Below are positions 1 to 64,000 of a DNA stretch of 64,000 nucleotides, in pieces. Made by a program: the position numbers and the translations under genes. The notes under the pieces were generated by a model. The model saw nothing but the letters and a program-made list of their open reading frames with translations. It did not search any database and had not been told where the DNA came from. Numbering within the stretch: the stretch's first letter is position 1; every line of letters starts with the position of its first letter. Origin of the DNA: Bacilli bacterium (GTDB taxonomy: Bacteria; Bacillota_I; Bacilli_A; RF39; UBA660); NCBI GenBank assembly GCA_017528315.1, contig JAFXOW010000010.1:1-64000 (forward strand). Direction: 5' to 3'.

Positions 1-238
<238 letters not shown>

Positions 239-301
239 AAATGTTAATTAGTTTGATGAACACGTTATCCAAGTTTTGAAAGAACTATTCAAAATATATT
301 T

Positions 302-410
302 TCTATGTGATTATAGCAAAGAGGGTACACCTGTTCCCATCCCGAACACAGAAGTTAAGCTCTTTAACGCCGACGATAGTTGATAAGGCTAAAATAGGAA
401 ATCGCATAGA
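302..410 (+). rRNA. rrf: 5S ribosomal RNA
   Basis: The conserved core CCCGAACACAGAAGTTAAGC is present at 342-360 and the preceding ACACCTGTTCCCATC block matches 5S loop B/C. The ends were set by the terminal stem, TCTATGTGA (302-310) pairing with TCGCATAGA (402-410) with one G-U. It follows the 23S end by about 63 nt, the usual Bacillota 23S-5S order. Confidence 0.95.
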
Positions 411-428
411 TTTTTTTTTGTATTTTTT
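402..428 (+). terminator. end of the rRNA operon, T-rich tract
   Basis: The terminal stem of 5S rRNA is followed directly by nine T residues (411-419) and then another T-run. The 5S terminal helix plus this tract probably works as the intrinsic terminator. Confidence 0.6.
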
Positions 429-474
429 TGTTGTAAAAAGTCGACAAAAACTTTGTTAAATAGCATAAAATATG

Positions 475-503
475 TTGTCTTACATATTTTTTTTTTGTAT
501 AAT
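475..503 (+). promoter_or_regulatory. promoter of the tsaE-tsaB-rimI/tsaD operon
   Basis: TTGTCT (475-480), a 17 bp spacer and a perfect TATAAT (498-503). Transcription would start near 509-511, leaving only about ten bases before the ATG at 520. Confidence 0.7.
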
Positions 504-519
504 GAATTAGGTGACGAAA

Positions 520-972
520 ATGGAATATAAAATTACAACTTATAACGAACACGAAACAGCATTACTTGCTGAAAACATTGAATCAGAAAAATTTCCTAAT
601 ATGGTTATTTGCCTAATGGGAGATCTTGGAAGTGGTAAAACCGTGTTTGTAAAAGCTTTTGCAAATGCTTTAGAAATAGATGAGCCTATTACATCTCCAA
701 CTTTTAATATTATTAAAGAGTATTCAAATGCTGAACTTCCTTTATATCATATGGATGTATATAGACTTGATGATGTTAAAGAGGATATTGGAATAGAAGA
801 TTATTATACTAAAGGTGGAGTTACTATTATTGAATGGGCTGATATGATTATAGATAAATTACCGGAAGAAAGACTAGATATTAAAATTAAGGTTATTGAT
901 GAAAATACTAGAGTACTTGTTTTAATTCCTCATGGAAAGGAATATGAAGATATCTGTGAGGCTGTTGCATGA
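520..972 (+). CDS. tsaE: tRNA t6A biosynthesis ATPase TsaE
   Basis: TsaE is the P-loop ATPase that drives the TsaB-TsaD complex making N6-threonylcarbamoyl-adenosine at position 37 of ANN-decoding tRNAs in the cytoplasm. The Walker A GDLGSGKT lies near residue 35 and the family motif TSPTFNIIKEY follows; length (150 aa) is normal. I start at ATG 520, which has AGGTGA five bases upstream; an in-frame GTG at 511 is the alternative and would be nearly leaderless. The stop overlaps tsaB by four bases, and the next gene carries TsaD, so the three t6A genes form one transcription unit. Confidence 0.95.
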   Translation: MEYKITTYNEHETALLAENIESEKFPNMVICLMGDLGSGKTVFVKAFANALEIDEPITSPTFNIIKEYSNAELPLYHMDVYRLDDVKEDIGIEDYYTKGGVTIIEWADMIIDKLPEERLDIKIKVIDENTRVLVLIPHGKEYEDICEAVA

Positions 973-1610
973 CGTATTTTTATATAGATACATCATCGAG
1001 TTATCTTTATTCTGGAATAGTGAAAGATGGAAAAGTTCTTGCAGAAATTAAACAGGATTTTAATAAAGAGTTATCTAAATATACTGTGAGTGAAATAGAA
1101 AAATTATTTAAAGAATCTAATTTAAAACCAATAGATATAGATAAAATAATAGTTGTAGCAGGACCAGGTTCCTTTACAGGAATAAGAATCGGTATGACCT
1201 TTGCTAAAATATTTGCATGGTCCTATTCTATAGATATTACAACTATTACAAGTTTAGAAGCTATGCAAGCAAGTATTAACTCTAAGAAAGTTCTAGTTCC
1301 ACTTATTGATGCGAGACGGGGATACGTATATGCTGGAGTCTATAAAAATGGGAAAGTTTTATTAAAAGATCAATATATTGAACTTTTAAAACTAGAGGAT
1401 TTTTTAAATAATTTAGGAGAAGATTATTTTTATATTACTAATGATAAAAAATTTACATATGAAAATAAATTTGGATATAATCCTGATATTTTAAATATAA
1501 CTATGATGTATAAAGACAATAAAGCAATTAATCCCCATTTAGTGGAACCAATTTATTTAAAATTAACAGAAGCAGAAGAGAATTTAGGTAGTATGATTTA
1601 TGATAATTAA
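969..1610 (+). CDS. tsaB: tRNA t6A biosynthesis protein TsaB
   Basis: TsaB is the inactive ASKHA-fold partner of TsaD in t6A synthesis. The hallmark GPGSFTGIRIG is present near residues 66-76. At 213 residues it is a little shorter than many TsaB proteins, with a compact C-terminal part. It starts ATGA-overlapped with tsaE and its end overlaps the RimI/TsaD fusion gene by 11 bases, so translation of the three genes is probably coupled. Confidence 0.93.
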   Translation: MTYFYIDTSSSYLYSGIVKDGKVLAEIKQDFNKELSKYTVSEIEKLFKESNLKPIDIDKIIVVAGPGSFTGIRIGMTFAKIFAWSYSIDITTITSLEAMQASINSKKVLVPLIDARRGYVYAGVYKNGKVLLKDQYIELLKLEDFLNNLGEDYFYITNDKKFTYENKFGYNPDILNITMMYKDNKAINPHLVEPIYLKLTEAEENLGSMIYDN

Positions 1611-3033
1611 ATTAGAATTAAGTAATGAAGATTATATAAAAGAGTTAGAAGAAAAGTTTTCTGATATCTTTTTAAATAATAGTATAAAAAGTGATTTTAA
1701 AAATAATCCTTATACTAATTATTTAATATATTTAATTGATGATAAAATAGTTGGTTTTTTAAATTATTATTTTATGTATGATCGTATGGAAATAGTTAAT
1801 TTTAATGTTTTAGATTATTTTCAAAATAGGCATATTGGTTCTAGTTTATTAAATAAACTTATGGAGGAAGCTCAAGAAAAAGATGTAAATAATATAACTT
1901 TAGAAGTTAGAGTGGATAATGAAAAAGCTATATATTTATATGAAAAGTATGGATTTAAAAAAGTAAATATTAGAAATAATTATTATAGAGGGGTGGATGG
2001 ATACTTAATGGTAAAAGAATTTAATAAAAATCGTGATATATACATATTAGGTATTGAGTCGAGTTGTGATGAAACTAGTTTTTCGATAGTTAGAAATGGA
2101 ATCGAAGAAATTGCAACAGTTATATCAAGTCAAATTGATATTCATAAACAATATGGAGGAGTAGTACCTGAAATAGCAAGTCGAGCTCATATAAAAAATA
2201 TTACTTATGTTTTAGAAGAATGTTTGAGTATTGCTAATATGAAAATGGAGAATATTACTGCTATTGCTGTTTGTTTTGGACCAGGACTTATTGGTAGTTT
2301 ACTAGTTGGTGTTACTGTTGCTAAAACCTTAGCATTTTTATATAATAAACCTCTTATTCCAGTTCATCATATATCAGGTCATATCTATGCTAATAATTTA
2401 GTTAAAAGATTAGAATTTCCTTTAATTGCTTTAGTAATTAGCGGAGGACATACAGAATTAATCTTAATGGAAAAAGATTATAGTTTTAAAAAATTAGGTG
2501 GTACATTTGATGATGCTGTAGGTGAGTGTTACGACAAAGTTGGAAGAGTCTTAGGAGTTGAGTATCCAGCAGGACCTATTATCGATAAAATGGCTAGTAT
2601 TGGTAACCCAAGTTATGAATTACCAATACCCCTTAATGATGATAGTTATAATTTTAGTTTTAGTGGTCTTAAAAGTGCCATTATTAATTTAGTTCATAAT
2701 GAAGAACAAAGAGGAAATGTTATTAATAAAGAAGATTTAGCTTGTTCATTTCAAAATATTGTTATAGAAATTTTAACTAAAAAGACTATGAAAGCTTTGA
2801 AAGACTACAATATTCACAATTTAATACTAGCTGGTGGAGTTTCAGCTAATATAGGTATTAGAAATAAATTTAAAGAGTTATGTGAAGAAAATAATATTAA
2901 TTATATATTTCCAAGTATTAAATATTCAACCGATAATGGAGCTATGATTGCTGCAAGTGGATATTATGCTTATCTTGATAATCGTCTTAGTGATTTAACA
3001 ATAAATGCCGAATCAATTGTAGAATTAAAATAA
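1600..3033 (+). CDS. tsaD: RimI-like acetyltransferase fused to TsaD (t6A transferase)
   Basis: One uninterrupted 477-residue frame holds two enzymes. Residues 1-142 are a GNAT acetyltransferase of the RimI type, with the acetyl-CoA loop around QNRHIGSSLL (75-84) and the NEKAIYLYEKYGFK block (107-120). Residues 147-477 are a full TsaD: GIESSCDETS, the metal-binding H257-x3-H261 pair, SGGHTELI, and DDAVGE. TsaD transfers the threonylcarbamoyl group to A37 of tRNA; RimI acetylates the N-terminus of ribosomal protein S18. No stop or internal ribosome site is visible at the junction, so a fused polypeptide is the simplest reading. In many bacteria rimI sits between tsaB and tsaD, which explains how the fusion arose. 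Confidence 0.93.
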   Translation: MIIKLELSNEDYIKELEEKFSDIFLNNSIKSDFKNNPYTNYLIYLIDDKIVGFLNYYFMYDRMEIVNFNVLDYFQNRHIGSSLLNKLMEEAQEKDVNNITLEVRVDNEKAIYLYEKYGFKKVNIRNNYYRGVDGYLMVKEFNKNRDIYILGIESSCDETSFSIVRNGIEEIATVISSQIDIHKQYGGVVPEIASRAHIKNITYVLEECLSIANMKMENITAIAVCFGPGLIGSLLVGVTVAKTLAFLYNKPLIPVHHISGHIYANNLVKRLEFPLIALVISGGHTELILMEKDYSFKKLGGTFDDAVGECYDKVGRVLGVEYPAGPIIDKMASIGNPSYELPIPLNDDSYNFSFSGLKSAIINLVHNEEQRGNVINKEDLACSFQNIVIEILTKKTMKALKDYNIHNLILAGGVSANIGIRNKFKELCEENNINYIFPSIKYSTDNGAMIAASGYYAYLDNRLSDLTINAESIVELK

Positions 3034-3050
3034 AAAAAATAAAAAATATC

Positions 3051-3079
3051 TTGATTAATAAATATTAATTTGATATATT
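3051..3079 (+). promoter_or_regulatory. promoter of the uraA leader transcript
   Basis: TTGATT (3051-3056), 17 bp spacer, TATATT (3074-3079). Transcription would begin near 3086, immediately before the tiny leader ORF. No other convincing promoter lies between here and uraA. Confidence 0.65.
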
Positions 3080-3096
3080 GTTAGAGGTGATGAAAA

Positions 3097-3174
3097 ATGA
3101 AAAGACTTGAATTGACTTTTAAATTTACTTTAAAGTTATCTGTTTTTTCTATTTATCATTTAAATATTTTATGA
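3097..3174 (+). CDS. 25-residue leader peptide upstream of uraA
   Basis: A good ribosome site (GAGGTGATG, 3084-3092) precedes an ATG at 3097 and a 25-codon frame ending in TGA at 3172-3174. The peptide is basic at its start and rich in Leu, Phe and Lys; I recognise no family. Its stop codon falls inside the upstream arm of an alternative hairpin that competes with the terminator at 3179-3214. This placement suggests a regulatory upstream ORF rather than a functional peptide, but that is inference. Confidence 0.45.
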   Translation: MKRLELTFKFTLKLSVFSIYHLNIL

Positions 3175-3178
3175 AATT

Positions 3179-3214
3179 AACATCAATTTCTTTTGAAATT
3201 GGTGTTTTATTTTG
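3179..3214 (+). terminator. terminator/attenuator in the uraA leader
   Basis: AACATCAATTTC (3179-3190) pairs with GAAATTGGTGTT (3195-3206) over a TTTT loop with one G-U, and T-rich sequence follows. GAAATT (3173-3178) can pair instead with AATTTC (3185-3190), giving a mutually exclusive smaller hairpin. Because uraA lies downstream without its own visible promoter, this looks like an attenuator. Confidence 0.65.
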
Positions 3215-3245
3215 TAAAATTAAATAATTGTTAAAGGAGGTTTAT

Positions 3246-4526
3246 ATGAAAAAAGACAATTATTTGCTTTATGATGTTAATGAAACACCACCTATTGGTA
3301 AAATGATCATTTTTGCTTTACAACACGTTTTAGCTATGTTTGGAGCAACTATTTTAGTTCCTATACTAGTTAATAATTTAGCTGGTAAAGAAGTTCTAAC
3401 TATTCCAGTTGCTTTATTTACAAGTGGACTAGGTACAATTATTTATTTGATTTGTACTAAAGGTAAATCACCAGTTTATCTTGGAAGTTCATTTGCTTTT
3501 ATTTCACCTATTGCTTATGCGTATCTTGCAAGTGGTGCATCAGCAGTTGGAATGGGCATATTTATAACAGGACTTGTTTATATACTTTTTGCTATTTTAA
3601 TTAAAGTATTTGGTAAAGGATGGATTGATAAATTACTTCCACCAGTTGTAATTGGACCAATGATTATGATAATAGGACTTGGTCTTGCTCCATCAGCAGT
3701 ATCTCAAATTGGTTTAGCAAGTGAGACAATAGAAATAAAAGGGGTAATTGTTGCGGTAGTATCATTTTTAACAACAGCTATTATTGCAACTCGAGCTAAA
3801 GGTATTATAAAAGTAATTCCATTTTTAATAGGAATTTTAGTTGGTTATTTATTATCAATTTGTTTAGGGCTTGTTGATTTTAAAGAGCTTGGTAGTGCAA
3901 CTTTCTTTAGTGTTCCAAAATTTATTATTCCATTTAAAGATTATGCTTTTAGTCTATCAGGGGTTTTAACTATTGTACCTATTGCTCTTGTAAGTATTGC
4001 TGAACATATAGGAGATCATTTAGCACTTGGATCAATTATTAAAAAAGATTTAATTAAAGATCCAGGGTTAGAGAGAACTTTGCTTGGTGATGGACTTGCA
4101 ACTAGTGTTGCAGGACTTTTAGGAGGACCTGCAAATACTACTTATGGCGAGAATACTTCGGTTGTTGGGATAACAAAAGTTGCATCTACTAAAGTAATAT
4201 TACTAGCAGCTTGTATTTCAATTATAATTAGTTTCTTTGGTAAAATAACGGGAATACTTGCAACTATTCCAAATCCTGTTTTAGGAGGAGTATCGTTACT
4301 TTTATATGGTTTTATTACTGTAAATGGATTAAAAGTAATAGTTCAAAACAAAATAGATTTTGATAACTTAAAAAATGTAATTGTAACATCAGCTATGCTT
4401 GTTATTGGATTAGGTGGTGCAGTTATATCAATTACAACTAAAAATATTAATTTATCAATTTCAGGAATGAGTTTAGCAGCTGTTGTTGGTATTATACTTA
4501 ATTTAATACTTCCGAATAGTAGATAA
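3246..4526 (+). CDS. uraA: uracil permease, NCS2 family
   Basis: A polytopic inner-membrane uracil:proton symporter. Family motifs are clear: GSSFAFISP in the TM3 region, AEHIGDH (with the substrate-binding Glu of TM8) and GGPANTTYGENTSVVGIT (TM10 loop). These match UraA/PyrP more closely than xanthine permeases. I start at ATG 3246, which has AAAGGAGG at 3233-3240; a TTG frame extension to 3228 would run through that site. The protein is 426 residues, normal for the family. Expression is probably controlled by the upstream leader with its small ORF and terminator. No purine riboswitch or PyrR-type site was recognised in the leader. Confidence 0.93.
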   Translation: MKKDNYLLYDVNETPPIGKMIIFALQHVLAMFGATILVPILVNNLAGKEVLTIPVALFTSGLGTIIYLICTKGKSPVYLGSSFAFISPIAYAYLASGASAVGMGIFITGLVYILFAILIKVFGKGWIDKLLPPVVIGPMIMIIGLGLAPSAVSQIGLASETIEIKGVIVAVVSFLTTAIIATRAKGIIKVIPFLIGILVGYLLSICLGLVDFKELGSATFFSVPKFIIPFKDYAFSLSGVLTIVPIALVSIAEHIGDHLALGSIIKKDLIKDPGLERTLLGDGLATSVAGLLGGPANTTYGENTSVVGITKVASTKVILLAACISIIISFFGKITGILATIPNPVLGGVSLLLYGFITVNGLKVIVQNKIDFDNLKNVIVTSAMLVIGLGGAVISITTKNINLSISGMSLAAVVGIILNLILPNSR

Positions 4527-4561
4527 TAATTGTTATTAAAACTTACTTTTGTTAATAATTT

Positions 4562-4596
4562 AAAATGACTATCTGAATTTTTGATAGTCATTTTAG
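4562..4596 (+). terminator. terminator of uraA
   Basis: A perfect 12 bp stem, AAAATGACTATC (4562-4573) with GATAGTCATTTT (4583-4594), nine-base loop, T-rich 3' side. The A-rich 5' side would let it act on both strands. Confidence 0.85.
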
Positions 4597-4613
4597 TAAT
4601 TTAATTAGTAATG

Positions 4614-4642
4614 TTGCAAATATGTTAAAATAATGATATAAT
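4614..4642 (+). promoter_or_regulatory. promoter of the SDR-PLP enzyme-RluA operon
   Basis: TTGCAA (4614-4619), 17 bp spacer, TATAAT (4637-4642), with TG one base before the -10 (extended -10). Start codon of the next gene is at 4666. Confidence 0.8.
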
Positions 4643-4665
4643 ACACCTGAATTTGAGGGATTGAA

Positions 4666-5373
4666 ATGAATTGTTTAATAACAGGAGCAAGTGTTGGAAT
4701 AGGAAGAAGTCTTGCTTTAAAAATGGCTAGTCTTGGTTATAATTTATTATTAACTTATAATACAAATGAAACTAAATGTAAAGAGATACAAACCTATATT
4801 TTAGATAAATTTCATGTTAAATGTATTATAAAGAAATTAGATTTACGAAAAGAAGAAGATATAAAAGATTTATATGAATATTTTAAAGATAATTTAGGTG
4901 ATATAGATATTATAGTTAATAATGCTTCTATATCACATGATAATTTAATTGAGGATAAAACAAGTTTAGAATTTAGGGATGTAATAAATGTAAATTTAGT
5001 AGGTACTTTTTTAATGTGTAAATATGGTTATAATTTAATGAATGAGAATGGAATTATAATTAATATGACATCAACGGATGGAATAGATACTTATTCAATT
5101 TATAATATTGATTATGCTATTAGTAAAGCGGGAATTATCCAATTAACAAAGAGTTTAGGTTTAATATATAATAATATTAAAGTAGTGGGAATTGCTCCTA
5201 ATTGGGTGGATACAGAGTCAACTAGAGAGATGTGTCAAGAATATTTAGAAAGTGAACTTAAAAGAATTGGACAGAAAGAATTAATACAGGTTGAAACGGT
5301 AGTAAATAAAATTATTAACATTATTGTGGATAAAAACATAAAAAGTGGAGAAATAATTAGAATAGATGGGTGA
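4666..5373 (+). CDS. short-chain dehydrogenase/reductase (FabG/YmfI-like)
   Basis: A classical SDR oxidoreductase of 235 residues. The Rossmann motif GASVGIG occupies residues 7-13, NNAS 85-88, a Thr-Ser pair 135-136, and the catalytic Y150-x3-K154. These predict an NAD(P)H-dependent carbonyl reductase in the cytoplasm. Sequence alone does not decide between a 3-oxoacyl-ACP reductase and relatives such as the Bacillus EF-P-modifying enzyme YmfI; no fatty-acid or efp genes are next to it. It is first in an operon and overlaps the following PLP-enzyme gene by four bases (GTGA), which implies translational coupling and perhaps a shared pathway. Confidence 0.85.
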   Translation: MNCLITGASVGIGRSLALKMASLGYNLLLTYNTNETKCKEIQTYILDKFHVKCIIKKLDLRKEEDIKDLYEYFKDNLGDIDIIVNNASISHDNLIEDKTSLEFRDVINVNLVGTFLMCKYGYNLMNENGIIINMTSTDGIDTYSIYNIDYAISKAGIIQLTKSLGLIYNNIKVVGIAPNWVDTESTREMCQEYLESELKRIGQKELIQVETVVNKIINIIVDKNIKSGEIIRIDG

Positions 5374-6608
5374 TTAAAGTGGATAATTTAATTAGAGAAG
5401 TGGATGAACAAATAAGGTTAGATAATCGATTTAAATATATTGATGAAATAGAAGATTTTTATAGTAATAAAATAATAAAAGCTTTTAAAGAAGAAGAGTT
5501 ATCTGAAAGTGATTTGCATGGTACAACAGGATATGGTTATAACGATTATGGACGCGATAAAATAGATAGAATTTTTGCGAAAGTTCTTGATAGTGAAGCA
5601 GCACTTGTTCGTAGTCAATTTATTTCGGGTACTCATGCTTTAACAGTAACTTTATTTGGTTTATTAAGACCTAATGACACATTATTATCAATTACTGGAA
5701 AGCCATATGATACACTTGATGAGGTAATTGGAATTATTGATAATCCTAGTTCTTTAAAATCATTTGGAATTAATTTTGATTATATTGATTTAAAGAATGA
5801 TGAATTTGATTTAAATAGTATTGAAAAATATCTAAAAGAAAATAGGGTTAAGGTTATAGAAATTCAAAGAAGTAGAGGATACTCAGATAGAAAATCTATT
5901 TCAATAGAAGAAATAGATCGGGTTGTTAAATTTATTAGGAATATTGATAAAGAAGTTATAATTATGGTTGATAATTGTTACTGTGAAATGACTAGTATTC
6001 TTAATCCTACATCAGTTGGATGTGATATAATGGTGGGTTCTTTAATAAAGAATTTAGGTGGAGGAATTGCACCTAATGGTGCTTATGTTGCTGGAAAAAA
6101 AGAATTAGTGGATTTGGTTTCGGAAAGATTAACGGTTCCAGGACAAGGTGCTGAGGTTGGACCAAGTCTGGATATGAATAAACAAATATTAATGGGTCTT
6201 TTCTTCGCGCCAAGTGTCGTTGCAAGTAGTTTAAAAACAAATATTTTTGCTAGCTTGCTATTAGAGAAGTTAGGATTTACTACTAATCCAAGTTATAAAA
6301 ATAATCGAAGTGATATTGTTTTAGGAATTACTTTTAATAATTCAGATAAGTTAATTAAATTTGTTGAAGGTATCCAAGAATATAGTGCTATTGATAATTA
6401 TATTAAACCAGTGCCATCAGAAATGCCAGGATACTCAGATAAAATTATTATGGCAAGTGGTAGTTTTACAGAGGGAAGTAGTATTGAAATATCTTGTGAT
6501 GCTCCAATTCGTCCTCCATATATTGCTTATCTTCAAGGAGGACTTACTTATAAATATGGACGTTTGGCGGTTATAAATGCATGTTGGAAGGTATTAAATG
6601 AAGAATGA
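5370..6608 (+). CDS. PLP-dependent methionine gamma-lyase-like protein (YnbB family)
   Basis: This belongs to the fold-type I PLP family often labelled aluminium resistance protein or methionine gamma-lyase-like (YnbB in Bacillus). Support: the N-terminal DLHGTTGYGYNDYGRD block (48-63), D201 in MVDNCYCE, and the probable Schiff-base K227 in GSLIKNLGGG. Length (412) is normal. Its true substrate is not established for the family. It starts with GTG at 5370 overlapping the SDR stop and ends 11 bases inside the next gene. In Bacillus the homologue sits near glnR; that context is absent here. Confidence 0.85.
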   Translation: MIKVDNLIREVDEQIRLDNRFKYIDEIEDFYSNKIIKAFKEEELSESDLHGTTGYGYNDYGRDKIDRIFAKVLDSEAALVRSQFISGTHALTVTLFGLLRPNDTLLSITGKPYDTLDEVIGIIDNPSSLKSFGINFDYIDLKNDEFDLNSIEKYLKENRVKVIEIQRSRGYSDRKSISIEEIDRVVKFIRNIDKEVIIMVDNCYCEMTSILNPTSVGCDIMVGSLIKNLGGGIAPNGAYVAGKKELVDLVSERLTVPGQGAEVGPSLDMNKQILMGLFFAPSVVASSLKTNIFASLLLEKLGFTTNPSYKNNRSDIVLGITFNNSDKLIKFVEGIQEYSAIDNYIKPVPSEMPGYSDKIIMASGSFTEGSSIEISCDAPIRPPYIAYLQGGLTYKYGRLAVINACWKVLNEE

Positions 6609-7254
6609 TAAATTACAAATTATTTATGAAGATAAGTATTTAATTATAGTTAATAAACCAGACCATATGCTTACTATTTCCAATGATAAAGAACGAGAAA
6701 ATACTTTATATCATAAAGTGTATCTATATTTAAAAAGAAAAAATAAAAATAATAAAATATTTATAATCCATAGACTTGATTATGATACATCAGGACTTGT
6801 AGTATTTGCAAAAGATATTAAAACTAAAACATTATTACAAGAAAAATGGAATGAGGTTACTCGTAAATACTTGGCTATTGTAAATGGAAAAGTAGAAAAA
6901 AATACAGGAACTATTAAATCATATTTAAAAGAGACAAAAACATTATTAGTATATTCTAGTAAAGATAAAGATGGGCAGCTTGCTATAACCAATTATCGAA
7001 AAGTATTCGAATATAATAATTTAAGTTTATTAGAAATTAATTTAAAAACGGGAAGAAAAAATCAAATAAGAGTCCATATGAGTGATTTAGGTAATCTGAT
7101 TCTTGGTGATAAGAAGTATGGATTTAAAACAAAAGAAACGAGAATGTATTTGCATGCCTACTATTTAAAGTTTAATCATCCAATTACAAATGAATTGGTA
7201 GAATTTGAATTAGATATTCCTAAAAGTTTTTTAATTAAATTAGGTAAAATGTAA
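6598..7254 (+). CDS. RluA-family RNA pseudouridine synthase
   Basis: It isomerises uridine to pseudouridine in rRNA or tRNA. The catalytic motif HRLDYDTSG contains the essential Asp, near residue 60, and GRKNQIRVHM is the conserved C-terminal motif. At 218 residues it is a short RluA-type protein without an N-terminal S4 domain, so the target site cannot be named. It overlaps the PLP-enzyme gene by 11 bases and closes the operon that begins at 4666. Confidence 0.9.
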   Translation: MKNDKLQIIYEDKYLIIVNKPDHMLTISNDKERENTLYHKVYLYLKRKNKNNKIFIIHRLDYDTSGLVVFAKDIKTKTLLQEKWNEVTRKYLAIVNGKVEKNTGTIKSYLKETKTLLVYSSKDKDGQLAITNYRKVFEYNNLSLLEINLKTGRKNQIRVHMSDLGNLILGDKKYGFKTKETRMYLHAYYLKFNHPITNELVEFELDIPKSFLIKLGKM

Positions 7255-7401
7255 AATAATTAATATTTTATGAATAAATAAATGTAAAGAAAGATGTCGA
7301 ATTATTTTAATTACTTGATTTTTAATAATAATATAAATGTAAATTTGATTGTCAATAATAATATAAAATATATGTTAAATATTGTAAAAAAAGGAGATTA
7401 T

Positions 7402-7632
7402 ATGAATAACATTAATGATATAGTAAAAATAATTTTAAATTTATTAATAGTTGGAATTATTATTTATATAGTAGCAAGACTTTTTATCTTTTTATTACCA
7501 ATCATAATATTTTTAATTATTGCTTATTATATATATAGAATATATATGGAAACTAAGAATAAAGTTGAGAAAGAAAAAAGTAATAAAAAAATAATTGATG
7601 CTATAATTATCGAAGAAAAAATTGATAAATAA
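7402..7632 (+). CDS. small membrane protein, unknown function
   Basis: A 76-residue protein with two closely spaced hydrophobic segments (about residues 8-50, rich in Ile and Leu) and a charged Lys/Glu tail facing the cytoplasm. ATG 7402 is preferred because AAGGAG lies at 7391-7396; an in-frame upstream extension to 7294 has no ribosome site and low-complexity AT composition. I do not recognise a family. It sits alone between the RluA gene and a promoter-driven P-loop gene. Confidence 0.6.
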   Translation: MNNINDIVKIILNLLIVGIIIYIVARLFIFLLPIIIFLIIAYYIYRIYMETKNKVEKEKSNKKIIDAIIIEEKIDK

Positions 7633-7650
7633 AATGGTGAATCAAAAATC

Positions 7651-7678
7651 TTGACAAATATTTAAATGATATTATAAT
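7651..7678 (+). promoter_or_regulatory. promoter of the P-loop/HAD gene pair
   Basis: Perfect TTGACA (7651-7656), 16 bp spacer, perfect TATAAT (7673-7678). The strongest-looking vegetative promoter in the first 10 kb. Confidence 0.85.
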
Positions 7679-7712
7679 ATTAGTGAAATAAATTAGGAAT
7701 TGGAGAAGGAGT

Positions 7713-8330
7713 ATGGGTGTATTAAAAGCGAGTATTGTTTTAACTGGTGGACCTTGTGCTGGTAAAACAACAACTATAAAAAGTGTAAAAGAATATTTAG
7801 AAGGTTTAGGATATCATGTCCTACTTTTAAATGAATGTGCAACAGAATTAATTAATGGTGGTATTAGACCATTTGGAACGGGTGCAGTTTCAGTATTTGA
7901 TTTTCAAAATGAAATATTGAATTTACAACTGTATAAAGAAAAAAGATATATAGATATTGTTGATAAATTACCAGCTGATACAAAGTGTATTATATTATCA
8001 GATAGAGGTATTCTTGATAGTAAAGCTTATCTTGGAGGAGAAAAGTTTACTAAATTACTCCTTCAAAATAATTTAAAGGAAGAAGAATTAGGTAATCAAT
8101 ACGATTTAGTAATTCATATGGTAACTGTTGCAACGGATATTAAAAATAAATATAATACGACAACTAATTCAGCTAGATTTGAAGATGCTGATGAAGCAAT
8201 TGATTTAGATAGAAGAACAAATGAAGTTTGGGAAAAACATAAAAATTTAAAAGTTGTTGAAGCAACAGATATAATTGAAGAAAAAATTGCTCAAGTTAAA
8301 ATGATAATTAAAGATTATTTAGATAAATAA
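7713..8330 (+). CDS. P-loop ATPase/kinase-like protein (AAA_28/NadR-like)
   Basis: A 205-residue nucleotide-binding protein. Walker A GGPCAGKTT is at residues 10-18, and SDRG (near residue 93) plus the overall layout resemble the NadR/Ttd14 group of kinase-like P-loop proteins. The family is often annotated only as AAA ATPase. A small-molecule kinase role is plausible but the substrate cannot be inferred. The ribosome site GAAGGAG precedes ATG 7713. It is followed 18 bases later by a HAD-fold protein, a kinase/phosphatase-like pairing on one transcript. Confidence 0.75.
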   Translation: MGVLKASIVLTGGPCAGKTTTIKSVKEYLEGLGYHVLLLNECATELINGGIRPFGTGAVSVFDFQNEILNLQLYKEKRYIDIVDKLPADTKCIILSDRGILDSKAYLGGEKFTKLLLQNNLKEEELGNQYDLVIHMVTVATDIKNKYNTTTNSARFEDADEAIDLDRRTNEVWEKHKNLKVVEATDIIEEKIAQVKMIIKDYLDK

Positions 8331-8348
8331 TTATAAATAGGTGGGTTT

Positions 8349-9224
8349 ATGGAAAGAAATTATCGTGATAGTATCATTTATAATGATAGTAGAATTTTAG
8401 AACTTAAAAAGAAGATTCATAAGTGTATTAGAAATAATGAAGATTTTAGAATATTGTGTTTTGATATTGATGATACTTTAAATAGATCAAAACGAGCAAC
8501 TGAAGAACAAATAGAAAAAATTAATTTTAGAGCATCAGAGAAGTTTTTGGATATTTATAGAGATTCTCATCCTTTTTTTGGAGATGAGGATGTAGAGTTT
8601 AAAAAGAATTTTTTTGATTTAAGAAATCAAATATTGGAAGAGTATGGAATATATTATGAATCAATTGATTATAATAAGATTCATACGGAAGAAATGCTTT
8701 ATCCAAATGTCAAAGAAGATTTTAGAAATATTGCTTTCAATCATTCCAAAAATATTTTTATCATATTGCTTTCTCATTATAATCCAGAACGAGAAGCTAT
8801 GGTAAAGATTCAAAGATACTATGATTATATGAGTCTTCCCAATGGAGATAATTTATTAGATGCTATAATAACTTTACCAGTTTTTATGGAAAAATATGAA
8901 CCAAATGGAAAACAAAGACAAATTACCAGTAAAGCTGCTTTCTTATTAAAGAAACTGGAATTAAGATCTAAATATATTTTTAACTGTATTTTGATAGATG
9001 ATAGTAGTAGTGTTAGACGTGATTTTATAAATCATGGTGGTATAGTTATTCCTGCTTATCTTGAAAGAGGATATATTAAAGAATTAGAGGATGATCCAGA
9101 TGATGTAAATCGTGTTATAACTAGTATGGATCCAATACATTTTAATCATGTGTTAGAAACAATTGATAAAGAACTTGAAACGCATAAATCTACAAAAAAC
9201 TTTAGATTAAAAAAGAGTCGTTAA
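8349..9224 (+). CDS. HAD-superfamily protein, probable phosphatase
   Basis: A 291-residue protein with HAD motif I as D39-I-D41-D-T43 (nucleophile D39), a candidate motif II Ser in IILLSHYN, and an acidic LIDDSS segment suitable for motif IV. It probably hydrolyses a phosphate ester in the cytoplasm; the substrate is unknown. The rest of the chain does not resemble a subfamily I can name. It is cotranscribed with the P-loop gene upstream. Its stop codon lies in the left arm of the terminator. Confidence 0.7.
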   Translation: MERNYRDSIIYNDSRILELKKKIHKCIRNNEDFRILCFDIDDTLNRSKRATEEQIEKINFRASEKFLDIYRDSHPFFGDEDVEFKKNFFDLRNQILEEYGIYYESIDYNKIHTEEMLYPNVKEDFRNIAFNHSKNIFIILLSHYNPEREAMVKIQRYYDYMSLPNGDNLLDAIITLPVFMEKYEPNGKQRQITSKAAFLLKKLELRSKYIFNCILIDDSSSVRRDFINHGGIVIPAYLERGYIKELEDDPDDVNRVITSMDPIHFNHVLETIDKELETHKSTKNFRLKKSR

Positions 9225-9248
9225 CTATGAATTTAGTTAACTTTTTTT
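9220..9248 (+). terminator. terminator after the HAD gene
   Basis: GTTAACTA (9220-9227) pairs with TAGTTAAC (9234-9241), six-base loop, then seven T residues. Confidence 0.85.
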
Positions 9249-9283
9249 ATATATAAATTTATTTTTAAATAGGCATATAATAT

Positions 9284-9291
9284 GATATAAT
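9284..9291 (+). promoter_or_regulatory. extended -10 promoter of murG-murB-divIB
   Basis: TATAAT at 9286-9291 with TG one base upstream (9283-9284). The -35 region is poor, so the extended -10 probably carries the promoter. A second TATAAT overlaps at 9276-9281. Confidence 0.55.
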
Positions 9292-9320
9292 AAACTTATG
9301 TTAGGAGTTAGGTGATTTGA

Positions 9321-10418
9321 GTGAAAGTAATCGTTAGTGCTGGGGGTACAGGTGGGCATATTTATCCAGCAATTAGTATTATAAATAAAATAAAAGAATA
9401 TGATAAATCTTCGGAATTTTTATATATAGGTACGACTAATCGGATGGAACACGAAATAATACCTGAAAAAGGTATTCCTTATCTTGGAATAGAAATAGCA
9501 GGACTTAGTAAGAATATTATTAAATCATTAAAGAGCATGAGGCTTTTAACTAAATCAATGAAAATTGTTAGAAATAAAATTAAAGAGTTTAATCCTGATA
9601 TTGTTATTGGAGTAGGTGGATATGTAACATTTCCTGTTATTTATGAAGCTAAAAAACTCGGATATAAAACAGTAATTCATGAACAAAATAGTATTCCAGG
9701 TAAATCTAATCGCATTCTTGCTAAGTATACAGATAAGATTTTAGTTTCACTTCCTGGTAGTATTAAGTATTTTCCTGAATATAAGACGGTTTTTACAGGA
9801 AATCCTCGTAGTAGTGAAGTAATAAAAGCTAATAAAATTAATAAAAAAGATTTTGGTTTAACAGAATCTAAAAAATTAGTATTATTAGTAATGGGATCAC
9901 TCGGTTCTTTAACAATCAATAATTGTCTTATGGAAATAATTCCTAAATTTAAAGATAAAGACTATGAAGTAATAGTAGTAACAGGTAAAAATTATTATGA
10001 AAAATTCTCATCTATTAAAGTTAATAACGTAAAAATTGTCCCTTTTTTAGATAATATGTTGCAAGTTTTAAAAGTTTGTGATTTAATAGTTACCAGAGCT
10101 GGAGCTTCAACTATAGCTGAGATTACAGCCATTGGCTTACCAAGTATTTTGGTACCTAGTCCTTATGTTGCTAATAATCATCAATTTTATAATGCTATGG
10201 AACTTGTGAATGCTAAAGCGGCTAAACTTTTAGAAGAAAAAAATTTTCAAAGTGATTCATTGCTTGCAATGATTGATTTAGTTTTAAATGATAATAAATT
10301 ATATAAAGAAATGCATGAAAATGCTTTAAAACTAGGTCGAGTAAATAGTAGTGATGAAATTTTAAAAATCATTATTGATTTATTAGGAAGTGACTTAAAT
10401 GAAGGAAATAATAAATGA
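9321..10418 (+). CDS. murG: MurG, lipid II-forming GlcNAc transferase
   Basis: MurG adds GlcNAc to lipid I on the inner face of the membrane, giving lipid II for peptidoglycan. The N-terminal GGTGGHIYPA loop, VGGYVTFP, HEQNSIPG and the C-terminal TRAGASTIAE with the PSPYVANNHQ motif are all present. The GTG start at 9321 has AGGTGAT just upstream. The protein is 365 residues, full length. It overlaps murB by 20 bases and heads the order murG-murB-divIB, as in the distal part of the Bacillus division cluster. Confidence 0.96.
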   Translation: MKVIVSAGGTGGHIYPAISIINKIKEYDKSSEFLYIGTTNRMEHEIIPEKGIPYLGIEIAGLSKNIIKSLKSMRLLTKSMKIVRNKIKEFNPDIVIGVGGYVTFPVIYEAKKLGYKTVIHEQNSIPGKSNRILAKYTDKILVSLPGSIKYFPEYKTVFTGNPRSSEVIKANKINKKDFGLTESKKLVLLVMGSLGSLTINNCLMEIIPKFKDKDYEVIVVTGKNYYEKFSSIKVNNVKIVPFLDNMLQVLKVCDLIVTRAGASTIAEITAIGLPSILVPSPYVANNHQFYNAMELVNAKAAKLLEEKNFQSDSLLAMIDLVLNDNKLYKEMHENALKLGRVNSSDEILKIIIDLLGSDLNEGNNK

Positions 10419-11325
10419 AATTATGAAAAAAAACATTGGTGATATAAAAGTATCACCAAGTTTGTCTCGTTATACAACTTATAAAGTTGGAGGAACAGCA
10501 AGTGTTATAGTTTATCCTAAAAATATTGATAGTTTAGTATCCTTAATGGAAATTATAAATGAACATGATATTAAATATATTGTATTAGGAAATGGCAGTA
10601 ATGTTCTATTTAGTGATGATTTATATGAAGGGATTGTTATTAAACTTGATAAGTTTGATAATATAGAATTTCAAGATAATAAAGTAATGGTTGGAGCGGG
10701 ATATTCTTTAATTAAATTATCTTTAGAATGTGCGAAACGTGGACTTGCTGGGCTTGAATTTGCATCAGGTATTCCTGGAACAGTAGGAGGAGCTGTATTT
10801 ATGAATGCAGGTGCCTATAACTCAGATATTAAAAGTGTTATTAAAGATGTAATCGTATTAACTCCTGAATTAAAAGTTATTACTTTAAGTAAATCAGAAA
10901 TGAAATTTAATTATCGTGAATCTTTTCTTCAACATCATAAAGGATATATTTGTTTAGGTGCAACTTTTAAGTTAGGACATGGAGAAAGAAGTGAACTTGA
11001 GGAGATAATTAAAGAAAGAAAGTTAGCGAGAAAACGTACTCAACCTTTAGAATACCCATCAGCGGGTTCAGTATTTCGAAATCCTCCCGGTTTATTTTCA
11101 GGAAAACTTATTGAAGATTTGGGTCTTAAAGGATATCAAGTAGGTGGTGCTATGATAAGTCCTAAACATGCTAATTTTATTATTAATATTGGAGGTGCTA
11201 CGGCTTCTGATATAAAAAATATTATTGATTTTGTAAAATTAGAAGCTAAACAAAAATATAATATAAATTTAAGAGTAGAACAAAGACTTATTAACTGGAG
11301 CGAAAATGAAAAAGAAAAAGAGTAA
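10399..11325 (+). CDS. murB: UDP-N-acetylenolpyruvoylglucosamine reductase MurB
   Basis: FAD enzyme that reduces UDP-GlcNAc-enolpyruvate to UDP-MurNAc. Visible motifs are GNGSNVLFSD (FAD site), GIPGTVGGAVFMNAGAY and the catalytic SAGSVFRNP segment. At 308 residues and without the extra C-terminal insert it is the type II MurB usual in Gram-positive bacteria. It begins 20 bases inside murG and ends 20 bases inside divIB. Confidence 0.96.
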   Translation: MKEIINEIMKKNIGDIKVSPSLSRYTTYKVGGTASVIVYPKNIDSLVSLMEIINEHDIKYIVLGNGSNVLFSDDLYEGIVIKLDKFDNIEFQDNKVMVGAGYSLIKLSLECAKRGLAGLEFASGIPGTVGGAVFMNAGAYNSDIKSVIKDVIVLTPELKVITLSKSEMKFNYRESFLQHHKGYICLGATFKLGHGERSELEEIIKERKLARKRTQPLEYPSAGSVFRNPPGLFSGKLIEDLGLKGYQVGGAMISPKHANFIINIGGATASDIKNIIDFVKLEAKQKYNINLRVEQRLINWSENEKEKE

Positions 11326-11974
11326 AAAAAGAAAATTTTTAAAATTTATTGGTTTTGTGTTAATAGTAGCATTGATTGTGTATATTGTAATTAATATAAG
11401 AATTAAAAATATTTATGTAAAGGGTAATAAAATATTAACAGATCAAGAAATTATTGAACTAGCTGGAATAGAAAATTATCCTAAATTATTTAGTATTTCT
11501 ATTATTAAAATGGAAAATAAAATTAAAATGAATAAATTAATTCAGAAAGTTAAAGTTAAAAAAAATATCTTTGGTCGAGTTGATATTGAAATTAAAGAGT
11601 ATAATATATTACTTAAAGATGAAGTCTCTAATGGAATATATTTATCAAATGGTGAAAGAATTACTATGGATGAAAATATTATAGGTATTCCTTCTTTAAT
11701 AAATGTAGTTGGTGAGAGTGTATTAAAAGCATTTTTAATGAAATTAGATAAAATTGATAAAGATATTCTTGTTAAAATATCAGAAATTGAATATAAACCA
11801 AATGAATATGATAAAGAATTATTTTTATTTTATATGAATGATGGTAATTATGTTTATATAAATACTAATAGGTTATCTAATATTAACAAATATGAAAGTA
11901 TGTTAAATGAACTAGAAGGTAAAAAAGGTATTTTATATCTTGATAGTGGTAATCATTTTGAAGCATTTGAGTAA
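11306..11974 (+). CDS. divIB: cell division protein DivIB/FtsQ
   Basis: A bitopic septal protein. A very basic cytoplasmic start (KKKKSKKRK) is followed by one transmembrane helix (about 13-30) and an extracellular POTRA domain beginning IKNIYVKGNKILTDQEI. FtsQ/DivIB links FtsL/DivIC to septal peptidoglycan synthesis. At 222 residues it is at the short end of the family, with a reduced C-terminal region. Position directly after murB supports the call. Confidence 0.88.
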   Translation: MKKKKSKKRKFLKFIGFVLIVALIVYIVINIRIKNIYVKGNKILTDQEIIELAGIENYPKLFSISIIKMENKIKMNKLIQKVKVKKNIFGRVDIEIKEYNILLKDEVSNGIYLSNGERITMDENIIGIPSLINVVGESVLKAFLMKLDKIDKDILVKISEIEYKPNEYDKELFLFYMNDGNYVYINTNRLSNINKYESMLNELEGKKGILYLDSGNHFEAFE

Positions 11975-11981
11975 AAAAATG

Positions 11982-11990
11982 TGATATAAT
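11982..11990 (+). promoter_or_regulatory. extended -10 promoter
   Basis: TGATATAAT with the TATAAT at 11985-11990, no good -35 at the right distance. It sits between divIB and the secreted-protein gene. Confidence 0.5.
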
Positions 11991-12019
11991 TAAATTAGAA
12001 ATTGTTGGGTGAGAGTAAA

Positions 12020-13372
12020 ATGAAAAAAAGTAAATTGTGTAATTTCATATATTTAATACTATTTTTATGGATAATTGGTTATCCAATAAATACTTTTGCT
12101 GTATATAATCCTACTAGAGATACTACATATTTTTACGAGTGGCTTGAGAAAAGTCTTCCTTTAGTTGAAAACGGGCGTATTTGTGTTTATGGAGATTCTA
12201 ACAGTAAGGTTCCTGAAGAAAAAGATCATTTTTATGTTATACTTAGAAGTAAAGATTTTAGAAGAACACTTTCAAGTGCTGTAGGATTTACAGATGATAA
12301 AATGTTGTATGAAGTGGATAGAGATAGTTATGATCCTAAAAGTCTTTCACATGCTGAAAAGGCTCGAGGTGATTTTGGATATATAATGTATAGGAAGGAT
12401 TATCTTAAAATAGATGATGAACTAAACCATAAATGTCCTGAAAAAATTTTTTATATGTGTTGGTATGCTAATGCTGGAAAAAGTGACTCAAAATACGATG
12501 CTGAATATTTGTCTTGTATACTTCGTTATAATTCTATTTCAGTTTCAGGTGGGAAAAAATTATATGAAAGAGATTGGCTTGGGTATTGCTCTCCGAGCAC
12601 TTACCAAGATAGCAAAAAATGTATTTATGACAAAGATACGCCGTATTGTTGCAAAGTCCCTAAATATAATTTTTCCGGTTGGTTAGTATTAAATAAAAAT
12701 TATAATTTAGATCCAAATGCGTACGATCCAAAAGTAATTGCTAAATATATTAATTATGAAAATCAATCGGAAACAATATATGTTAAATCTAGTGGAACAA
12801 CCGAAGATGCAATTGTTAATTTCTCACTATTTAATGATGATATCTTAGTAGATAATTTAGATGAACATAAGTTAGTATTAGCAAAAAGAGAAAGAGATAA
12901 TTATCCAAAATATATAGTATATTTAGATGGTAAATATAATTTTGTTAATGAAAAACCAGAAGAGTATGAAAAATTATTTGTTAATTGGGCATATATTCCA
13001 GAAATAAAAGAAAATTCTTATGAAACATGTAAAGAATTATTTGGAGATAGTTTATTAAATTGGTTAAATAAAAATGTTTTTATGTTTATAAGGATAGGAG
13101 TACCAATACTATTAATATTACTAACAACAATAGATTTTGCCAAAGTAATATATATAGATGATAAAGAGGGAATACAAAATGCCTTTAAGAGATTTGAAAA
13201 AAGAACCATAGCCGGAATACTTATATTTATAACACCAACAATAATAATATTAATAGCAGCCTTATTAAATGTTGGAGAAGATAAAAGTTTAAATTCAATC
13301 ATAAGTTGTGTTAGAGCAATAGAAGAAAAAAGTGAAACTAATACAAAAAGTGATGAACAAGCGGAAGAATAA
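12020..13372 (+). CDS. Cys-rich secreted protein with C-terminal double membrane span
   Basis: A 450-residue protein starting at ATG 12020 (GGTGAG upstream). Residues 1-28 form a signal peptide. About 320 extracytoplasmic residues follow with at least nine Cys, including a KKC...YCC cluster near residue 210, suggesting disulfides. Near 350-373 and 395-418 are two hydrophobic helices separated by a short charged loop (DKEGIQNAFKRFEKR), an arrangement reminiscent of VirB2/TrbC pilin-like membrane hairpins. That resemblance is structural guesswork; no conjugation genes are nearby. Its own promoter and terminator flank it, so it is a single-gene unit. Confidence 0.6.
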   Translation: MKKSKLCNFIYLILFLWIIGYPINTFAVYNPTRDTTYFYEWLEKSLPLVENGRICVYGDSNSKVPEEKDHFYVILRSKDFRRTLSSAVGFTDDKMLYEVDRDSYDPKSLSHAEKARGDFGYIMYRKDYLKIDDELNHKCPEKIFYMCWYANAGKSDSKYDAEYLSCILRYNSISVSGGKKLYERDWLGYCSPSTYQDSKKCIYDKDTPYCCKVPKYNFSGWLVLNKNYNLDPNAYDPKVIAKYINYENQSETIYVKSSGTTEDAIVNFSLFNDDILVDNLDEHKLVLAKRERDNYPKYIVYLDGKYNFVNEKPEEYEKLFVNWAYIPEIKENSYETCKELFGDSLLNWLNKNVFMFIRIGVPILLILLTTIDFAKVIYIDDKEGIQNAFKRFEKRTIAGILIFITPTIIILIAALLNVGEDKSLNSIISCVRAIEEKSETNTKSDEQAEE

Positions 13373-13399
13373 TAATTTATAATTATAATAATATTATTG

Positions 13400-13436
13400 A
13401 AAAGTTTGAGCAAAGTGTTTAAACTTTTTTCTTTTT
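13400..13436 (+). terminator. terminator before scpA
   Basis: AAAAGTTTGAGCA (13400-13412) pairs with TGTTTAAACTTTT (13416-13428) including two G-U pairs, then T-rich sequence. Confidence 0.7.
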
Positions 13437-13437
13437 G

Positions 13438-13446
13438 TGCTATTAT
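13438..13446 (+). promoter_or_regulatory. extended -10 promoter of scpAB
   Basis: TGCTATTAT, with TATTAT at 13441-13446; -35 region weak. scpA starts at 13468. Confidence 0.5.
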
Positions 13447-13467
13447 TATTATAGTTAGGAGTCGTAT

Positions 13468-14172
13468 ATGGATATTAGTTTAGATAATTTTCAAGGTCCT
13501 ATGGATTTACTTCTGCATTTAGTTAAGAAAAAAGAAATGGACATTATGAATATTAAAATTGAAATTATAATTGATGAATATTTAAATTATATAAATAGTT
13601 TTGAAAAAATGAATTTAAATGTTGCTAGTGCCTATTTAGTTATGGCTTCTGAACTTTTAGAAATTAAATCTCGAATGTTATTACCACATGAAGATAATGA
13701 TGAAGAGTTAAATGATTTAAAAGAAAATTTAATAAATAGAATTATTGAATATGAAAAATATAAAGAATTAGTACCAACTTTTAGAGAGCTTGAAAAAGAA
13801 AGGTTAAATTATAAAACAAAAAGCCCAACATCCATTTTAGAATATAAACAAGAACAATTAATAAGTGATTTAACAATGGATACTTTAGTGAAAGCTTATC
13901 AGAATTTTTTAATAAGAATTGAAGAAGAAAAACCAATTAGTACTAAAATAACCAAAAAAGAAATATCAATTGAATCTCAAATACTTAGAATCAAAGAAAA
14001 GTTTAAAACAGGGAAACGATTTCAATTTGATGAATTATTTGAAAAAAGAACTAGACCCTATGTAGTGGCAACTTTTTTAGCTCTTTTAGAAATGGTAAGA
14101 TACGGTGAAATTAAAATATATCAAGAAGATAGTTTTGGAACAATTTTATGTGAGGCTGGTGATGTTAAATGA
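13468..14172 (+). CDS. scpA: segregation and condensation protein A
   Basis: ScpA is the kleisin that bridges SMC heads in the bacterial condensin complex. The N-terminal FQGPMDLLLHLVKKKEMDI block is diagnostic, followed by the ASAYLVMASELLEIKSRMLLP helix and a C-terminal winged-helix-like end. Length 234 is normal. It overlaps scpB by four bases, the standard arrangement, and both products act together in chromosome segregation. Confidence 0.95.
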   Translation: MDISLDNFQGPMDLLLHLVKKKEMDIMNIKIEIIIDEYLNYINSFEKMNLNVASAYLVMASELLEIKSRMLLPHEDNDEELNDLKENLINRIIEYEKYKELVPTFRELEKERLNYKTKSPTSILEYKQEQLISDLTMDTLVKAYQNFLIRIEEEKPISTKITKKEISIESQILRIKEKFKTGKRFQFDELFEKRTRPYVVATFLALLEMVRYGEIKIYQEDSFGTILCEAGDVK

Positions 14173-14735
14173 ATTTAAAAGGAGTATTAGAAGGAATCTT
14201 ATTTGTTCAAGGTGATGATGGTGTTACTGTTAAAGAACTTATGGATATTTTAGAAATTGATAAAGATGAACTAAAAAAATTAATTTTGGAATTAAAAGAA
14301 GATTATGAGAATGATGATCGAGGAATAAGGCTTAGTATATTAGGTGATGCTTTTAAATTAACAACTAAAAAAAAACATAGAGAGTATTATGAGAAATTAC
14401 TTATGAATCGTGATGCAAATACATTATCTAATAGTGCGATAGAAACACTAGCTATTATTGCTTACAACGAACCTATAACCAGAGTAGAAGTTGATGAGAT
14501 AAGAGGAGTTTCAAGTAGTCAAATGATTCGAAAACTAGTAGCTAAAGGATTTTTAAAAGAAGTTGGTAAAAGTGATTTACCAGGAAAACCAATTCTATAT
14601 AAGACAACTAATGAATTTTTAGATTATTTTAATATGTCAAGTATTAAAGAACTTCCTAAGATTGAAGAAAATATAGAAGTAATTGATGATATAGATTTAT
14701 ATGATTCAAAATATAAAGAGGAAGAAATAATTTAG
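14169..14735 (+). CDS. scpB: segregation and condensation protein B
   Basis: ScpB dimerises and binds ScpA in the SMC-ScpAB complex. Two winged-helix domains are expected; the conserved ETLAIIAYNEPITRVEVDEIRG block and the LPGKPILYKTT end are present. It is 188 residues with an acidic tail. Downstream lies an inverted pair of DnaA-box-like sequences rather than a T-rich terminator. Confidence 0.95.
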   Translation: MNLKGVLEGILFVQGDDGVTVKELMDILEIDKDELKKLILELKEDYENDDRGIRLSILGDAFKLTTKKKHREYYEKLLMNRDANTLSNSAIETLAIIAYNEPITRVEVDEIRGVSSSQMIRKLVAKGFLKEVGKSDLPGKPILYKTTNEFLDYFNMSSIKELPKIEENIEVIDDIDLYDSKYKEEEII

Positions 14736-14737
14736 TT

Positions 14738-14759
14738 TTATTCACATTATTGTGGATAA
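14738..14759. promoter_or_regulatory. inverted pair of DnaA-box-like 9-mers
   Basis: TTATTCACA (14738-14746) on the + strand and TGTGGATAA (14751-14759), which reads TTATCCACA on the - strand, are separated by four bases. Both fit the TTATNCACA consensus and the second is the perfect DnaA box. The right-hand box covers the -35 (14750-14755) of the promoter below, so DnaA could repress it. The same bases can form a 9 bp hairpin, but no T-run follows on either strand. Confidence 0.5.
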
Positions 14760-14778
14760 AATAAAAATGTGTTAATAT
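14750..14778 (+). promoter_or_regulatory. promoter of the 14798 gene
   Basis: TTGTGG (14750-14755), 17 bp spacer, TAATAT (14773-14778), with an extended TGT before the -10. The -35 lies inside the DnaA-box-like repeat. Confidence 0.55.
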
Positions 14779-14797
14779 ATTAAAAAGAGGGATAAAA

Positions 14798-16516
14798 ATG
14801 GAAGATAAAAAGAAAATAAATAAGAAAAAAATTATAGTGATTAGTTTATTATTATTAGGTATTGTCTTAATTGGAACAGGATATTTTATTTATGATATGA
14901 CTTATACTGATAATAATGGTGAAGATCAAATTGAAGAAGATATTGAAGAATTACTTTATACTTTAGATGTTTATAAAAATGGCAATTATTTATGTTTGGA
15001 AAAAAATGATACTTGTACGGAAATAGCCTTTACTATAAAAACTAAAAATGAAAATTCAAAAGTAATGGCATTTGATTCTGATAAATTATTTGTTTTATAT
15101 CAAGATGGTGATTTATTAAGATATTATAATAGATCAGTAGATGAAAGTACGGCTATAGAACTAGAAAGTACTTATAAAAGTTATGAAATATACTCTAATA
15201 ATGCAAAAGATAGTATTTCAGGAATCATATATACAACCAATGACGATAAAAAGGGATATTTTAATGTTTCAACAGGAAAGAAATTATATGAAGGAAAGTA
15301 TATATTAATAAGGTATTTAGATGAGAATTATTTGAATTCACGTAGTAATGAAGATGTATATGAACAACAAAAATCATATTTATTAAGTACTAATGAAGAA
15401 AAAGTTGAGATGGAATCAGGAAAAGGTGGCTTTTCATATAATGTATCATCATATGAAGGAAAGTATTATTATATTTTAGAAGAATGTTTCGTTGAATGTA
15501 CTACTGAAAAAATATATTCAAATGATAAAAAAGTTATAATAGATAAAACAATCCAAGAACAAAATTACTCATTTAATAATGATAATTTGTATGTTGTGAA
15601 AGATAACATTATTCAAAAATATAATATAGATGGAGAATTAGTTTCCAAAAGCAAAGAATATTTCAATATAAAAGGTTTAATTAATAACTATGTTATATAT
15701 ATTAATAATAATAAATTAATTTTAGAGAATATAGATACAGAAGAATCAAAAGAATTAGTAACTTGGAATGATAAATATTATTATGATGAATATTCTTCTA
15801 AATATTATACAAGATTAGAACTTGATAATATGGGAGAAACTGATAAAGAAGAAGGGCTTTATGTAGTAATCAATTATCAAGAAAAAGATAAGAATGGTAA
15901 TTATGGTATGGAATATTGTTTAACAAGTGATAATGCTATTAAAACATATCCAATTACTAAAGAAATAGGTGGTCGTGCTAAACCAGTTTTGTATCTTTAT
16001 CCAACAGAAACTACTAATGTTAAAGTTGAATTTGAACATCCTGAATATTTAACAACAACTTATCCTAAATATGAAGACTCTTGGAAAGTAATTGCTCATC
16101 CAAATGGAGATTTATATGATAAAAATAATAAATATTACTATGCTTTATATTGGGATGAAATACGTTATAATGAGGTGGATTTTAAAGAAGGATTTTATGT
16201 TGAAAGTAATGATGCTATAAACTTTTTAGAAGAGAAGTTAAATATAATTGGTTTAAATGACAAAGAAAGAAATGAATTTATTATGTATTGGTTACCAATT
16301 TTAGAAAGTAATAAAAAAAGTTTAGTTTACTTTGAATTAACTGAAGAAAGAGAACTTGGTAATAAATTAATTATTACTCCAAAACCAGATAGTATGTTAA
16401 GAGTATCAATTCATATTAAGAAAGTAAATAATAAAATTGATATCAGAAAGCAAAACTTAGAAACATTTGAAAGACATGGATTCACAGCTATTGAATGGGG
16501 TGGAATGGTTTATTAA
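14798..16516 (+). CDS. membrane-anchored extracytoplasmic protein, unknown function
   Basis: 572 residues: a basic start, one transmembrane helix (about 11-32), a long extracytoplasmic region of short repeated beta-strand-like segments that could be a propeller (about 45-380), and a conserved C-terminal domain (394-572) beginning KPVLYLYPTE and ending FTAIEWGG. I have the impression that this C-terminal type recurs in cell-envelope proteins of Bacillota, but its function is not known to me. Start ATG 14798 follows AGAGGGAT. The gene has its own promoter and a terminator and looks like a single transcription unit. Confidence 0.6.
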   Translation: MEDKKKINKKKIIVISLLLLGIVLIGTGYFIYDMTYTDNNGEDQIEEDIEELLYTLDVYKNGNYLCLEKNDTCTEIAFTIKTKNENSKVMAFDSDKLFVLYQDGDLLRYYNRSVDESTAIELESTYKSYEIYSNNAKDSISGIIYTTNDDKKGYFNVSTGKKLYEGKYILIRYLDENYLNSRSNEDVYEQQKSYLLSTNEEKVEMESGKGGFSYNVSSYEGKYYYILEECFVECTTEKIYSNDKKVIIDKTIQEQNYSFNNDNLYVVKDNIIQKYNIDGELVSKSKEYFNIKGLINNYVIYINNNKLILENIDTEESKELVTWNDKYYYDEYSSKYYTRLELDNMGETDKEEGLYVVINYQEKDKNGNYGMEYCLTSDNAIKTYPITKEIGGRAKPVLYLYPTETTNVKVEFEHPEYLTTTYPKYEDSWKVIAHPNGDLYDKNNKYYYALYWDEIRYNEVDFKEGFYVESNDAINFLEEKLNIIGLNDKERNEFIMYWLPILESNKKSLVYFELTEERELGNKLIITPKPDSMLRVSIHIKKVNNKIDIRKQNLETFERHGFTAIEWGGMVY

Positions 16517-16523
16517 TAAAATT

Positions 16524-16553
16524 AAAAAATATCTATTTAATAGGTATTTTTTT
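16524..16553 (+). terminator. terminator of the 14798 gene
   Basis: AAAAAATATCTA (16524-16535) pairs with TAGGTATTTTTT (16541-16552) with one G-U, loop TTTAA. Confidence 0.8.
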
Positions 16554-16615
16554 AAGTTAATACTAGTAAAAAAAAATAATATATATTATAATTAAAAATA
16601 AAGTAAGAGGTTGTT

Positions 16616-18262
16616 ATGAAGGTACTAGAATTAGGAGATAATTTTAAAACTTTATCTATAGTTGAAAAAAGAAATTATTTAAAAGAATTACTAGCAAATA
16701 ATAACTTAGAAATAGTTATAAATTCTTTAATTGTAAATAATGATGATATCATAGAAAACTTTAAAATTATAAATTTATTAGCTAAAACTAAAATTTTTAA
16801 AGAAAAAAATAGTTATAATAGTCTTGAATTAATATCCTTAATAATAAATTTATATGTAAAAAATAATAAAACGTATGAATTAGAAAAATATTTTAAGATA
16901 ATTGATGAAAAAAAATTAAAAAGTATTCTTAATTATGAAATAGAAAACGAAACTAATTTTTCTAAATTAAAATTCTATACTAAAATAAATAATGATTTAA
17001 ATAATAAAGATATAAAAGATGAAAAAACAGTTGATGAAGAATTAGATAGTAAACCAAAAAAGAAAAGTAAAAAAATTAAAGTAAGTATATTTTTTATTAT
17101 ATTTATATTATTTATTATTGCTTGTTATTTTTTAGTTGGATATTGTTATCATAAAATTTATTTTTATAATAATCATATTTATCCTAATATTTATTTAGAT
17201 AATAATTTAATTAGTGATATGGATAATAGTAAATTAATTAAGTTATTGGAGCAAAAAGATAATCTTTTAAAACAAACCATAACATTAAAGAATGATAATG
17301 ATAGTTTTGCATATTCATATGAGACAATAGGTTATTCTTCAAATATTAATACATTGAAAAAAGAAATAATAGATAATTATAAAAAAATAAATGGATTTCA
17401 AAAGTTATATTATATTTTTTTAGGTAATAAGAGGGAATTTAAGACAGAATATATACTTGCTGATAATATTTATCAAAACTTTGTTAATGAGTTAAGAAGT
17501 ATAGTTAATGTTTCTAAAACTAATGAATATTTTAGGATTTCTAATGGAAATATTAGTTATCAAAAAGGAATAAATGGTTTTACGCTTGACGATAGTAGTT
17601 TAAAAGATGATATAGAGAATTCTTTTGTAAATGGTAATAGGGAATTTATTTTAAAAGGTAATGTTGAAAATGTTAGCAATACTTTAGGTTTAATTAATAA
17701 AAAGGTATCAACATTTACAACTTATTATAATGAATCACAAGGAAGAGCTAAAAATATTCGAAATGCTGTTAGTAAATTAAATGGAAAAATATTATATGCT
17801 GGTGATACTTTTTCCTTTTATAAAACTGTTGGTCCTTATAATGGAGCCCATGGATTTATCTTTTATGATAAAGATGTGGGAAGTGGTGTTTGTCAGGTTT
17901 CAACTACTACTTATAATGCTGCTTTACTTATAAATTTACCAATTGTTACACGAGAGAATCATGGTGATATGGTATATTATGTTGATTATGGATTAGATGC
18001 AACGGTATATGGATCGAGTGTTGATATGAAATTTAAAAATAATTCTAATTATCCAATATATATAGAAGCATCAGCAAGTGGAGGAACTTTAACAGTATCA
18101 TTTTGGTCAAATGAAAATATAGTTAGTTCAGGATATAGTTATAAACCTCGGGTAGAACGTGTTAGTTCATTAGGATTTAAAACGTATTTAGATACTTATT
18201 ATAATGGACAATATGTAAGTAGTAAATATTTAAATAGTAGTTATTATTTGAAAGGAAAGTAA
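16616..18262 (+). CDS. VanW-domain membrane protein
   Basis: 548 residues. Residues 1-150 are a helical, charged domain predicted to be cytoplasmic that I do not recognise. A transmembrane helix spans about 153-176. The extracellular part has a region like the PG-binding domain that often precedes VanW, then VanW itself, recognised by ILYAGDTFSFYKTVGP, GSGVCQVSTTTYNAALL and ENHGDMVYYVDYGLDATVYG. VanW proteins are associated with cell walls and with some vancomycin-resistance clusters, though their chemistry is unclear. No other van genes are here. The large cytoplasmic N-domain is unusual for a VanW protein. Confidence 0.85.
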   Translation: MKVLELGDNFKTLSIVEKRNYLKELLANNNLEIVINSLIVNNDDIIENFKIINLLAKTKIFKEKNSYNSLELISLIINLYVKNNKTYELEKYFKIIDEKKLKSILNYEIENETNFSKLKFYTKINNDLNNKDIKDEKTVDEELDSKPKKKSKKIKVSIFFIIFILFIIACYFLVGYCYHKIYFYNNHIYPNIYLDNNLISDMDNSKLIKLLEQKDNLLKQTITLKNDNDSFAYSYETIGYSSNINTLKKEIIDNYKKINGFQKLYYIFLGNKREFKTEYILADNIYQNFVNELRSIVNVSKTNEYFRISNGNISYQKGINGFTLDDSSLKDDIENSFVNGNREFILKGNVENVSNTLGLINKKVSTFTTYYNESQGRAKNIRNAVSKLNGKILYAGDTFSFYKTVGPYNGAHGFIFYDKDVGSGVCQVSTTTYNAALLINLPIVTRENHGDMVYYVDYGLDATVYGSSVDMKFKNNSNYPIYIEASASGGTLTVSFWSNENIVSSGYSYKPRVERVSSLGFKTYLDTYYNGQYVSSKYLNSSYYLKGK

Positions 18263-18264
18263 AG

Positions 18265-18519
18265 ATGGAAGAAGAAGTAAAAAAATTAAAATTAGAAATA
18301 GAGGTTTTAAAGAAAAGAATAGCAACTTTAGAAGGAATTGAAAGAAGAAGAAAGATATTTGCTATAATTAAAATAGTTTTAATTATAACTATTTTTGTAG
18401 CATTAGCTTTAGTTGGATATCAATTTTATCAAAAAATGATGAATTATTATAATCAATTAAATAATATAGTTACTAATCCGTTTGATATGTTTTCAGAATT
18501 AAATTTACCAACTTTTTAA
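18265..18519 (+). CDS. small coiled-coil membrane protein
   Basis: 84 residues: an amphipathic Lys/Glu/Leu heptad-like helix (about 1-28), then one transmembrane helix (about 31-52) and a short external tail. It begins two bases after the VanW gene, with GGAAAG as a plausible ribosome site, so the two are cotranscribed. No family recognised. A role in localising or oligomerising the VanW protein would fit the position but is speculation. Confidence 0.6.
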   Translation: MEEEVKKLKLEIEVLKKRIATLEGIERRRKIFAIIKIVLIITIFVALALVGYQFYQKMMNYYNQLNNIVTNPFDMFSELNLPTF

Positions 18520-18599
18520 AACTTCACAAAAAAAACATAATTTTCTCATTTTAAAAACATATTAAAATAATATACTTAAAATATGAAAGGAGGGATAAC

Positions 18600-18845
18600 A
18601 TAGAAATAAAGGTTATCGGAAGTGATGTAAAAGATTTAAAAAAAGTAAAAAAAGAACTTGCTAAAATAGCTAAACTTGAGATGATGAATATTAATGTACA
18701 AGAATTGAATGATAAAAATAATATTAGAAAATATAAAGTGCTACAAACTCCTACCTTAATTATTAATGATGAATATAAATATGACTTAAATAAAATTGAT
18801 TATAATATTTTAAAACGGTTAGTTATGTTTTGTTCATTGGTATAA
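18600..18845 (+). CDS. thioredoxin-like small protein with an ATA start and no CxxC
   Basis: A stop-free frame of 81 codons begins at ATA 18600, five bases after a near-perfect ribosome site (AAAGGAGGG, 18586-18594). There is no ATG, GTG or TTG at the expected place; the first Met is codon 28. The product resembles the small thioredoxin-like proteins known as redox-active disulfide protein 2: a beta strand EIKVIGS at the start and the cis-Pro strand TPTLIIN (residues 51-57). The segment that normally holds Cys-x-x-Cys reads SDVKDLKK, so the redox pair is lost. Either AUA is a rare start codon here or the gene is decaying from an ATG; a terminator follows. Confidence 0.55.
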   Translation: MEIKVIGSDVKDLKKVKKELAKIAKLEMMNINVQELNDKNNIRKYKVLQTPTLIINDEYKYDLNKIDYNILKRLVMFCSLV

Positions 18846-18849
18846 AATT

Positions 18850-18872
18850 GAAGAACCTTTGGGTTCTTTTTA
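18850..18872 (+). terminator. terminator after the thioredoxin-like gene
   Basis: AAGAACC (18851-18857) pairs with GGTTCTT (18862-18868), four-base loop, then T residues. Confidence 0.8.
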
Positions 18873-18899
18873 TTATTATCATTTTGAATTAAAAAAAGA

Positions 18900-18928
18900 T
18901 TGTATAATTATGCAAAATATATTATACT
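18900..18928 (+). promoter_or_regulatory. promoter of the O-antigen ligase-like gene
   Basis: TTGTAT (18900-18905), 17 bp spacer, TATACT (18923-18928). Confidence 0.65.
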
Positions 18929-18956
18929 TATAAAGAAATGATATGGGAGTTATTAT

Positions 18957-20288
18957 ATGAAAAAGTTGTTTAATTCATTAATAAATTTTATTGAGTATAA
19001 TTATTTAGAATATTTTTCTTATCTTTTATTAATTGTTTGGGTTATTTCACCAGTTGTAGAGTATATATTAAAGAATTATCTTCATTTTGGTTATACTACT
19101 TATTTTGAATTTGCTATCTATTTTATTGGTCTTTCTGGAATTTTAGAGTATATTATTTATATTATTAAAAAAATTAAAGATAAAGAATTTGATATAAAAA
19201 AAATGATTCCTCAAATATTAATAGGTATTCTTTTAATTATATCAATAATTGCCTCAATATATTCAAATGATTCATATTTATCTTTCTTTGGCGAAGGATA
19301 TCGTAAAGAAGGATTAATTGTTTATATTATGTATATCGGATATATTTTAGCTGCATCTATAATAAAAAATAAAAAATATGTTAGCAATATATTTAAAATA
19401 ATTATTTTTTCAGCTCTTTTTATAATAATTATGCCATTGTTTAGATATGATTTTAGCTATAAAAATTTTTCTAATGTATTTTTTCAATTTAATCATTATG
19501 GATATTATTTAATGATAAGTACTATGTTAGCTGGCTTTATGTTTGTTCATAATACCAAAATAAAAAAAATCATTTATTTGTTAATATATATTTTCCTAAT
19601 ATATATATTGATTCTTAATGATACATTTGGTTGTTATTTAGCAATATCAATAAGTCTTACATTTTCATTTATTTATTCTATAATAAAAAAATATAAAAGA
19701 GTGGATATTATAATTTTAATTGTTACTTTTGTTGCTGCATCTTTTTTAATATCTCATTTTGATATTAAAATAGGAGAGAGAATTAAAGTTGGTAATACTC
19801 AAGGAATAGTATCAAATAATATTAGTACTTTCTCAAGTGATGTTAAAAAAATTATAAGTAAAGATGAGAATTCTAATACTGATAGAGTTGGTACTGGTCG
19901 AGGTAAATTATGGAAATGGGCATGGAAATATACAGTTAATCATCCTATAATTGGTGGTGGAATGGAAAGCTTGAATTCTTATTATAAAGATAATAATGTA
20001 AAAAGTGATAGACCTCATAATATAATGCTTCAAGTTTCATCTTTTATTGGTATACCAGGTGCTATTTTATATTTAAGTTTAATATTATATTTAGCTATTG
20101 TTAATTTAAAAAATATAAATAAGAATACAATTAATTATATGGTTTATGTAACAGCAATGTGTTATTATATATCATCTAATTTTGGTAATAGTATGTTTTA
20201 TACATCACCGTATTTCATGATTTTACTTGGTTTTTTAATTAGTATGTATAGTTCAGTTTCTAAATTAGAGAATTCTAAAAAAGCTTAA
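18957..20288 (+). CDS. O-antigen ligase/polymerase-family membrane protein
   Basis: 443 residues with ten or more hydrophobic helices. The large loop near residues 280-350 contains RGKLWKWAWKYTVNHPIIGGG and DRPHNIMLQ, the RxxxW and RPHN features of the Wzy_C/WaaL family. In Gram-positive bacteria such proteins polymerise or ligate surface glycans, or attach bactoprenol-linked sugars. No glycosyltransferase cluster is adjacent, so the substrate is open. It has its own promoter. Confidence 0.8.
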   Translation: MKKLFNSLINFIEYNYLEYFSYLLLIVWVISPVVEYILKNYLHFGYTTYFEFAIYFIGLSGILEYIIYIIKKIKDKEFDIKKMIPQILIGILLIISIIASIYSNDSYLSFFGEGYRKEGLIVYIMYIGYILAASIIKNKKYVSNIFKIIIFSALFIIIMPLFRYDFSYKNFSNVFFQFNHYGYYLMISTMLAGFMFVHNTKIKKIIYLLIYIFLIYILILNDTFGCYLAISISLTFSFIYSIIKKYKRVDIIILIVTFVAASFLISHFDIKIGERIKVGNTQGIVSNNISTFSSDVKKIISKDENSNTDRVGTGRGKLWKWAWKYTVNHPIIGGGMESLNSYYKDNNVKSDRPHNIMLQVSSFIGIPGAILYLSLILYLAIVNLKNINKNTINYMVYVTAMCYYISSNFGNSMFYTSPYFMILLGFLISMYSSVSKLENSKKA

Positions 20289-20332
20289 AATAATATATTA
20301 CGAATAAAATGTGTTTTATGATTGGAGAAAAA

Positions 20333-21253
20333 ATGAAAAAAAAGAATTTAGTATTATATTTATGTATAATAGTATTTGGAATAGCAGGCATTTATTTAAC
20401 ATTTATTGCAGGTAATATTAGTAAATATGATAGTCAGACTAAAGCTTATAGAATAGATGCAAGAGAAAGCTGGGATTCTGACGATGGTACTATATACTAT
20501 CCAGTATATTATTTTAAAGCAAATGGCAAAGATTACCAATGTGAATCTAAAGCTGGCAGTAGTTTTTTACCTAATCAAAATAAAAATATTGTATATTATG
20601 ATTCAAAAAATCCTGAAAATTGTAAAAGTGAATCTGAAAAATCATCAAGTATTGTTGGAGGAATTATTTGTTTAGCTGTTGCAGTTTTAATAGTCATACT
20701 TGCAATAAAGAAACCTTCACAAAAAACTGTTGAGCCAACTTTAGTAAAAGAAATAGATCCAGAAAAGCAATATCAAATTAATCAAAATATTCAAAAGGCA
20801 GAAGTAGTAATGGGAAAAATTGAATTAATAATTAAAAGAGTAGTATTAGGAATTATTATTGTAATATTATTAATATTAAATTTAATTGATGCTATTATTC
20901 TTAAGCAAACAATTATGTCAAAAGATTATATTGAAACAACGGCAATATATGTTGATAAAAAGGTTGATTTAGAAGATAGTATATTTGATGAGTATATATA
21001 TACTTTTATGGGTAAAGATGGAAACCAGAAAGAAATAATTTATTATTTTTCTAAAAATGAAAATCCAAAAGAAGAGATAAAAATAAAATATAATGAAAAT
21101 AATCCTCAAGATTATTATGATGATGGATCAACAATGGAAAAATCAGAATTAATATGGTTTATAATAAAGTTAATTATAATGATTTTATTAATAATTTTAT
21201 TTTTTAATAAAAAATTATTAAGTAAAATACATCTATTAATAGGTATAAAATAA
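20333..21253 (+). CDS. membrane protein with two DUF3592-like ectodomains
   Basis: 306 residues starting at ATG 20333 (TTGGAG upstream); a longer frame to 20309 lacks a ribosome site. Four hydrophobic helices alternate with two similar beta-rich ectodomains: one near residues 36-93 (YYPVYYFKANGKDY...NIVYYDSKNPENC) and one near 195-265 (YIYTFMGKDGNQKE...IKYNENNPQDYY). Both have the strand order and the YxPxxP-like closing turn of DUF3592, so the protein looks like an internal duplication. Function unknown. It closes a run of + strand genes at a bidirectional terminator. Confidence 0.6.
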   Translation: MKKKNLVLYLCIIVFGIAGIYLTFIAGNISKYDSQTKAYRIDARESWDSDDGTIYYPVYYFKANGKDYQCESKAGSSFLPNQNKNIVYYDSKNPENCKSESEKSSSIVGGIICLAVAVLIVILAIKKPSQKTVEPTLVKEIDPEKQYQINQNIQKAEVVMGKIELIIKRVVLGIIIVILLILNLIDAIILKQTIMSKDYIETTAIYVDKKVDLEDSIFDEYIYTFMGKDGNQKEIIYYFSKNENPKEEIKIKYNENNPQDYYDDGSTMEKSELIWFIIKLIIMILLIILFFNKKLLSKIHLLIGIK

Positions 21254-21267
21254 ACAAAATAATATAT

Positions 21268-21296
21268 AAAATAAAACGTCAATGACGTTTTATTTT
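21268..21296. terminator. bidirectional terminator between convergent genes
   Basis: A perfect inverted repeat, AAAATAAAACGTCA (21268-21281) and TGACGTTTTATTTT (21283-21296), with A and T flanks suited to both strands. Confidence 0.85.
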
Positions 21297-22273
21297 GTAT
21301 AAACTAAATCATTATAATTAACTTTTTCTGTTAATTCGTTAGCATTTATCATAATATCTTGTAAATGATTAAATGATTCTTCAGTAAAATCAGTAGTAGT
21401 AGGCCAAGTATCAACAGATTTATAACGTTCAATAACAGTAGCTAAATCAGAAATATTGGTATCTGGAAATTCATCTTTAATTACTTCAGCTATTTCTTTT
21501 GATGTGTGATTATGAACATAATCTAATCCTTTCTCTATAGCTTTAGTAAATTTATCGATTATATCAGGATTATTTTCTATATAAGATATTCTTGCATTAT
21601 AAGCTGTATATGGAACATTACCTCCAAGTTCACCAAGACTTGCAACAATATAACCATAACCTTCTTGTTCAACTTTAGTAGCACTTGGTTCAAATAGGGA
21701 AACAAAATCTCCAGTTCCAGAAATAAATGCACCTTGCATAGCACTAAAGGCTACACTTGTATCTAGTGTTACATCACTTTTAGGATTTATTCCATTTTTT
21801 GATAAAATATATTCTAAGGTCATTTCAGGCATTCCACCAATGCGACCAGCAATATAGTATTTTCCTTTTAAATCAGATAGTTTAAAGTTATCTATTTTCT
21901 CTCTTGAAACGATAAAACTACCATCTTTTTGAGTTAGTTGAGCAAAATTTTTTAAAAAATCTTTTTCTCCACCATTATATACATAGATAGTTGCTTCTGA
22001 TCCGGAAAAACCAATTTCAACATCACCGGATAAAACAGCAGCTGTTACTTTATCGGCACCAGCAGCAAGAGATATTTCAACATCTAATCCTTCATCTTTA
22101 AAAAAATCTTTATGAAGTGCAACATATTGAGGTGCATAGAAAATACTGTGAGCAACTTCAGCTACTCGTACCTTTGTAAGACTTGAATCTTTCTGTTTAT
22201 TATTAAATAGAACTCCTAAGACTACTATTAAAATTATAATAAAAGATAAAATTATAGTTAGTTTTTTCTTCAT
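21290..22273 (-). CDS. ABC transporter substrate-binding protein, NMT1/SsuA type
   Basis: 327 residues from ATG 22273 (GGAGG upstream at 22282-22288). A hydrophobic N-terminal helix without a lipobox Cys acts as signal or anchor. The rest is an NMT1/THI5/SsuA-like periplasmic-binding domain: FYAPQYVALHKDFFKDEGLDV, then IGGMPEMTLEYILSKNG. Such proteins bind thiamine precursors, sulfonates or nitrate-like ions; the ligand cannot be chosen here. No permease or ATPase is adjacent. The likely partners are the SsuC/SsuB-like pair at 43180-44695, about 21 kb away, also on the - strand. Confidence 0.85.
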   Translation of the reverse strand: MKKKLTIILSFIIILIVVLGVLFNNKQKDSSLTKVRVAEVAHSIFYAPQYVALHKDFFKDEGLDVEISLAAGADKVTAAVLSGDVEIGFSGSEATIYVYNGGEKDFLKNFAQLTQKDGSFIVSREKIDNFKLSDLKGKYYIAGRIGGMPEMTLEYILSKNGINPKSDVTLDTSVAFSAMQGAFISGTGDFVSLFEPSATKVEQEGYGYIVASLGELGGNVPYTAYNARISYIENNPDIIDKFTKAIEKGLDYVHNHTSKEIAEVIKDEFPDTNISDLATVIERYKSVDTWPTTTDFTEESFNHLQDIMINANELTEKVNYNDLVYTK

Positions 22274-22349
22274 ATAAATATTTTCCTCCAATCAAAATAT
22301 TATATGTTATAAATTAATTTAAGTTGTCTAAAAAATTATTAAAATTACC

Positions 22350-22377
22350 TTGTTTTTTTGTTAATTTTTGTTATACT
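22350..22377 (+). promoter_or_regulatory. promoter of rubrerythrin
   Basis: TTGTTT (22350-22355), 16 bp spacer, TATACT (22372-22377). No PerR-type box recognised. Confidence 0.6.
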
Positions 22378-22407
22378 AAAAGTGAATTAATTCAAGGAGG
22401 AAATTAT

Positions 22408-22947
22408 ATGGAATTAAGAGAAAGTAAAACTTATGAAAATTTAATGGCTGCTTTTGCCGGTGAATCTCAAGCTAGAAATAAGTATACATACTATGCTAGT
22501 AAAGCTAAAAAAGATGGATATGAACAAATTGCTGCTATCTTTGAGGAAACTGCTAATCAAGAAAAAGAACATGCTAAAATGTGGTTTAAAGAACTTCATG
22601 GTGGAAGTATTCCTGAAACAATTGATAATTTAAAAGATGCAGCTGATGGTGAAAACTATGAATGGACAGACATGTATGAAGAATTTGCTCGAGTTGCTGA
22701 AGAAGAAGGATTTACAAGTATTGCTAAGAAATTTAGAGGAGTTGCAGAAATAGAGAAGATGCATGAGGAACGTTATCGTAAATTAATTAGTAATATTGAA
22801 GAAGGACTAGTATTTTCAAGAGATGGCGATACTATTTGGCAATGTAGAAATTGTGGTCATATAGTGATTGGACGTGAAGCTCCAAAAATATGTCCAGTAT
22901 GTGCTCATCCTCAAAGTTATTTTGAAATAAAAAAAGAAAATTATTAA
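22408..22947 (+). CDS. rbr: rubrerythrin
   Basis: A non-haem di-iron peroxidase that reduces hydrogen peroxide in anaerobes. The start at ATG 22408 is fixed by AAGGAGG; an upstream in-frame extension is not coding-like. The four-helix ferritin-like domain (1-135) carries the ExxH iron ligands ([11 protein letters not shown] and [10 protein letters not shown]). The rubredoxin-like C-terminus has CRNCGH and CPVCAHP, the Cys4 iron site. 179 residues, full length. It implies an anaerobic or microaerobic lifestyle with peroxide stress. Confidence 0.95.
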
Positions 22948-22948
22948 T

Positions 22949-22987
22949 AAAAAACAAAGAATAGTTTGATTTTATTCTTTGTTTTTT
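22949..22987. terminator. bidirectional terminator, rubrerythrin/gpsA
   Basis: AAAAAACAAAGAATA (22949-22963) pairs perfectly with TATTCTTTGTTTTTT (22973-22987); serves both converging genes. Confidence 0.9.
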
Positions 22988-23937
22988 AAATAATTTAATA
23001 ATAAGTTTTTATCTTCTTTTAAATAAATAATTTCGTATAGAATATTAATAATTTTACTTTCTATATTTTTAGTTTTTAACATTAAATACATGCCATCTAA
23101 ATTTTCTAATCCTTCAATTGTGGTATTTTTCATATAAGATGTAAAGTCATCGTTTGATCCAATTAAAAAGCCAAATGTATAATTTCTGGAATTTTTACTA
23201 GTTGCTGTTAAAATATAATCGCCAATTCCAGCATAGGTTAAGAATGTTTCTTTATATCCTCCAAGATTTGTAATTATAGTTTGCATTTCTAAAGATGCAT
23301 CTTTTAAAAATTTACAAATTGTAGAGGGATTTATATTCATTCCATGAAGAATGCCAGATCCTATTGCCATAATATTTTTTAATAAACCACAGATTTCTGT
23401 TCCAATAATATCATTAGTTTCATCAATTGTTAAATAACTAATGTCTTGAAGAATTTTTTTAACATAATTTAAACTGTTTTTATTACTTGATGAAAGAGTT
23501 AGACCAATTGGCTCTTTTTTAATAATATCAATAGCAAAAGATGGTCCTGATATACAACTAATTTTATTGGCTTTTAAAGTTTTTTCTAAATATTCATTTA
23601 TTAGACAATTTTCACTTTCTATCATACCTTTAGTTGCTATTAATATTTCTTGATTTTTATAATATATTTTTAAATCACTAATTGTACTTGCAATAAATTT
23701 TGCTGGTATTGCAAGAACTAATAAATCAGAATGATTTACTAATTCTTCTAAACTCATTGTAAATTTTATCTTTTTATTTAACTTATAATTTATTATTATT
23801 AAATTGGTATAATTATTAGATAATTCTATGTATTCACTTTCAATTTTGGTCCACATCATAATGTTACATTTAGTATTCTCAAAAAGAGATGATAAGGAAA
23901 TAGCATAAGCACCTGTTCCAATTATTCCTATGTTCAT
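22972..23937 (-). CDS. gpsA: glycerol-3-phosphate dehydrogenase (NAD(P)+)
   Basis: Makes sn-glycerol 3-phosphate for phospholipids. I start at the ATG at 23937, giving MNIGIIGTGAYA, with TGGAGA upstream; a longer frame to 23970 has no ribosome site. The Rossmann GTGAYAISL, the GPSFAIDI motif and EICGLLKNIMAIGSGI around the catalytic Lys are present. 321 residues. It is somewhat divergent from Bacillus GpsA but all key regions are kept. It is a single gene facing rubrerythrin. Confidence 0.9.
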   Translation of the reverse strand: MNIGIIGTGAYAISLSSLFENTKCNIMMWTKIESEYIELSNNYTNLIIINYKLNKKIKFTMSLEELVNHSDLLVLAIPAKFIASTISDLKIYYKNQEILIATKGMIESENCLINEYLEKTLKANKISCISGPSFAIDIIKKEPIGLTLSSSNKNSLNYVKKILQDISYLTIDETNDIIGTEICGLLKNIMAIGSGILHGMNINPSTICKFLKDASLEMQTIITNLGGYKETFLTYAGIGDYILTATSKNSRNYTFGFLIGSNDDFTSYMKNTTIEGLENLDGMYLMLKTKNIESKIINILYEIIYLKEDKNLLLNYLKNKE

Positions 23938-24037
23938 TTTTTTATTCTCCATTCTTTTAAATGATAACATATTTTATGATATTTTTAAATATTTTATGTA
24001 AAAACTTATACATTTTATAAAAAATAGACAATAATGG

Positions 24038-24066
24038 TTGAAAAAAATTGAAAAATATGCTATTAT
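24038..24066 (+). promoter_or_regulatory. promoter of tRNA-His
   Basis: TTGAAA (24038-24043), 17 bp spacer, TATTAT (24061-24066), extended TGC. Start about 24073, just before the tRNA. Confidence 0.7.
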
Positions 24067-24078
24067 AACAAGTGTTTT

Positions 24079-24155
24079 GGCGGAATTGGTGAAGTGGTTA
24101 ACACGCTAGATTGTGGCTCTAGTATTCGAGGGTTCAATTCCCTCATTCCGTCCCA
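24079..24155 (+). tRNA. tRNA-His(GTG)
   Basis: Cloverleaf with anticodon loop TTGTGGC (anticodon GTG), T stem GAGGG/CCCTC and encoded CCA at 24153-24155. G at 24079 is the extra G-1 that pairs with discriminator C73 (24152), the identity element of tRNA-His. The first acceptor pair (G1-U72) is a wobble. Confidence 0.95.
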
Positions 24156-24166
24156 TTATGAATATT

Positions 24167-24187
24167 AAACCTCAAACAGAGGTTTTT
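24167..24187 (+). terminator. terminator of tRNA-His
   Basis: AAACCTC (24167-24173), loop AAACA, GAGGTTT (24179-24185), then T residues. Confidence 0.8.
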
Positions 24188-24213
24188 ATTATATTGATAA
24201 AGGGGTGATTTAT

Positions 24214-25491
24214 ATGTTTATTGATGAAGTTAAATTAGAAGTGATTGCTGGTAGTGGAGGAGATGGATGTACGGCCTTTCGTCGAGAAAAATATGTGGCT
24301 ATGGGAGGTCCATTTGGAGGAGATGGAGGACGTGGATCAGATATAATATTTAAAGTTGATACGGGACTTCACACTTTAATTGATTTACGTTATATGAAAA
24401 AGATTAAAGGTATGAAAGGTGAAAACGGAACTGGTAAGAACATGAATGGGAAAAATGCTTCTGATGTTATTGTTAAAGTGCCTCAAGGGACAGTTATTAG
24501 TGATTTTGAAACTGGACTTGTAATAGCCGATTTAAAAGATGTTGATTCAGAATTTATAGTTGCTCATGGAGGACGCGGAGGATATGGCAATACTCATTTC
24601 AAAACTATATCTAATCCAGCACCTAATTTTTCAGAAAATGGAGAACCGGGAGAAGAGAGAACTTTAAAATTAGAATTAAAATTACTTGCTGATGTTGGAT
24701 TAGTTGGACTTCCAAGCGTTGGAAAGAGTACTATTTTATCAAAAGTTTCTCATGCAAAACCTAAAATTGCTGATTATCATTTTACAACTCTTACTCCAAA
24801 TCTTGGAGTAGTTAAAACTAGTGATAATCGTAGTTTTGTAATGGCAGATTTACCAGGGTTAATTGAAGGAGCTCATACAGGAGCTGGACTTGGAGATAGA
24901 TTTTTAAAACATATTGAAAGAACTAAAGTAATTGCTCATGTTGTTGATATGTCTGGAATTGAAGGACGTGATCCTTATAATGATTTTATTTTGATTAATA
25001 AAGAGTTAGAGTCTTTTAATAAGAAACTAGCTAAGAAACCAATGATTGTAATTGCTAATAAAATGGATATGCCTGAAAGTAAAAAGAATTTAGAAGAATT
25101 TAAAAGACAAGTAAATTTAGAAGTTTATCCTGTTAAAGCTATCAATAAAGAAGGATTAGAACCAGTTTTAATTAAGTTAGCTGATTTAGTAGATTCTACT
25201 AAAGATGAACCGTTATATGAAGAATCAGAATATTTATCTCACGTTTTATATAAATATGAAGAAGAGAAACCATTTACAATTGAAAAAATAGATAATCAAT
25301 ATATAATTCATGGAAATAAAGTAGAAAAAATGTTTAAAATGGCTAATTTTCAATCTGATGAGGGTATGGAAAGATTTTTACATAGTTTGAAGAAAATGGG
25401 AGTAGACTCAGAACTTGAAAAAATGGGAATTAAAAATGGTGATATTGTTAAAATATTAGATTTTGAATTTGAATATGAAGATGTTAATTAA
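24214..25491 (+). CDS. obg: GTPase Obg/CgtA
   Basis: Essential ribosome-associated GTPase in 50S assembly and stress control. I start at ATG 24214 (FIDEVKLEV follows), with AGGGGTGAT upstream. Domains in order: Gly-rich Obg fold (1-158, GGDGCTAFRREK and GGPFGGDGGRG), G domain with GLPSVGKST (G1), DLPG (G3) and NKMD (G4), and a C-terminal OCT domain (about 350-420) typical of Gram-positive Obg. 425 residues. The tRNA-His terminator lies just upstream, so it probably depends on readthrough or an unseen promoter. Confidence 0.96.
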   Translation: MFIDEVKLEVIAGSGGDGCTAFRREKYVAMGGPFGGDGGRGSDIIFKVDTGLHTLIDLRYMKKIKGMKGENGTGKNMNGKNASDVIVKVPQGTVISDFETGLVIADLKDVDSEFIVAHGGRGGYGNTHFKTISNPAPNFSENGEPGEERTLKLELKLLADVGLVGLPSVGKSTILSKVSHAKPKIADYHFTTLTPNLGVVKTSDNRSFVMADLPGLIEGAHTGAGLGDRFLKHIERTKVIAHVVDMSGIEGRDPYNDFILINKELESFNKKLAKKPMIVIANKMDMPESKKNLEEFKRQVNLEVYPVKAINKEGLEPVLIKLADLVDSTKDEPLYEESEYLSHVLYKYEEEKPFTIEKIDNQYIIHGNKVEKMFKMANFQSDEGMERFLHSLKKMGVDSELEKMGIKNGDIVKILDFEFEYEDVN

Positions 25492-25492
25492 T

Positions 25493-25527
25493 AAAAATCG
25501 TAAAAATATTAAATTTTTATGATTTTT
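25493..25527 (+). terminator. terminator of obg
   Basis: AAAAATCGTAAAAAT (25493-25507) pairs with ATTTTTATGATTTTT (25513-25527), one G-U, loop ATTAA. Confidence 0.8.
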
Positions 25528-25538
25528 ATTTTTCATTA

Positions 25539-25547
25539 TGATATAAT
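25539..25547 (+). promoter_or_regulatory. extended -10 promoter of the LppM-like gene
   Basis: TGATATAAT with TATAAT at 25542-25547; -35 region not convincing. Confidence 0.5.
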
Positions 25548-25591
25548 TAGTGTGTTTAAAATAGAATTTAATCAATAATAAAGGAGTAATT

Positions 25592-26719
25592 ATGAAAAAA
25601 AGAATATTTAAATTTTTTTTGTTATTAGTTATATTATTTTCTGTAACTGGTTGTATTAAGTATAATACATTAATGGAAATAAAAGAAGATAAATCAATGA
25701 ACTTTTCTATCATTTATGCTATTTCTAAAAGTATTTTTGAAATGGGAGAAGAAGCCAGTGATAAGTTATTAACATCTGATCAAAAACAAGAATTAATAAA
25801 ACAAGGATTTAAGGTGGAAGATTATTTAGATGATAATTTTCAAGGTTTTCAAATATCTAAAAAAATTGATAATATTGATAATGTAAGTATAGAAAGTGAC
25901 GTAATATACAGTCTTTCTAAAATACCTGAAAATAGTAACACTAAAATGTTTAAAGTAATTAAAGATACTGATAAAAATATTTATACAGCTAATTTTACAT
26001 TTAATGCAAATGATAGTGATATAAAGAATATTAATCAAGAAACTAATGAAAATTCTACAATTGATTTATCTGGATTAGATGAAGAAATTAAAAATTCTTT
26101 AGATTTAAAATATGTTGTTAAATTACCATATGCTGCAATTAGTTCAAATGCAACAAGTAAAAGTGAAGATAATCGTGAATTAACTTGGAATTTATCAAGT
26201 GATAATATAGAAACCATAAGATTTCAATTTGAACTTAAAAATTCAAAAGAGAATATAGTAAGTACTTCAAATATTATTATTATTATTCCTATCATTATTG
26301 TTTTATTAATAATTGTAATGATAATAGTTTTATTAATTAAAAAGAGAGAAAATAAAAAAAATAATGTTGTAAATTTAGATATACCGGTAGTACCAGCAGA
26401 ATTAACTTCAACTATATCCCAGACAAAAACAGGTGATGAACAGTCAGTAAATTCATCTGATGAAAAAATAACAATTCAAGTCTTGCCGGTTAATTTAAAT
26501 GAACAAAAAGAAAATATAGATACTTCTACAGAGTTAAAAACTGATATTTCAACAGAAAATAATAATTCAATTAATCAATTCGAAATAGGAAATCAGAATA
26601 TTTCTACTAATGATAATTTAATAAATAAAGATTCAAAAGATTTACTATCAAATAATTCAGAAAATATAAATAATCAAAACATAAATAAAAGTAATAACAA
26701 TGAAACACCATTAATATAA
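25592..26719 (+). CDS. LppM-like lipoprotein with a C-terminal membrane helix
   Basis: 375 residues. A signal peptide ends in the lipobox VTGC, so Cys20 or so is lipidated. The extracytoplasmic domain starting YNTLMEIKEDKSMNFSII resembles LppM-type lipoprotein domains. A strongly hydrophobic Ile-rich helix lies near 226-248, followed by Lys/Arg and a long tail rich in Asn, Ser and Thr (about 255-375), which would then be cytoplasmic. A lipoprotein with both a lipid anchor and a later transmembrane helix is uncommon but known for this family. Function unknown. Confidence 0.65.
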   Translation: MKKRIFKFFLLLVILFSVTGCIKYNTLMEIKEDKSMNFSIIYAISKSIFEMGEEASDKLLTSDQKQELIKQGFKVEDYLDDNFQGFQISKKIDNIDNVSIESDVIYSLSKIPENSNTKMFKVIKDTDKNIYTANFTFNANDSDIKNINQETNENSTIDLSGLDEEIKNSLDLKYVVKLPYAAISSNATSKSEDNRELTWNLSSDNIETIRFQFELKNSKENIVSTSNIIIIIPIIIVLLIIVMIIVLLIKKRENKKNNVVNLDIPVVPAELTSTISQTKTGDEQSVNSSDEKITIQVLPVNLNEQKENIDTSTELKTDISTENNNSINQFEIGNQNISTNDNLINKDSKDLLSNNSENINNQNINKSNNNETPLI

Positions 26720-26748
26720 TAAATATATATTAAATTAGTAAAAAAATC

Positions 26749-26777
26749 TTGATTTTCTATAGATTATTTGATATTAT
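26749..26777 (+). promoter_or_regulatory. promoter of the ileS T-box leader
   Basis: TTGATT (26749-26754), 17 bp spacer, TATTAT (26772-26777) with extended TGA. Start about 26784. Confidence 0.75.
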
Positions 26778-26783
26778 TTAGTA

Positions 26784-26994
26784 CATAAGCAAATGCGAAA
26801 GACGGAGTATAGGAGTTTTTTAGAGAGTTTACGGTTGGTGCAAGTAAATAAAATGAATATACTTAGATCACTTTCAAGTGCTATTTATGGATAAGATAAA
26901 TACGGTCATGCGTTATAATGAATAAGAGTTTTAAATAAAACTAAATTAAGGTGGTAACACGGTATTTCGTCCTTTCGAGATCCGTGTTTTTATA
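26784..26994 (+). promoter_or_regulatory. T-box leader (tRNA-Ile sensing) of ileS
   Basis: The conserved T-box sequence AAGGTGGTAACACGG is at 26948-26962. The terminator arm AACACGG (26956-26962) pairs with CCGTGTT (26982-26988) followed by T residues, so the T-box itself forms part of the terminator, as expected for antitermination. In stem I the likely specifier is ATC in TTAGATCACTTTC near 26870, an Ile codon, matching the downstream gene. Uncharged tRNA-Ile would promote readthrough into ileS. Confidence 0.93.
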
Positions 26995-27011
26995 TTTAAA
27001 GGAGGATATTT

Positions 27012-30000
27012 ATGTTTAAAAAATTAGAAAATGAAAAAACAAGTGTTTTAGAAAGTAAAATCTCTGAGCGTTGGGAAAAGATGGATATTTTAAAACGTTC
27101 TTTAGAAAATAAAAAAGATACTTTTGTTTTCTATGATGGACCAGCAACTGCTAATGGTTTTCCCGGTCTTCATCATATGGTTGCTAAATTCTTAAAAGAT
27201 AGTTTTTGTAAGTATAAAACTATGCAAGGTAATAAAGTATTAAGAAAAGTGGGATGGGATACTCATGGTTTACCAGTTGAAGTAGAAGTTGAAAAGACTT
27301 TAGGCTTTACTGAAAAAGGTGATATTGAAAAATATGGTGTTAAAGAATTTAATGAGAAGTGTCGTGAAATAGTATGGAAAAATGAAAAGGCTTTTTCAGA
27401 TTTAACAACAAAAATGGGTCAATTTATTGATCTAAAAAATCCTTATGTGACTTATGATAATAATTATATTGAAACAGAATGGTATATTTTAAAAAAATTC
27501 TTTGATGAAGGTTTATTTTATGAAGGAGTAAAAATTGTTCCTTATTGTACTAGATGTGGAACAGGACTTGCAAGTCATGAAGTTGCTCAAGGTTATAAAG
27601 AAATTACAGCTCAAACAGTTATTGTACCATTTAAAAAGAGTGATGAGGATGTTTATTTTCTAGTTTGGACAACAACACCTTGGACACTTATTTCGAATGT
27701 TGCTTTGTGTGTTAATCCAGATGAGGTGTATGTAAAAGTTGAAAGTAAAGGATATAAATTTATTTTAGCTAAAGCTTTAGTATCAGGGGTTTTAGGTGAT
27801 GAATATAAAATTTTAGAAGAATATACAGGAAAAGATCTTGAATATATTGAATATGAACAATTAATTCCAAGTCTTAAAGTAAATAAAAAAGCTTTCTTTG
27901 TAACATGTGACTCGTACGTTACAATGAGTGATGGTACCGGAATAGTTCATATAGCACCGGCCTTTGGAGAAGATGATTCAAAAGTAGGTAAAAAATATAA
28001 TCTTCCTTATTTAAATCCAGTAGGTGAAGATGGAAAATACACCGAAGGACTTTGGAAAGGTATGTCTGTTTTTGATGCTGATTTAGAAGTAATTAAATAT
28101 TTAAAAGAAAATGATAAATTATTTAAAAAACAAAAAATGGTTCACAATTATCCTCATTGTTGGAGATGTGGAACTCCACTTTTATATTATTCTAAACCAA
28201 GTTTTTATTTAGAAGTTACTAAAATTAAAGATAAGATTATTGAAGCAAATAAAACAGTTAATTGGTATCCAGAATATGTTGGAGAAAAACGTTTTGGTAA
28301 TTGGCTTTTAAATTTAAATGATTGGGCTATATCAAGAAGTAGATATTGGGGAACACCACTTCCTTTATGGAGATGTGAATGTGGGTGTGATGTGATGATT
28401 GGATCTCGTGAAGAACTTGTAGAAAAAGCTATCGAGAGGATTGATGGAACTATAGAACTACATCGTCCATATGTTGATGATGTTCATATTAAATGTCCTA
28501 AATGTGGAAAAACTATGAATAGAGTTAAAGATGTAATTGATTGTTGGTTTGATTCAGGTGCAATGCCATTTGCTCAGTATCATTATCCATTTGAGAATAT
28601 TGAACTTTGGGAAAGTCAATTTCCAGCTGACTTTATTTGTGAAGGAATTGATCAAACAAGAGGTTGGTTTTATTCACTTTTAGTTATATCGGTATTTTTA
28701 AAAGGAGTATCACCATATAAAAATGTATTAGTTAATGATTTACTACTTGATAAAGATGGTAAAAAAATGAGTAAAAGTAAAGGTAATATTGTTGAACCAT
28801 TTACAACTATAGAAAAATATGGAGCAGATACAGTTAGATTTTATCTTCCATATGTAAGTCCGGTTTGGACACCTTTAAAATTTGATGAAGAAGGATTAAA
28901 AGAAGTTCATTCTAAATTCTTTAATCCACTTCTTAATACTTATACTTTCTTTGAAACTTATGCTAATATTGATAATATTGATCCAAGAAGTTATGAGATT
29001 AAGTATGAGGATCTTGAAGAAATAGATAAATGGTTATTATCAAAATATAATAAATTACTTAAATATGTAACAGAAAGTTATGATGAGTATGATTTAAATA
29101 AAGTAGTAAGAGCTTTAGTAACTTTTGTATCAGATGATTTATCAAATTGGTATATAAGACGTAATCGTAATAGATTCTGGGGAAGTAGTATAGATGATAG
29201 TAAAAAAGCCGTTTATAAAACTACTTATGATGTTTTAGTTGGACTATCTAAAATAATTGCTCCAATTGTTCCATTTATATCAGAAAATTTATATACTAAA
29301 CTAACTGATATGGAAAGTGTTCATTTAGCTGATTTTCCTAAGTATGATAAAAAAATGATTAAGCCGGCAATCGAAGAAAAAATGGATACAGTTCGCGATT
29401 TAATTTCAATAGGTCGTAAAGTAAGAGAAGACGTAAAAATTAAAGTTCGTGAACCTTTAAGTGAAGTAATTTTAGATAGTAAATTAAAAAAAGTTATTGG
29501 TGATTTAACTGAATTAATTAAAGAAGAATTAAATGTTAAAAATATTAAATTTGCTAATAATTTAGATTCTTATATTTCTTATGATATAAAACCAAACTTT
29601 AAAGTATGTGGAAAGATATTTGGTTCAAATGTAAAATTATTATCAGATTATCTTAAAAATTTATCTAAAGAAGAAATTACTAAACTTGATTTAGGAGAAG
29701 TTCTTAATATTACGTTAAATGATACAGAATATGAACTAAATCGAGAAATGCTTGATATTCGTGTTAATTCTAAAGAAGGATATAATACTGGAATTGATAA
29801 TAATTTATTTATTATTTTAAATACAACCTTAACTGAAGATTTAATTAATGAGGGAATTGCAAGGGAATTAGTTAGTAAAGTTCAAAACTTAAGAAAATCA
29901 TATGACTTTAATATAACTGATAGAATTTATATTTATTATTATAGTGATGAAAATTTAATGGAAAGAATAAAAGATTATATAGAGTTTATTAAAAAAGAAA

Positions 30001-30092
30001 CTTTATGCGATTCCATTATTTTAGAAAAGATAGTTGATGATGTTACTAATTTAAATGGAATAGATGTTTATCTTGATGTAAAAAGAGTGTAA
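27012..30092 (+). CDS. ileS: isoleucyl-tRNA synthetase, type 2 (IleRS2)
   Basis: Class I aminoacyl-tRNA synthetase charging tRNA-Ile. The HIGH motif is in the form GPATANGFPGLHH (43-55), KMSKS appears as DGKKMSKSKGN near residue 586, and GWDTHGLPVEVEVEK follows the nucleotide site. The CP1 editing region includes VWTTTPWTLISN. The PGLHH form, the GWDTHGLPVE block and 1026-residue length point to the eukaryote-like IleRS2 clade rather than the usual bacterial IleRS1. IleRS2 enzymes are generally much less sensitive to mupirocin. Expression is controlled by the T-box leader just upstream. Confidence 0.96.
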   Translation: MFKKLENEKTSVLESKISERWEKMDILKRSLENKKDTFVFYDGPATANGFPGLHHMVAKFLKDSFCKYKTMQGNKVLRKVGWDTHGLPVEVEVEKTLGFTEKGDIEKYGVKEFNEKCREIVWKNEKAFSDLTTKMGQFIDLKNPYVTYDNNYIETEWYILKKFFDEGLFYEGVKIVPYCTRCGTGLASHEVAQGYKEITAQTVIVPFKKSDEDVYFLVWTTTPWTLISNVALCVNPDEVYVKVESKGYKFILAKALVSGVLGDEYKILEEYTGKDLEYIEYEQLIPSLKVNKKAFFVTCDSYVTMSDGTGIVHIAPAFGEDDSKVGKKYNLPYLNPVGEDGKYTEGLWKGMSVFDADLEVIKYLKENDKLFKKQKMVHNYPHCWRCGTPLLYYSKPSFYLEVTKIKDKIIEANKTVNWYPEYVGEKRFGNWLLNLNDWAISRSRYWGTPLPLWRCECGCDVMIGSREELVEKAIERIDGTIELHRPYVDDVHIKCPKCGKTMNRVKDVIDCWFDSGAMPFAQYHYPFENIELWESQFPADFICEGIDQTRGWFYSLLVISVFLKGVSPYKNVLVNDLLLDKDGKKMSKSKGNIVEPFTTIEKYGADTVRFYLPYVSPVWTPLKFDEEGLKEVHSKFFNPLLNTYTFFETYANIDNIDPRSYEIKYEDLEEIDKWLLSKYNKLLKYVTESYDEYDLNKVVRALVTFVSDDLSNWYIRRNRNRFWGSSIDDSKKAVYKTTYDVLVGLSKIIAPIVPFISENLYTKLTDMESVHLADFPKYDKKMIKPAIEEKMDTVRDLISIGRKVREDVKIKVREPLSEVILDSKLKKVIGDLTELIKEELNVKNIKFANNLDSYISYDIKPNFKVCGKIFGSNVKLLSDYLKNLSKEEITKLDLGEVLNITLNDTEYELNREMLDIRVNSKEGYNTGIDNNLFIILNTTLTEDLINEGIARELVSKVQNLRKSYDFNITDRIYIYYYSDENLMERIKDYIEFIKKETLCDSIILEKIVDDVTNLNGIDVYLDVKRV

Positions 30093-30096
30093 ATTT

Positions 30097-30136
30097 AAAA
30101 TGACAATAGTTGTAAAATTATTGTCGTTTTATTTTA
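30097..30136 (+). terminator. terminator of ileS
   Basis: AAAATGACAATA (30097-30108) pairs with TATTGTCGTTTT (30119-30130), one G-U, ten-base loop, T-rich tail. Confidence 0.8.
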
Positions 30137-30191
30137 CATAATTATTTGCATATTAAATTTAAAAATATTAAAATAAATTTAAGAGGTTCTT

Positions 30192-31109
30192 ATGAATAAA
30201 GTTAAAAAAATAAAAAATTTATTTATTACATCATTTGTTTTATTTTTCTTAACTAATTATTCTTTAAAATTAGTAAAAGGATATGAAAAAGCAAGTAGTA
30301 TTATAAAAAGGCATCAACTGGAAGACAAACATTTTGAAAATATAGTTGCTCATCGAGGTTTTTCAGGACTATATCCCGAAAATACTCTTAGAAGTATAGA
30401 TGAAGCTTCAAAGTTAGATTGTTGTGATATGATAGAAGTAGATATAAGATTTACTAAAAACAATATTCTAGTTTTACATCATGATTCAATAATTTCTTTA
30501 GAAGATATTTTAGTTCAAATAGAAGATATAGATTTATCAGAAATAGATGAAGAGCTAATAATAAAAAACTATCCATTTTATAATTTAAGTAATTTGTTAT
30601 ATGATGATACTTTATTTTTATTTAAAAGATTTTTAGAAAGCGTGAGTGACACTGAACAATTAGTTAGATTGCAAACAGTATTAAATCATTATGATTTTTC
30701 TAAATCTCTTATTTTAGATATTAAAACTAGTGAAGTTAATTTTGATATGATTAACTTACTTAATGATTTAGTAAAAGATTATAAAGATAATATTTACATT
30801 CAATCAGATTATTTTCCTTTTTTAGATAATATGATAAAATTATATCCAGATTATAAATATTTATATATTATTAAGTCTAAAGATGCAATAAAAAATAAAA
30901 ATAATAATTTTTATGGATATACTGTTAAATTTAGTTTACTTGATAAAATTAATATTCAAAAAGATAAATTATATTTAATTTATACTATTAATTCTAACCA
31001 GAAATATTTAAATTTATTAAATAGTAAAAATTATAATGATAATATGTATATAATAACTGATAATCCAGATTATATATGTGCTTTAAGTAGTAAAAAATTA
31101 AGAAAGTAG
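30192..31109 (+). CDS. membrane-anchored glycerophosphodiester phosphodiesterase
   Basis: 305 residues. One N-terminal hydrophobic helix (about 10-28) anchors the protein. The GDPD TIM-barrel signature is present: VAHRGFSG and YPENTLRSIDEA near residues 54-75, EVDIRFTKNN, and LHHDSI. These supply the catalytic His pair and metal-binding Glu/Asp. The region after LHHDSI has an insert compared with simple GDPDs. It would hydrolyse glycerophosphodiesters to glycerol 3-phosphate at the cell surface. rsmI follows after eight bases. Confidence 0.88.
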   Translation: MNKVKKIKNLFITSFVLFFLTNYSLKLVKGYEKASSIIKRHQLEDKHFENIVAHRGFSGLYPENTLRSIDEASKLDCCDMIEVDIRFTKNNILVLHHDSIISLEDILVQIEDIDLSEIDEELIIKNYPFYNLSNLLYDDTLFLFKRFLESVSDTEQLVRLQTVLNHYDFSKSLILDIKTSEVNFDMINLLNDLVKDYKDNIYIQSDYFPFLDNMIKLYPDYKYLYIIKSKDAIKNKNNNFYGYTVKFSLLDKINIQKDKLYLIYTINSNQKYLNLLNSKNYNDNMYIITDNPDYICALSSKKLRK

Positions 31110-31117
31110 GTAATATT

Positions 31118-31969
31118 ATGGGAATTTTATATGTTGTAGCTACTCCAATTGGAAATAAAGATGATATATCGAAAAGAGCAATTGAAGTTTTAGAAAATGT
31201 TGATTTAATTTTATGTGAAGATACAAGAAATTCTAGTAATCTGTTAAATTTATTAAATATAAAAAATAAACTTGTGTCTTATCATAAATTTAATGAAGTT
31301 GAAAGAAGCAAGGAAGCTCTAAAATTACTTCAAAATGGACAAAATATAGCAATTATAACTGATGCAGGTACTCCTTGTATATCAGATCCTGGTAGTATTT
31401 TAGTTAATGAATGTCTTAAAAATAATATTCTAGTTTATAGTATTCCAGGACCAAACGCTTTAATTACAGCTTTATCATCATCTGGTTTAACTATTTCTAA
31501 TTTTGCTTTTTATGGTTTTTTAGAGCGAAAAAATAATAGTCAAAAAGAACATTTAAAATTAATTAATGATAATGATATAGAAATAGTAGTTTTTTATGAG
31601 TCTCCTAAAAGAGTAATTGATACTTTAAAAAATATTTTGGAAGTAATGGATAATCCTTATGTAGTTATTTTAAATGATTTAACTAAAAAGTTTGAAAGAA
31701 AGTATTATGGAAAAACTAAAGAAGTTTTAGAAAAACTTTTTAATAATCAAAATGCTAGTTTAGGAGAATATGTAATAATTGTTTCTAAAAATAAAAAGAA
31801 TATTAAAGAAGAAAATAATATATTAACTCCGGAAGCTATTCTTGTTGATATTTTAGTAAAAGAAAAATGTACATTAAAAGATGCTATAAAAATAGCATCT
31901 CAAAATAATAAAATATATAGTAAAAATGAATATTATAATGCTTCTTTAAATTTAAAAAGGATTCTCTAA
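31118..31969 (+). CDS. rsmI: 16S rRNA 2'-O-ribose C1402 methyltransferase RsmI
   Basis: SAM-dependent methyltransferase that modifies C1402 of 16S rRNA in the decoding centre. Diagnostic motifs: LYVVATPIGNKDDISKRA at the start, LCEDTRNSSNLL, ITDAGTPCISDPG and GPNALITAL. 283 residues, normal length. It is cotranscribed with the GDPD gene and ends at a convergent terminator. Confidence 0.95.
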   Translation: MGILYVVATPIGNKDDISKRAIEVLENVDLILCEDTRNSSNLLNLLNIKNKLVSYHKFNEVERSKEALKLLQNGQNIAIITDAGTPCISDPGSILVNECLKNNILVYSIPGPNALITALSSSGLTISNFAFYGFLERKNNSQKEHLKLINDNDIEIVVFYESPKRVIDTLKNILEVMDNPYVVILNDLTKKFERKYYGKTKEVLEKLFNNQNASLGEYVIIVSKNKKNIKEENNILTPEAILVDILVKEKCTLKDAIKIASQNNKIYSKNEYYNASLNLKRIL

Positions 31970-31985
31970 AGAATTCTTTTATTTT
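31954..31985. terminator. terminator between rsmI and the DUF362 gene
   Basis: AAAAAGGATTCT pairs with AGAATTCTTTT (31970-31980), one G-U, four-base loop; T-rich on the + side and A-rich upstream. Confidence 0.75.
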
Positions 31986-32869
31986 ATATTAATAAGCTCA
32001 TAGTCACAACTTCCAAGTCCAAGGGTTTCAGCATATTTAGTAATTTCTCGTCCAACTTGTCTATCAATGCGAGTTTTAAGTTTATTTGTACCTGGATCAC
32101 TTGAATTCCAAATCATATCAATAAAAGCTTGATCGTTTGCAACAGGATCTAAACTGGCAATAATACCTAAGTCATTCATAACTGGATCTCCTTGATTGGC
32201 ATCACAATCACAGTCAACTGATAAAGCATTCATTACTGTTATATAGACAATAGGTTTATTGTTTTCTTTTAAATAATCAGCAACAGCAGTTGCAGCTTCA
32301 GCCATTGATTCAATAAAATCAATTTGTTCATATTCACACATCCAACATTTATTAGGATCTTCCGTTTGACCACATGAATGAATATAAGCTTTACCATTTC
32401 TTGAAGCAATACCAATAGATTGATTTTTAAGATTAGCTCCAAATCCTCCCATAGCATGACCTTTTCCATGAGCAAGATTTAAAATAGAATCATAATTTTT
32501 AAAGTGTTCTCCAATAATATCATATTTTAAATGTTTACCTTTATGAACAGGTATTTTAAATTCAGAATCACTATCCATAATATCAACATTGGCAATACTT
32601 GTAAATCCATGTTCTTCTGCTACTTTTAGATGTTCTTTTACATTGTTTCTTTTACCAGGATAAGCTGTATTACATTCAATTATTGTTCCATTTAATTTTT
32701 TTACTAAAGGTCCAATTAAATCGGCTTTTAAATATCCTTTAGAACCATGTTCACCAGTTGATACCTTTATACCAACATTACCTGTTAAATCTATTCCTAA
32801 TGCATCATATATTTTAATTAAACTATCACTTGTTATTTCATTAGTAAAATATACTTTAGATTTTTCCAT
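31979..32869 (-). CDS. DUF362-domain protein
   Basis: 297 residues starting at ATG 32869; AAAGGA lies nine bases upstream, while the longer frame to 32887 has no ribosome site. The chain matches the DUF362 group: KVYFTN at the start, GIKVSTGEHGSKGYL, LAHGKGHAMGGFGANLKN, and Cys-rich HSCGQTEDPNKCWMCEY and DCDCDANQGDP. Some DUF362 proteins carry ferredoxin domains; this one has no obvious 4Fe-4S pattern, but the Cys residues could bind metal. Function unknown. It is a monocistronic gene. Confidence 0.8.
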   Translation of the reverse strand: MEKSKVYFTNEITSDSLIKIYDALGIDLTGNVGIKVSTGEHGSKGYLKADLIGPLVKKLNGTIIECNTAYPGKRNNVKEHLKVAEEHGFTSIANVDIMDSDSEFKIPVHKGKHLKYDIIGEHFKNYDSILNLAHGKGHAMGGFGANLKNQSIGIASRNGKAYIHSCGQTEDPNKCWMCEYEQIDFIESMAEAATAVADYLKENNKPIVYITVMNALSVDCDCDANQGDPVMNDLGIIASLDPVANDQAFIDMIWNSSDPGTNKLKTRIDRQVGREITKYAETLGLGSCDYELINIK

Positions 32870-32943
32870 TAAATCATATCCTTTCATAATTACTTATATT
32901 ATATAAGAAATTTAAAAAAATTCAATATATTTAAAAGAATATT

Positions 32944-32966
32944 AAAAAAACGAACTATAAAGTTCG
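32944..32966 (-). terminator. terminator of tRNA-Gly
   Basis: On the - strand CGAACT and AGTTCG (32951-32956 and 32961-32966 on the + strand) form a stem followed by seven T residues (A-run at 32944-32950). Confidence 0.8.
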
Positions 32967-32979
32967 ACTAAATTACAAA

Positions 32980-33053
32980 TGGAGCGGATGATGGGAATCG
33001 AACCCACGTGGTCAGCTTGGAAGGCTGAAGTTCTACCATTAAACTACATCCGC
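32980..33053 (-). tRNA. tRNA-Gly(TCC)
   Basis: Read on the - strand: acceptor GCGGATG pairs with CATCCGC, anticodon loop CTTCCAA (anticodon TCC), T arm GTGGGTTCGATTCCCAT, discriminator T and encoded CCA (32980-32982). 74 nt. Confidence 0.95.
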
Positions 33054-33095
33054 ATGTATATTTTTTTATATTCCTGAACAAGCAAGACATGTATA

Positions 33096-33123
33096 ATTAT
33101 ATCAAAAATTATATAAAAGTCAA
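33096..33123 (-). promoter_or_regulatory. promoter of tRNA-Gly
   Basis: On the - strand: TTGACT (33118-33123), 16 bp spacer, TATAAT (33096-33101) with extended TGA. Confidence 0.75.
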
Positions 33124-33184
33124 CGCTTTTTTAAAAATTTATATTATTTAAAAGTATTAATAGTAAAAATTAAAGTCCAATTAG

Positions 33185-33213
33185 TTTACATTTAGTTTCT
33201 TAAATGATATACT
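33185..33213 (+). promoter_or_regulatory. promoter of the ftsY operon
   Basis: TTTACA (33185-33190), 17 bp spacer, TATACT (33208-33213) with extended TGA. Confidence 0.7.
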
Positions 33214-33238
33214 TTTATTTGAAAGGAAAGTGGTAAAA

Positions 33239-34291
33239 ATGGGACTTTTTAATAATATTAAAAATTTATTTAAAAAAGAAAATGTTGATATAGATAAAAA
33301 AGAAGAAGTAAAAAATGAAGTAAGAGATGTCGAAAAAGAAAAGAATATTGATATTAAAGAAGATAGAGAGATAAAATTATATGAAAAGGGATTGTCTAAG
33401 TCAAGAAATAATTTTGTTAATAAATTAATTAATTTAAATAATAAAACTAAAAAAATTACAGATGAATATTTTGATTCTCTAGAAGAAATATTAATTGAAG
33501 CTGATATTGGAGTTAATACAGTTTTATCATTTATAGAAAGACTTAAAAAACGTGTTAAATCAGAAAACATTACAGATTTAAATTATTTACAAGAGGTTAT
33601 TGTTGATGAATTATTCATAATCTATGTTGATAATTCCATTTTAACTAATAAAATTAACTATAATGAGAATGGTCCAACTGTTATGTTATTTGTTGGAGTA
33701 AATGGAGTTGGTAAAACTACTACAATTGGAAAAATTGCTAGTAAGTTAAAAAGAGAAGGTAAAAGTGTTTTGATGATTGCAGGAGACACTTTTAGAGCTG
33801 GAGCTGTCGAACAACTTGTCGAATGGGGAAATCGAGTAGAATGCCAGGTAGTAGTAGGACGCGAAAACTCGGATCCATCAAGTGTTATTTATGATGGACT
33901 TGTTAAAGCCAAAAATGATAATATTGATGTAGTACTAGTTGATACAGCAGGACGTTTACAAAATAAAGTAAATCTAATGAAAGAATTAGAAAAAATGAAT
34001 AAAGTAATTGGTAATATAATAGAAGGAGCACCAGAGGAGACATTACTAGTAATAGATGCAACAACAGGACAAAATGGAATAAGTCAAGCTAAAAATTTTA
34101 TGAGTATTACTAATATTACTGGTATAGTTTTAACGAAATTAGATGGAACAGCTAAAGGTGGAATAGTTTTAGCAATTAAAGAAGAATTAGATATACCAGT
34201 TAAGTATATAGGACTTGGTGAAGGAATTAATGATTTAGAAACTTTTGATATAGAAAAATATATCTATGGTTTATTTAAGGATATGATGTAA
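33239..34291 (+). CDS. ftsY: signal recognition particle receptor FtsY
   Basis: SRP receptor GTPase that docks ribosome-SRP complexes at the membrane. The start is ATG 33239 after GGAAAGTGG. A short charged A domain (about 1-55) precedes the N domain and the G domain with GVNGVGKTTTIGK, DTFRAGAVEQL, DTAGR and TKLDGTAKGG. 350 residues. ylxM starts on its last base. ffh, its partner, is about 14.5 kb downstream on the same strand. Confidence 0.96.
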   Translation: MGLFNNIKNLFKKENVDIDKKEEVKNEVRDVEKEKNIDIKEDREIKLYEKGLSKSRNNFVNKLINLNNKTKKITDEYFDSLEEILIEADIGVNTVLSFIERLKKRVKSENITDLNYLQEVIVDELFIIYVDNSILTNKINYNENGPTVMLFVGVNGVGKTTTIGKIASKLKREGKSVLMIAGDTFRAGAVEQLVEWGNRVECQVVVGRENSDPSSVIYDGLVKAKNDNIDVVLVDTAGRLQNKVNLMKELEKMNKVIGNIIEGAPEETLLVIDATTGQNGISQAKNFMSITNITGIVLTKLDGTAKGGIVLAIKEELDIPVKYIGLGEGINDLETFDIEKYIYGLFKDMM

Positions 34292-34584
34292 TGGAAAAAT
34301 TAATATATTTAAATAATTTATATGATTTATATGGATGTTTATTGACGGAGAAACAAAAAATATACTTTGAAGAATATTATTTTAATAACTTATCTTATGG
34401 AGAAATAAGTGAAAAATATAATATTAGTCGAGCTGCATCTTTTAAACAATTAAAGATAATAGAAGAAAAATTAGAAGAATATGAAGAAAAATTAAAATTA
34501 TTATATAAAAAAAATAAAATTAATGATATAATAACTAGAGTAGAGGATAGTAAGTTAAAGAAAGACTTAGAGGATCTATTCTAG
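34291..34584 (+). CDS. ylxM: YlxM, UPF0122 helix-turn-helix protein
   Basis: 97 residues with a sigma-70 region 4-like helix-turn-helix (LTEKQKIYFEEYY, LSYGEISEKYNISRAAS). YlxM proteins accompany SRP genes in Bacillota and have been linked to SRP function. In Bacillus the order is ftsY-ylxM-ffh; here ftsY-ylxM is kept but ffh has moved away. The gene starts on the last base of ftsY (ATGATGTAATGG), so expression is coupled. Confidence 0.9.
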   Translation: MEKLIYLNNLYDLYGCLLTEKQKIYFEEYYFNNLSYGEISEKYNISRAASFKQLKIIEEKLEEYEEKLKLLYKKNKINDIITRVEDSKLKKDLEDLF

Positions 34585-34609
34585 TTTTTCTTTGTTGGGA
34601 GGAAAAGAT

Positions 34610-36355
34610 ATGTTTGAAAAAATAGTGTATATTAGTGATCACGGAGCTCATGTAAAAGTTAATGATGTAAGAGTTAATATGATTAATCAGCATTTAATTT
34701 TTACAGATGGTCTTCGTCAAATTGTTGCAGAAGTTGAATATGTTCATGATGATATAATTGAAACTAGGTTTATAGGAGAAATAGTAAATGGAAAATTTCA
34801 AGGAGGAATAATTGCTAAACCAAGTCTTACTTCATCAATTCGTTTAATGGAAGAATCTGAGATGGTAATGATAACGGGTACTAATGAATTTGGTAATATG
34901 ACAATTGGAGTTAGTCCATTCTATGATAATAAACCAGTTTATATGAGTATTAATAGTATATTTAGTAATCATTTAACAATACTTGGTAACTCAGGAAGTG
35001 GAAAAAGTTATGGTACTACTAGACTTTTACAATCAGTTTATCAAACACCACAGTTTTATCCATATAAAGCTAGTATGATTATTTTTGATAACAATGGAGA
35101 ATATATAAAAGCATTTTCTAATTTAAATCAGATTAATCCTAATTATAATTTTAAAGTTATTACAACAAGTAACTATAATAATTTTGAAAAATTACGTATA
35201 CCAGTTTGGCTTTTAACAATTGATGATTTAGCACTTCTATTAAAACTTGAAAAGGTTAGTCAATTAACTTTGTTAGAGAGAATGATAAAGTTAGCTAAAA
35301 TATTTTCTTTAACAGATGATATAAGTTACCGTTATAAAAATCATATTATAGCTAAAGCAATGCTTTCAATATTCTATTCTAATAGACAATCTAGTACCAA
35401 AAGAAATGATATATTTGGAATTTTTAATACTTGTACAACCAATGAATTTAATATGGAAGCTGTTGTTCAAGGCGCAGGATATACGCGAAAATTTAGAGAA
35501 TGTTTTAATGTTGATCGAGATGGTAATTTTACCGAAAGTATTTTAGTATCAAAGTATATTGCATCTTTTGTTGATCCAGAACTTGATAATTATGAACCAG
35601 AGACATTTAATAAATACACTTTAGAAGATTTAGAAAAAGCTTTGGAATTTACTTTAATAAGTGAAAACTGGTTAAATAATGATAAAACATATGGTGATAG
35701 TATTGCTGTAAAAGTTAAACTTCATTCTTTAATAATAAGTGAAAATAAGAAATTCTTTGAATATGATAATTTTATAGGAGTAGAAGAGTACTTATCTAGT
35801 TTAGTAATAGAAAATGGTAAGAAATATCAACTTGTTAATATTAACTTAGAAGATATTGATGATAGTATTGCTAAAGTAATAGTTAAAATATTTTCTCGTA
35901 TTATATTTGAATATACTAAAGGTTTACAAAATAGAGCAACTATTCCATTTAATTTAATAGTAGAAGAAGCTCATAGATATATTAAAAGTGGTGAAGATAT
36001 TGATTTAATTGGATATAATATATTTGATAGAATAGCTAAAGAAGGAAGAAAATATGGGGTACTTTTAACTCTTATTTCTCAAAGACCTGTTGAATTATCG
36101 GAAACTGTTATGTCTCAATGTGCTAATTTCTTAATATTTAAAACAACTCATCCAAGAGATATAGAATATATTAGTAAAATGGTACCAAATATTACAGAAG
36201 AGATTGTTGAAAAACAAAAAGCTTTGCAACCAGGATATTGTTTATGTTTTGGAGCAGCTTTTAAAGTACCACTTATTTTAAAAGTAGACATGCCAAATCC
36301 AGTACCGGAAAGTTCAAATTGTAATGTAATAGAAACTTGGACAATTCGAAAGTAG
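34610..36355 (+). CDS. HerA-like hexameric ATPase (DUF87)
   Basis: 581 residues from ATG 34610 (GGGAGG upstream). The N-terminal region (about 1-100) looks like the HAS-barrel. Walker A GNSGSGKS is at 126-133, NNGEY follows the IIFD strand, and Walker B VEEAHRY is near residue 450, then SQRPVELSETVMSQC. HerA-FtsK-family ATPases translocate DNA, usually with the nuclease NurA or other partners. No NurA, SIR2 or other nuclease gene is adjacent. It lies between ylxM and an ABC half-transporter with seven bases to the next gene, so its partner is unclear. Confidence 0.88.
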   Translation: MFEKIVYISDHGAHVKVNDVRVNMINQHLIFTDGLRQIVAEVEYVHDDIIETRFIGEIVNGKFQGGIIAKPSLTSSIRLMEESEMVMITGTNEFGNMTIGVSPFYDNKPVYMSINSIFSNHLTILGNSGSGKSYGTTRLLQSVYQTPQFYPYKASMIIFDNNGEYIKAFSNLNQINPNYNFKVITTSNYNNFEKLRIPVWLLTIDDLALLLKLEKVSQLTLLERMIKLAKIFSLTDDISYRYKNHIIAKAMLSIFYSNRQSSTKRNDIFGIFNTCTTNEFNMEAVVQGAGYTRKFRECFNVDRDGNFTESILVSKYIASFVDPELDNYEPETFNKYTLEDLEKALEFTLISENWLNNDKTYGDSIAVKVKLHSLIISENKKFFEYDNFIGVEEYLSSLVIENGKKYQLVNINLEDIDDSIAKVIVKIFSRIIFEYTKGLQNRATIPFNLIVEEAHRYIKSGEDIDLIGYNIFDRIAKEGRKYGVLLTLISQRPVELSETVMSQCANFLIFKTTHPRDIEYISKMVPNITEEIVEKQKALQPGYCLCFGAAFKVPLILKVDMPNPVPESSNCNVIETWTIRK

Positions 36356-36362
36356 GTCATAT

Positions 36363-38057
36363 ATGACAAAAAAGGATAATAAAGAGGTTCTTTTAAAAAA
36401 TAAAAAATATTTTATTATTAAATTTATTAGTAGTCTATTTATTAGAATATTCCTTTTACTTATACCTATTTATTATAGTTATGGAATAGATGCTATTACA
36501 AATGGTAACTATAAACATGCCTATATTATGATAATTATGTTCTTTGTTTTCTTTATGCTTTACCGGTTGACAGAAGTAATAAATCAAATAACTTATTATA
36601 AACTATATTCAAATTTATATAAAACATATCTTAATTTAGGACTATATAAGACTTGTAATAATTCTTTATATAGTCTTTCCCGTTTTAGTTTATCTGAATA
36701 TTCTAATATAATGAGTGAAGATTTTGAAAGTTTAAGTGAATATTATGCAACTTTAGTAATTCGAATAGTTGAAATAATGGAAACAATTTATATTGTTATC
36801 TATTTCTTTACAATTAATATAATGATAGGTTATTTAACAATATTTATTTGTTTAATGGTATTGTTTATATTGTTGTTTTTTAACCCAATTATTGCTAGAA
36901 CTAATAATGAAAGAAAAATTAGAAATGATAAGAGAATAAGTTTATTTCAAGAGTTACTTATATCAATTAAAGAAATAAAGGGGTTTAATATATTTGATGT
37001 TGCTCGTGAACGATCAGATAGTACCATTAATGATTATGTAAAATGGAATAATAAATTAAATGTTGATAAATATAATTTGAAACAAGTATCTTTAGGACTT
37101 ATAAATGTCTTTGAATTTATTTGTTTAATAATAGGTATAAAACTTATAAGAGATGGAAGTATGACAATTGGTGTTTTAACAATTATTTATAGTTATTATA
37201 CTAAATTAGGAGATTTATATTTATCAATTATTACTCTTTTTGAAAGTAATATAAATGTTAAAGTTGCTCGTATTAGAGTACATAAATTATTTCAATATGC
37301 TAGTGTTAATTATGATAATAATAATGAAATAAAAAATGTTAATGGAACTATCGAATTTAAAAATGTTTTGTATGGTAATAAACAACATCCATTTCTTAAT
37401 AAAGTAAGTTTTAAAATAGAACCTAATTCTCTTAATGTAATAACTGGTCCAACTAGTTCAGGTAAAGTTGGAATATTTGAGTTGCTTCTTCGTTATAATA
37501 GACAACATGAAGGGAAAATTTTAATTGATAATATTGATTTGAAAAAATATGATGCTACTTCATTAAGTAATACTATTAGTTGTGTAAGGAGAGATCCAAC
37601 ATTTTTTAATATTAGTATAAAAGATAATTTAAGTATATTCGATTCTAATTTTGAAAATATTGTAAATCTTTCTAAAGAATTAAAGATTCATGATTATATA
37701 ATGAGTTTAGATAAAGGTTATGATACTATTTTAGAAACAGATGCTAGTAATATTAATACTGATGTAAAGTTTACTTTAGCTATTATGAGAGTTTTATTAA
37801 ATCGCCCAAAAATATTGTTATTTGACGAAACATTTGATTTTTTAAGTTACAATATAGCAAGTGTTGTTTTAGAAATGCTTAAATCTTTAAAAGAAGATAA
37901 TACTATCTTAATAATAAGTAAAAATAAATCAGTTATTGAACAAGATTTTGTTGATCAAGTAATAATGATGAATAATAATAAAGTTTTAGCTATGGGTAAT
38001 CATAAAGATTTAATAAAAGAAAATAAAGAATATAAAAAAGTATTTAATAGATTATAG
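36363..38057 (+). CDS. ABC half-transporter with a degenerate ATPase domain
   Basis: 564 residues: an ABC exporter-type membrane domain with about six helices (15-290) and a nucleotide-binding domain (330-564). Nearly every catalytic motif is altered. Walker A reads GPTSSGKV (362-369) with Val for the Mg-binding Ser/Thr; the Q-loop Gln region reads CVRRDP; the LSGGQ signature is replaced by NINTDVKF (463-470); the H-switch His is replaced in ISKNKS. Walker B with its Glu (LLFDE, 485-489) is kept. It is probably unable to hydrolyse ATP alone. No second half-transporter is adjacent. Confidence 0.85.
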   Translation: MTKKDNKEVLLKNKKYFIIKFISSLFIRIFLLLIPIYYSYGIDAITNGNYKHAYIMIIMFFVFFMLYRLTEVINQITYYKLYSNLYKTYLNLGLYKTCNNSLYSLSRFSLSEYSNIMSEDFESLSEYYATLVIRIVEIMETIYIVIYFFTINIMIGYLTIFICLMVLFILLFFNPIIARTNNERKIRNDKRISLFQELLISIKEIKGFNIFDVARERSDSTINDYVKWNNKLNVDKYNLKQVSLGLINVFEFICLIIGIKLIRDGSMTIGVLTIIYSYYTKLGDLYLSIITLFESNINVKVARIRVHKLFQYASVNYDNNNEIKNVNGTIEFKNVLYGNKQHPFLNKVSFKIEPNSLNVITGPTSSGKVGIFELLLRYNRQHEGKILIDNIDLKKYDATSLSNTISCVRRDPTFFNISIKDNLSIFDSNFENIVNLSKELKIHDYIMSLDKGYDTILETDASNINTDVKFTLAIMRVLLNRPKILLFDETFDFLSYNIASVVLEMLKSLKEDNTILIISKNKSVIEQDFVDQVIMMNNNKVLAMGNHKDLIKENKEYKKVFNRL

Positions 38058-38087
38058 AACTATCTTAATTTACTAAGATAGTTTTTT
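38058..38087 (+). terminator. terminator of the ftsY-ABC operon
   Basis: AACTATCTTA (38058-38067) pairs with TAAGATAGTT (38074-38083), six-base loop, then T residues. Confidence 0.88.
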
Positions 38088-38121
38088 AATAAAAAATATT
38101 AGTAAAATAAAAGTTAATTTA

Positions 38122-38150
38122 TTGAATAAGTTATTTTACTTTGTTATAAT
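38122..38150 (+). promoter_or_regulatory. promoter of the thyA-dfrA-tmk operon
   Basis: TTGAAT (38122-38127), 17 bp spacer, TATAAT (38145-38150). Confidence 0.75.
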
Positions 38151-38172
38151 GATTTTAAATGGAGGTAAAAAA

Positions 38173-39342
38173 ATGAATGAATGGGATAAAGAATATTTGA
38201 AGTTATGTAAAAAGATTTTAACTACTGGGGTTGAAGTAGAAAATAGAACAGGTATTAATACAATTAAAATACCATCATATGAACTTAATTTTGATTTAGA
38301 GAAAGAGTTTCCTATTTTAACAACTAAACAATTATTTCATAGACAAGCTGTTACAGAAATGTTATGGATATGGCAAATGGGATCAAATAAAGTTAAAGAT
38401 TTACAGGATAGGAAAGTTCATATTTGGGATGAATGGATGGTAGATAAGGATGGAATATATAGAATATATGAACCAGATGGTAAATGTGAGTATGATCCAG
38501 AAAAGGAAGTAGAAGTAATTGATCCTTTAAGTGTACCAGTTGATGATCCATTTGGTAAATTTCATGAATTTAAACCTAAAAAAGATAGAAATGGTAATAT
38601 AATGAAAGCTAAAAGTCTTATTCCTGGTAAAACCATTAGAGCAGCTAAATGGTATGGGAAAAAATATGCAGGAACAATTGGAACGGCCTATGGATTTATA
38701 ACTGATAGATATCAATTTGCTAAAACACTTATTGAAACTATTAAAAAAGATCCAACAGATAGAAGGATGGTAAAAAGTTTATGGCAAGATGAATTTTTAA
38801 GAACAGCAGTTCTTCCTTCATGCGTTTGGTCAACTGAATGGGATGTAACCGATGGTAAACTTAATTTACTTGTTCATCAAAGATCATGTGATGTACCACT
38901 GGGACTTCCATTTAATGTAACTCAGTATGCAACTCTTTTAATGATGATAGCTCAAGTTACTAATTTAAAACCAGGTACCATTCAGCATTCTATTAAAGAT
39001 GCTCATATATATGTTAATCAAATTGATGGCATAAAGGAACAAATAGAAAGAGAAAAAGAATATAACAAATTATCTAAAGTAAATCATCAAGAATTAGAAA
39101 AAATGCTAAGTAAAGTAAATGAAGAATTATTACAAATTGAAGATAAAAAATCTAAAAAATATCAATTACTTGATACTAAAGCTCGAATTATAGATATGAT
39201 TTTAAATCCTGAAACTCCTGAAATGGTTTTAAATCCTGAAATAGATGATTTCTTTAAGTTTGATAATTCTCTTGAATTAAAAGATGTAAAAGTATTAAAA
39301 TATAAACATATGGGAAAAATTAATTTTCCAATTGCTCAATAG
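38173..39342 (+). CDS. thyA: thymidylate synthase ThyA with insertions
   Basis: Makes dTMP from dUMP with methylenetetrahydrofolate. ATG 38173 follows GGAGG. Core motifs are kept: NRTGINT near 25, the nucleophile C217 in VLPSCVW, QRSCDVPLGLPFNVTQYA and DAHIYVNQ. The residue after the active Cys is Val where most ThyA have His. At 389 residues it is far longer than the usual 260-320. Extra sequence lies at about 100-155 and in a Lys/Glu-rich, coiled-coil-like segment at 290-340. dfrA follows, so dihydrofolate made here is recycled by the next gene product. Confidence 0.93.
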   Translation: MNEWDKEYLKLCKKILTTGVEVENRTGINTIKIPSYELNFDLEKEFPILTTKQLFHRQAVTEMLWIWQMGSNKVKDLQDRKVHIWDEWMVDKDGIYRIYEPDGKCEYDPEKEVEVIDPLSVPVDDPFGKFHEFKPKKDRNGNIMKAKSLIPGKTIRAAKWYGKKYAGTIGTAYGFITDRYQFAKTLIETIKKDPTDRRMVKSLWQDEFLRTAVLPSCVWSTEWDVTDGKLNLLVHQRSCDVPLGLPFNVTQYATLLMMIAQVTNLKPGTIQHSIKDAHIYVNQIDGIKEQIEREKEYNKLSKVNHQELEKMLSKVNEELLQIEDKKSKKYQLLDTKARIIDMILNPETPEMVLNPEIDDFFKFDNSLELKDVKVLKYKHMGKINFPIAQ

Positions 39343-39349
39343 GTGATTT

Positions 39350-39832
39350 ATGAAATTATCAATAATTGCCTGTGTTGGTAAGAATTTAGAATTAGGAGTT
39401 AATAATGATTTGATTTTTCATATAAAAGAAGATATGAAATATTTTAAAGATGTAACTCTTAATCATATAGTAGTAATGGGAAGAAAAACATTCGAGTCTT
39501 TACCAGGAATTCTTAAAGATCGAAAGAATGTTGTTATTACTAGAAGTAAGAATATTAGTTTTCCAGATGAAGTTGAAGTATATCAAAGTATCGAAGAATT
39601 TATGGAACATTATAAGGATTATCCTGATGAAATATTTGTGATAGGTGGAGCATCAATTTATAGACAATTTTTAGATTATTGTGATAAAATATATCTAACT
39701 GAGGTTGATGCAAGTCGTGATGCTGATGTTTATTTTCCAGAGTTTGATAAGAGTTTATATAATAAAGAAATTGTTAAGAGTGGGGAATCAAAAACCTTAA
39801 AATATAATTTTGTAATTTATAGGAGGAAATAA
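39350..39832 (+). CDS. dfrA: dihydrofolate reductase
   Basis: Reduces dihydrofolate to tetrahydrofolate with NADPH. The start MKLSIIACVGKNLELGVNNDLIFHIKED shows the substrate and cofactor site, then VVMGRKTFESLPG, VVITRS and FVIGGASIYRQF. 160 residues, normal. It sits seven bases after thyA and its stop overlaps the tmk start by one base. The thyA-dfrA pairing is classical because ThyA converts methylene-THF to DHF. The site Asp/Glu is Asp in KEDMKYF. Confidence 0.95.
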   Translation: MKLSIIACVGKNLELGVNNDLIFHIKEDMKYFKDVTLNHIVVMGRKTFESLPGILKDRKNVVITRSKNISFPDEVEVYQSIEEFMEHYKDYPDEIFVIGGASIYRQFLDYCDKIYLTEVDASRDADVYFPEFDKSLYNKEIVKSGESKTLKYNFVIYRRK

Positions 39833-40500
39833 TGGGAAAGTTTATTGTCATTGAAGGAACAGATTGTAGTGGTAAAGAGACTCAGAGTAAGTTGTTAGTT
39901 GAAAAGTTAAATAGTATGGGTTATAAAGCAATTCGTTTAACTTTTCCTAAATATGATTCACCAACTGGGAGAATTGTTGGAGGTCCATATCTTGGTAAAA
40001 AAGAAATATCTGAATGTTGGTTTCCTGAAGGAGCAGTAAATTTAGATCCTAAAGTTGCATCTTTATATTATGCAGCTGATAGAAAATATAATGAAAAAGA
40101 AATAGAAAAGTATTTAGATGATGATTATTTTGTTATCTGTGATAGATATGTAAGTAGTAATATGGCTCATCAAGGAAGTAAGATTAAGAATGATGAAGAA
40201 AGATTTCATATGTATGAATGGATTGATAAATTAGAGTTTTGGCTTTTGAATTTACCAAAACCAGATAAGACAATTTTCTTACATGTTCCTTATACTTATG
40301 CAGCTAAATTAAAAAAGAATAGAGCATCTCTTGACGAGCATGAAACAAATGAAGAACATTTGAAAAACTCAGAAGTTGCTTATATTGAGTTATCAGAAAT
40401 GTATAATTGGAAAAATATTAATTGTATAGAAAATAATAATATTAGAACAATTGAAGATATCAATAAAGAAATAATCGATTGTTTAAAAGAATATTTGTAG
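39832..40500 (+). CDS. tmk: thymidylate kinase-like nucleotide kinase
   Basis: Phosphorylates dTMP to dTDP. The P-loop reads GTDCSGKETQ (9-18), CDRYVSSNMAHQGSK carries the DRY motif, and the lid region is rich in Lys/Arg/Glu near LKKNRASLDEH. 222 residues. The GGPYLGKKEISECWFP insert near residue 48 is longer than in typical Tmk, so a broader deoxynucleoside monophosphate specificity is possible. Location after thyA and dfrA supports a dTTP pathway role. Confidence 0.88.
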   Translation: MGKFIVIEGTDCSGKETQSKLLVEKLNSMGYKAIRLTFPKYDSPTGRIVGGPYLGKKEISECWFPEGAVNLDPKVASLYYAADRKYNEKEIEKYLDDDYFVICDRYVSSNMAHQGSKIKNDEERFHMYEWIDKLEFWLLNLPKPDKTIFLHVPYTYAAKLKKNRASLDEHETNEEHLKNSEVAYIELSEMYNWKNINCIENNNIRTIEDINKEIIDCLKEYL

Positions 40501-40508
40501 GAGGTAGT

Positions 40509-41210
40509 ATGTACAAGAATATATTATTAAAATTAAGTGGTGAATCACTTATGAGTGATAATGAAAATATTAATAAAGAGAAAACTCGTGAAATAGCAGA
40601 ACTTATCAAAAGAGTTCATGATATGGGAATTAATATAGGAATAGTTGTTGGTGGAGGTAATTTCTTTCGAGGACGAAGCCATCAAGATATGGAAGCCATA
40701 AATGCTGATTCAATGGGGATGCTTGGAACAACTATGAATGCTTTAGCATTAAGAGATGCATTTACTAAAGCAGAAATTCCTAATTTAATATTCTCACCAT
40801 TCAATTTTCATGAACTTATAGAGAGTCACTCTGAAGAAGAAATAAAAGCATTGTATAATAGTGGTACAGTTATAACCTTTAGTGGCGGAACTGGTCATAT
40901 TGGCTGTTCAACAGATACAGCAGCAAGTATGAAAGCCATACTTGTTGGAGCTGATGTTATTATTAAACTTACTAATGTAGATGGTGTATATGATAAAGAT
41001 CCTAACAAATATAATGATGCGAAACTATATACGAAACTTTCACATGAGGAAGTACTAAATAATCCAGAAATTAAAGTAATGGATTTAAAATGTATAGAAG
41101 ATTGCAAAGAATATAAAAAAGATATCTTAGTAATTAACTTTAATGATAAAGAAAACTTAATTAAAGTACTTAATGGTGAAAAAATTGGTACGGTGATTAC
41201 CAGTGACTAA
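40509..41210 (+). CDS. pyrH: UMP kinase
   Basis: Converts UMP to UDP. ATG 40509 with GGAGGT upstream; the longer frame to 40479 is an extension into tmk. Family motifs: LKLSGESL, VVGGGNFFRGR, NADSMGMLGTTMNALALRDAF, and LTNVDGVYDKDPNK. 233 residues, standard. In most Bacillota pyrH is next to frr and tsf; here it follows tmk, completing a nucleotide kinase set with thyA and dfrA. Confidence 0.95.
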   Translation: MYKNILLKLSGESLMSDNENINKEKTREIAELIKRVHDMGINIGIVVGGGNFFRGRSHQDMEAINADSMGMLGTTMNALALRDAFTKAEIPNLIFSPFNFHELIESHSEEEIKALYNSGTVITFSGGTGHIGCSTDTAASMKAILVGADVIIKLTNVDGVYDKDPNKYNDAKLYTKLSHEEVLNNPEIKVMDLKCIEDCKEYKKDILVINFNDKENLIKVLNGEKIGTVITSD

Positions 41211-41409
41211 TGAAGATAGAGTAAAGCATTATAGATTAAAAAAATTATATAGATATTTAATAATTTTTTTAAGCTTTTTAGTAATTGTTCTAGAATCATT
41301 TGCTTTATTTAAAGTTATTTCTTATCTATGGGGATTGATTCCTTTTGTATTAAGTTGTATTATTAAGTTTTTAAATGAAAAAGAAGTAAAAAAGATAAAA
41401 AGTAAGTAA
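41203..41409 (+). CDS. small two-helix membrane protein
   Basis: 68 residues starting at GTG 41203 inside the end of pyrH (8 base overlap). A basic N-terminus, two hydrophobic helices (about 19-38 and 42-55) and a Lys-rich tail. No family recognised. It shares the pyrH transcript and ends at the next terminator. Confidence is limited by its length, but overlap, start and composition fit a real gene. Confidence 0.5.
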   Translation: MTNEDRVKHYRLKKLYRYLIIFLSFLVIVLESFALFKVISYLWGLIPFVLSCIIKFLNEKEVKKIKSK

Positions 41410-41428
41410 AAAATATTTGCTTTTTTTT
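41404..41428 (+). terminator. terminator of the thyA-pyrH operon
   Basis: AAGTAAA (41404-41410) pairs with TTTGCTT (41416-41422), one G-U, then a run of T residues. Confidence 0.6.
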
Positions 41429-41517
41429 AATTCAACTAAAAGTTGAGTTAATTTCAACTTATAAGTTATAGGAATTTCTTATTAATTATGTTAATATTAA
41501 ATCGAGGTGGTAATAAT

Positions 41518-42204
41518 ATGAAAAAAAATACAAAATTAGTAATTGGAATTATTATAGGTTTAATAATAGGAGGTATTCTAGGAGGTTGTTTATTTGGTAA
41601 TGTAGAAAAATTAAAATCATTACCAAAACCAGAAATAACAGGAGGAGAAAGAGGAATGCTTGGAATTGATAAGAATATTAATGAAGAAACTATTGATAAT
41701 TATTTAGGAAGAGAAGATTCTGTTTATAGAGATATGAGAATGTTAAAAGATCCAGGAAATTATGAAGCAATCGGAGGAGATTCATATTTATCTGGTTTTG
41801 TTAAAGGTTTCGAGGTTGTTCCATATCCTTATTTAACAGAGGTTAAAGGATTACCAGAAGCTGTTGGAAGTAGTTATACAGGTAAAACTTTATTTACACA
41901 AAATGAAGATGGTAGTTATACAGCTAATTATAAAGAATCTTTTGATTATTTAGAGTATTTTTTTCCAAAAGATAAATATATATTCTTAATGTGTGGTGGT
42001 GGCGGATATGCTGGAATGACTAAAAATTTGCTAGTATCACTTGGTTGGGATGAAAATAAAATCTATGATGTAGGTGGATATTGGTATTATAATGGTAAAA
42101 ATAATATTAAAGTAAAACAAACAAATGATGATAAAACAACTTATGATTTTTGGAAAGTTACTTATCATGATATAGACTTTACAAATTTAACTGAGGTTAA
42201 TTAA
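41518..42204 (+). CDS. rhodanese-like lipoprotein
   Basis: 228 residues from ATG 41518 (GAGGTGG upstream). The N-terminus has a membrane helix ending in a lipobox-like LGGC with Cys24. The C-terminal half resembles a rhodanese domain: FLMCGGGGYAGMTKNLLVSLGW, where the Cys would be the persulfide-forming residue, and the turn IYDVGGYWYYNG. Rhodaneses carry sulfane sulfur. Followed at once by a thioredoxin-like lipoprotein, which suggests thiol or sulfur chemistry at the outer face of the membrane. Confidence 0.7.
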   Translation: MKKNTKLVIGIIIGLIIGGILGGCLFGNVEKLKSLPKPEITGGERGMLGIDKNINEETIDNYLGREDSVYRDMRMLKDPGNYEAIGGDSYLSGFVKGFEVVPYPYLTEVKGLPEAVGSSYTGKTLFTQNEDGSYTANYKESFDYLEYFFPKDKYIFLMCGGGGYAGMTKNLLVSLGWDENKIYDVGGYWYYNGKNNIKVKQTNDDKTTYDFWKVTYHDIDFTNLTEVN

Positions 42205-42677
42205 TGTCTAAATTATTATCAATTATAGTTATATTACTACTTACTTTAACTTTTACGGGATGCTTTTTTGATAATAAAATTAATCAGAATGATGGAATAA
42301 ATAGAATTTATCTAGAAAATAAATATTATAATAATGGAGAATTTATTTATATAAAAAATGCTGATTTAAAAAAATTAGGTAATTCAAATTATATTTTATA
42401 TACTTATAATAATTATTGTAGTTTGCCTATTTCTTGTGAAGATATTTTTCAACAATTTATGAGTAAATATAATATAGATTTCTTAGCAATGCCGTTTGAA
42501 GAGTTTAAAGAAAGTGAAATATATAATACTGTTAAATATGCACCTTCTGTTATTATTATAGAAAATGGAAAAGTATTAGCATATTTAGATGCTAATACGG
42601 ATAATGATTTAAAAAAATATCAAGATGCAAATGAATTTGAACAATGGATGAATAATTATATTTATTTTCAAAAATAG
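42204..42677 (+). CDS. thioredoxin-fold-like lipoprotein
   Basis: 157 residues. The signal peptide ends in FTGC (lipobox). The mature chain has the strand-helix order of a thioredoxin fold with Cys residues in NYCSLPISCEDIF, five residues apart rather than the usual two, and a later strand APSVIIIENGKVLAYL that mimics the cis-Pro region. It starts on the last base of the rhodanese gene. It may pass electrons or sulfur to the rhodanese-like protein; that is inference. Confidence 0.6.
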   Translation: MSKLLSIIVILLLTLTFTGCFFDNKINQNDGINRIYLENKYYNNGEFIYIKNADLKKLGNSNYILYTYNNYCSLPISCEDIFQQFMSKYNIDFLAMPFEEFKESEIYNTVKYAPSVIIIENGKVLAYLDANTDNDLKKYQDANEFEQWMNNYIYFQK

Positions 42678-42721
42678 ATAATAATTTATGATAAAATAAT
42701 AATTGAAAGTGAGAATATAAT

Positions 42722-43147
42722 ATGAGTAAAATATTAGTAAGTTTTTATTCAGCAAGTGGTGTAACTAGAGAAAAAGCTAAGAAGTTAGCAACAGAAGTAA
42801 ATGGTGATTTATATGAAATAATACCAAAACAAATCTATACGAAAGAAGATTTGGATTGGACAAATAAATTTAGCAGATCATCTGTTGAGATTAAAGATAA
42901 AAATTGTAGACCAGAAATAGAAGATATAACTATAGATGTCAATTCTTATGATACTATTTATATTGGATATCCCATTTGGTGGGGAATTGCTCCCAATGTT
43001 GTTAAAACATTTTTAGATAAAATAAATTTATCTAACAAGAAAATAATTACTTTTTGTACATCAGGAGGATCTGAACTGGTTCCATCAACTAAAGATTTAA
43101 AAGAAACGTATCCAACAGTTGATATTGAAAACGGAAAACGATTATAA
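42722..43147 (+). CDS. flavodoxin-like protein, short C-terminus
   Basis: 141 residues with FMN-binding features: ILVSFYSASGVTREKAKKLA at the start (phosphate loop), YPIWWGIAPNVVKTFL, and TFCTSGGSEL. These mark the flavodoxin_4 type that carries electrons or acts as a quinone or nitro reductase partner. The family usually continues past the GKRL motif for a further helix; this protein stops exactly there and the other two frames do not supply the missing part. It may therefore lack the last helix. Next feature is a strong bidirectional terminator. Confidence 0.85.
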   Translation: MSKILVSFYSASGVTREKAKKLATEVNGDLYEIIPKQIYTKEDLDWTNKFSRSSVEIKDKNCRPEIEDITIDVNSYDTIYIGYPIWWGIAPNVVKTFLDKINLSNKKIITFCTSGGSELVPSTKDLKETYPTVDIENGKRL

Positions 43148-43155
43148 CGTAAATT

Positions 43156-43190
43156 AAAAATAGATATTTTTTTAAATATCTATTTTTTTT
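43156..43190. terminator. bidirectional terminator, flavodoxin/ABC permease
   Basis: A perfect 14 bp stem, AAAAATAGATATTT (43156-43169) with AAATATCTATTTTT (43174-43187), loop TTTT, suited to both converging genes. Confidence 0.9.
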
Positions 43191-43962
43191 CAAAATAATG
43201 AATTATGTAATACAAAATAGTAGAAATAATACCTAAGACGAAGACACTTGTTATAACTAAATTAATGTTAAACACTTCACTTCCATACATTATTAGATAA
43301 CCAAGACCTTGTTTTGAGACTAAAAGTTCACCCATAATAACACCAATTAAATTCATACTGACATTAACTTTTAAAGTACTTATTATATTTTTAAAATTAG
43401 CTCTTATAATAACTTTTTTATAAATGGTAAACTTATTTGCTTTCATACTTTTTAAAAGGGTAATATAATTTTTTGGAGTATTATCAAAAAATGTATATAA
43501 ATTAATAATTGTAATAAATAAGGAAATCATTAGACTCATGAAAATAATTGAATTAATACTAGCCCCAACCCAAATAATAATTAAAGGACCAAGTGCTACT
43601 TTTGGAAGAGAATTTAAAATAGTAAGATAAGGATCAAATACTTTTCTTAGAAAATCATTTGACCAAAGAATTGAAGCAATAAAAAATCCTATAATAAATG
43701 AAATAAAAGTACTGATAAAAATTTCATAAAGAGTTGTAATTACATGATGAAAAAAGTTATTTGAGGTTACAAGAGATGAAATGGTTTTAATAATATTACT
43801 AGGTGATGAAAATAAAAATGTATTTATTAAACCAATTCTGCTTAAAAATTCCCAAGTTAATAGTAAAACAATAATAATAGCAATTTGAGTAATATAAATA
43901 ATTCTTTTTTTCTTTTTTAAATCTTTTAAATATTTAATATGTTCTAAACTATAAGTTGACAT
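43180..43962 (-). CDS. ABC permease, SsuC/TauC/ThiX type
   Basis: 260 residues with six hydrophobic helices. The EAA loop, which contacts the ATPase, is in GELLVSKQGLGYLI, typical of sulfonate/nitrate/taurine and hydroxymethylpyrimidine importers. Its start overlaps the ATPase gene by 14 bases. The pair has no substrate-binding gene of its own; the nearest NMT1/SsuA-type protein is at 21290-22273. Substrate unknown. No riboswitch was seen upstream of the pair. Confidence 0.88.
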   Translation of the reverse strand: MSTYSLEHIKYLKDLKKKKRIIYITQIAIIIVLLLTWEFLSRIGLINTFLFSSPSNIIKTISSLVTSNNFFHHVITTLYEIFISTFISFIIGFFIASILWSNDFLRKVFDPYLTILNSLPKVALGPLIIIWVGASINSIIFMSLMISLFITIINLYTFFDNTPKNYITLLKSMKANKFTIYKKVIIRANFKNIISTLKVNVSMNLIGVIMGELLVSKQGLGYLIMYGSEVFNINLVITSVFVLGIISTILYYIIHYFEKK

Positions 43963-44695
43963 CTATATCCCTCCATATTAAATCATAGTAATAATTAAAT
44001 TTAGAATCTTTTCTATTTTCTGTTGGAATACTTTTGTTATCTAATTTTATTTCATAGATATTTTTAATAGTACTTGGCCTTTTAGTTAATACTATTACTC
44101 GATTAGAAATTGAGATGGCCTCAGCTATATCATGGGTTATCATAATAGCTGTTTTTCCTTCTTCTTTAATTATCTTATATAAGTCATTAGAAAGGGCAAG
44201 ACGAGTTTGATAATCAAGAGCACTGTAAGGTTCATCGAGTAAAAGTATATCAGGATTCATGGCTAAAGTTCTAATTAGAGCAACTCGTTGTCTCATACCA
44301 CCAGATAGACTATCAGGATATTTATAGGCAAATTCATCTAAACCATATTTTTTTAAAAGATTTAAAACTTTTTCTATGTTCTTTTTATTTTTTTCATGAG
44401 ATAGTTCTAATCCAATTAAAGCATTATCTAAAATAGTAAGCCAAGGGTATAAAGAATCGGTTTGTAACATTAGGCCGATTTTTTTTCTTCCATTAAAAAG
44501 AATCTCTCCAGAACTTTTAGGCAAAAGACCAGCTAGTATTCCTAGTAAAGTTGATTTACCACATCCACTTGGTCCAACAATTGCTACTATTTCTTTTTCT
44601 TTAACATTAAAATTTAAATTATTTATAGCTAAAGTTTCTCCATTTTTATCATGATAAATTTTAGATAAGTTAATTATTTTTAAAGAATCTTTCAT
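43949..44695 (-). CDS. ABC ATPase, SsuB/TauB type
   Basis: 248 residues from ATG 44695 (GGAGG upstream). Complete motifs: Walker A GPSGCGKST, Q-loop LMLQTDSLYPWLT, signature LSGGMRQRVAL, Walker B ILLLDEPYSALD, and H-switch ITHDIAEA. It pairs with the SsuC-like permease downstream (overlap 14 bases). This group imports nitrate, sulfonates, taurine or thiamine precursors. A divergent promoter region separates it from the hemolysin III-like gene. Confidence 0.9.
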   Translation of the reverse strand: MKDSLKIINLSKIYHDKNGETLAINNLNFNVKEKEIVAIVGPSGCGKSTLLGILAGLLPKSSGEILFNGRKKIGLMLQTDSLYPWLTILDNALIGLELSHEKNKKNIEKVLNLLKKYGLDEFAYKYPDSLSGGMRQRVALIRTLAMNPDILLLDEPYSALDYQTRLALSNDLYKIIKEEGKTAIMITHDIAEAISISNRVIVLTKRPSTIKNIYEIKLDNKSIPTENRKDSKFNYYYDLIWRDIDVNL

Positions 44696-44793
44696 AAATT
44701 CCTCCAACTAAAGTAGTTTATGAGAAAAATATTTTTAGAATAAAGACAAATAACCTTAATTTGATAATATTAGTTATTTTTATAAATAAAATT

Positions 44794-44802
44794 TGATATA
44801 AT
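44794..44802 (+). promoter_or_regulatory. extended -10 promoter of the hemolysin III-like gene
   Basis: TGATATAAT with TATAAT at 44797-44802; weak TTATTT in the -35 position. Lies in the divergent region 44696-44827, which otherwise shows only AT-rich sequence. Confidence 0.5.
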
Positions 44803-44827
44803 TAAATTATAGGGATAGTGATTAATT

Positions 44828-45469
44828 ATGAGTAAAATAAGAATACCTAAATATAGTTTAGGAGAAGAATTAATTAATTCAATAAGTCATGGAATAGGAG
44901 CACTTTTAAGTGTTGGAGCTTTAATATTTTTAGTTTTAAAAGCAGGTAATGTAAGAAGTATAGTAAGTGTTTCATTGTATGGATCTTTTATGATAATTTT
45001 ATATACTATTTCTTGTATTTATCATGCACTAAGTCCAAGAATAATTGGTAAAAAAGTATTAAGAGTAATTGATCATTGTAATGTTTTATTAATGGTTGCT
45101 GGAACTTATATGCCAATTTGTTTATCTCTTTTATATGGAGCACTCGGTTGGATTACTTTTGCTATTGTTTGGCTTATAACTTTTATTGGAGTAGTTTTTA
45201 ATGCTATAAATGTTGATAAATATAATTTAATATCAGTTATTTGTAATTTAGTTTTAGGGTGGGGTGCTTTATTATTAATTAATCCTATGTTAAAAGTAAT
45301 TCCAATTAAAGGAATTATTTATTTAATTCTTGGTGGAATTATGTATACTGTTGGTTCAATTTTATATGGTTTAGGTAAAAAGATTCCTTATATGCATTCT
45401 ATTTTTCATTTTTTTGTTTTACTTGGTAGCTTATTTCAATTTTTATTTATTTACTATTATTGTATTTAA
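44828..45469 (+). CDS. hemolysin III/PAQR family membrane protein
   Basis: 213 residues, seven hydrophobic helices. Motifs match YqfA/HlyIII: PKYSLGEELINSISHGIGA, SCIYHALSP, RVIDHCNVLLMVAGTYMPI and the C-terminal HSIFHFFVLLGS. The His residues in HG, YHA, DH and HSIFH form the PAQR metal site. The eukaryotic relatives are receptors; the bacterial role is uncertain (membrane homeostasis has been proposed). Probably the first gene of a two-gene transcript. Confidence 0.9.
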   Translation: MSKIRIPKYSLGEELINSISHGIGALLSVGALIFLVLKAGNVRSIVSVSLYGSFMIILYTISCIYHALSPRIIGKKVLRVIDHCNVLLMVAGTYMPICLSLLYGALGWITFAIVWLITFIGVVFNAINVDKYNLISVICNLVLGWGALLLINPMLKVIPIKGIIYLILGGIMYTVGSILYGLGKKIPYMHSIFHFFVLLGSLFQFLFIYYYCI

Positions 45470-45514
45470 TGTATAATATTTGAAATTTTTTCCATAATAT
45501 TTTTGGGTGATAAA

Positions 45515-45940
45515 ATGGAAGATGTAAATGCATTAGATGAAATTCATAAGGGAAGTTCGATGGGAGTAGATGCTATTAGTTTTATACTTGATAAAGTTGA
45601 GGATAAAAATTTTGAAAAACTTATAAGAAAACAATATAAATCTTATAAAGAGATAGAAACACGAATTGAAGATATTTATCCTAAGTATAATGAAGGAAAA
45701 CCACATAGTACTAGTATGCCTGAAAAAATAATGACTGATTGGATGGTTAATATGAAAACAATGGTTGATAAAACAACTTCTCATCTTGCAGAACTACTTG
45801 TTCAAGGGACTAATATGGGAATTATTGAAGGAAGACGTATTTTAAATAAAAAGAATTTGAATGAAGAAGTTAATAGTTTAGTTGAAAAGTATGTTTCTAT
45901 GCAAGAAAAATATGTTGAAGATTTAAAATGCTATTTATAA
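45515..45940 (+). CDS. helical protein of unknown function
   Basis: 141 residues starting at ATG 45515 (GGGTGAT). Entirely helical with four long amphipathic segments; the ordering (HKGSSMGVDAISFIL, ... ,KTTSHLAELLVQGTNMGIIEGRR) resembles a four-helix ferritin-like bundle, but the ExxH iron ligands are not clear. No family recognised. It follows the hemolysin III-like gene by 45 bases and ends at a strong terminator. Confidence 0.6.
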   Translation: MEDVNALDEIHKGSSMGVDAISFILDKVEDKNFEKLIRKQYKSYKEIETRIEDIYPKYNEGKPHSTSMPEKIMTDWMVNMKTMVDKTTSHLAELLVQGTNMGIIEGRRILNKKNLNEEVNSLVEKYVSMQEKYVEDLKCYL

Positions 45941-45943
45941 AAC

Positions 45944-45977
45944 AAAAAACTTACGAAATTTTTGTAAGTTTTTTTTA
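45944..45977 (+). terminator. terminator of the hemolysin III-like operon
   Basis: AAAAAACTTAC (45944-45954) pairs with GTAAGTTTTTT (45964-45974), nine-base loop, T residues. Confidence 0.88.
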
Positions 45978-45982
45978 ATATT

Positions 45983-46057
45983 TGGTTGCCCCAGTTAGAT
46001 TCGAACTAACGCATAATGGAGTCAGAGTCCACTGCCTTACCGCTTGGCTATGGGGCA
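45983..46057 (-). tRNA. tRNA-Gln(CTG)
   Basis: On the - strand: acceptor TGCCCCA with TGGGGCA, D arm with AGCCAAGCGGTAAGGC, anticodon loop CTCTGAC (anticodon CTG, reads CAG), T arm GTTAGTTCGAATCTAAC, A73 and encoded CCA (45983-45985). The weak U1-A72 pair is typical of tRNA-Gln. Confidence 0.9.
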
Positions 46058-46069
46058 AATACATATGTT

Positions 46070-46098
46070 ATTATACTAAAGAAAAATTAATATTTCAA
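46070..46098 (-). promoter_or_regulatory. promoter of tRNA-Gln
   Basis: On the - strand: TTGAAA (46093-46098), 17 bp spacer, TATAAT (46070-46075). Its -35 abuts the -35 of the divergent yidD promoter. Confidence 0.8.
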
Positions 46099-46127
46099 TT
46101 GTAATTTTAATATTTTTAAGATAAAAT
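46099..46127 (+). promoter_or_regulatory. promoter of yidD
   Basis: TTGTAA (46099-46104), 17 bp spacer, TAAAAT (46122-46127). The start codon at 46134 is only seven bases past the -10, so the mRNA would be leaderless or nearly so. Confidence 0.6.
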
Positions 46128-46133
46128 AAAAGC

Positions 46134-46340
46134 ATGAAAAAGATTTTAATTAAATTAATAAAATTATATCAAAAAACACCTGGTAGGTTTCATAACAATT
46201 GTAAGTTTTATCCTACTTGTTCTGAGTATGCAATAGAAGCCATTACTAAATATGGAATTTTAAAAGGAAGTTATCTTGCTATTAAAAGAATTATAAAATG
46301 TAATCCTTTATCAAAGGGAGGAATTGATTTACTAAAATAA
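46134..46340 (+). CDS. yidD: membrane protein insertion efficiency factor YidD
   Basis: 68 residues with the YidD core: [28 protein letters not shown] and [14 protein letters not shown], including the conserved Cys residues. YidD helps YidC-dependent insertion of inner-membrane proteins. No Shine-Dalgarno sequence is visible and the predicted promoter lies directly upstream. In many genomes yidD is beside rnpA and yidC; here it stands alone next to a tRNA gene. Confidence 0.93.
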
Positions 46341-46368
46341 AAACTGTCTATTCAGAGTAGACAGTTTT
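46339..46368. terminator. bidirectional terminator, yidD/transglutaminase
   Basis: A perfect 11 bp stem, AAAACTGTCTA (46340-46350) with TAGACAGTTTT (46358-46368), seven-base loop. Confidence 0.88.
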
Positions 46369-47250
46369 ATCAAATGTATGTTCTGTTTTATCTAGTTTTA
46401 ATAATTCATCATTATTAATTAAATAAAAATTATATTCTAAAAGATCTCTTCCATCAAGTGTAACAGGATCATCCCAAGTTAAATCTAAATTATACCATTT
46501 ATTATCTAAATATACATAGTTCCAAATATGATTTTCACTTGATTTTTTATAACTTTTAATATTGAATTTTTCTAAAAATAACATCATAGCATCTGTATAA
46601 CCACCACATAAAGCATGACCTTCCATTAAAGCACCATATGCAGTATCGGATTGATAATTAATATTATTTTTATCACTTCTTTCATTATCATACTTAATAT
46701 TATCTATAATATAATCATGAATTACTTTTATTTTTTCTTTATTACTCATATTACTTGTTATATTTTTATTTATTATCTTATCTACTTCATAATTTAAAAG
46801 AATTATATTTTCATTTGTATAATTTCTATTTATATGCAAAGTAATTTTTCCAATTGAATCTATTTCCGTTTCTAAATCTTTAAAACCATTAAAGGGGTGA
46901 ACAAAATTATTTATATTAGATATAGTTACTTGATTATTAGCAATATCTTTAACATCTTTTAAACAATTTTCATATTCACTTTTACAATAAAAAGTAAATT
47001 CATTCATACCACTATTGATTACAGTATAATAAATATTCATAATATCTTGTTTAGTTTTAGGTAAAAAGTTATCAGTAAGTTCAACATAATTAAAGTTATA
47101 ATTTCTTGAATACTCATTGTTTTCTAGGGTTGTAGGAATAAAGTTTTTACTTTCAAAATAATTATTATAAAAAGTTAATATTTTTTCTTTATAATTGATA
47201 GTAAGTAAAAAAATAATAATTAATATAAAAAACCATATTACCTTTTTCAC
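46348..47250 (-). CDS. membrane-anchored transglutaminase-like protein
   Basis: 300 residues from GTG 47250, with AAAGGG upstream. A single N-terminal helix (about 3-20) anchors it outside. The C-terminal half is a transglutaminase-like cysteine protease/ligase core: Cys in GHALCGGYTDAM, His in SENHIWNYV and Asp in LDLTWDDP supply the triad. Residues 60-180 are variable. These proteins act on the cell surface as proteases or cross-linkers; the substrate is not known. Converges with yidD. Confidence 0.85.
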   Translation of the reverse strand: MKKVIWFFILIIIFLLTINYKEKILTFYNNYFESKNFIPTTLENNEYSRNYNFNYVELTDNFLPKTKQDIMNIYYTVINSGMNEFTFYCKSEYENCLKDVKDIANNQVTISNINNFVHPFNGFKDLETEIDSIGKITLHINRNYTNENIILLNYEVDKIINKNITSNMSNKEKIKVIHDYIIDNIKYDNERSDKNNINYQSDTAYGALMEGHALCGGYTDAMMLFLEKFNIKSYKKSSENHIWNYVYLDNKWYNLDLTWDDPVTLDGRDLLEYNFYLINNDELLKLDKTEHTFDKTVYSE

Positions 47251-47301
47251 ATTATCAACCCTTTCACTTACTATTTTATCATAACTTTAAAAAAATAATA
47301 C

Positions 47302-47330
47302 AAAAAAAATAGTAAAAATGATACTATTTT
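47302..47330 (-). terminator. terminator of rpsT
   Basis: On the - strand AAAATAGTA (from 47330) pairs with TACTATTTT, seven-base loop, followed by a T-run (A-run at 47302-47305 on the + strand). Confidence 0.8.
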
Positions 47331-47587
47331 AAATTATTTACAGATTTAGTTAATCTTGATTTTAATCTTGATGCTTTATTTTTCTTTACAATATTAACAT
47401 TTTGTGCTTTATCAATATTTTTTAAAGTAGTAGTTAATTCTTCTTTAGCATCTTCACTTTTACCTTCTTTAATAGTTTTTTCTAATTTTTTGATAGAATT
47501 TTTCATACGTGATTCTACTAAAATATTTTCATCTTCTTTTCTTTTGTTAGTTAATACACGTTTTTTAGCACTTTTAATATTTGGCAT
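47324..47587 (-). CDS. rpsT: 30S ribosomal protein S20
   Basis: 87 residues from ATG 47587 (AGAGGTGAC upstream); MPNIKSAKKRV is the family start. Highly basic helical protein that binds 16S rRNA early in 30S assembly. KASRLKSRLTKSVNNL is the conserved end. It is divergent from gpr, the same neighbourhood as in Bacillus, which supports both calls. Confidence 0.96.
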   Translation of the reverse strand: MPNIKSAKKRVLTNKRKEDENILVESRMKNSIKKLEKTIKEGKSEDAKEELTTTLKNIDKAQNVNIVKKNKASRLKSRLTKSVNNLK

Positions 47588-47615
47588 AATGTCACCTCTT
47601 TTCAAAAACAAGTAT

Positions 47616-47645
47616 ATGATAGCAAATTTTACTCTTAATTGTCAA
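47616..47645 (-). promoter_or_regulatory. promoter of rpsT
   Basis: On the - strand: TTGACA (47640-47645), 18 bp spacer, TATCAT (47616-47621) with extended TGC. Confidence 0.65.
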
Positions 47646-47664
47646 TATTTATGATGCTTTTTAT

Positions 47665-47692
47665 AGTATTTTTTTAAGTTTTATCCATACTA
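47665..47692 (+). promoter_or_regulatory. sigma-G/F-like -10 in front of gpr
   Basis: CATACTA at 47686-47692 matches the CATHHTA -10 of sigma-F/sigma-G promoters exactly. A GTATT (47666-47670) could serve as a -35, but the spacer is 15 bp, shorter than the usual 17-18. The ATG of gpr is at 47707. A vegetative -10 (TATAAA, 47691-47696) overlaps but has no good -35. Confidence 0.45.
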
Positions 47693-47706
47693 TAAATGGT
47701 GATTTT

Positions 47707-48696
47707 ATGGGATCTATCGATTTAAAAAAATATGATTTAAGAAGTGATTTAATAATTGAAAGTAATTTAGATGTAAAACATCTAGAATATAAAGAAGAAA
47801 ATATAAGTGTTGATTATGTTCATTTAAATAAGGATAATTTAGGAAAAAGGAAAGGAGATTATATAACAATTAGTTTTTTAGATATAACGGATAGTAATAA
47901 TTTTAATAAAGTGTTAAAAGTTTTAAATAGGGAATTAAAAAAAATATTTAAGTTATCAAATATTAAAGATAATGATAAATGTTTAATAATTGGACTTGGT
48001 AATAATAAATCAACTCCCGATTCTTTAGGATTTGAAGTTTTAAAAAACATTATTGTTACAAGACACTTAGATGAACTTAATTTAATGGATAGAAAGTATA
48101 GGAGTGTTGCTTGTTTAGAACCATCGGTTATAGGTAATACGGGAATTGATTCCTTTGATATTATAGAAGGAGTAAATAAAAAAATTAAACCTGATTTTGT
48201 AATTGTTATTGATTCATTGGCTGCTATTAATATATCACGAATCGAAAAAACTATTCAAATATCAAATACTGGTATAAGTCCGGGATCAGGTATTGGTAAT
48301 AATCGACCTGAGTTATCGTTTGAGAGTTTAGGATGTAAAGTAATTGCTATTGGTATTCCAACTGTTGTATCAAGTGCGGTTATTGTAAATGATACGATTA
48401 ATTATTTAACTAAAAAAATAAGTTATCAAAAAAATAATTTAACTAAATCTAAAATGATTTCTCCTAACAATTTAAATTATCTAAAAGAGGAGAGTGATTT
48501 GTCGAATTTTGAAAAAGAAAAACTTTTAGGTATTATTGGAACCTTAAGTGATTCTGAAATAAAGAGTTTAGTTTATGAAGTATTAAATCCTATAGGTTAT
48601 AATTTAATTGTATCAACTAAAGAAATAGATTTTATGATTGAAAAATTTGGTAAATTAATTGGTATGAGTTTAAATGAATGTTTGCATAAGAACTAA
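47707..48696 (+). CDS. gpr: spore germination protease GPR
   Basis: GPR is an aspartic-type endopeptidase that degrades small acid-soluble spore proteins when spores germinate. The core is recognisable: LRSDLIIES after a short pro-segment, IGLGNNKSTPDSLG with D105, ACLEPSVIGNTGID, and IVIDSLAA with D169; the two Asp are 64 apart, as in the known catalytic pair of GPR (66 apart in Bacillus). 329 residues is slightly short. Upstream is a sigma-G-like -10. Its presence suggests sporulation ability, or at least a remnant of it. Confidence 0.9.
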   Translation: MGSIDLKKYDLRSDLIIESNLDVKHLEYKEENISVDYVHLNKDNLGKRKGDYITISFLDITDSNNFNKVLKVLNRELKKIFKLSNIKDNDKCLIIGLGNNKSTPDSLGFEVLKNIIVTRHLDELNLMDRKYRSVACLEPSVIGNTGIDSFDIIEGVNKKIKPDFVIVIDSLAAINISRIEKTIQISNTGISPGSGIGNNRPELSFESLGCKVIAIGIPTVVSSAVIVNDTINYLTKKISYQKNNLTKSKMISPNNLNYLKEESDLSNFEKEKLLGIIGTLSDSEIKSLVYEVLNPIGYNLIVSTKEIDFMIEKFGKLIGMSLNECLHKN

Positions 48697-48716
48697 TAAA
48701 TTATTGGTTCTTTTTC
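48688..48716 (+). terminator. terminator of gpr
   Basis: AAGAACTAAT (48688-48697) pairs with ATTGGTTCTT (48703-48712), one G-U, loop AAATT, then T residues. Confidence 0.75.
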
Positions 48717-48745
48717 TTGAGTATAATAATTCTCCGTGATATAAT
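48717..48745 (+). promoter_or_regulatory. promoter of ffh
   Basis: TTGAGT (48717-48722), 17 bp spacer, TATAAT (48740-48745) with extended TGA. Confidence 0.75.
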
Positions 48746-48771
48746 AAATGTGCATTTAAGGAGAGATAATT

Positions 48772-50079
48772 ATGTTTGAAAGTTTAGGCGATAAATTACA
48801 AGGAATAATTCATAAAGCAAGAGGATATGGAAAAATAAGTGAAGAAAACATAAGTGAAATGGTTAAAGAAGTTAGAATTGCACTTCTTGAAGCTGATGTT
48901 AACTATAAAGTAGTTAAAGAGTTTACAAATAAAGTAAAAGAAAAAGCTATGGGTGAAGAAGTATTAAATAGTTTAAAGCCGGGAGATGTGTTTGTAAAAA
49001 TTGTAAATGATGAATTAAAAGAACTTTTAGGTGGAGAACAAAAAGAGCTAAATACTAAAGGGAATCCTGCTGTTTTAATGTTAGTAGGACTTCAAGGTTC
49101 AGGTAAAACAACAACTATTGGAAAACTTGCTTTAATGCTTCGTAAAAAATATCATAAGAAACCGCTTTTAGTTGCTTGTGATGTATACCGTCCAGCTGCA
49201 ATTGACCAGTTAAAACAAATTGGCAGGGAACTTGATATAGAAGTATTTGAAAAAGGTTTAAATAATCCCGCTCAAACTAGTAAAGAAGCGATTAGTTATG
49301 CTAAAGAAAAAGGATATGATTATGTACTTATAGATACTGCTGGACGACTTCATATTGATGAACCTTTGATGGAAGAACTAGAAAATATCAAGAAATCAGT
49401 TAATCCAGAAGAAATACTTTTAGTAATTGATTCTATGATGGGACAAGATGCTATAAATGTTATAACGGGATTTAATGAAAACCTTGATTTAACAGGGGTT
49501 ATTTTAACTAAACTTGATGGAGATACTCGAGGAGGAGTAGCACTTTCAGTTCGTCATTTAACTAATATTCCAATTAAATTTATGGGTACCAGTGAGAAAA
49601 TGGACGGTTTAGAAGTATTTGATCCAGAAAGAATGGCTGGAAGAATTCTTGGCATGGGTGATATCGTGTCACTAGTTGAAAAAGCAACGGATGCTATTGA
49701 TATGGAGGATGCTGAAAATTCAATTAAAAGATTACAAAAAGGGAAATATGATTTAACTGATTTTTTAAAGCAGCTTAATCAAATTCAAAATTTAGGACCT
49801 CTTGAGAACATTTTAAAATTAATTCCTGGGGCTAGTAAAATGGGACTTAATAAAGTAAAGGTTGATCCTAAAGAATTTAGACGAATTGAAGCTATTATTC
49901 TTTCGATGACCTTAAAAGAAAGACGAGATCCCGGAATTATTAAAGCCAGTCGAAAAACTCGAATTGCTAAGGGATCTGGAGTAAGTGTTTCAGAGGTTAA
50001 TAAATTACTTGAACAATTTGAAAATTATAAAAAAATGGTTAAACAAATGATGAGTGGTAATATGAAATTACCATTTTAG
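48772..50079 (+). CDS. ffh: signal recognition particle protein Ffh
   Basis: SRP GTPase that binds signal sequences and SRP RNA. N domain (1-90), G domain with GLQGSGKTTTIGK, DVYRPAAIDQL, DTAGRL and TKLDGDTRGG, and a Met-rich M domain with the RNA-binding SRKTRIAKGSGVSVSEVN helix. 435 residues, normal. It has its own promoter, unlike the Bacillus ylxM-ffh arrangement, and is followed nine bases later by sufC. Confidence 0.97.
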   Translation: MFESLGDKLQGIIHKARGYGKISEENISEMVKEVRIALLEADVNYKVVKEFTNKVKEKAMGEEVLNSLKPGDVFVKIVNDELKELLGGEQKELNTKGNPAVLMLVGLQGSGKTTTIGKLALMLRKKYHKKPLLVACDVYRPAAIDQLKQIGRELDIEVFEKGLNNPAQTSKEAISYAKEKGYDYVLIDTAGRLHIDEPLMEELENIKKSVNPEEILLVIDSMMGQDAINVITGFNENLDLTGVILTKLDGDTRGGVALSVRHLTNIPIKFMGTSEKMDGLEVFDPERMAGRILGMGDIVSLVEKATDAIDMEDAENSIKRLQKGKYDLTDFLKQLNQIQNLGPLENILKLIPGASKMGLNKVKVDPKEFRRIEAIILSMTLKERRDPGIIKASRKTRIAKGSGVSVSEVNKLLEQFENYKKMVKQMMSGNMKLPF

Positions 50080-50087
50080 GAGGTTGT

Positions 50088-50846
50088 ATGAAACTGGAAA
50101 TAAAAAAAATATCGGTTAAAACAAACGATAAAGAAATACTAAAAGATTTAAGTTTAGAAATAAATTCGGGAGAAATTCATGCTATTATGGGACCAAACGG
50201 AGTAGGTAAATCAACTTTATCAAAAGTAATTATGGGGTATCCTGATTATCAAATTATAAATGGTAGTATAATGGTTGATAATAAAGAAATTAATAATTTA
50301 GAAATAGATGAAAGAAGTAAACTAGGAATCTTTTTAGTTTATCAAAATCCAATTAGTATCGATGGAGTAACGACTAGTGAACTTATAAAAGCAAGCATGG
50401 ATAGTAAAGGTGAACGTCAGGGACTTTATAAATATGTTTTAGAACTTGAAGGAAATAGTGAAAAACTTAAAATGGATAAAAGTATGCTTCATCGAGGTTT
50501 TAATGTATCTTTTTCTGGAGGAGAAAGAAAGAAAAATGAAATTTTACAAGTTTTAATGCTTAAACCTAAGTTTATTATTTTAGATGAACTTGATTCCGGA
50601 CTTGACGTTGATAGTTTAAAAATAGTAAGTGAAGCCTTAAATAATTATCTTTTAGAAAACCCTGATACTAGTGTTTTAATTATTACGCATTATACAAGAA
50701 TTTTAGAACTTATTAAACCAGAGTTTGTTCATATACTAAAGAATGGTCATATTGTTAAAAGTGGGGATTACAATTTATCTAAATTAATTGAAAAATATGG
50801 ATATAATCAGTCGTTTGAATTAGAAGGAAACATGAATAATGAATAA
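50088..50846 (+). CDS. sufC: SufC, ATPase of the SUF iron-sulfur system
   Basis: ABC-type ATPase that drives the SufB/SufD scaffold. Walker A GPNGVGKST, signature SFSGGERKKNE, Walker B IILDELDSGLD, and the SufC-specific TSVLIITHYTRIL. 252 residues, normal. GGAGG precedes ATG 50088. It lies on one transcript with sufD and sufS, and overlaps sufD by eight bases. Confidence 0.96.
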   Translation: MKLEIKKISVKTNDKEILKDLSLEINSGEIHAIMGPNGVGKSTLSKVIMGYPDYQIINGSIMVDNKEINNLEIDERSKLGIFLVYQNPISIDGVTTSELIKASMDSKGERQGLYKYVLELEGNSEKLKMDKSMLHRGFNVSFSGGERKKNEILQVLMLKPKFIILDELDSGLDVDSLKIVSEALNNYLLENPDTSVLIITHYTRILELIKPEFVHILKNGHIVKSGDYNLSKLIEKYGYNQSFELEGNMNNE

Positions 50847-51546
50847 AATAATTGTAGATACTGATAAATTAGTTCAAGAAGTAAATGATGATTTATATTT
50901 AGAAGTTATAGAGAGTAAAACATTAAGTTTAAAAATAGTAAGTAATAAAAAAATAAAATTACTTATTAAAGTTTTAAATAGTGATGTAAAGATTAATTTA
51001 GAGTTACTAAATAATATTAATTTAGCAATTAATAGTTTAGGAATAAATTCTAGTATTAGTTATGATATAAAAATAAAAGATAATACTAATCTGTTAGTTG
51101 TAGATAGTATTATATCTAATAATGATTCTATTAATAATATTAATATTTGTGATGATGGAAGTAATAATAATATAGAATTTTATACAAATGGTATAAATTT
51201 AAAAAATAAAAAATTATATTTTAATTTAAATGGAATGGTTAGTAAAAATTCAATTAATACAAGTTTATCAGAAAATAGTAAAATTATTAATGTAGGGGAT
51301 GGAGATAGTAAAATTATTCCTAATTTAATAATAAATACTAAAGAAGTTATTGCAAGTCATAGTGCTTATATTGGAACTTTTAAAAGTGAAGATTTATATT
51401 ATTTAGCAAGTCGAGGTATTTCTTTAAAATATGCTAAAAAATTACTAATTAAATCAATATTATTATCTAAGATGACTATAGAAAAAGAGATATTTACTCG
51501 CGAAGTGAGTGAATTTATTGGTATAGGAGGTGATACAAATGAATAG
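50839..51546 (+). CDS. sufD: SufD-like scaffold subunit, compact
   Basis: 235 residues, much shorter than the usual SufD (about 400) or SufB (about 460). The C-terminal core is clear: KIIPNLIINTKEVIASHSAYIGTF and LYYLASRGISLKYAKKLLIK. The His in ASHSA corresponds to the conserved SufD His. The Cys and Glu residues typical of SufB are not seen, and only one Cys is present. The N-terminal domain is reduced to a Ile/Asn-rich beta region. It lies between sufC and sufS, so it is the scaffold of this cluster, but whether it acts alone is uncertain. Confidence 0.82.
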   Translation: MNKIIVDTDKLVQEVNDDLYLEVIESKTLSLKIVSNKKIKLLIKVLNSDVKINLELLNNINLAINSLGINSSISYDIKIKDNTNLLVVDSIISNNDSINNINICDDGSNNNIEFYTNGINLKNKKLYFNLNGMVSKNSINTSLSENSKIINVGDGDSKIIPNLIINTKEVIASHSAYIGTFKSEDLYYLASRGISLKYAKKLLIKSILLSKMTIEKEIFTREVSEFIGIGGDTNE

Positions 51547-52735
51547 AGAAGATTTTCCCATGTTAGAAAAAGGTTATATTTATTTTGATAATGGAGCAAC
51601 AACTTTTAAACCTAAAAAAGTTATTGACAAGATTGTGGATTATTATTCAGAATATACAGCAAATGCTCATCGAGGAGATTATGATTTAAGTCATAAAGTA
51701 GATACTGAATATGAAAATACAAGAGAAGTTGTTCGAAAATTTATAAATGCGAGAGATAGAGATGAAATAATTTTTACAAGTGGTACAACTGAAAGTATGA
51801 ATATGATAGTATTTTCATTCTTTAAATATTATCTTCATAAAGATGATGAAGTATTAATTACTAAAACCGAACATGCAAGTAACGTTTTACCTTGGTATGA
51901 ACTTGAAAAAGAAATAGGAATAGTAGTAAAATTTATTCCTTTAAATAAAAATCATGAAGTAGAATTAGAAGCCTTAAAAAGTGTTGTAACAGAAAAAACA
52001 AAGGTTGTATCAATTGCTAGTATTACCAATGTAATAGGAGATATTAGACCAATTCTTGAAATATCGAAATTCGTTCATAATAATGATATAATGTTAGTAG
52101 TGGATGGAGCTCAAGGAGTTCCCCATATAAAGACCGATGTTATTCGTGATAATATAGACTTTTTAGCTTTTTCAGCTCATAAGATGTTAGGCCCAACGGG
52201 AGTAGGTGTTTTATATGGTAAAAAGAAATATTTAGAGATGATGCATCCATTTAAATATGGAGGAGGCATGAATAATATTTTTTCCAGTACTAAAGAAATT
52301 GAATATAAAGAAGTACCACTTAAACTTGAAGCAGGAACAGAAAATATTGCTGGAGTATTAGGTCTTAAAGAAGCTATTTTATACCTTGAAAACATTGGTA
52401 TGGATAAAATTCATGAATACGAATTAGAATTAAAAAAATATTTAGTTGAAAAGTTAAAAAAAATTGATAATATAACGGTTTATAATGAAAATTCTGAAGC
52501 AGGAATAGTAACTTTTAATATTAATAAAATATTTGCTGAAGATGCATCTAAATATTTAAATCATTATAAAATATGTGTTAGAGCAGGAAATCATTGTAGT
52601 AAAATGGTTAAAGATGAAATAGAAGTTAAAAATACTTGTCGTATAAGTTTATATTTATATAATACAAAAAAAGAAATTGATAAACTAATAGATGTTTTAG
52701 AAAACAGTAAAGATATTTATGATATTATTTTATAA
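51539..52735 (+). CDS. sufS: SufS-type cysteine desulfurase
   Basis: PLP enzyme that removes sulfur from cysteine for Fe-S assembly. ATG 51539 follows AGGAGGTGAT and overlaps sufD by eight bases. Motifs: FDNGATTFKPK, SGTTESMN, KTEHASNVLPW, PLP Lys in SAHKMLGPTG, and the catalytic Cys in RAGNHCSKM. 398 residues. The Cys motif reads GNHC where most SufS have GHHC. No sufU or sufB follows, only a terminator. Confidence 0.95.
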   Translation: MNREDFPMLEKGYIYFDNGATTFKPKKVIDKIVDYYSEYTANAHRGDYDLSHKVDTEYENTREVVRKFINARDRDEIIFTSGTTESMNMIVFSFFKYYLHKDDEVLITKTEHASNVLPWYELEKEIGIVVKFIPLNKNHEVELEALKSVVTEKTKVVSIASITNVIGDIRPILEISKFVHNNDIMLVVDGAQGVPHIKTDVIRDNIDFLAFSAHKMLGPTGVGVLYGKKKYLEMMHPFKYGGGMNNIFSSTKEIEYKEVPLKLEAGTENIAGVLGLKEAILYLENIGMDKIHEYELELKKYLVEKLKKIDNITVYNENSEAGIVTFNINKIFAEDASKYLNHYKICVRAGNHCSKMVKDEIEVKNTCRISLYLYNTKKEIDKLIDVLENSKDIYDIIL

Positions 52736-52766
52736 AATGTCAATTTATGTAAATTGACATTTTTTG
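52734..52766 (+). terminator. terminator of the suf operon
   Basis: A perfect 14 bp stem, AAAATGTCAATTTA (52734-52747) with TAAATTGACATTTT (52750-52763), T-rich tail. Confidence 0.9.
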
Positions 52767-52869
52767 TGGTTTAATATTTTTTTAGATATACGTAAAATTA
52801 AGTAAACTTTTTAAGTTTAAATTTACTTTAATGATGGTAAGTGATATAGTATTAGAGAGAGTGATTTTT

Positions 52870-53319
52870 ATGGATAAGTACTTCGAAGAAGCGGTTAATT
52901 TAGCTAAGGTTGGAGTAGAAAATAATGAAGGTGGGCCATTTGGTGCTGTTGTTGTAAAAAATGGAGAAGTAGTTGGAAGAGGTAATAATAAAGTTTTAAT
53001 AAATAATGATCCAACTGCTCATGCTGAAGTTGTGGCTATAAGAGATGCTTGTAGGAATTTAAATACTTATGATTTAACGGATTGTATTATTTATTCAACA
53101 AGTGAACCATGTCCAATGTGTTTATCTAGTATTATTTGGTCAAATATTAAAACAGTATACTTTTCAAGTGATAGAAAAGAAGTTTCTAGTATAGGGTTTC
53201 GTGATGATTTAATCTATAAATATTTTGAAGAAAATAAAAAAGATATATTAAATGCTACTAAATGTGAAAATATTAAGTGCAATAATTTATTAAAAGAATA
53301 TAAAAATACAATTTATTAG
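52870..53319 (+). CDS. guanine deaminase-like nucleoside deaminase
   Basis: 149 residues from ATG 52870 (GAGAGTGAT upstream). Zinc cytidine-deaminase-fold: HAEVVAIRDAC and EPCPMCLSSIIW bind zinc, and GGPFGAVVVKNGEVVGRGNN is typical of GuaD. FRDDLIYKYF near the C-terminus also matches Bacillus guanine deaminase. It most likely converts guanine to xanthine; a broader nucleobase substrate is possible. It precedes dnaI by eight bases. Confidence 0.88.
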   Translation: MDKYFEEAVNLAKVGVENNEGGPFGAVVVKNGEVVGRGNNKVLINNDPTAHAEVVAIRDACRNLNTYDLTDCIIYSTSEPCPMCLSSIIWSNIKTVYFSSDRKEVSSIGFRDDLIYKYFEENKKDILNATKCENIKCNNLLKEYKNTIY

Positions 53320-53327
53320 GAGGAGTT

Positions 53328-54230
53328 ATGGAAAAACTAGTTTTAAAAAATAAAGATACTAATTTGTTAAAAGTTAATTTTAAAAAAAAATTAGATGATC
53401 CTATTTTTAATGAACTAGTTAGTACTATTGATCTTCCAAGTGATTGTTTAATGAAATATACTTCTAAACTTATTGAAGCAAGTATTGAATATTATAATTG
53501 TAAGAATTGTAAATCGTATTTAGGATGTAAAAATTATATGAAAGGTTATTCATATACACCGATTGTTATAAATAATTCTTTAACTTTTTCTTATGTCGAA
53601 TGTGCTAAAAAACATGAAATGGACGAGAAAAACAAATATTTAAATAATGTTTATTACTTTGAGATACCTGCTAGTTTAAAAGGAGCAAGTCTAAAAAATA
53701 TTTATAAAGATGATGCCAAAAGAATTGATGCCATAAAAAAAATAAAATTATTTTATGATAGTTATAAAAAACATGAATATTCAAAAGGAATTTATTTATC
53801 TGGCTCATTCGGTTCAGGTAAATCTTATTTGATAGCAGCTTTATTTAATGAATTAGCTAAAATGGGTGTCCGAAGTGCTATTATTTATTTTCCAGAATTT
53901 TTAAGAAAACTAAAAGCTAGTTTTGGGGTTGATTATAACGAATTATTTGATAGTATAAAAAAAGTTCCACTTTTATCAATAGATGATATAGGTGCTGAAA
54001 AATTAACTGATTGGGCAAGAGATGAGATACTAGGAAGTATTTTGCAATATAGAATGGATAATAAATTACCAACATGCTTTACATCTAATTTGAATTTAAA
54101 AGAATTAGAAAATCATTTGCAAATAACCAATTCATCAAGTGATAAAGTAAAAGCTAGAAGAATAATGGAAAGAATTAACTTTTTAACAGATGAAGTAACT
54201 TTAATAGGAGTTAACAGAAGGAGTGAATAA
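53328..54230 (+). CDS. dnaI: primosomal protein DnaI (helicase loader)
   Basis: AAA+ ATPase that loads the replicative helicase in Bacillota. A Zn-binding N-terminus (CKNCKSYLGCKNY, about 60-75) precedes Walker A GSFGSGKS, Walker B LLSIDDIG, and the TSN sensor. 300 residues, normal. No dnaB is next to it, unlike Bacillus. The following RNB gene begins two bases after the stop. Confidence 0.93.
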   Translation: MEKLVLKNKDTNLLKVNFKKKLDDPIFNELVSTIDLPSDCLMKYTSKLIEASIEYYNCKNCKSYLGCKNYMKGYSYTPIVINNSLTFSYVECAKKHEMDEKNKYLNNVYYFEIPASLKGASLKNIYKDDAKRIDAIKKIKLFYDSYKKHEYSKGIYLSGSFGSGKSYLIAALFNELAKMGVRSAIIYFPEFLRKLKASFGVDYNELFDSIKKVPLLSIDDIGAEKLTDWARDEILGSILQYRMDNKLPTCFTSNLNLKELENHLQITNSSSDKVKARRIMERINFLTDEVTLIGVNRRSE

Positions 54231-54231
54231 C

Positions 54232-55596
54232 ATGAATCAGAATATAAAAAGATTTAAAAGTATTGTTGAAGATACCAAAAATATAAATGCTTGCATAAAA
54301 GCTTTAAATCTCGAATTTGATTCATGTTTTTTGTGTTTTATGCTTATTTTAGAAGATGCAATTTTAGAATATAAAGAACATATTGATTATCAATATATAA
54401 CTAAAGTTTCTAATTATTTGGAAAGAGTTTATCAAAAATTAAATATAAAGAAACAAAAAGAATATAGTGATCTTGTTTATAAAATAAAAAAAATATATAA
54501 AAGACAAATTCAAAATATTAATATAGATAATAAAGGTTATTTTGAACAAGTTATTAGGGATTTAAATGATTTAATAAATAATTATATTGTAAATAAAAAT
54601 GATATCTTAATTAGTGAAGATTTGCAAAGAGAAAAATATATGGAAGAATATATTATTACTATAGATGATGCAGATGCTAAAGTATTAGATGATGGTTTAT
54701 CAGTGGGAATACTTCCTAATAATAATTTATTATTAAAAGTTCATATTGCTGATCCTTTAGTTTTATATCCTTATGAATCAGATATAATGAAAAATGCTAA
54801 GTTACAAGTTGAAACTATCTATGATGAAGATAATCCGGTACCAATGATTCCTAACGAAATATCATATCAAAAATTATCTTTAATTCAGGATAGGAAACGT
54901 TATTCAAAAACTTTTTGTTATGAATTTGATAGACAAGGTAATATTGTTAATTTTTATATTCAAAACAGTATCATTAAGGTAAGTGAAAGACATACTTATG
55001 ATAGTATGAATGAATTATATAAAAATGGAGGAAATAATATTTTAGAAGAAACTAGGTTATCTTATTATGATGAAATAGTTAAATATTTAAGAATAATGTT
55101 TAAGAATGTTCGTGATTATGAAGAAATAAAAATAAAAAATTTAGTTTTAAATGATGATAAAATTAGTAGTTTTTCTGAAAGACTTGTTTCTTATTCTATG
55201 GTATTAACTGGTTATATGACTGCAAAGTATATGAAAGAACATGATTTACCGTATGCTTATAGATGTAATAAATTAGCAGTTATAGATGATAGAATAAAAA
55301 TGGGATTAACGGAAGAAGAAATTATTAAATTAGAAACTATTCTTTCTAAATCTTTCTATACAAGAAATAATGTAGGTCATGAAAAATTAAAAGTAGATAC
55401 CTATTCTCATGTATCAAGTCCATTAAGAAGATTTATTGATAATTTAAATATGCATTGTTTAAATATATGTTATTTTAATACTCCAACTGATAAGCAAATA
55501 TATAAACTAAATGATGAGATAGATTCAACTTGTGATTATATTAATAATCAAGCAATATCAGTTGATGAACAAATAATTAAAAAATTAGTTAAATAG
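54232..55596 (+). CDS. compact RNB-domain (RNase II/R-like) protein
   Basis: 454 residues from ATG 54232 (AAGGAG at 54218-54223). A helical N-terminal part (1-130) is followed by an RNB catalytic core: IITIDDADAKVLDDG near 141-155, VHIADP, and SHVSSPLRRFIDNLNMHCL. The cold-shock and S1 domains of RNase R are absent. The catalytic Asp set D0-x5-D6-x-D8-D9 reads D145, V151, D153, D154, so the second Asp is Val. This may be a dead or altered nuclease. It is cotranscribed with dnaI. Confidence 0.8.
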   Translation: MNQNIKRFKSIVEDTKNINACIKALNLEFDSCFLCFMLILEDAILEYKEHIDYQYITKVSNYLERVYQKLNIKKQKEYSDLVYKIKKIYKRQIQNINIDNKGYFEQVIRDLNDLINNYIVNKNDILISEDLQREKYMEEYIITIDDADAKVLDDGLSVGILPNNNLLLKVHIADPLVLYPYESDIMKNAKLQVETIYDEDNPVPMIPNEISYQKLSLIQDRKRYSKTFCYEFDRQGNIVNFYIQNSIIKVSERHTYDSMNELYKNGGNNILEETRLSYYDEIVKYLRIMFKNVRDYEEIKIKNLVLNDDKISSFSERLVSYSMVLTGYMTAKYMKEHDLPYAYRCNKLAVIDDRIKMGLTEEEIIKLETILSKSFYTRNNVGHEKLKVDTYSHVSSPLRRFIDNLNMHCLNICYFNTPTDKQIYKLNDEIDSTCDYINNQAISVDEQIIKKLVK

Positions 55597-55617
55597 ACCT
55601 TAAATGGTTTATTTTTT
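55591..55617 (+). terminator. terminator of the dnaI-RNB operon
   Basis: AAATAGACC (55591-55599) pairs with GGTTTATTT (55606-55614), one G-U, six-base loop. Confidence 0.7.
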
Positions 55618-55619
55618 CA

Positions 55620-55648
55620 TTGTAATATTTCTTTATTTATGTTATATT
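55620..55648 (+). promoter_or_regulatory. promoter of the SBP-vWA/TelA operon
   Basis: TTGTAA (55620-55625), 17 bp spacer, TATATT (55643-55648) with extended TGT. No other promoter or terminator is obvious up to 62440. Confidence 0.7.
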
Positions 55649-55674
55649 AATCTCATAAGAAAGTGAGGTAACTC

Positions 55675-57279
55675 ATGAATAGAAATAAGAAGTCTAACAA
55701 TTTTTTATTACCTGTTTTAGCCATTATTTTAGTAATATTTTTTTGGAGTAGAGTAACAGGTATTTTTAATGAAAACGGTGTATTTACTAAAAATACTTTT
55801 CATATTTTAGCATCTACTAGTACTAGAAGTTTGGAAAGCGATTTAAAAAAATTTGCTAAGAAGAATAAAATAGATTTAGAAGTTGATTATTATGGAGACT
55901 TAGAAATAGTTAATATTTTAAATGATAATAGTGGTGAGTATGATGCAGTTTGGTTATCTAATTCTTTATGGCTTTATATGTTAGATAATTCAAATCTTAC
56001 TAGTGATAGTAAATCTATTGTTATGAATCCAGTTGTTCTTGGTATTAAGAAGAGTAAGGCAGAAAGTTTAGGACTAGTTGGAAAAGATGTTTATAATAAA
56101 GATATTTTAGAAACAGTTAAAAGTGGTAATCTTAAATATGTCATGGCTAGTGTTACGAAAACTAATACTGGAGCAACCACTTATTTGAACTTTTTAAATA
56201 GTTTAGCTGGAAATCCTGAAGTCTTAACTGAAGAGATGCTTGATAGTGATACTTTAAGAAATGATTTAAAAAGTTTATTTCAAGGAGTAGAGAGAGTATC
56301 AGGAGATGAAGATTATTTAAAAGAAATGTATTTAAATGGAGAATATGATGCAATTATTAGCTATGAAAGTAGTTTAATTAGTTTAAATGAAGAGTTAGTA
56401 AAAAATAAGAAAGAGGCTTTGTATTTAATTTATCCAGTAGATGGAGTTGCTATTAATGATATGCCATTTGCCTATATAAATAATGATTTAAAAGATACAG
56501 AGAACAAAAATAAGTTTTTAAAATTACAAGAATATTTAAGAAGTGATAAAGTAGTAGAAAAAATGGAAAAATTAGGATATCGTTCTTGGTATGGAGGAAT
56601 AAAAACGAATGTTGATAAAAATATCTTTAATCCGGATTGGGGAATTGATACTAGTAAATATTTAAAAGATATGAAATATCCTAGTAAAAAAGTAATTACT
56701 AAAGCTATTAATATATATATTGAAGAGTTAAGAAAACCAACTCATGTCGTATTTTGTTTAGATGTATCTGGTAGTATGTATGGATCGGGAATTTCTGAAT
56801 TAAAAGATGCAATGAATTATATTTTAAATTATGAAACAGCAAGTCGTGATAATTTACAATTTTCCAAAGATGATAAGATAACGGTTATAACTTTTAATAG
56901 TAAAATAGCCAAAACCTTTGATACTAAATTTGGTAGTGAAACAAATGAAGTAATTGCGGAAATAAATTATTTAGAAGCAATAGGTGGAACTAATATATAT
57001 GATCCAAGTATTAAAGCCTTAGAAATATTAAAAGGTGAATCAGACGATTATACTAAAACAGTTATTTTAATGACAGATGGTATGTCTAATTCCGGATATT
57101 TTAGTGATTTAAAGAAGTATTATGATAGTAATAAATTAAATATTCCGATTTATTCTATTACTTTTGGAAGTAGTGATGAAAAAGAATTAAATAGAATTGC
57201 TACATTAACAAATGCTAAGGTATTTGATGGTAAGAGTGGATTAAAAAAAGCATTCACAGAAGTAAGGAGTTATAACTAA
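55675..57279 (+). CDS. membrane-anchored solute-binding-like/vWA fusion
   Basis: 534 residues. A helix near 11-30 anchors the protein with the rest outside. Residues 42-310 form a periplasmic-binding-like domain (FHILASTSTRSLESDLKKFA, YDAVWLSNSLWLYMLD). Residues 355-534 are a von Willebrand A domain with an intact MIDAS: D363-x-S365-x-S367, T439 and D468. vWA domains bind protein ligands through metal. A solute-binding fold joined to vWA is rare. It starts the operon and overlaps the XpaC-like gene by one base. Confidence 0.82.
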   Translation: MNRNKKSNNFLLPVLAIILVIFFWSRVTGIFNENGVFTKNTFHILASTSTRSLESDLKKFAKKNKIDLEVDYYGDLEIVNILNDNSGEYDAVWLSNSLWLYMLDNSNLTSDSKSIVMNPVVLGIKKSKAESLGLVGKDVYNKDILETVKSGNLKYVMASVTKTNTGATTYLNFLNSLAGNPEVLTEEMLDSDTLRNDLKSLFQGVERVSGDEDYLKEMYLNGEYDAIISYESSLISLNEELVKNKKEALYLIYPVDGVAINDMPFAYINNDLKDTENKNKFLKLQEYLRSDKVVEKMEKLGYRSWYGGIKTNVDKNIFNPDWGIDTSKYLKDMKYPSKKVITKAINIYIEELRKPTHVVFCLDVSGSMYGSGISELKDAMNYILNYETASRDNLQFSKDDKITVITFNSKIAKTFDTKFGSETNEVIAEINYLEAIGGTNIYDPSIKALEILKGESDDYTKTVILMTDGMSNSGYFSDLKKYYDSNKLNIPIYSITFGSSDEKELNRIATLTNAKVFDGKSGLKKAFTEVRSYN

Positions 57280-57905
57280 TGAAAAATAAAGATATTGTTT
57301 CAGCAGTAGTGGGTGGAATGTTTTTTGCCGTTCCATATCTGGGAATAGGAGTGGCGCTTGCTCCCTCTTTAGTAATTGGAGGGCTCGCTTTTTCTGCAGG
57401 AGAACTCGTGATGAGTGGAATAAAACCTAAACTTACTTTAAAAAATACTAATATTAGTTTATATAAAAAGTTAGAACTTGCTAAAAAGCAAAATAAAGAA
57501 ATTAGCTTATTAATACCTAAAGTTGAAAGTGAATATACTAAAACTAATTTAAAAGAGATTGTAGCATCGGTTGATAAAATAATTAAAGTTGTGGAGAAAG
57601 AACCTAAGAAAGAAAAAAGATTAAATAATTTTTTTGATTATTATTTGCCAGTTTTAATTAAAATTGTTTCAAAATATGATGAAATAGAAAATCAAAGATT
57701 GGTGTCAAATGAAGGGAAAAATTTTTTAAAGAAAGCTGATAAGATGATTGAAGAAATTAATAAATCATTTCAGATGATATTATCATCTCTTTATCAAAAA
57801 GATATTATGGATGTGGAAGCTGATTTAAAAGTATATGATATGATGTTAAAAGCTGATGGAATAGTTGAAGATTCTTTAATGAAAGGAAGTGATGGTGATG
57901 AGTAA
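57279..57905 (+). CDS. XpaC-like protein
   Basis: 208 residues. Two hydrophobic segments (about 5-39) anchor it, followed by long helices in the XpaC pattern: KKLELAKKQNKEISLLIPKVES, NNFFDYYLPVLIKIVSKYDEI and KDIMDVEADLKVYDMML. XpaC is annotated after 5-bromo-4-chloroindolyl phosphate hydrolysis but its real function is unknown; it often sits next to TelA. It overlaps the vWA gene and the next gene. Confidence 0.75.
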   Translation: MKNKDIVSAVVGGMFFAVPYLGIGVALAPSLVIGGLAFSAGELVMSGIKPKLTLKNTNISLYKKLELAKKQNKEISLLIPKVESEYTKTNLKEIVASVDKIIKVVEKEPKKEKRLNNFFDYYLPVLIKIVSKYDEIENQRLVSNEGKNFLKKADKMIEEINKSFQMILSSLYQKDIMDVEADLKVYDMMLKADGIVEDSLMKGSDGDE

Positions 57906-59088
57906 AAAAACTATAATTGGAATATTAATTTTTATTGGACTTATTTTAGCTATTATTGGAATTAAGAAGGTTATGGATAATGATGGCTCAGAATTATTTG
58001 GAAGTCTAACAACGGTATATGTTGCAACCGGTGGAGGTAAAGAAGATTTTCTAGCTGATAAAGATATTTTAAAAATATTAAAAAAGAAATATCATTTAAA
58101 TGTAGTATATGATACTTGGAGTAATGGTAAAACTATAACTAAACCATTGATAAGAGAAAGTGTTGGACTTGGAAATCAAAGTATAATTAATAAAATTAAT
58201 AATGGAGAAACATTTGAAGTAACAAGTGATGGTGTATCAAAATATGATGCTTTATTTACATCAGACCAAAGATTTTATGATTATTATAAATTGCAACCTA
58301 ATAAAGAATTAGGTGAATCATCAAGATATACTGTTTTAAATGGAGGATTAACTTTAAATACTCCAATAGTTATTTATAGTTGGAAGGAAGTTGTTGATGT
58401 TTTAATTAATGAACAAATTGTAACTGAAAAAGATTCTGTTTATTATATAACAGATATGAATAAGTTGATGAATTATATTTTAGAAGGCAAGAAATGGAGT
58501 GATATAGGACTTGGTAGTTTATATGGAACTATTAATATAGCATCAACTGATCCCGTTACCTCATCACCTGGTGCTACTTACTATGGTTTACTTTTATCAA
58601 TTTTAAGTGGAGGACAAGTAACAACTGATAATATAGAAACTAATTTACCAAAATTAAAAGAATTTTATATTAAATCAGGATATATGAATAATACTCCAGC
58701 TGATCTTTTTGAAAGATATTTAAAAACTGGATTAGGAGGAGAACCAATGATAGTTGACTATGAAAAAAGTATGATTGACTTTGCTAACTCTTCACCTGAT
58801 GCGTTTAATCAAGTAAAAGATAAGATTAGAATACTTTATCCATCTCCTACCATTTGGAATTCTCATTGCTTTGCATCATTTACCGAAAATGGTAATAAAT
58901 TATATGAAGCTTTTAATGATAAAGAAATAGGTCAAATAGCTTGGGAAAGATATGGATTTAGAACTGGTCTTACCGGAGGAAACTATGATGTATCAAAAAT
59001 TGGTTTAGGTATTCCTGAGTCCATTACTAGTACTGTTACGAGTTTAAAAATGGATACTTATAATGAATTAATAAATTATTTGAAATAA
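57898..59088 (+). CDS. second membrane-anchored solute-binding-like protein
   Basis: 396 residues. An N-terminal helix (about 5-24) anchors an extracytoplasmic domain with the fold cues of a solute-binding protein: TVYVATGGGKEDF, YDALFTSDQRFYDYY, and SSPGATYYGLLLSILSGG, as in other PBP2-type chains. No vWA domain is attached. No ABC permease is nearby, so it may be a sensor rather than an importer. ATG 57898 is chosen; 57892 is possible. It overlaps the XpaC-like gene. Confidence 0.75.
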   Translation: MSKKTIIGILIFIGLILAIIGIKKVMDNDGSELFGSLTTVYVATGGGKEDFLADKDILKILKKKYHLNVVYDTWSNGKTITKPLIRESVGLGNQSIINKINNGETFEVTSDGVSKYDALFTSDQRFYDYYKLQPNKELGESSRYTVLNGGLTLNTPIVIYSWKEVVDVLINEQIVTEKDSVYYITDMNKLMNYILEGKKWSDIGLGSLYGTINIASTDPVTSSPGATYYGLLLSILSGGQVTTDNIETNLPKLKEFYIKSGYMNNTPADLFERYLKTGLGGEPMIVDYEKSMIDFANSSPDAFNQVKDKIRILYPSPTIWNSHCFASFTENGNKLYEAFNDKEIGQIAWERYGFRTGLTGGNYDVSKIGLGIPESITSTVTSLKMDTYNELINYLK

Positions 59089-59107
59089 TAGTTAATAGGG
59101 AGGTTTT

Positions 59108-59698
59108 ATGGGAAAAATTAATTCAGAAATTATAATATCATCTTTATTAGCAATTGGATTTGATCAAGTAGATTCGTTACTATTTACCTATACATTAGAA
59201 AAAATGACTACTGCAAATACTCAATTAAAACTATTTGAGTTTAAAGATGAAAAGACAAGTCAGATTTTTAATAAATATATAGAATATGATGGTAGTAAGT
59301 TTAAATTTAGAGAGGGATATGATTTAAATACAATTGTTTTATATCGAAATATAGAACTACCATTATATAAAGTATTAAATATTAATGGTATATTAAATAA
59401 TGTATTAATAGAATATTTGAAAACACTTGATTTTAAAGAAATAATTATTAAAAAAATTATGGCTTTAGGAACTGATAGAATAGATGATTATGAAGAATTA
59501 TTCTGTGATAAGGAAAAAGAAATAATCTATGAGATGTTTAAAATAGGAAAAATGCAAGAAAAAAAATCAAAAATTCAATTGCAAATTTATAAAAATATGG
59601 CAAGGCAAGAGGAAGAAGATAATGAAAGATTACTTAATTATTTAAATAATAGGATTAATAAAAATAAAGTAAAAGTAAAGGAGAAAAAATATGAATAA
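59108..59698 (+). CDS. helical protein of unknown family
   Basis: 196 residues with no recognisable domain. No signal or membrane helix is visible, so it is probably cytoplasmic. The N-terminal half mixes short strands and helices; the C-terminal 50 residues are a charged coiled-coil-like helix. GGGAGG precedes the ATG at 59108. It overlaps telA by eight bases, so it is likely produced with TelA and may be its partner. Confidence 0.6.
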   Translation: MGKINSEIIISSLLAIGFDQVDSLLFTYTLEKMTTANTQLKLFEFKDEKTSQIFNKYIEYDGSKFKFREGYDLNTIVLYRNIELPLYKVLNINGILNNVLIEYLKTLDFKEIIIKKIMALGTDRIDDYEELFCDKEKEIIYEMFKIGKMQEKKSKIQLQIYKNMARQEEEDNERLLNYLNNRINKNKVKVKEKKYE

Positions 59699-60842
59699 TT
59701 TAGAATTAAAAGTTGAAAAGAATGTAGAAGAAAGTGTAGAAAAAGAAATAGTTGAGACTGGAAAATTAACGGATGAAAAAATTGAAAAGACGCTTAATTA
59801 TGATTTATTAACGGAGTCTGAGAAAAAGGCAATTGATGAGTTTAACGAGAAAATTGATATTAATGACTCAACTCAGATTATTCAATATGGAGTTGCTGCT
59901 CAAGAAAAAATATCCAAATTTTCAGATAGTGTTTTAGAAGATGTTAAAACTAAAAATACCGGAGAAGTTGGGGATTTACTTGCTGATTTGGTTAGTCAAA
60001 TAAAATCATTTGATGCAGATCTATCAGGTACTAACAAAAAAAGTATATTTGGTAAATTATTTACAAATGCTAAGAAAGAATTTGACTTTTTAGTAGCAAA
60101 GTATTCTAAAATAGAAAAAAATATCGATACTATAGAGCATGGACTTGAAAAAGATAAATTACAAATGTTAAAAGATATCAATATCTTTGATACTATGTAT
60201 GAAAAGAATTTAGAATACTTTAAAGAAATATCTTTATATATTATAGCAGGGGAAAGAAAGTTAAAAGAACTTCGTGAAGTAACTCTTCCTGATTTAAAAA
60301 AGAAAGCCGAAAAGAGTGGAGATCAATTAGATATTCAAAAAGTAAATGATTTAGAAAATATGATAAATCGTTTTGAAAAGAAAATCTATGATTTAAAAAC
60401 AACGAGAATTATTTCTATTCAAATGGCTCCTCAGATTAGACTTTTACAAAATAATGAAGCTGAACTTGTAGAAAAAATTCAAAGTTCTATTACTAATACA
60501 ATTCCTTTATGGAAAAATCAAATGGTATTATCACTTGGAATTAATAATGCCAAACGTGCTCTTAAAAATGAACAAGCAGTGTCAAAACTTACTAATGATA
60601 TGTTAGTAAAAAACAGTGAGACTTTAAAACAAGGATCAATTGAAATTGCCGAAGAAAGTGAGAAGGCTATCGTTAATGTAGAAACACTTCAAAAGACTAA
60701 TCAAGATTTAATTGAAACCTTAGATAAAGTAATTGAAATTCATAAAAATGGTAGAATTAAGAGAATGGAAGCTGAAAAGACTTTAGAAAATATAGAAAAA
60801 GAATTAAAAGAAAAAATTCTTGAAATACATGTAGAGAAATAG
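59691..60842 (+). CDS. telA: TelA, toxic anion resistance protein
   Basis: 383 residues. Typical TelA helical protein: KQLDIQKVNDLENMINRFEKKIYDLKTTRIISIQMAPQIRLLQ region, then NTIPLWKNQMVLSLGINNAKRAL, and a coiled-coil end. TelA is linked to tellurite and other toxic-anion resistance, though its mechanism is unknown. It lies between an unknown helical protein and a CbxX ATPase. AAAGGAG at 59677-59683 fixes the start. Confidence 0.9.
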   Translation: MNNLELKVEKNVEESVEKEIVETGKLTDEKIEKTLNYDLLTESEKKAIDEFNEKIDINDSTQIIQYGVAAQEKISKFSDSVLEDVKTKNTGEVGDLLADLVSQIKSFDADLSGTNKKSIFGKLFTNAKKEFDFLVAKYSKIEKNIDTIEHGLEKDKLQMLKDINIFDTMYEKNLEYFKEISLYIIAGERKLKELREVTLPDLKKKAEKSGDQLDIQKVNDLENMINRFEKKIYDLKTTRIISIQMAPQIRLLQNNEAELVEKIQSSITNTIPLWKNQMVLSLGINNAKRALKNEQAVSKLTNDMLVKNSETLKQGSIEIAEESEKAIVNVETLQKTNQDLIETLDKVIEIHKNGRIKRMEAEKTLENIEKELKEKILEIHVEK

Positions 60843-60843
60843 T

Positions 60844-62430
60844 ATGAATAGAGATTATTTTAAAGGTATATATGAGGATTTTTTTAAAGTAGAAGATACT
60901 AAAGAATTAAATCAAATTACAAAAAATAATAATCAAGAAACTGAACAAGTTGAAATGACTGAAATAATTACTAAAATAAATAATTTATATATTGATTTAG
61001 AAAGTAAAAATTTACTTAAAAATATAATTGAGTATATGAGAAAATGGAATGATGGTTTAGAAAAAAACTATATTCCTTTTCGATTACTTATTAATTCAAA
61101 AGGAAAACTTAAAGAAGAGATAGAAGATATATTATATAATGGAGCTCTTACTTATAATTATTTAGATAATAAAGATAAACAGGAAATATCATTTTTTAAG
61201 TATGATAAATCTTATAATTATCAAGATAGTTTTATAGTTTTAAAAGATTTAGTAGGATTAAAATTAGAAGATATTAAGGAAGAACAAAGATTTTTCTATC
61301 TATTAGAAAATTTCTTAAAAGAAAATCAACATAAAATGGTTATAATTTCAGGTACTATTGATGAAATAAATAATTTCTTTTTAGGATATGAAAATATAAA
61401 AAATAATTATTTTGATTTTGTTATTAATGGTATTAGTCTTAGTATAGCAGATGTTTATGAGAAAGTACTTCTAGAACTTAATATAAATGAAACACTTAAA
61501 GGTGAAGTTTTAACTTATATTGAAAATACTTATAAAGAAAATATAGACTATGATAATTATATTGATGATTTAGTAAAATATATATCATTTAATAAAAAAG
61601 TTCCTGAAATAAAGAGTAGTAAAACTATTGATGAAATATTTAAAGAATTGAATGAATTAGTAGGACTTTCTGATATTAAAAAAGTATTGTATGAAATGGT
61701 TGATGTTATTAAATTAAAAGAGAAAACTAAAGGTACTCTTAATATTAAAGATATGAATTTACATATGGTATTTTTGGGAAATCCAGGAACTGGTAAAACA
61801 ACCATTGCTAGATTAATTTCTGGTATTTTATATGAACTTGGTATTATAAAAGAAAATAAATTAATTGAAGTTGGTGTTAAAGACTTAGTAGCTGAATATG
61901 TAGGACAAACAGCACCTAAAACTAGTTTAGTAATTGAAAAGAGTTTAAATGGAGTTTTATTTATAGATGAAGCCTATGCTTTAGCAAGTAAAAATGGTAA
62001 TTCTTATAATGATGAAGCAATTGCAACTTTAATTCAAGCTATGGAAAATTATCGAGATAAACTAGTAGTAATATTTGCTGGATACACCAAAGAAATGAAA
62101 GATTTTTTAGATTCAAACTCTGGGATAGTATCTCGAATTGGTTATACCTTAGAATTTCCTGATTATACAACAGATGAACTTATAGAAATATTTTTAGGAA
62201 TGACTAAAAAAGCTGGGTTTGAAGTGGAAGCTGATGCTATAGAATATCTAAGAGAAATAATAGTGGAGAACCGTGATATGAAAAATTTTGGTAATGCAAG
62301 ATTTATAAGAAATATTTATGAAAAAACAATTATTAAACATGCAAGTCGAGTTAAAGATAAAAAACAAAGTAAAATATTAAGAACTTTAACTAAAAATGAC
62401 ATAAGTATTGAAAATTTAAATTTAAAATAG
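60844..62430 (+). CDS. AAA+ ATPase, CbxX/CfxQ (SpoVK-like) type, tandem
   Basis: 528 residues. Residues 270-528 are a CbxX/CfxQ AAA+ domain: LVGLSDIKKVL, Walker A GNPGTGKTT near 311-319, Walker B VLFIDEAYAL near 371, and FAGYTKEMKDFLDSN with the sensor arginine RI. Residues 40-230 look like a second, degenerate AAA domain: LLINSKGKLKEEI where Walker A should be and MVIISGTIDEINNF where the sensor strand would be. CbxX-type ATPases remodel protein complexes. It starts one base after telA. Confidence 0.85.
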   Translation: MNRDYFKGIYEDFFKVEDTKELNQITKNNNQETEQVEMTEIITKINNLYIDLESKNLLKNIIEYMRKWNDGLEKNYIPFRLLINSKGKLKEEIEDILYNGALTYNYLDNKDKQEISFFKYDKSYNYQDSFIVLKDLVGLKLEDIKEEQRFFYLLENFLKENQHKMVIISGTIDEINNFFLGYENIKNNYFDFVINGISLSIADVYEKVLLELNINETLKGEVLTYIENTYKENIDYDNYIDDLVKYISFNKKVPEIKSSKTIDEIFKELNELVGLSDIKKVLYEMVDVIKLKEKTKGTLNIKDMNLHMVFLGNPGTGKTTIARLISGILYELGIIKENKLIEVGVKDLVAEYVGQTAPKTSLVIEKSLNGVLFIDEAYALASKNGNSYNDEAIATLIQAMENYRDKLVVIFAGYTKEMKDFLDSNSGIVSRIGYTLEFPDYTTDELIEIFLGMTKKAGFEVEADAIEYLREIIVENRDMKNFGNARFIRNIYEKTIIKHASRVKDKKQSKILRTLTKNDISIENLNLK

Positions 62431-62440
62431 AGGAGTTATT

Positions 62441-63820
62441 ATGGAATTAAATAAATACATGTTTAGAGAATATGATATAAGAGGGGTATGGGGATGTGAT
62501 ATTAATGAAGAAGTATCTTATTTAATAGGAAAAGCATTTGGTACTAAATTAAAAAGACTTGGTAAAATAGAAACTTTAGTTGGTTATGATAATAGACATT
62601 CATCTCCTATAATTGAAGAAAATGTTGTTAGGGGAATAAGGGACGCTGGTATTAATGTTACACGTCTTGGTTTAGTTACTACTCCAATGTATTATTATGG
62701 ATGGGATTTTTTAAATATTAAATCAGGTATGATGATTACTGCCAGTCATAATCCCAAAGATGATAATGGATTTAAATTTTCTTATAATGGTATTCATAAT
62801 GCTTATGGAGAATCTTCTTTAGAACTTTATGAAATGATTAAAAATAATGATTTTGATGAAGTTGAAAGTATTGGTAGTATTCGAGATGTTAATATTCGAG
62901 GTCAATATATCAAAATGATTACTGAAGGTATTAAGTTAGGAGATCATAAAATAAAAGTTGTTTATGATTGTGGTAATGGAACAACGGCAATTGTTGCTGA
63001 TGAAATATTTAATACCTTTAAAGATAAACTTGAATTAGTACCACTTTTTAATGATTCCGATGGAGATTTTCCTAATCATCATCCTGATCCTGCTGTTGAA
63101 GAGAATTTAACTAGGTTAAAAGAAACTGTTCAAGAAACAAATGCTGATATTGGAATTGCCTTTGATGGTGATGGTGATAGAGTAGGTGTTATAACTAATA
63201 ATTCTAAATTTTTAGATATTGATAAGTATATGATTTTAATTTGGCGTGATTTAATCCACAAAAATGTGGATAAAAAAACTTTCTATGATGTTAAATGTTC
63301 TCTTGCTTTAAAAGAAGAACTTGATAAATTAGGTGTTCAAAATGAATACTTTAGAACAGGTAATTCTTATACAAAAGCTAAAAGTTATGAAGGAAATTTC
63401 CCATTTGCAGGTGAACTTTCTGGTCATGTATTTTTCCGTGATAGATTTGGTGGATATGATGATGGTATATATGCTGGACTTAGACTTGTAGAAATTCTTA
63501 CCAATACAGAAAAAAATATCGAAGAATTACTTCAAGGAATTCCAGAATATATAAGTACACCTGAAATAAAAATTGCAACAGAGGATAATATTAAATTTAA
63601 AGTAATTGATAAAGTTAGAGAATATGCTGAAGATAAACATTATAACATTTTAACAGTTGATGGTGTAAAAGTATTATATTCCGATGCATCAGCTTTAGTT
63701 AGAGCATCTAATACAGGACCTAATATTACAACGAGATTTGAAGCTAAAAACGAAGAAAAATTACAAGAAATTAAGAATGAATTTTTAAATTTAATAGATG
63801 ATATAAAAAGTAATTTATAA
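62441..63820 (+). CDS. phosphomannomutase/phosphoglucomutase
   Basis: 459 residues. Moves phosphate between C6 and C1 of mannose or glucose. The phospho-Ser loop is TASHNPKD, metal site FDGDGDRVG, sugar site GELSGHVFF and phosphate site RASNTGPNITTRFEA. The first metal-binding region YDNRHSSP is present. The enzyme is of the ManB/AlgC type. It follows the AAA+ gene by ten bases and could be part of the same transcript, linking the operon to surface sugar metabolism, or just a neighbour. Confidence 0.93.
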   Translation: MELNKYMFREYDIRGVWGCDINEEVSYLIGKAFGTKLKRLGKIETLVGYDNRHSSPIIEENVVRGIRDAGINVTRLGLVTTPMYYYGWDFLNIKSGMMITASHNPKDDNGFKFSYNGIHNAYGESSLELYEMIKNNDFDEVESIGSIRDVNIRGQYIKMITEGIKLGDHKIKVVYDCGNGTTAIVADEIFNTFKDKLELVPLFNDSDGDFPNHHPDPAVEENLTRLKETVQETNADIGIAFDGDGDRVGVITNNSKFLDIDKYMILIWRDLIHKNVDKKTFYDVKCSLALKEELDKLGVQNEYFRTGNSYTKAKSYEGNFPFAGELSGHVFFRDRFGGYDDGIYAGLRLVEILTNTEKNIEELLQGIPEYISTPEIKIATEDNIKFKVIDKVREYAEDKHYNILTVDGVKVLYSDASALVRASNTGPNITTRFEAKNEEKLQEIKNEFLNLIDDIKSNL

Positions 63821-63851
63821 ATTATTTTTAAAATTAATAATAATTTCTTTT
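63819..63851 (+). terminator. possible terminator after the phosphomutase gene
   Basis: AAATTATT (63819-63826) can pair with AATAATTT (63839-63846), followed by CTTTTT. AT-only stem, so modest strength. Confidence 0.45.
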
Positions 63852-63903
63852 TAATTTGGTTATTTAAATGCTTGTTAAATAATGTAAACTTAATAAAAAG
63901 GTG

Positions 63904-63932
63904 TTTTCAAAATTAAAAAAATATGATATTAT
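63904..63932 (+). promoter_or_regulatory. promoter of a transcript leaving the window
   Basis: TTTTCA (63904-63909), 17 bp spacer, TATTAT (63927-63932) with extended TGA. The 60 bases downstream contain no start with a ribosome site; a leader or RNA gene may begin here. Confidence 0.5.
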
Positions 63933-64000
63933 AAAGATGTCTAGATAATTTGATACATTGCATTATAAATCCTACATTGAATTAGATAAGGGAATCCCGA

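Follow-up and report, generated by a model that had tools for sequence, protein, structure and literature searches.

Five of the seven genes at the locus analyzed here, which lies within a 64,000-nucleotide stretch of a Bacilli genome (the window), form a conserved module. These five genes encode a solute-binding protein fused to a vWA domain (SBP-vWA), XpaC, a second solute-binding protein (SBP2), TelA and an AAA+ protein. There is strong support for the module as a genetic unit, in which XpaC, TelA and the AAA+ protein are combined with a vWA domain and binding proteins outside the cell, and its partnership is kept across at least four bacterial phyla.

Layout of the locus and its gene products

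Seven tightly packed, co-directional genes had been described in an initial annotation of the window, and the ORFs were found at those positions, all on the + strand between 55675 and 63820 and with no overlap or gap longer than 19 nt (Table 1). The single promoter proposed upstream of them was not borne out, since promoter-like matches occurred at chance level (90 observed vs 84 expected). The genome is a 1.36-Mb draft, 93% complete (contig C80), with a single TelA. Five transpeptidase-domain proteins are encoded in it, so the cell is probably walled, and a wall-less host was rejected as the reason for the odd ectodomains.

Table 1. Features of the locus, with positions in the window.
Feature	Position	Strand	Description
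SBP-vWA	55675..57279	+	TM anchor at aa 11-28; type II solute-binding domain at about 40-305; vWA domain
XpaC (PF10112, "Halogen_Hydrol")	57279..57905	+	N-terminal hydrophobic hairpin and helical domain, presumed cytosolic
SBP2	57889..59088	+	TM-anchored type II solute-binding protein, no Pfam family
196-aa helical protein	59108..59698	+	8-nt overlap with telA; not core
TelA (PF05816)	59691..60842	+	No TM segment
CbbX/SpoVK/EccA-type AAA+	60844..62430	+	Walker A K318, Walker B D375/E376, R431, lid
PgmG-like phosphohexomutase	62441..63820	+	Four-domain, by Pfam; not core
RNB-domain protein	54223..55596	+	Host gene on the upstream side, flanking the insertion site (dnaI-rnb-[module]); outside the module

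Two solute-binding-like ectodomains had been claimed for this locus, and both were predicted to fold as type II solute-binding proteins. The product of the first gene matched SBP_bac_11 (E 9e-11) and VWA (E 2e-15) in Pfam; its solute-binding half (predicted, pLDDT 85) resembles binding proteins for hexose phosphate, iron and molybdate, and the C-terminal half of the protein matched vWA domains in structure. The metal site of the vWA domain (MIDAS, DxSxS...T...D) was intact exactly as annotated, at D363, S365, S367, T439 and D468; it was invariant in 75/75 relatives and was also present in four proteins from three other phyla. The C-terminal tail of the protein, VFDGK...VRxYN, is conserved as well. 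Neither SBP2 nor the 59108 product had a Pfam match. The predicted structure of SBP2 (mean pLDDT 81) was that of a type II binding protein, and Foldseek matched it to ModA, a sulfate-binding protein and FutA with moderate TM-scores of only 0.3-0.5, which support the fold class and not a close relative. A sequence search for solved-structure relatives of SBP2 and of TelA found none. Homology was detected between SBP2 and the solute-binding half of SBP-vWA (hhalign 99.1%, E 4.5e-19), the two being paralogous type II solute-binding folds.

The presence of XpaC, TelA and a CbxX-type AAA+ protein in the cluster, also proposed initially, was upheld by Pfam. The 57279 product matched PF10112 (E 6e-21, 75.8 bits against a cut-off of 29.8), the 59691 product matched PF05816 (E 3e-117, 392 bits against a cut-off of 30), and the 60844 product matched AAA and AAA_lid_6. 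Among the module relatives, TM anchors were predicted in 84/85 SBP2 and 78/79 SBP-vWA proteins, TM segments were predicted in XpaC, and none were predicted in TelA or the AAA+ protein. These predictions support a likely topology in which the binding proteins would lie outside, XpaC would cross the membrane and TelA would be inside.

The AAA+ protein was closest to CbbX (E 3e-75) and EccA1 (E 2e-59). Its best NCBIfam match was SpoVK, below the cut-off, and all three equivalog models remained below their cut-offs. Walker A, Walker B and R431 were conserved in 59/59 proteins, apart from one E-to-D change. The "tandem AAA+" of the initial annotation was not confirmed: one canonical module was found at residues 308-522, preceded by an unassigned N-terminal region of 250 aa of the protein's own. 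The N-terminal half aligned in register with the canonical module, but only weakly (hhalign score 23.1, probability 2.9; best of 30 shuffles 18.1), and a second, degenerate AAA module may be suggested there only faintly.

Conservation of the five-gene module

A profile search of GTDB genomes with SBP2 detected 157 relatives, and the best 80 of these 157 were fetched. In total 82 loci were examined, mostly from metagenome-assembled genomes of gut and rumen Bacilli and Clostridia, and the counts given here are limited to loci with enough flank. The order SBP-vWA, XpaC, SBP2, TelA, AAA+ was kept with almost no exceptions among the 82 loci, so the neighbourhood proposed from the window alone proved to be conserved in relatives. 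XpaC was adjacent to SBP2 in all 81 testable loci, TelA in 75/76, SBP-vWA in 75/77 and the AAA+ protein in 57/65; the latter was missing in the remaining eight, including several Clostridia. Median intergenic distances within the module were 1, -8, 9 and 18 nt. The two loci lacking a linked SBP-vWA came from genomes with a full-length copy on another contig, which indicates that the protein is kept even when it is unlinked. Moreover, when distances between loci were compared for each pair of the five proteins, r was 0.62-0.78, whereas permutation gave 0.25 at most; these correlations partly reflect the shared ancestry of the genomes.

Median identity to the window protein was 75% for SBP2, 74% for TelA, 53% for the AAA+ protein, 52% for XpaC and 49% for SBP-vWA; the loci had been picked by similarity to SBP2, so the conservation of SBP2 may be inflated, but the presence of its partners is not. 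Twelve conserved motif residues of SBP2 were kept in 78/78 sequences. For a protein outside the cell, such strong constraint speaks for a ligand or partners that stay fixed and not for a fast-changing target.

The link between TelA and the module was also followed in the family of the window genome. TelA was present in four of the 19 genomes tested, all four with the module, and it was absent from the 14 genomes without the module. The remaining genome (G290, locus L105) contained an SPFH/Band-7 protein at the position of TelA and had no TelA in a 97%-complete assembly; this is a single case.

Outside Bacillota, the search with SBP2 covered annotated plasmid and chromid records. Matches were obtained in Sphaerotilus, Variovorax (three), Nonomuraea and Deinococcus, and a separate search with the SBP-vWA of Variovorax, which RefSeq names "substrate-binding and VWA domain-containing protein", recovered these six records and no others. 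In Variovorax, Sphaerotilus and Nonomuraea, the genes for SBP2, TelA, SBP-vWA and a TM-hairpin protein of 206-226 aa were consecutive (four-gene form), and in Deinococcus the same set was found without an adjacent TelA. The hairpin protein is like XpaC in size and topology and shares a conserved YLP motif with it, yet comparing the two profiles gave no significant match (E 0.043). The SBP-vWA proteins of these phyla carry an apparent lipoprotein signal with a lipobox (Gly/Ala-Cys), which independently places them outside the membrane. Wadjet genes were observed near the module in Variovorax.

Therefore, the membrane-spanning system of the initial annotation stands as a genetic unit, in view of its gene order, the co-divergence of its proteins, the retention of unlinked SBP-vWA and its occurrence in other phyla. 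It does not stand for two of its proposed members. The 59108 helical protein was rejected as a system partner because it was found only in the window genome, being absent from the 57 other genomes searched and from all other module loci. Most relatives have nothing between SBP2 and telA, and a few have unrelated proteins there (610, 195, 305+93 and 522 aa). The sugar phosphomutase was rejected as well: it lies downstream of the module only in the window, G008 and G011, a single subclade of one genus. These three genomes are the members of the genus with the module, and the phosphomutase was found in them and in no other member. Since G008 and G011 are also the nearest to the window by the neighbouring dnaI (75 and 74% identity vs 70% or less for the others), the association of the module with the phosphomutase may be one shared inheritance.

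The module is an accessory block at a defined site, present or absent as a block. The order in G008 was dnaI-[module, 255-aa protein, pgm]-spoVACDE. Where genus members lack the module, dnaI-rnb was followed by a three-gene run with the lengths of spoVACDE, directly in L137, L139 and L142 and after other genes in L138 and L140; in these genomes spoVACDE was named from the lengths and order of the genes, and the check with Pfam covered G008. Truncation of the RNB gene by the insertion was rejected, as its shorter length is due to an internal gap and not to an end cut. No convincing flanking repeats marking a mobile element were detected at the site. A phage or viral origin of the module was also rejected, no such copies having been found.

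Possible functions of the module

TelA was named after a tellurite phenotype and XpaC after a dye reaction, both decades ago. Our preferred reading, tentative and given slightly less than an even chance, is that the module forms a complex across the cytoplasmic membrane that senses and withstands envelope stress. For physical contact between the products, the direction of the signal, the ligand and the physiological role, we infer the following scheme. Two paralogous solute-binding proteins would be tethered on the outer face, one of them with a metal-dependent vWA docking domain. Ligand binding would alter the contact between SBP2 and SBP-vWA, or a contact with another surface partner, through the MIDAS. 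The membrane hairpin of XpaC would then relay this change to its own cytosolic helical domain and to TelA, which may act as a membrane-associated scaffold that protects or reorganizes the membrane, and the CbbX/EccA-type AAA+ protein, where present, could remodel or recycle the inner complex. It counts against this scheme that neither TelA nor the AAA+ protein is strictly required, given that Deinococcus has no adjacent TelA and several Clostridia have no AAA+ protein.

The envelope-stress reading draws on the behavior of the XpaC-TelA pair alone in stress regulons. The pair belongs to the core sigma-W regulon of B. subtilis (PMC3498285) and to the CesSR regulon of L. lactis (PMC3139573), and in Listeria mutation of TelA confers sensitivity to nisin (as cited in PMC12791056). 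It also draws on the replacement of TelA by an SPFH protein in L105, by analogy with the B. subtilis SPFH protein YdjI, a membrane-stress scaffold that anchors the stress protein PspA at the membrane (PMC8581546). Against it, the conservation of SBP2 could equally reflect transport or an enzymatic substrate; the non-significant match of the hairpin protein to XpaC and the single occurrence of the SPFH replacement also weigh against it. A further proposal, which we hold less likely, is an undescribed class of bacterial trans-membrane signalling machine with paired solute-binding proteins, one bearing a MIDAS-vWA docking domain. XpaC would relay their extracellular ligand state to TelA as scaffold and to the AAA+ protein as remodeller, and neither a permease nor a histidine kinase or anti-sigma factor would take part.

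Scavenging of nutrients or ions, in which an ABC permease encoded elsewhere receives a solute from the binding proteins and XpaC, TelA and the AAA+ protein are loosely associated, would agree with the type II fold of both ectodomains, closest to that of anion, iron or sugar-phosphate binders. However, one of the two is fused to a vWA domain, and in other phyla both stay with TelA and not with transporters. The initial annotation had pointed out the lack of an ABC permease beside the solute-binding ectodomains, and this held: neither a permease nor an ABC ATPase is present in the cluster of the window, and no permease was recognized among the recurrent neighbours of about 80 loci. Scavenging is thus improbable. 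A role in defence or competition against phages, plasmids or bacteriocins, built on TelA, is unlikely. TelA homologues on IncP plasmids have been linked to phage inhibition and colicin resistance, and the patchy presence of the block at an otherwise empty site, the variable cargo slot between SBP2 and telA and the Wadjet genes of Variovorax would all suit such a role. Nevertheless, the module was rejected as a catalogued anti-phage system, because PADLOC gave no system-specific match but only generic AAA-type and marginal ones. The module also has no phage or viral copies, and the outer SBP2 is its most conserved part, unlike what a target-driven arms race would leave.

The matches of the AAA+ protein to EccA1 and CbbX, together with the resemblance of the vWA domain to those of adhesins and receptors, could also suggest a type VII-related secretion or surface assembly system in which this ATPase drives export and SBP-vWA is the surface product or adhesin. 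This is quite improbable, as the AAA+ protein is dispensed with in eight of the 65 testable loci and no T7SS-type neighbour was recognized among the recurrent flanking genes. The least probable is a function in sporulation or germination. It could be proposed from the sub-threshold SpoVK match and from the location of the module between dnaI and spoVACDE in G008, but the site has the same downstream genes in genus members that lack the module, no spo genes were recognized among the recurrent neighbours of the other loci, and the module occurs in non-sporing Pseudomonadota and in Deinococcus.

The stable pairing with two extracellular binding proteins would provide TelA and XpaC with an input from outside and with a complex open to testing. 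As its most conserved part, SBP2 lends itself to purification and ligand screening, so that what TelA systems respond to would become directly answerable. The conserved module offers a concrete route to the function of TelA and XpaC.

Comparison with known systems

No description of this gene combination was found in the open literature, a scope that excludes the main review of Ter systems (Anantharaman et al., 2012). The AAA+ protein of the module shares Walker A and B, the conserved arginine and AAA_lid_6 with the CbbX/EccA/SpoVK family; it differs by its own N-terminal region and by falling below all three equivalog cut-offs. As in MoxR-vWA pairs (RavA-ViaA, BatA/B), an AAA+ protein and a MIDAS-vWA are encoded in one operon. 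In the module, by contrast, the AAA+ protein is of the CbbX type and the membrane separates it from the vWA domain, so that the two are not expected to touch.

Ter stress systems comprise TerC/TerD/TerB, vWA proteins and TelA, and resemble the module in combining TelA and a vWA protein in an accessory stress-type cluster. The vWA domain of the module, however, is extracellular and fused to a solute-binding protein. TerD (PF02342) had no match in the window genome (draft, 93% complete), and Pfam revealed no TerC or TerB partners among the proteins of the operon. By the TerD test the module is not a Ter system, and by the permease test it is not an ABC importer.

Additionally, the PspA-YdjGHI system of B. 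subtilis parallels the putative design of the module, with small membrane proteins recruiting a membrane-stress scaffold in the cytosol, and it includes an SPFH component, the type of protein that takes the place of TelA in L105. The module differs from it in having extracellular binding proteins and no PspA/ESCRT-III component.

A further parallel is provided by xpaC-yaaN, lmo1966-67 and llmg_1115-1116 of Bacillota envelope-stress regulons, in which XpaC and TelA are adjacent, in the same relative order as in the module, and form a presumed membrane and cytosolic pair. SBP2, SBP-vWA and the AAA+ protein are not mentioned in the passages on these pairs that were consulted (PMC12791056, PMC3139573, PMC3498285). 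The module extends this known XpaC-TelA pair, which is interleaved in it with two extracellular binding proteins.

The slot between SBP2 and telA

The gap between SBP2 (the second solute-binding-like protein) and telA was occupied by proteins unrelated to one another, which differed from genome to genome. The gap resembles a slot for cargo genes.

Features in and around the module (L, related loci)
Feature	Location	Strand	Remarks
SBP2-telA gap contents	L010:5238-7070; L012:830-1417; L023:11163-12339; L084:11050-12618; window 59108-59698		
TM-anchored protein, ~255 aa	L010:1715-2479; L014:13915-14682		No family assigned; between AAA+ and pgm
RNB-domain protein	window 54223-55596		
Sigma-70-type factor gene	G000:C80:64222-64869 (window genome)		Regions 2, 3 and 4; beyond window end
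SPFH/Band-7 protein	L105:6267-7229 (genome G290)	-	PF13421, E 1.5e-28
Genes for flotillin and for the anti-plasmid system Wadjet (Jet)	L098:4293-6035 and 16046-18609		Variovorax NZ_LR594667.1
Zinc-ribbon, single-TM protein with extracellular domain	L064 and L065: 8058-9221		5' of XpaC

Flanks of the module

The TM-anchored protein was present in the two nearest relatives (G008 and G011) and missing from the window. Neither relative carried the RNB-domain protein at the corresponding site; that of the window has lost a variable internal region, which makes it ~150 aa shorter than its counterparts in the genus, and has kept its catalytic domain. The sigma-70-type factor gene lay a short distance 3' of the phosphomutase gene (pgm). 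In the Variovorax record (L098), the flotillin and Wadjet genes were observed no more than a few kb from the module.

Changes at the TelA and SBP-vWA positions

In L105, the order vWA-XpaC-SBP2 was followed by the SPFH/Band-7 protein at the usual place of TelA, which was not found in genome G290; this protein is a possible functional replacement for TelA. Where SBP-vWA had moved away (L064, L065), XpaC was preceded by the zinc-ribbon protein, which by eye resembles TcaA/YvbJ-type proteins.
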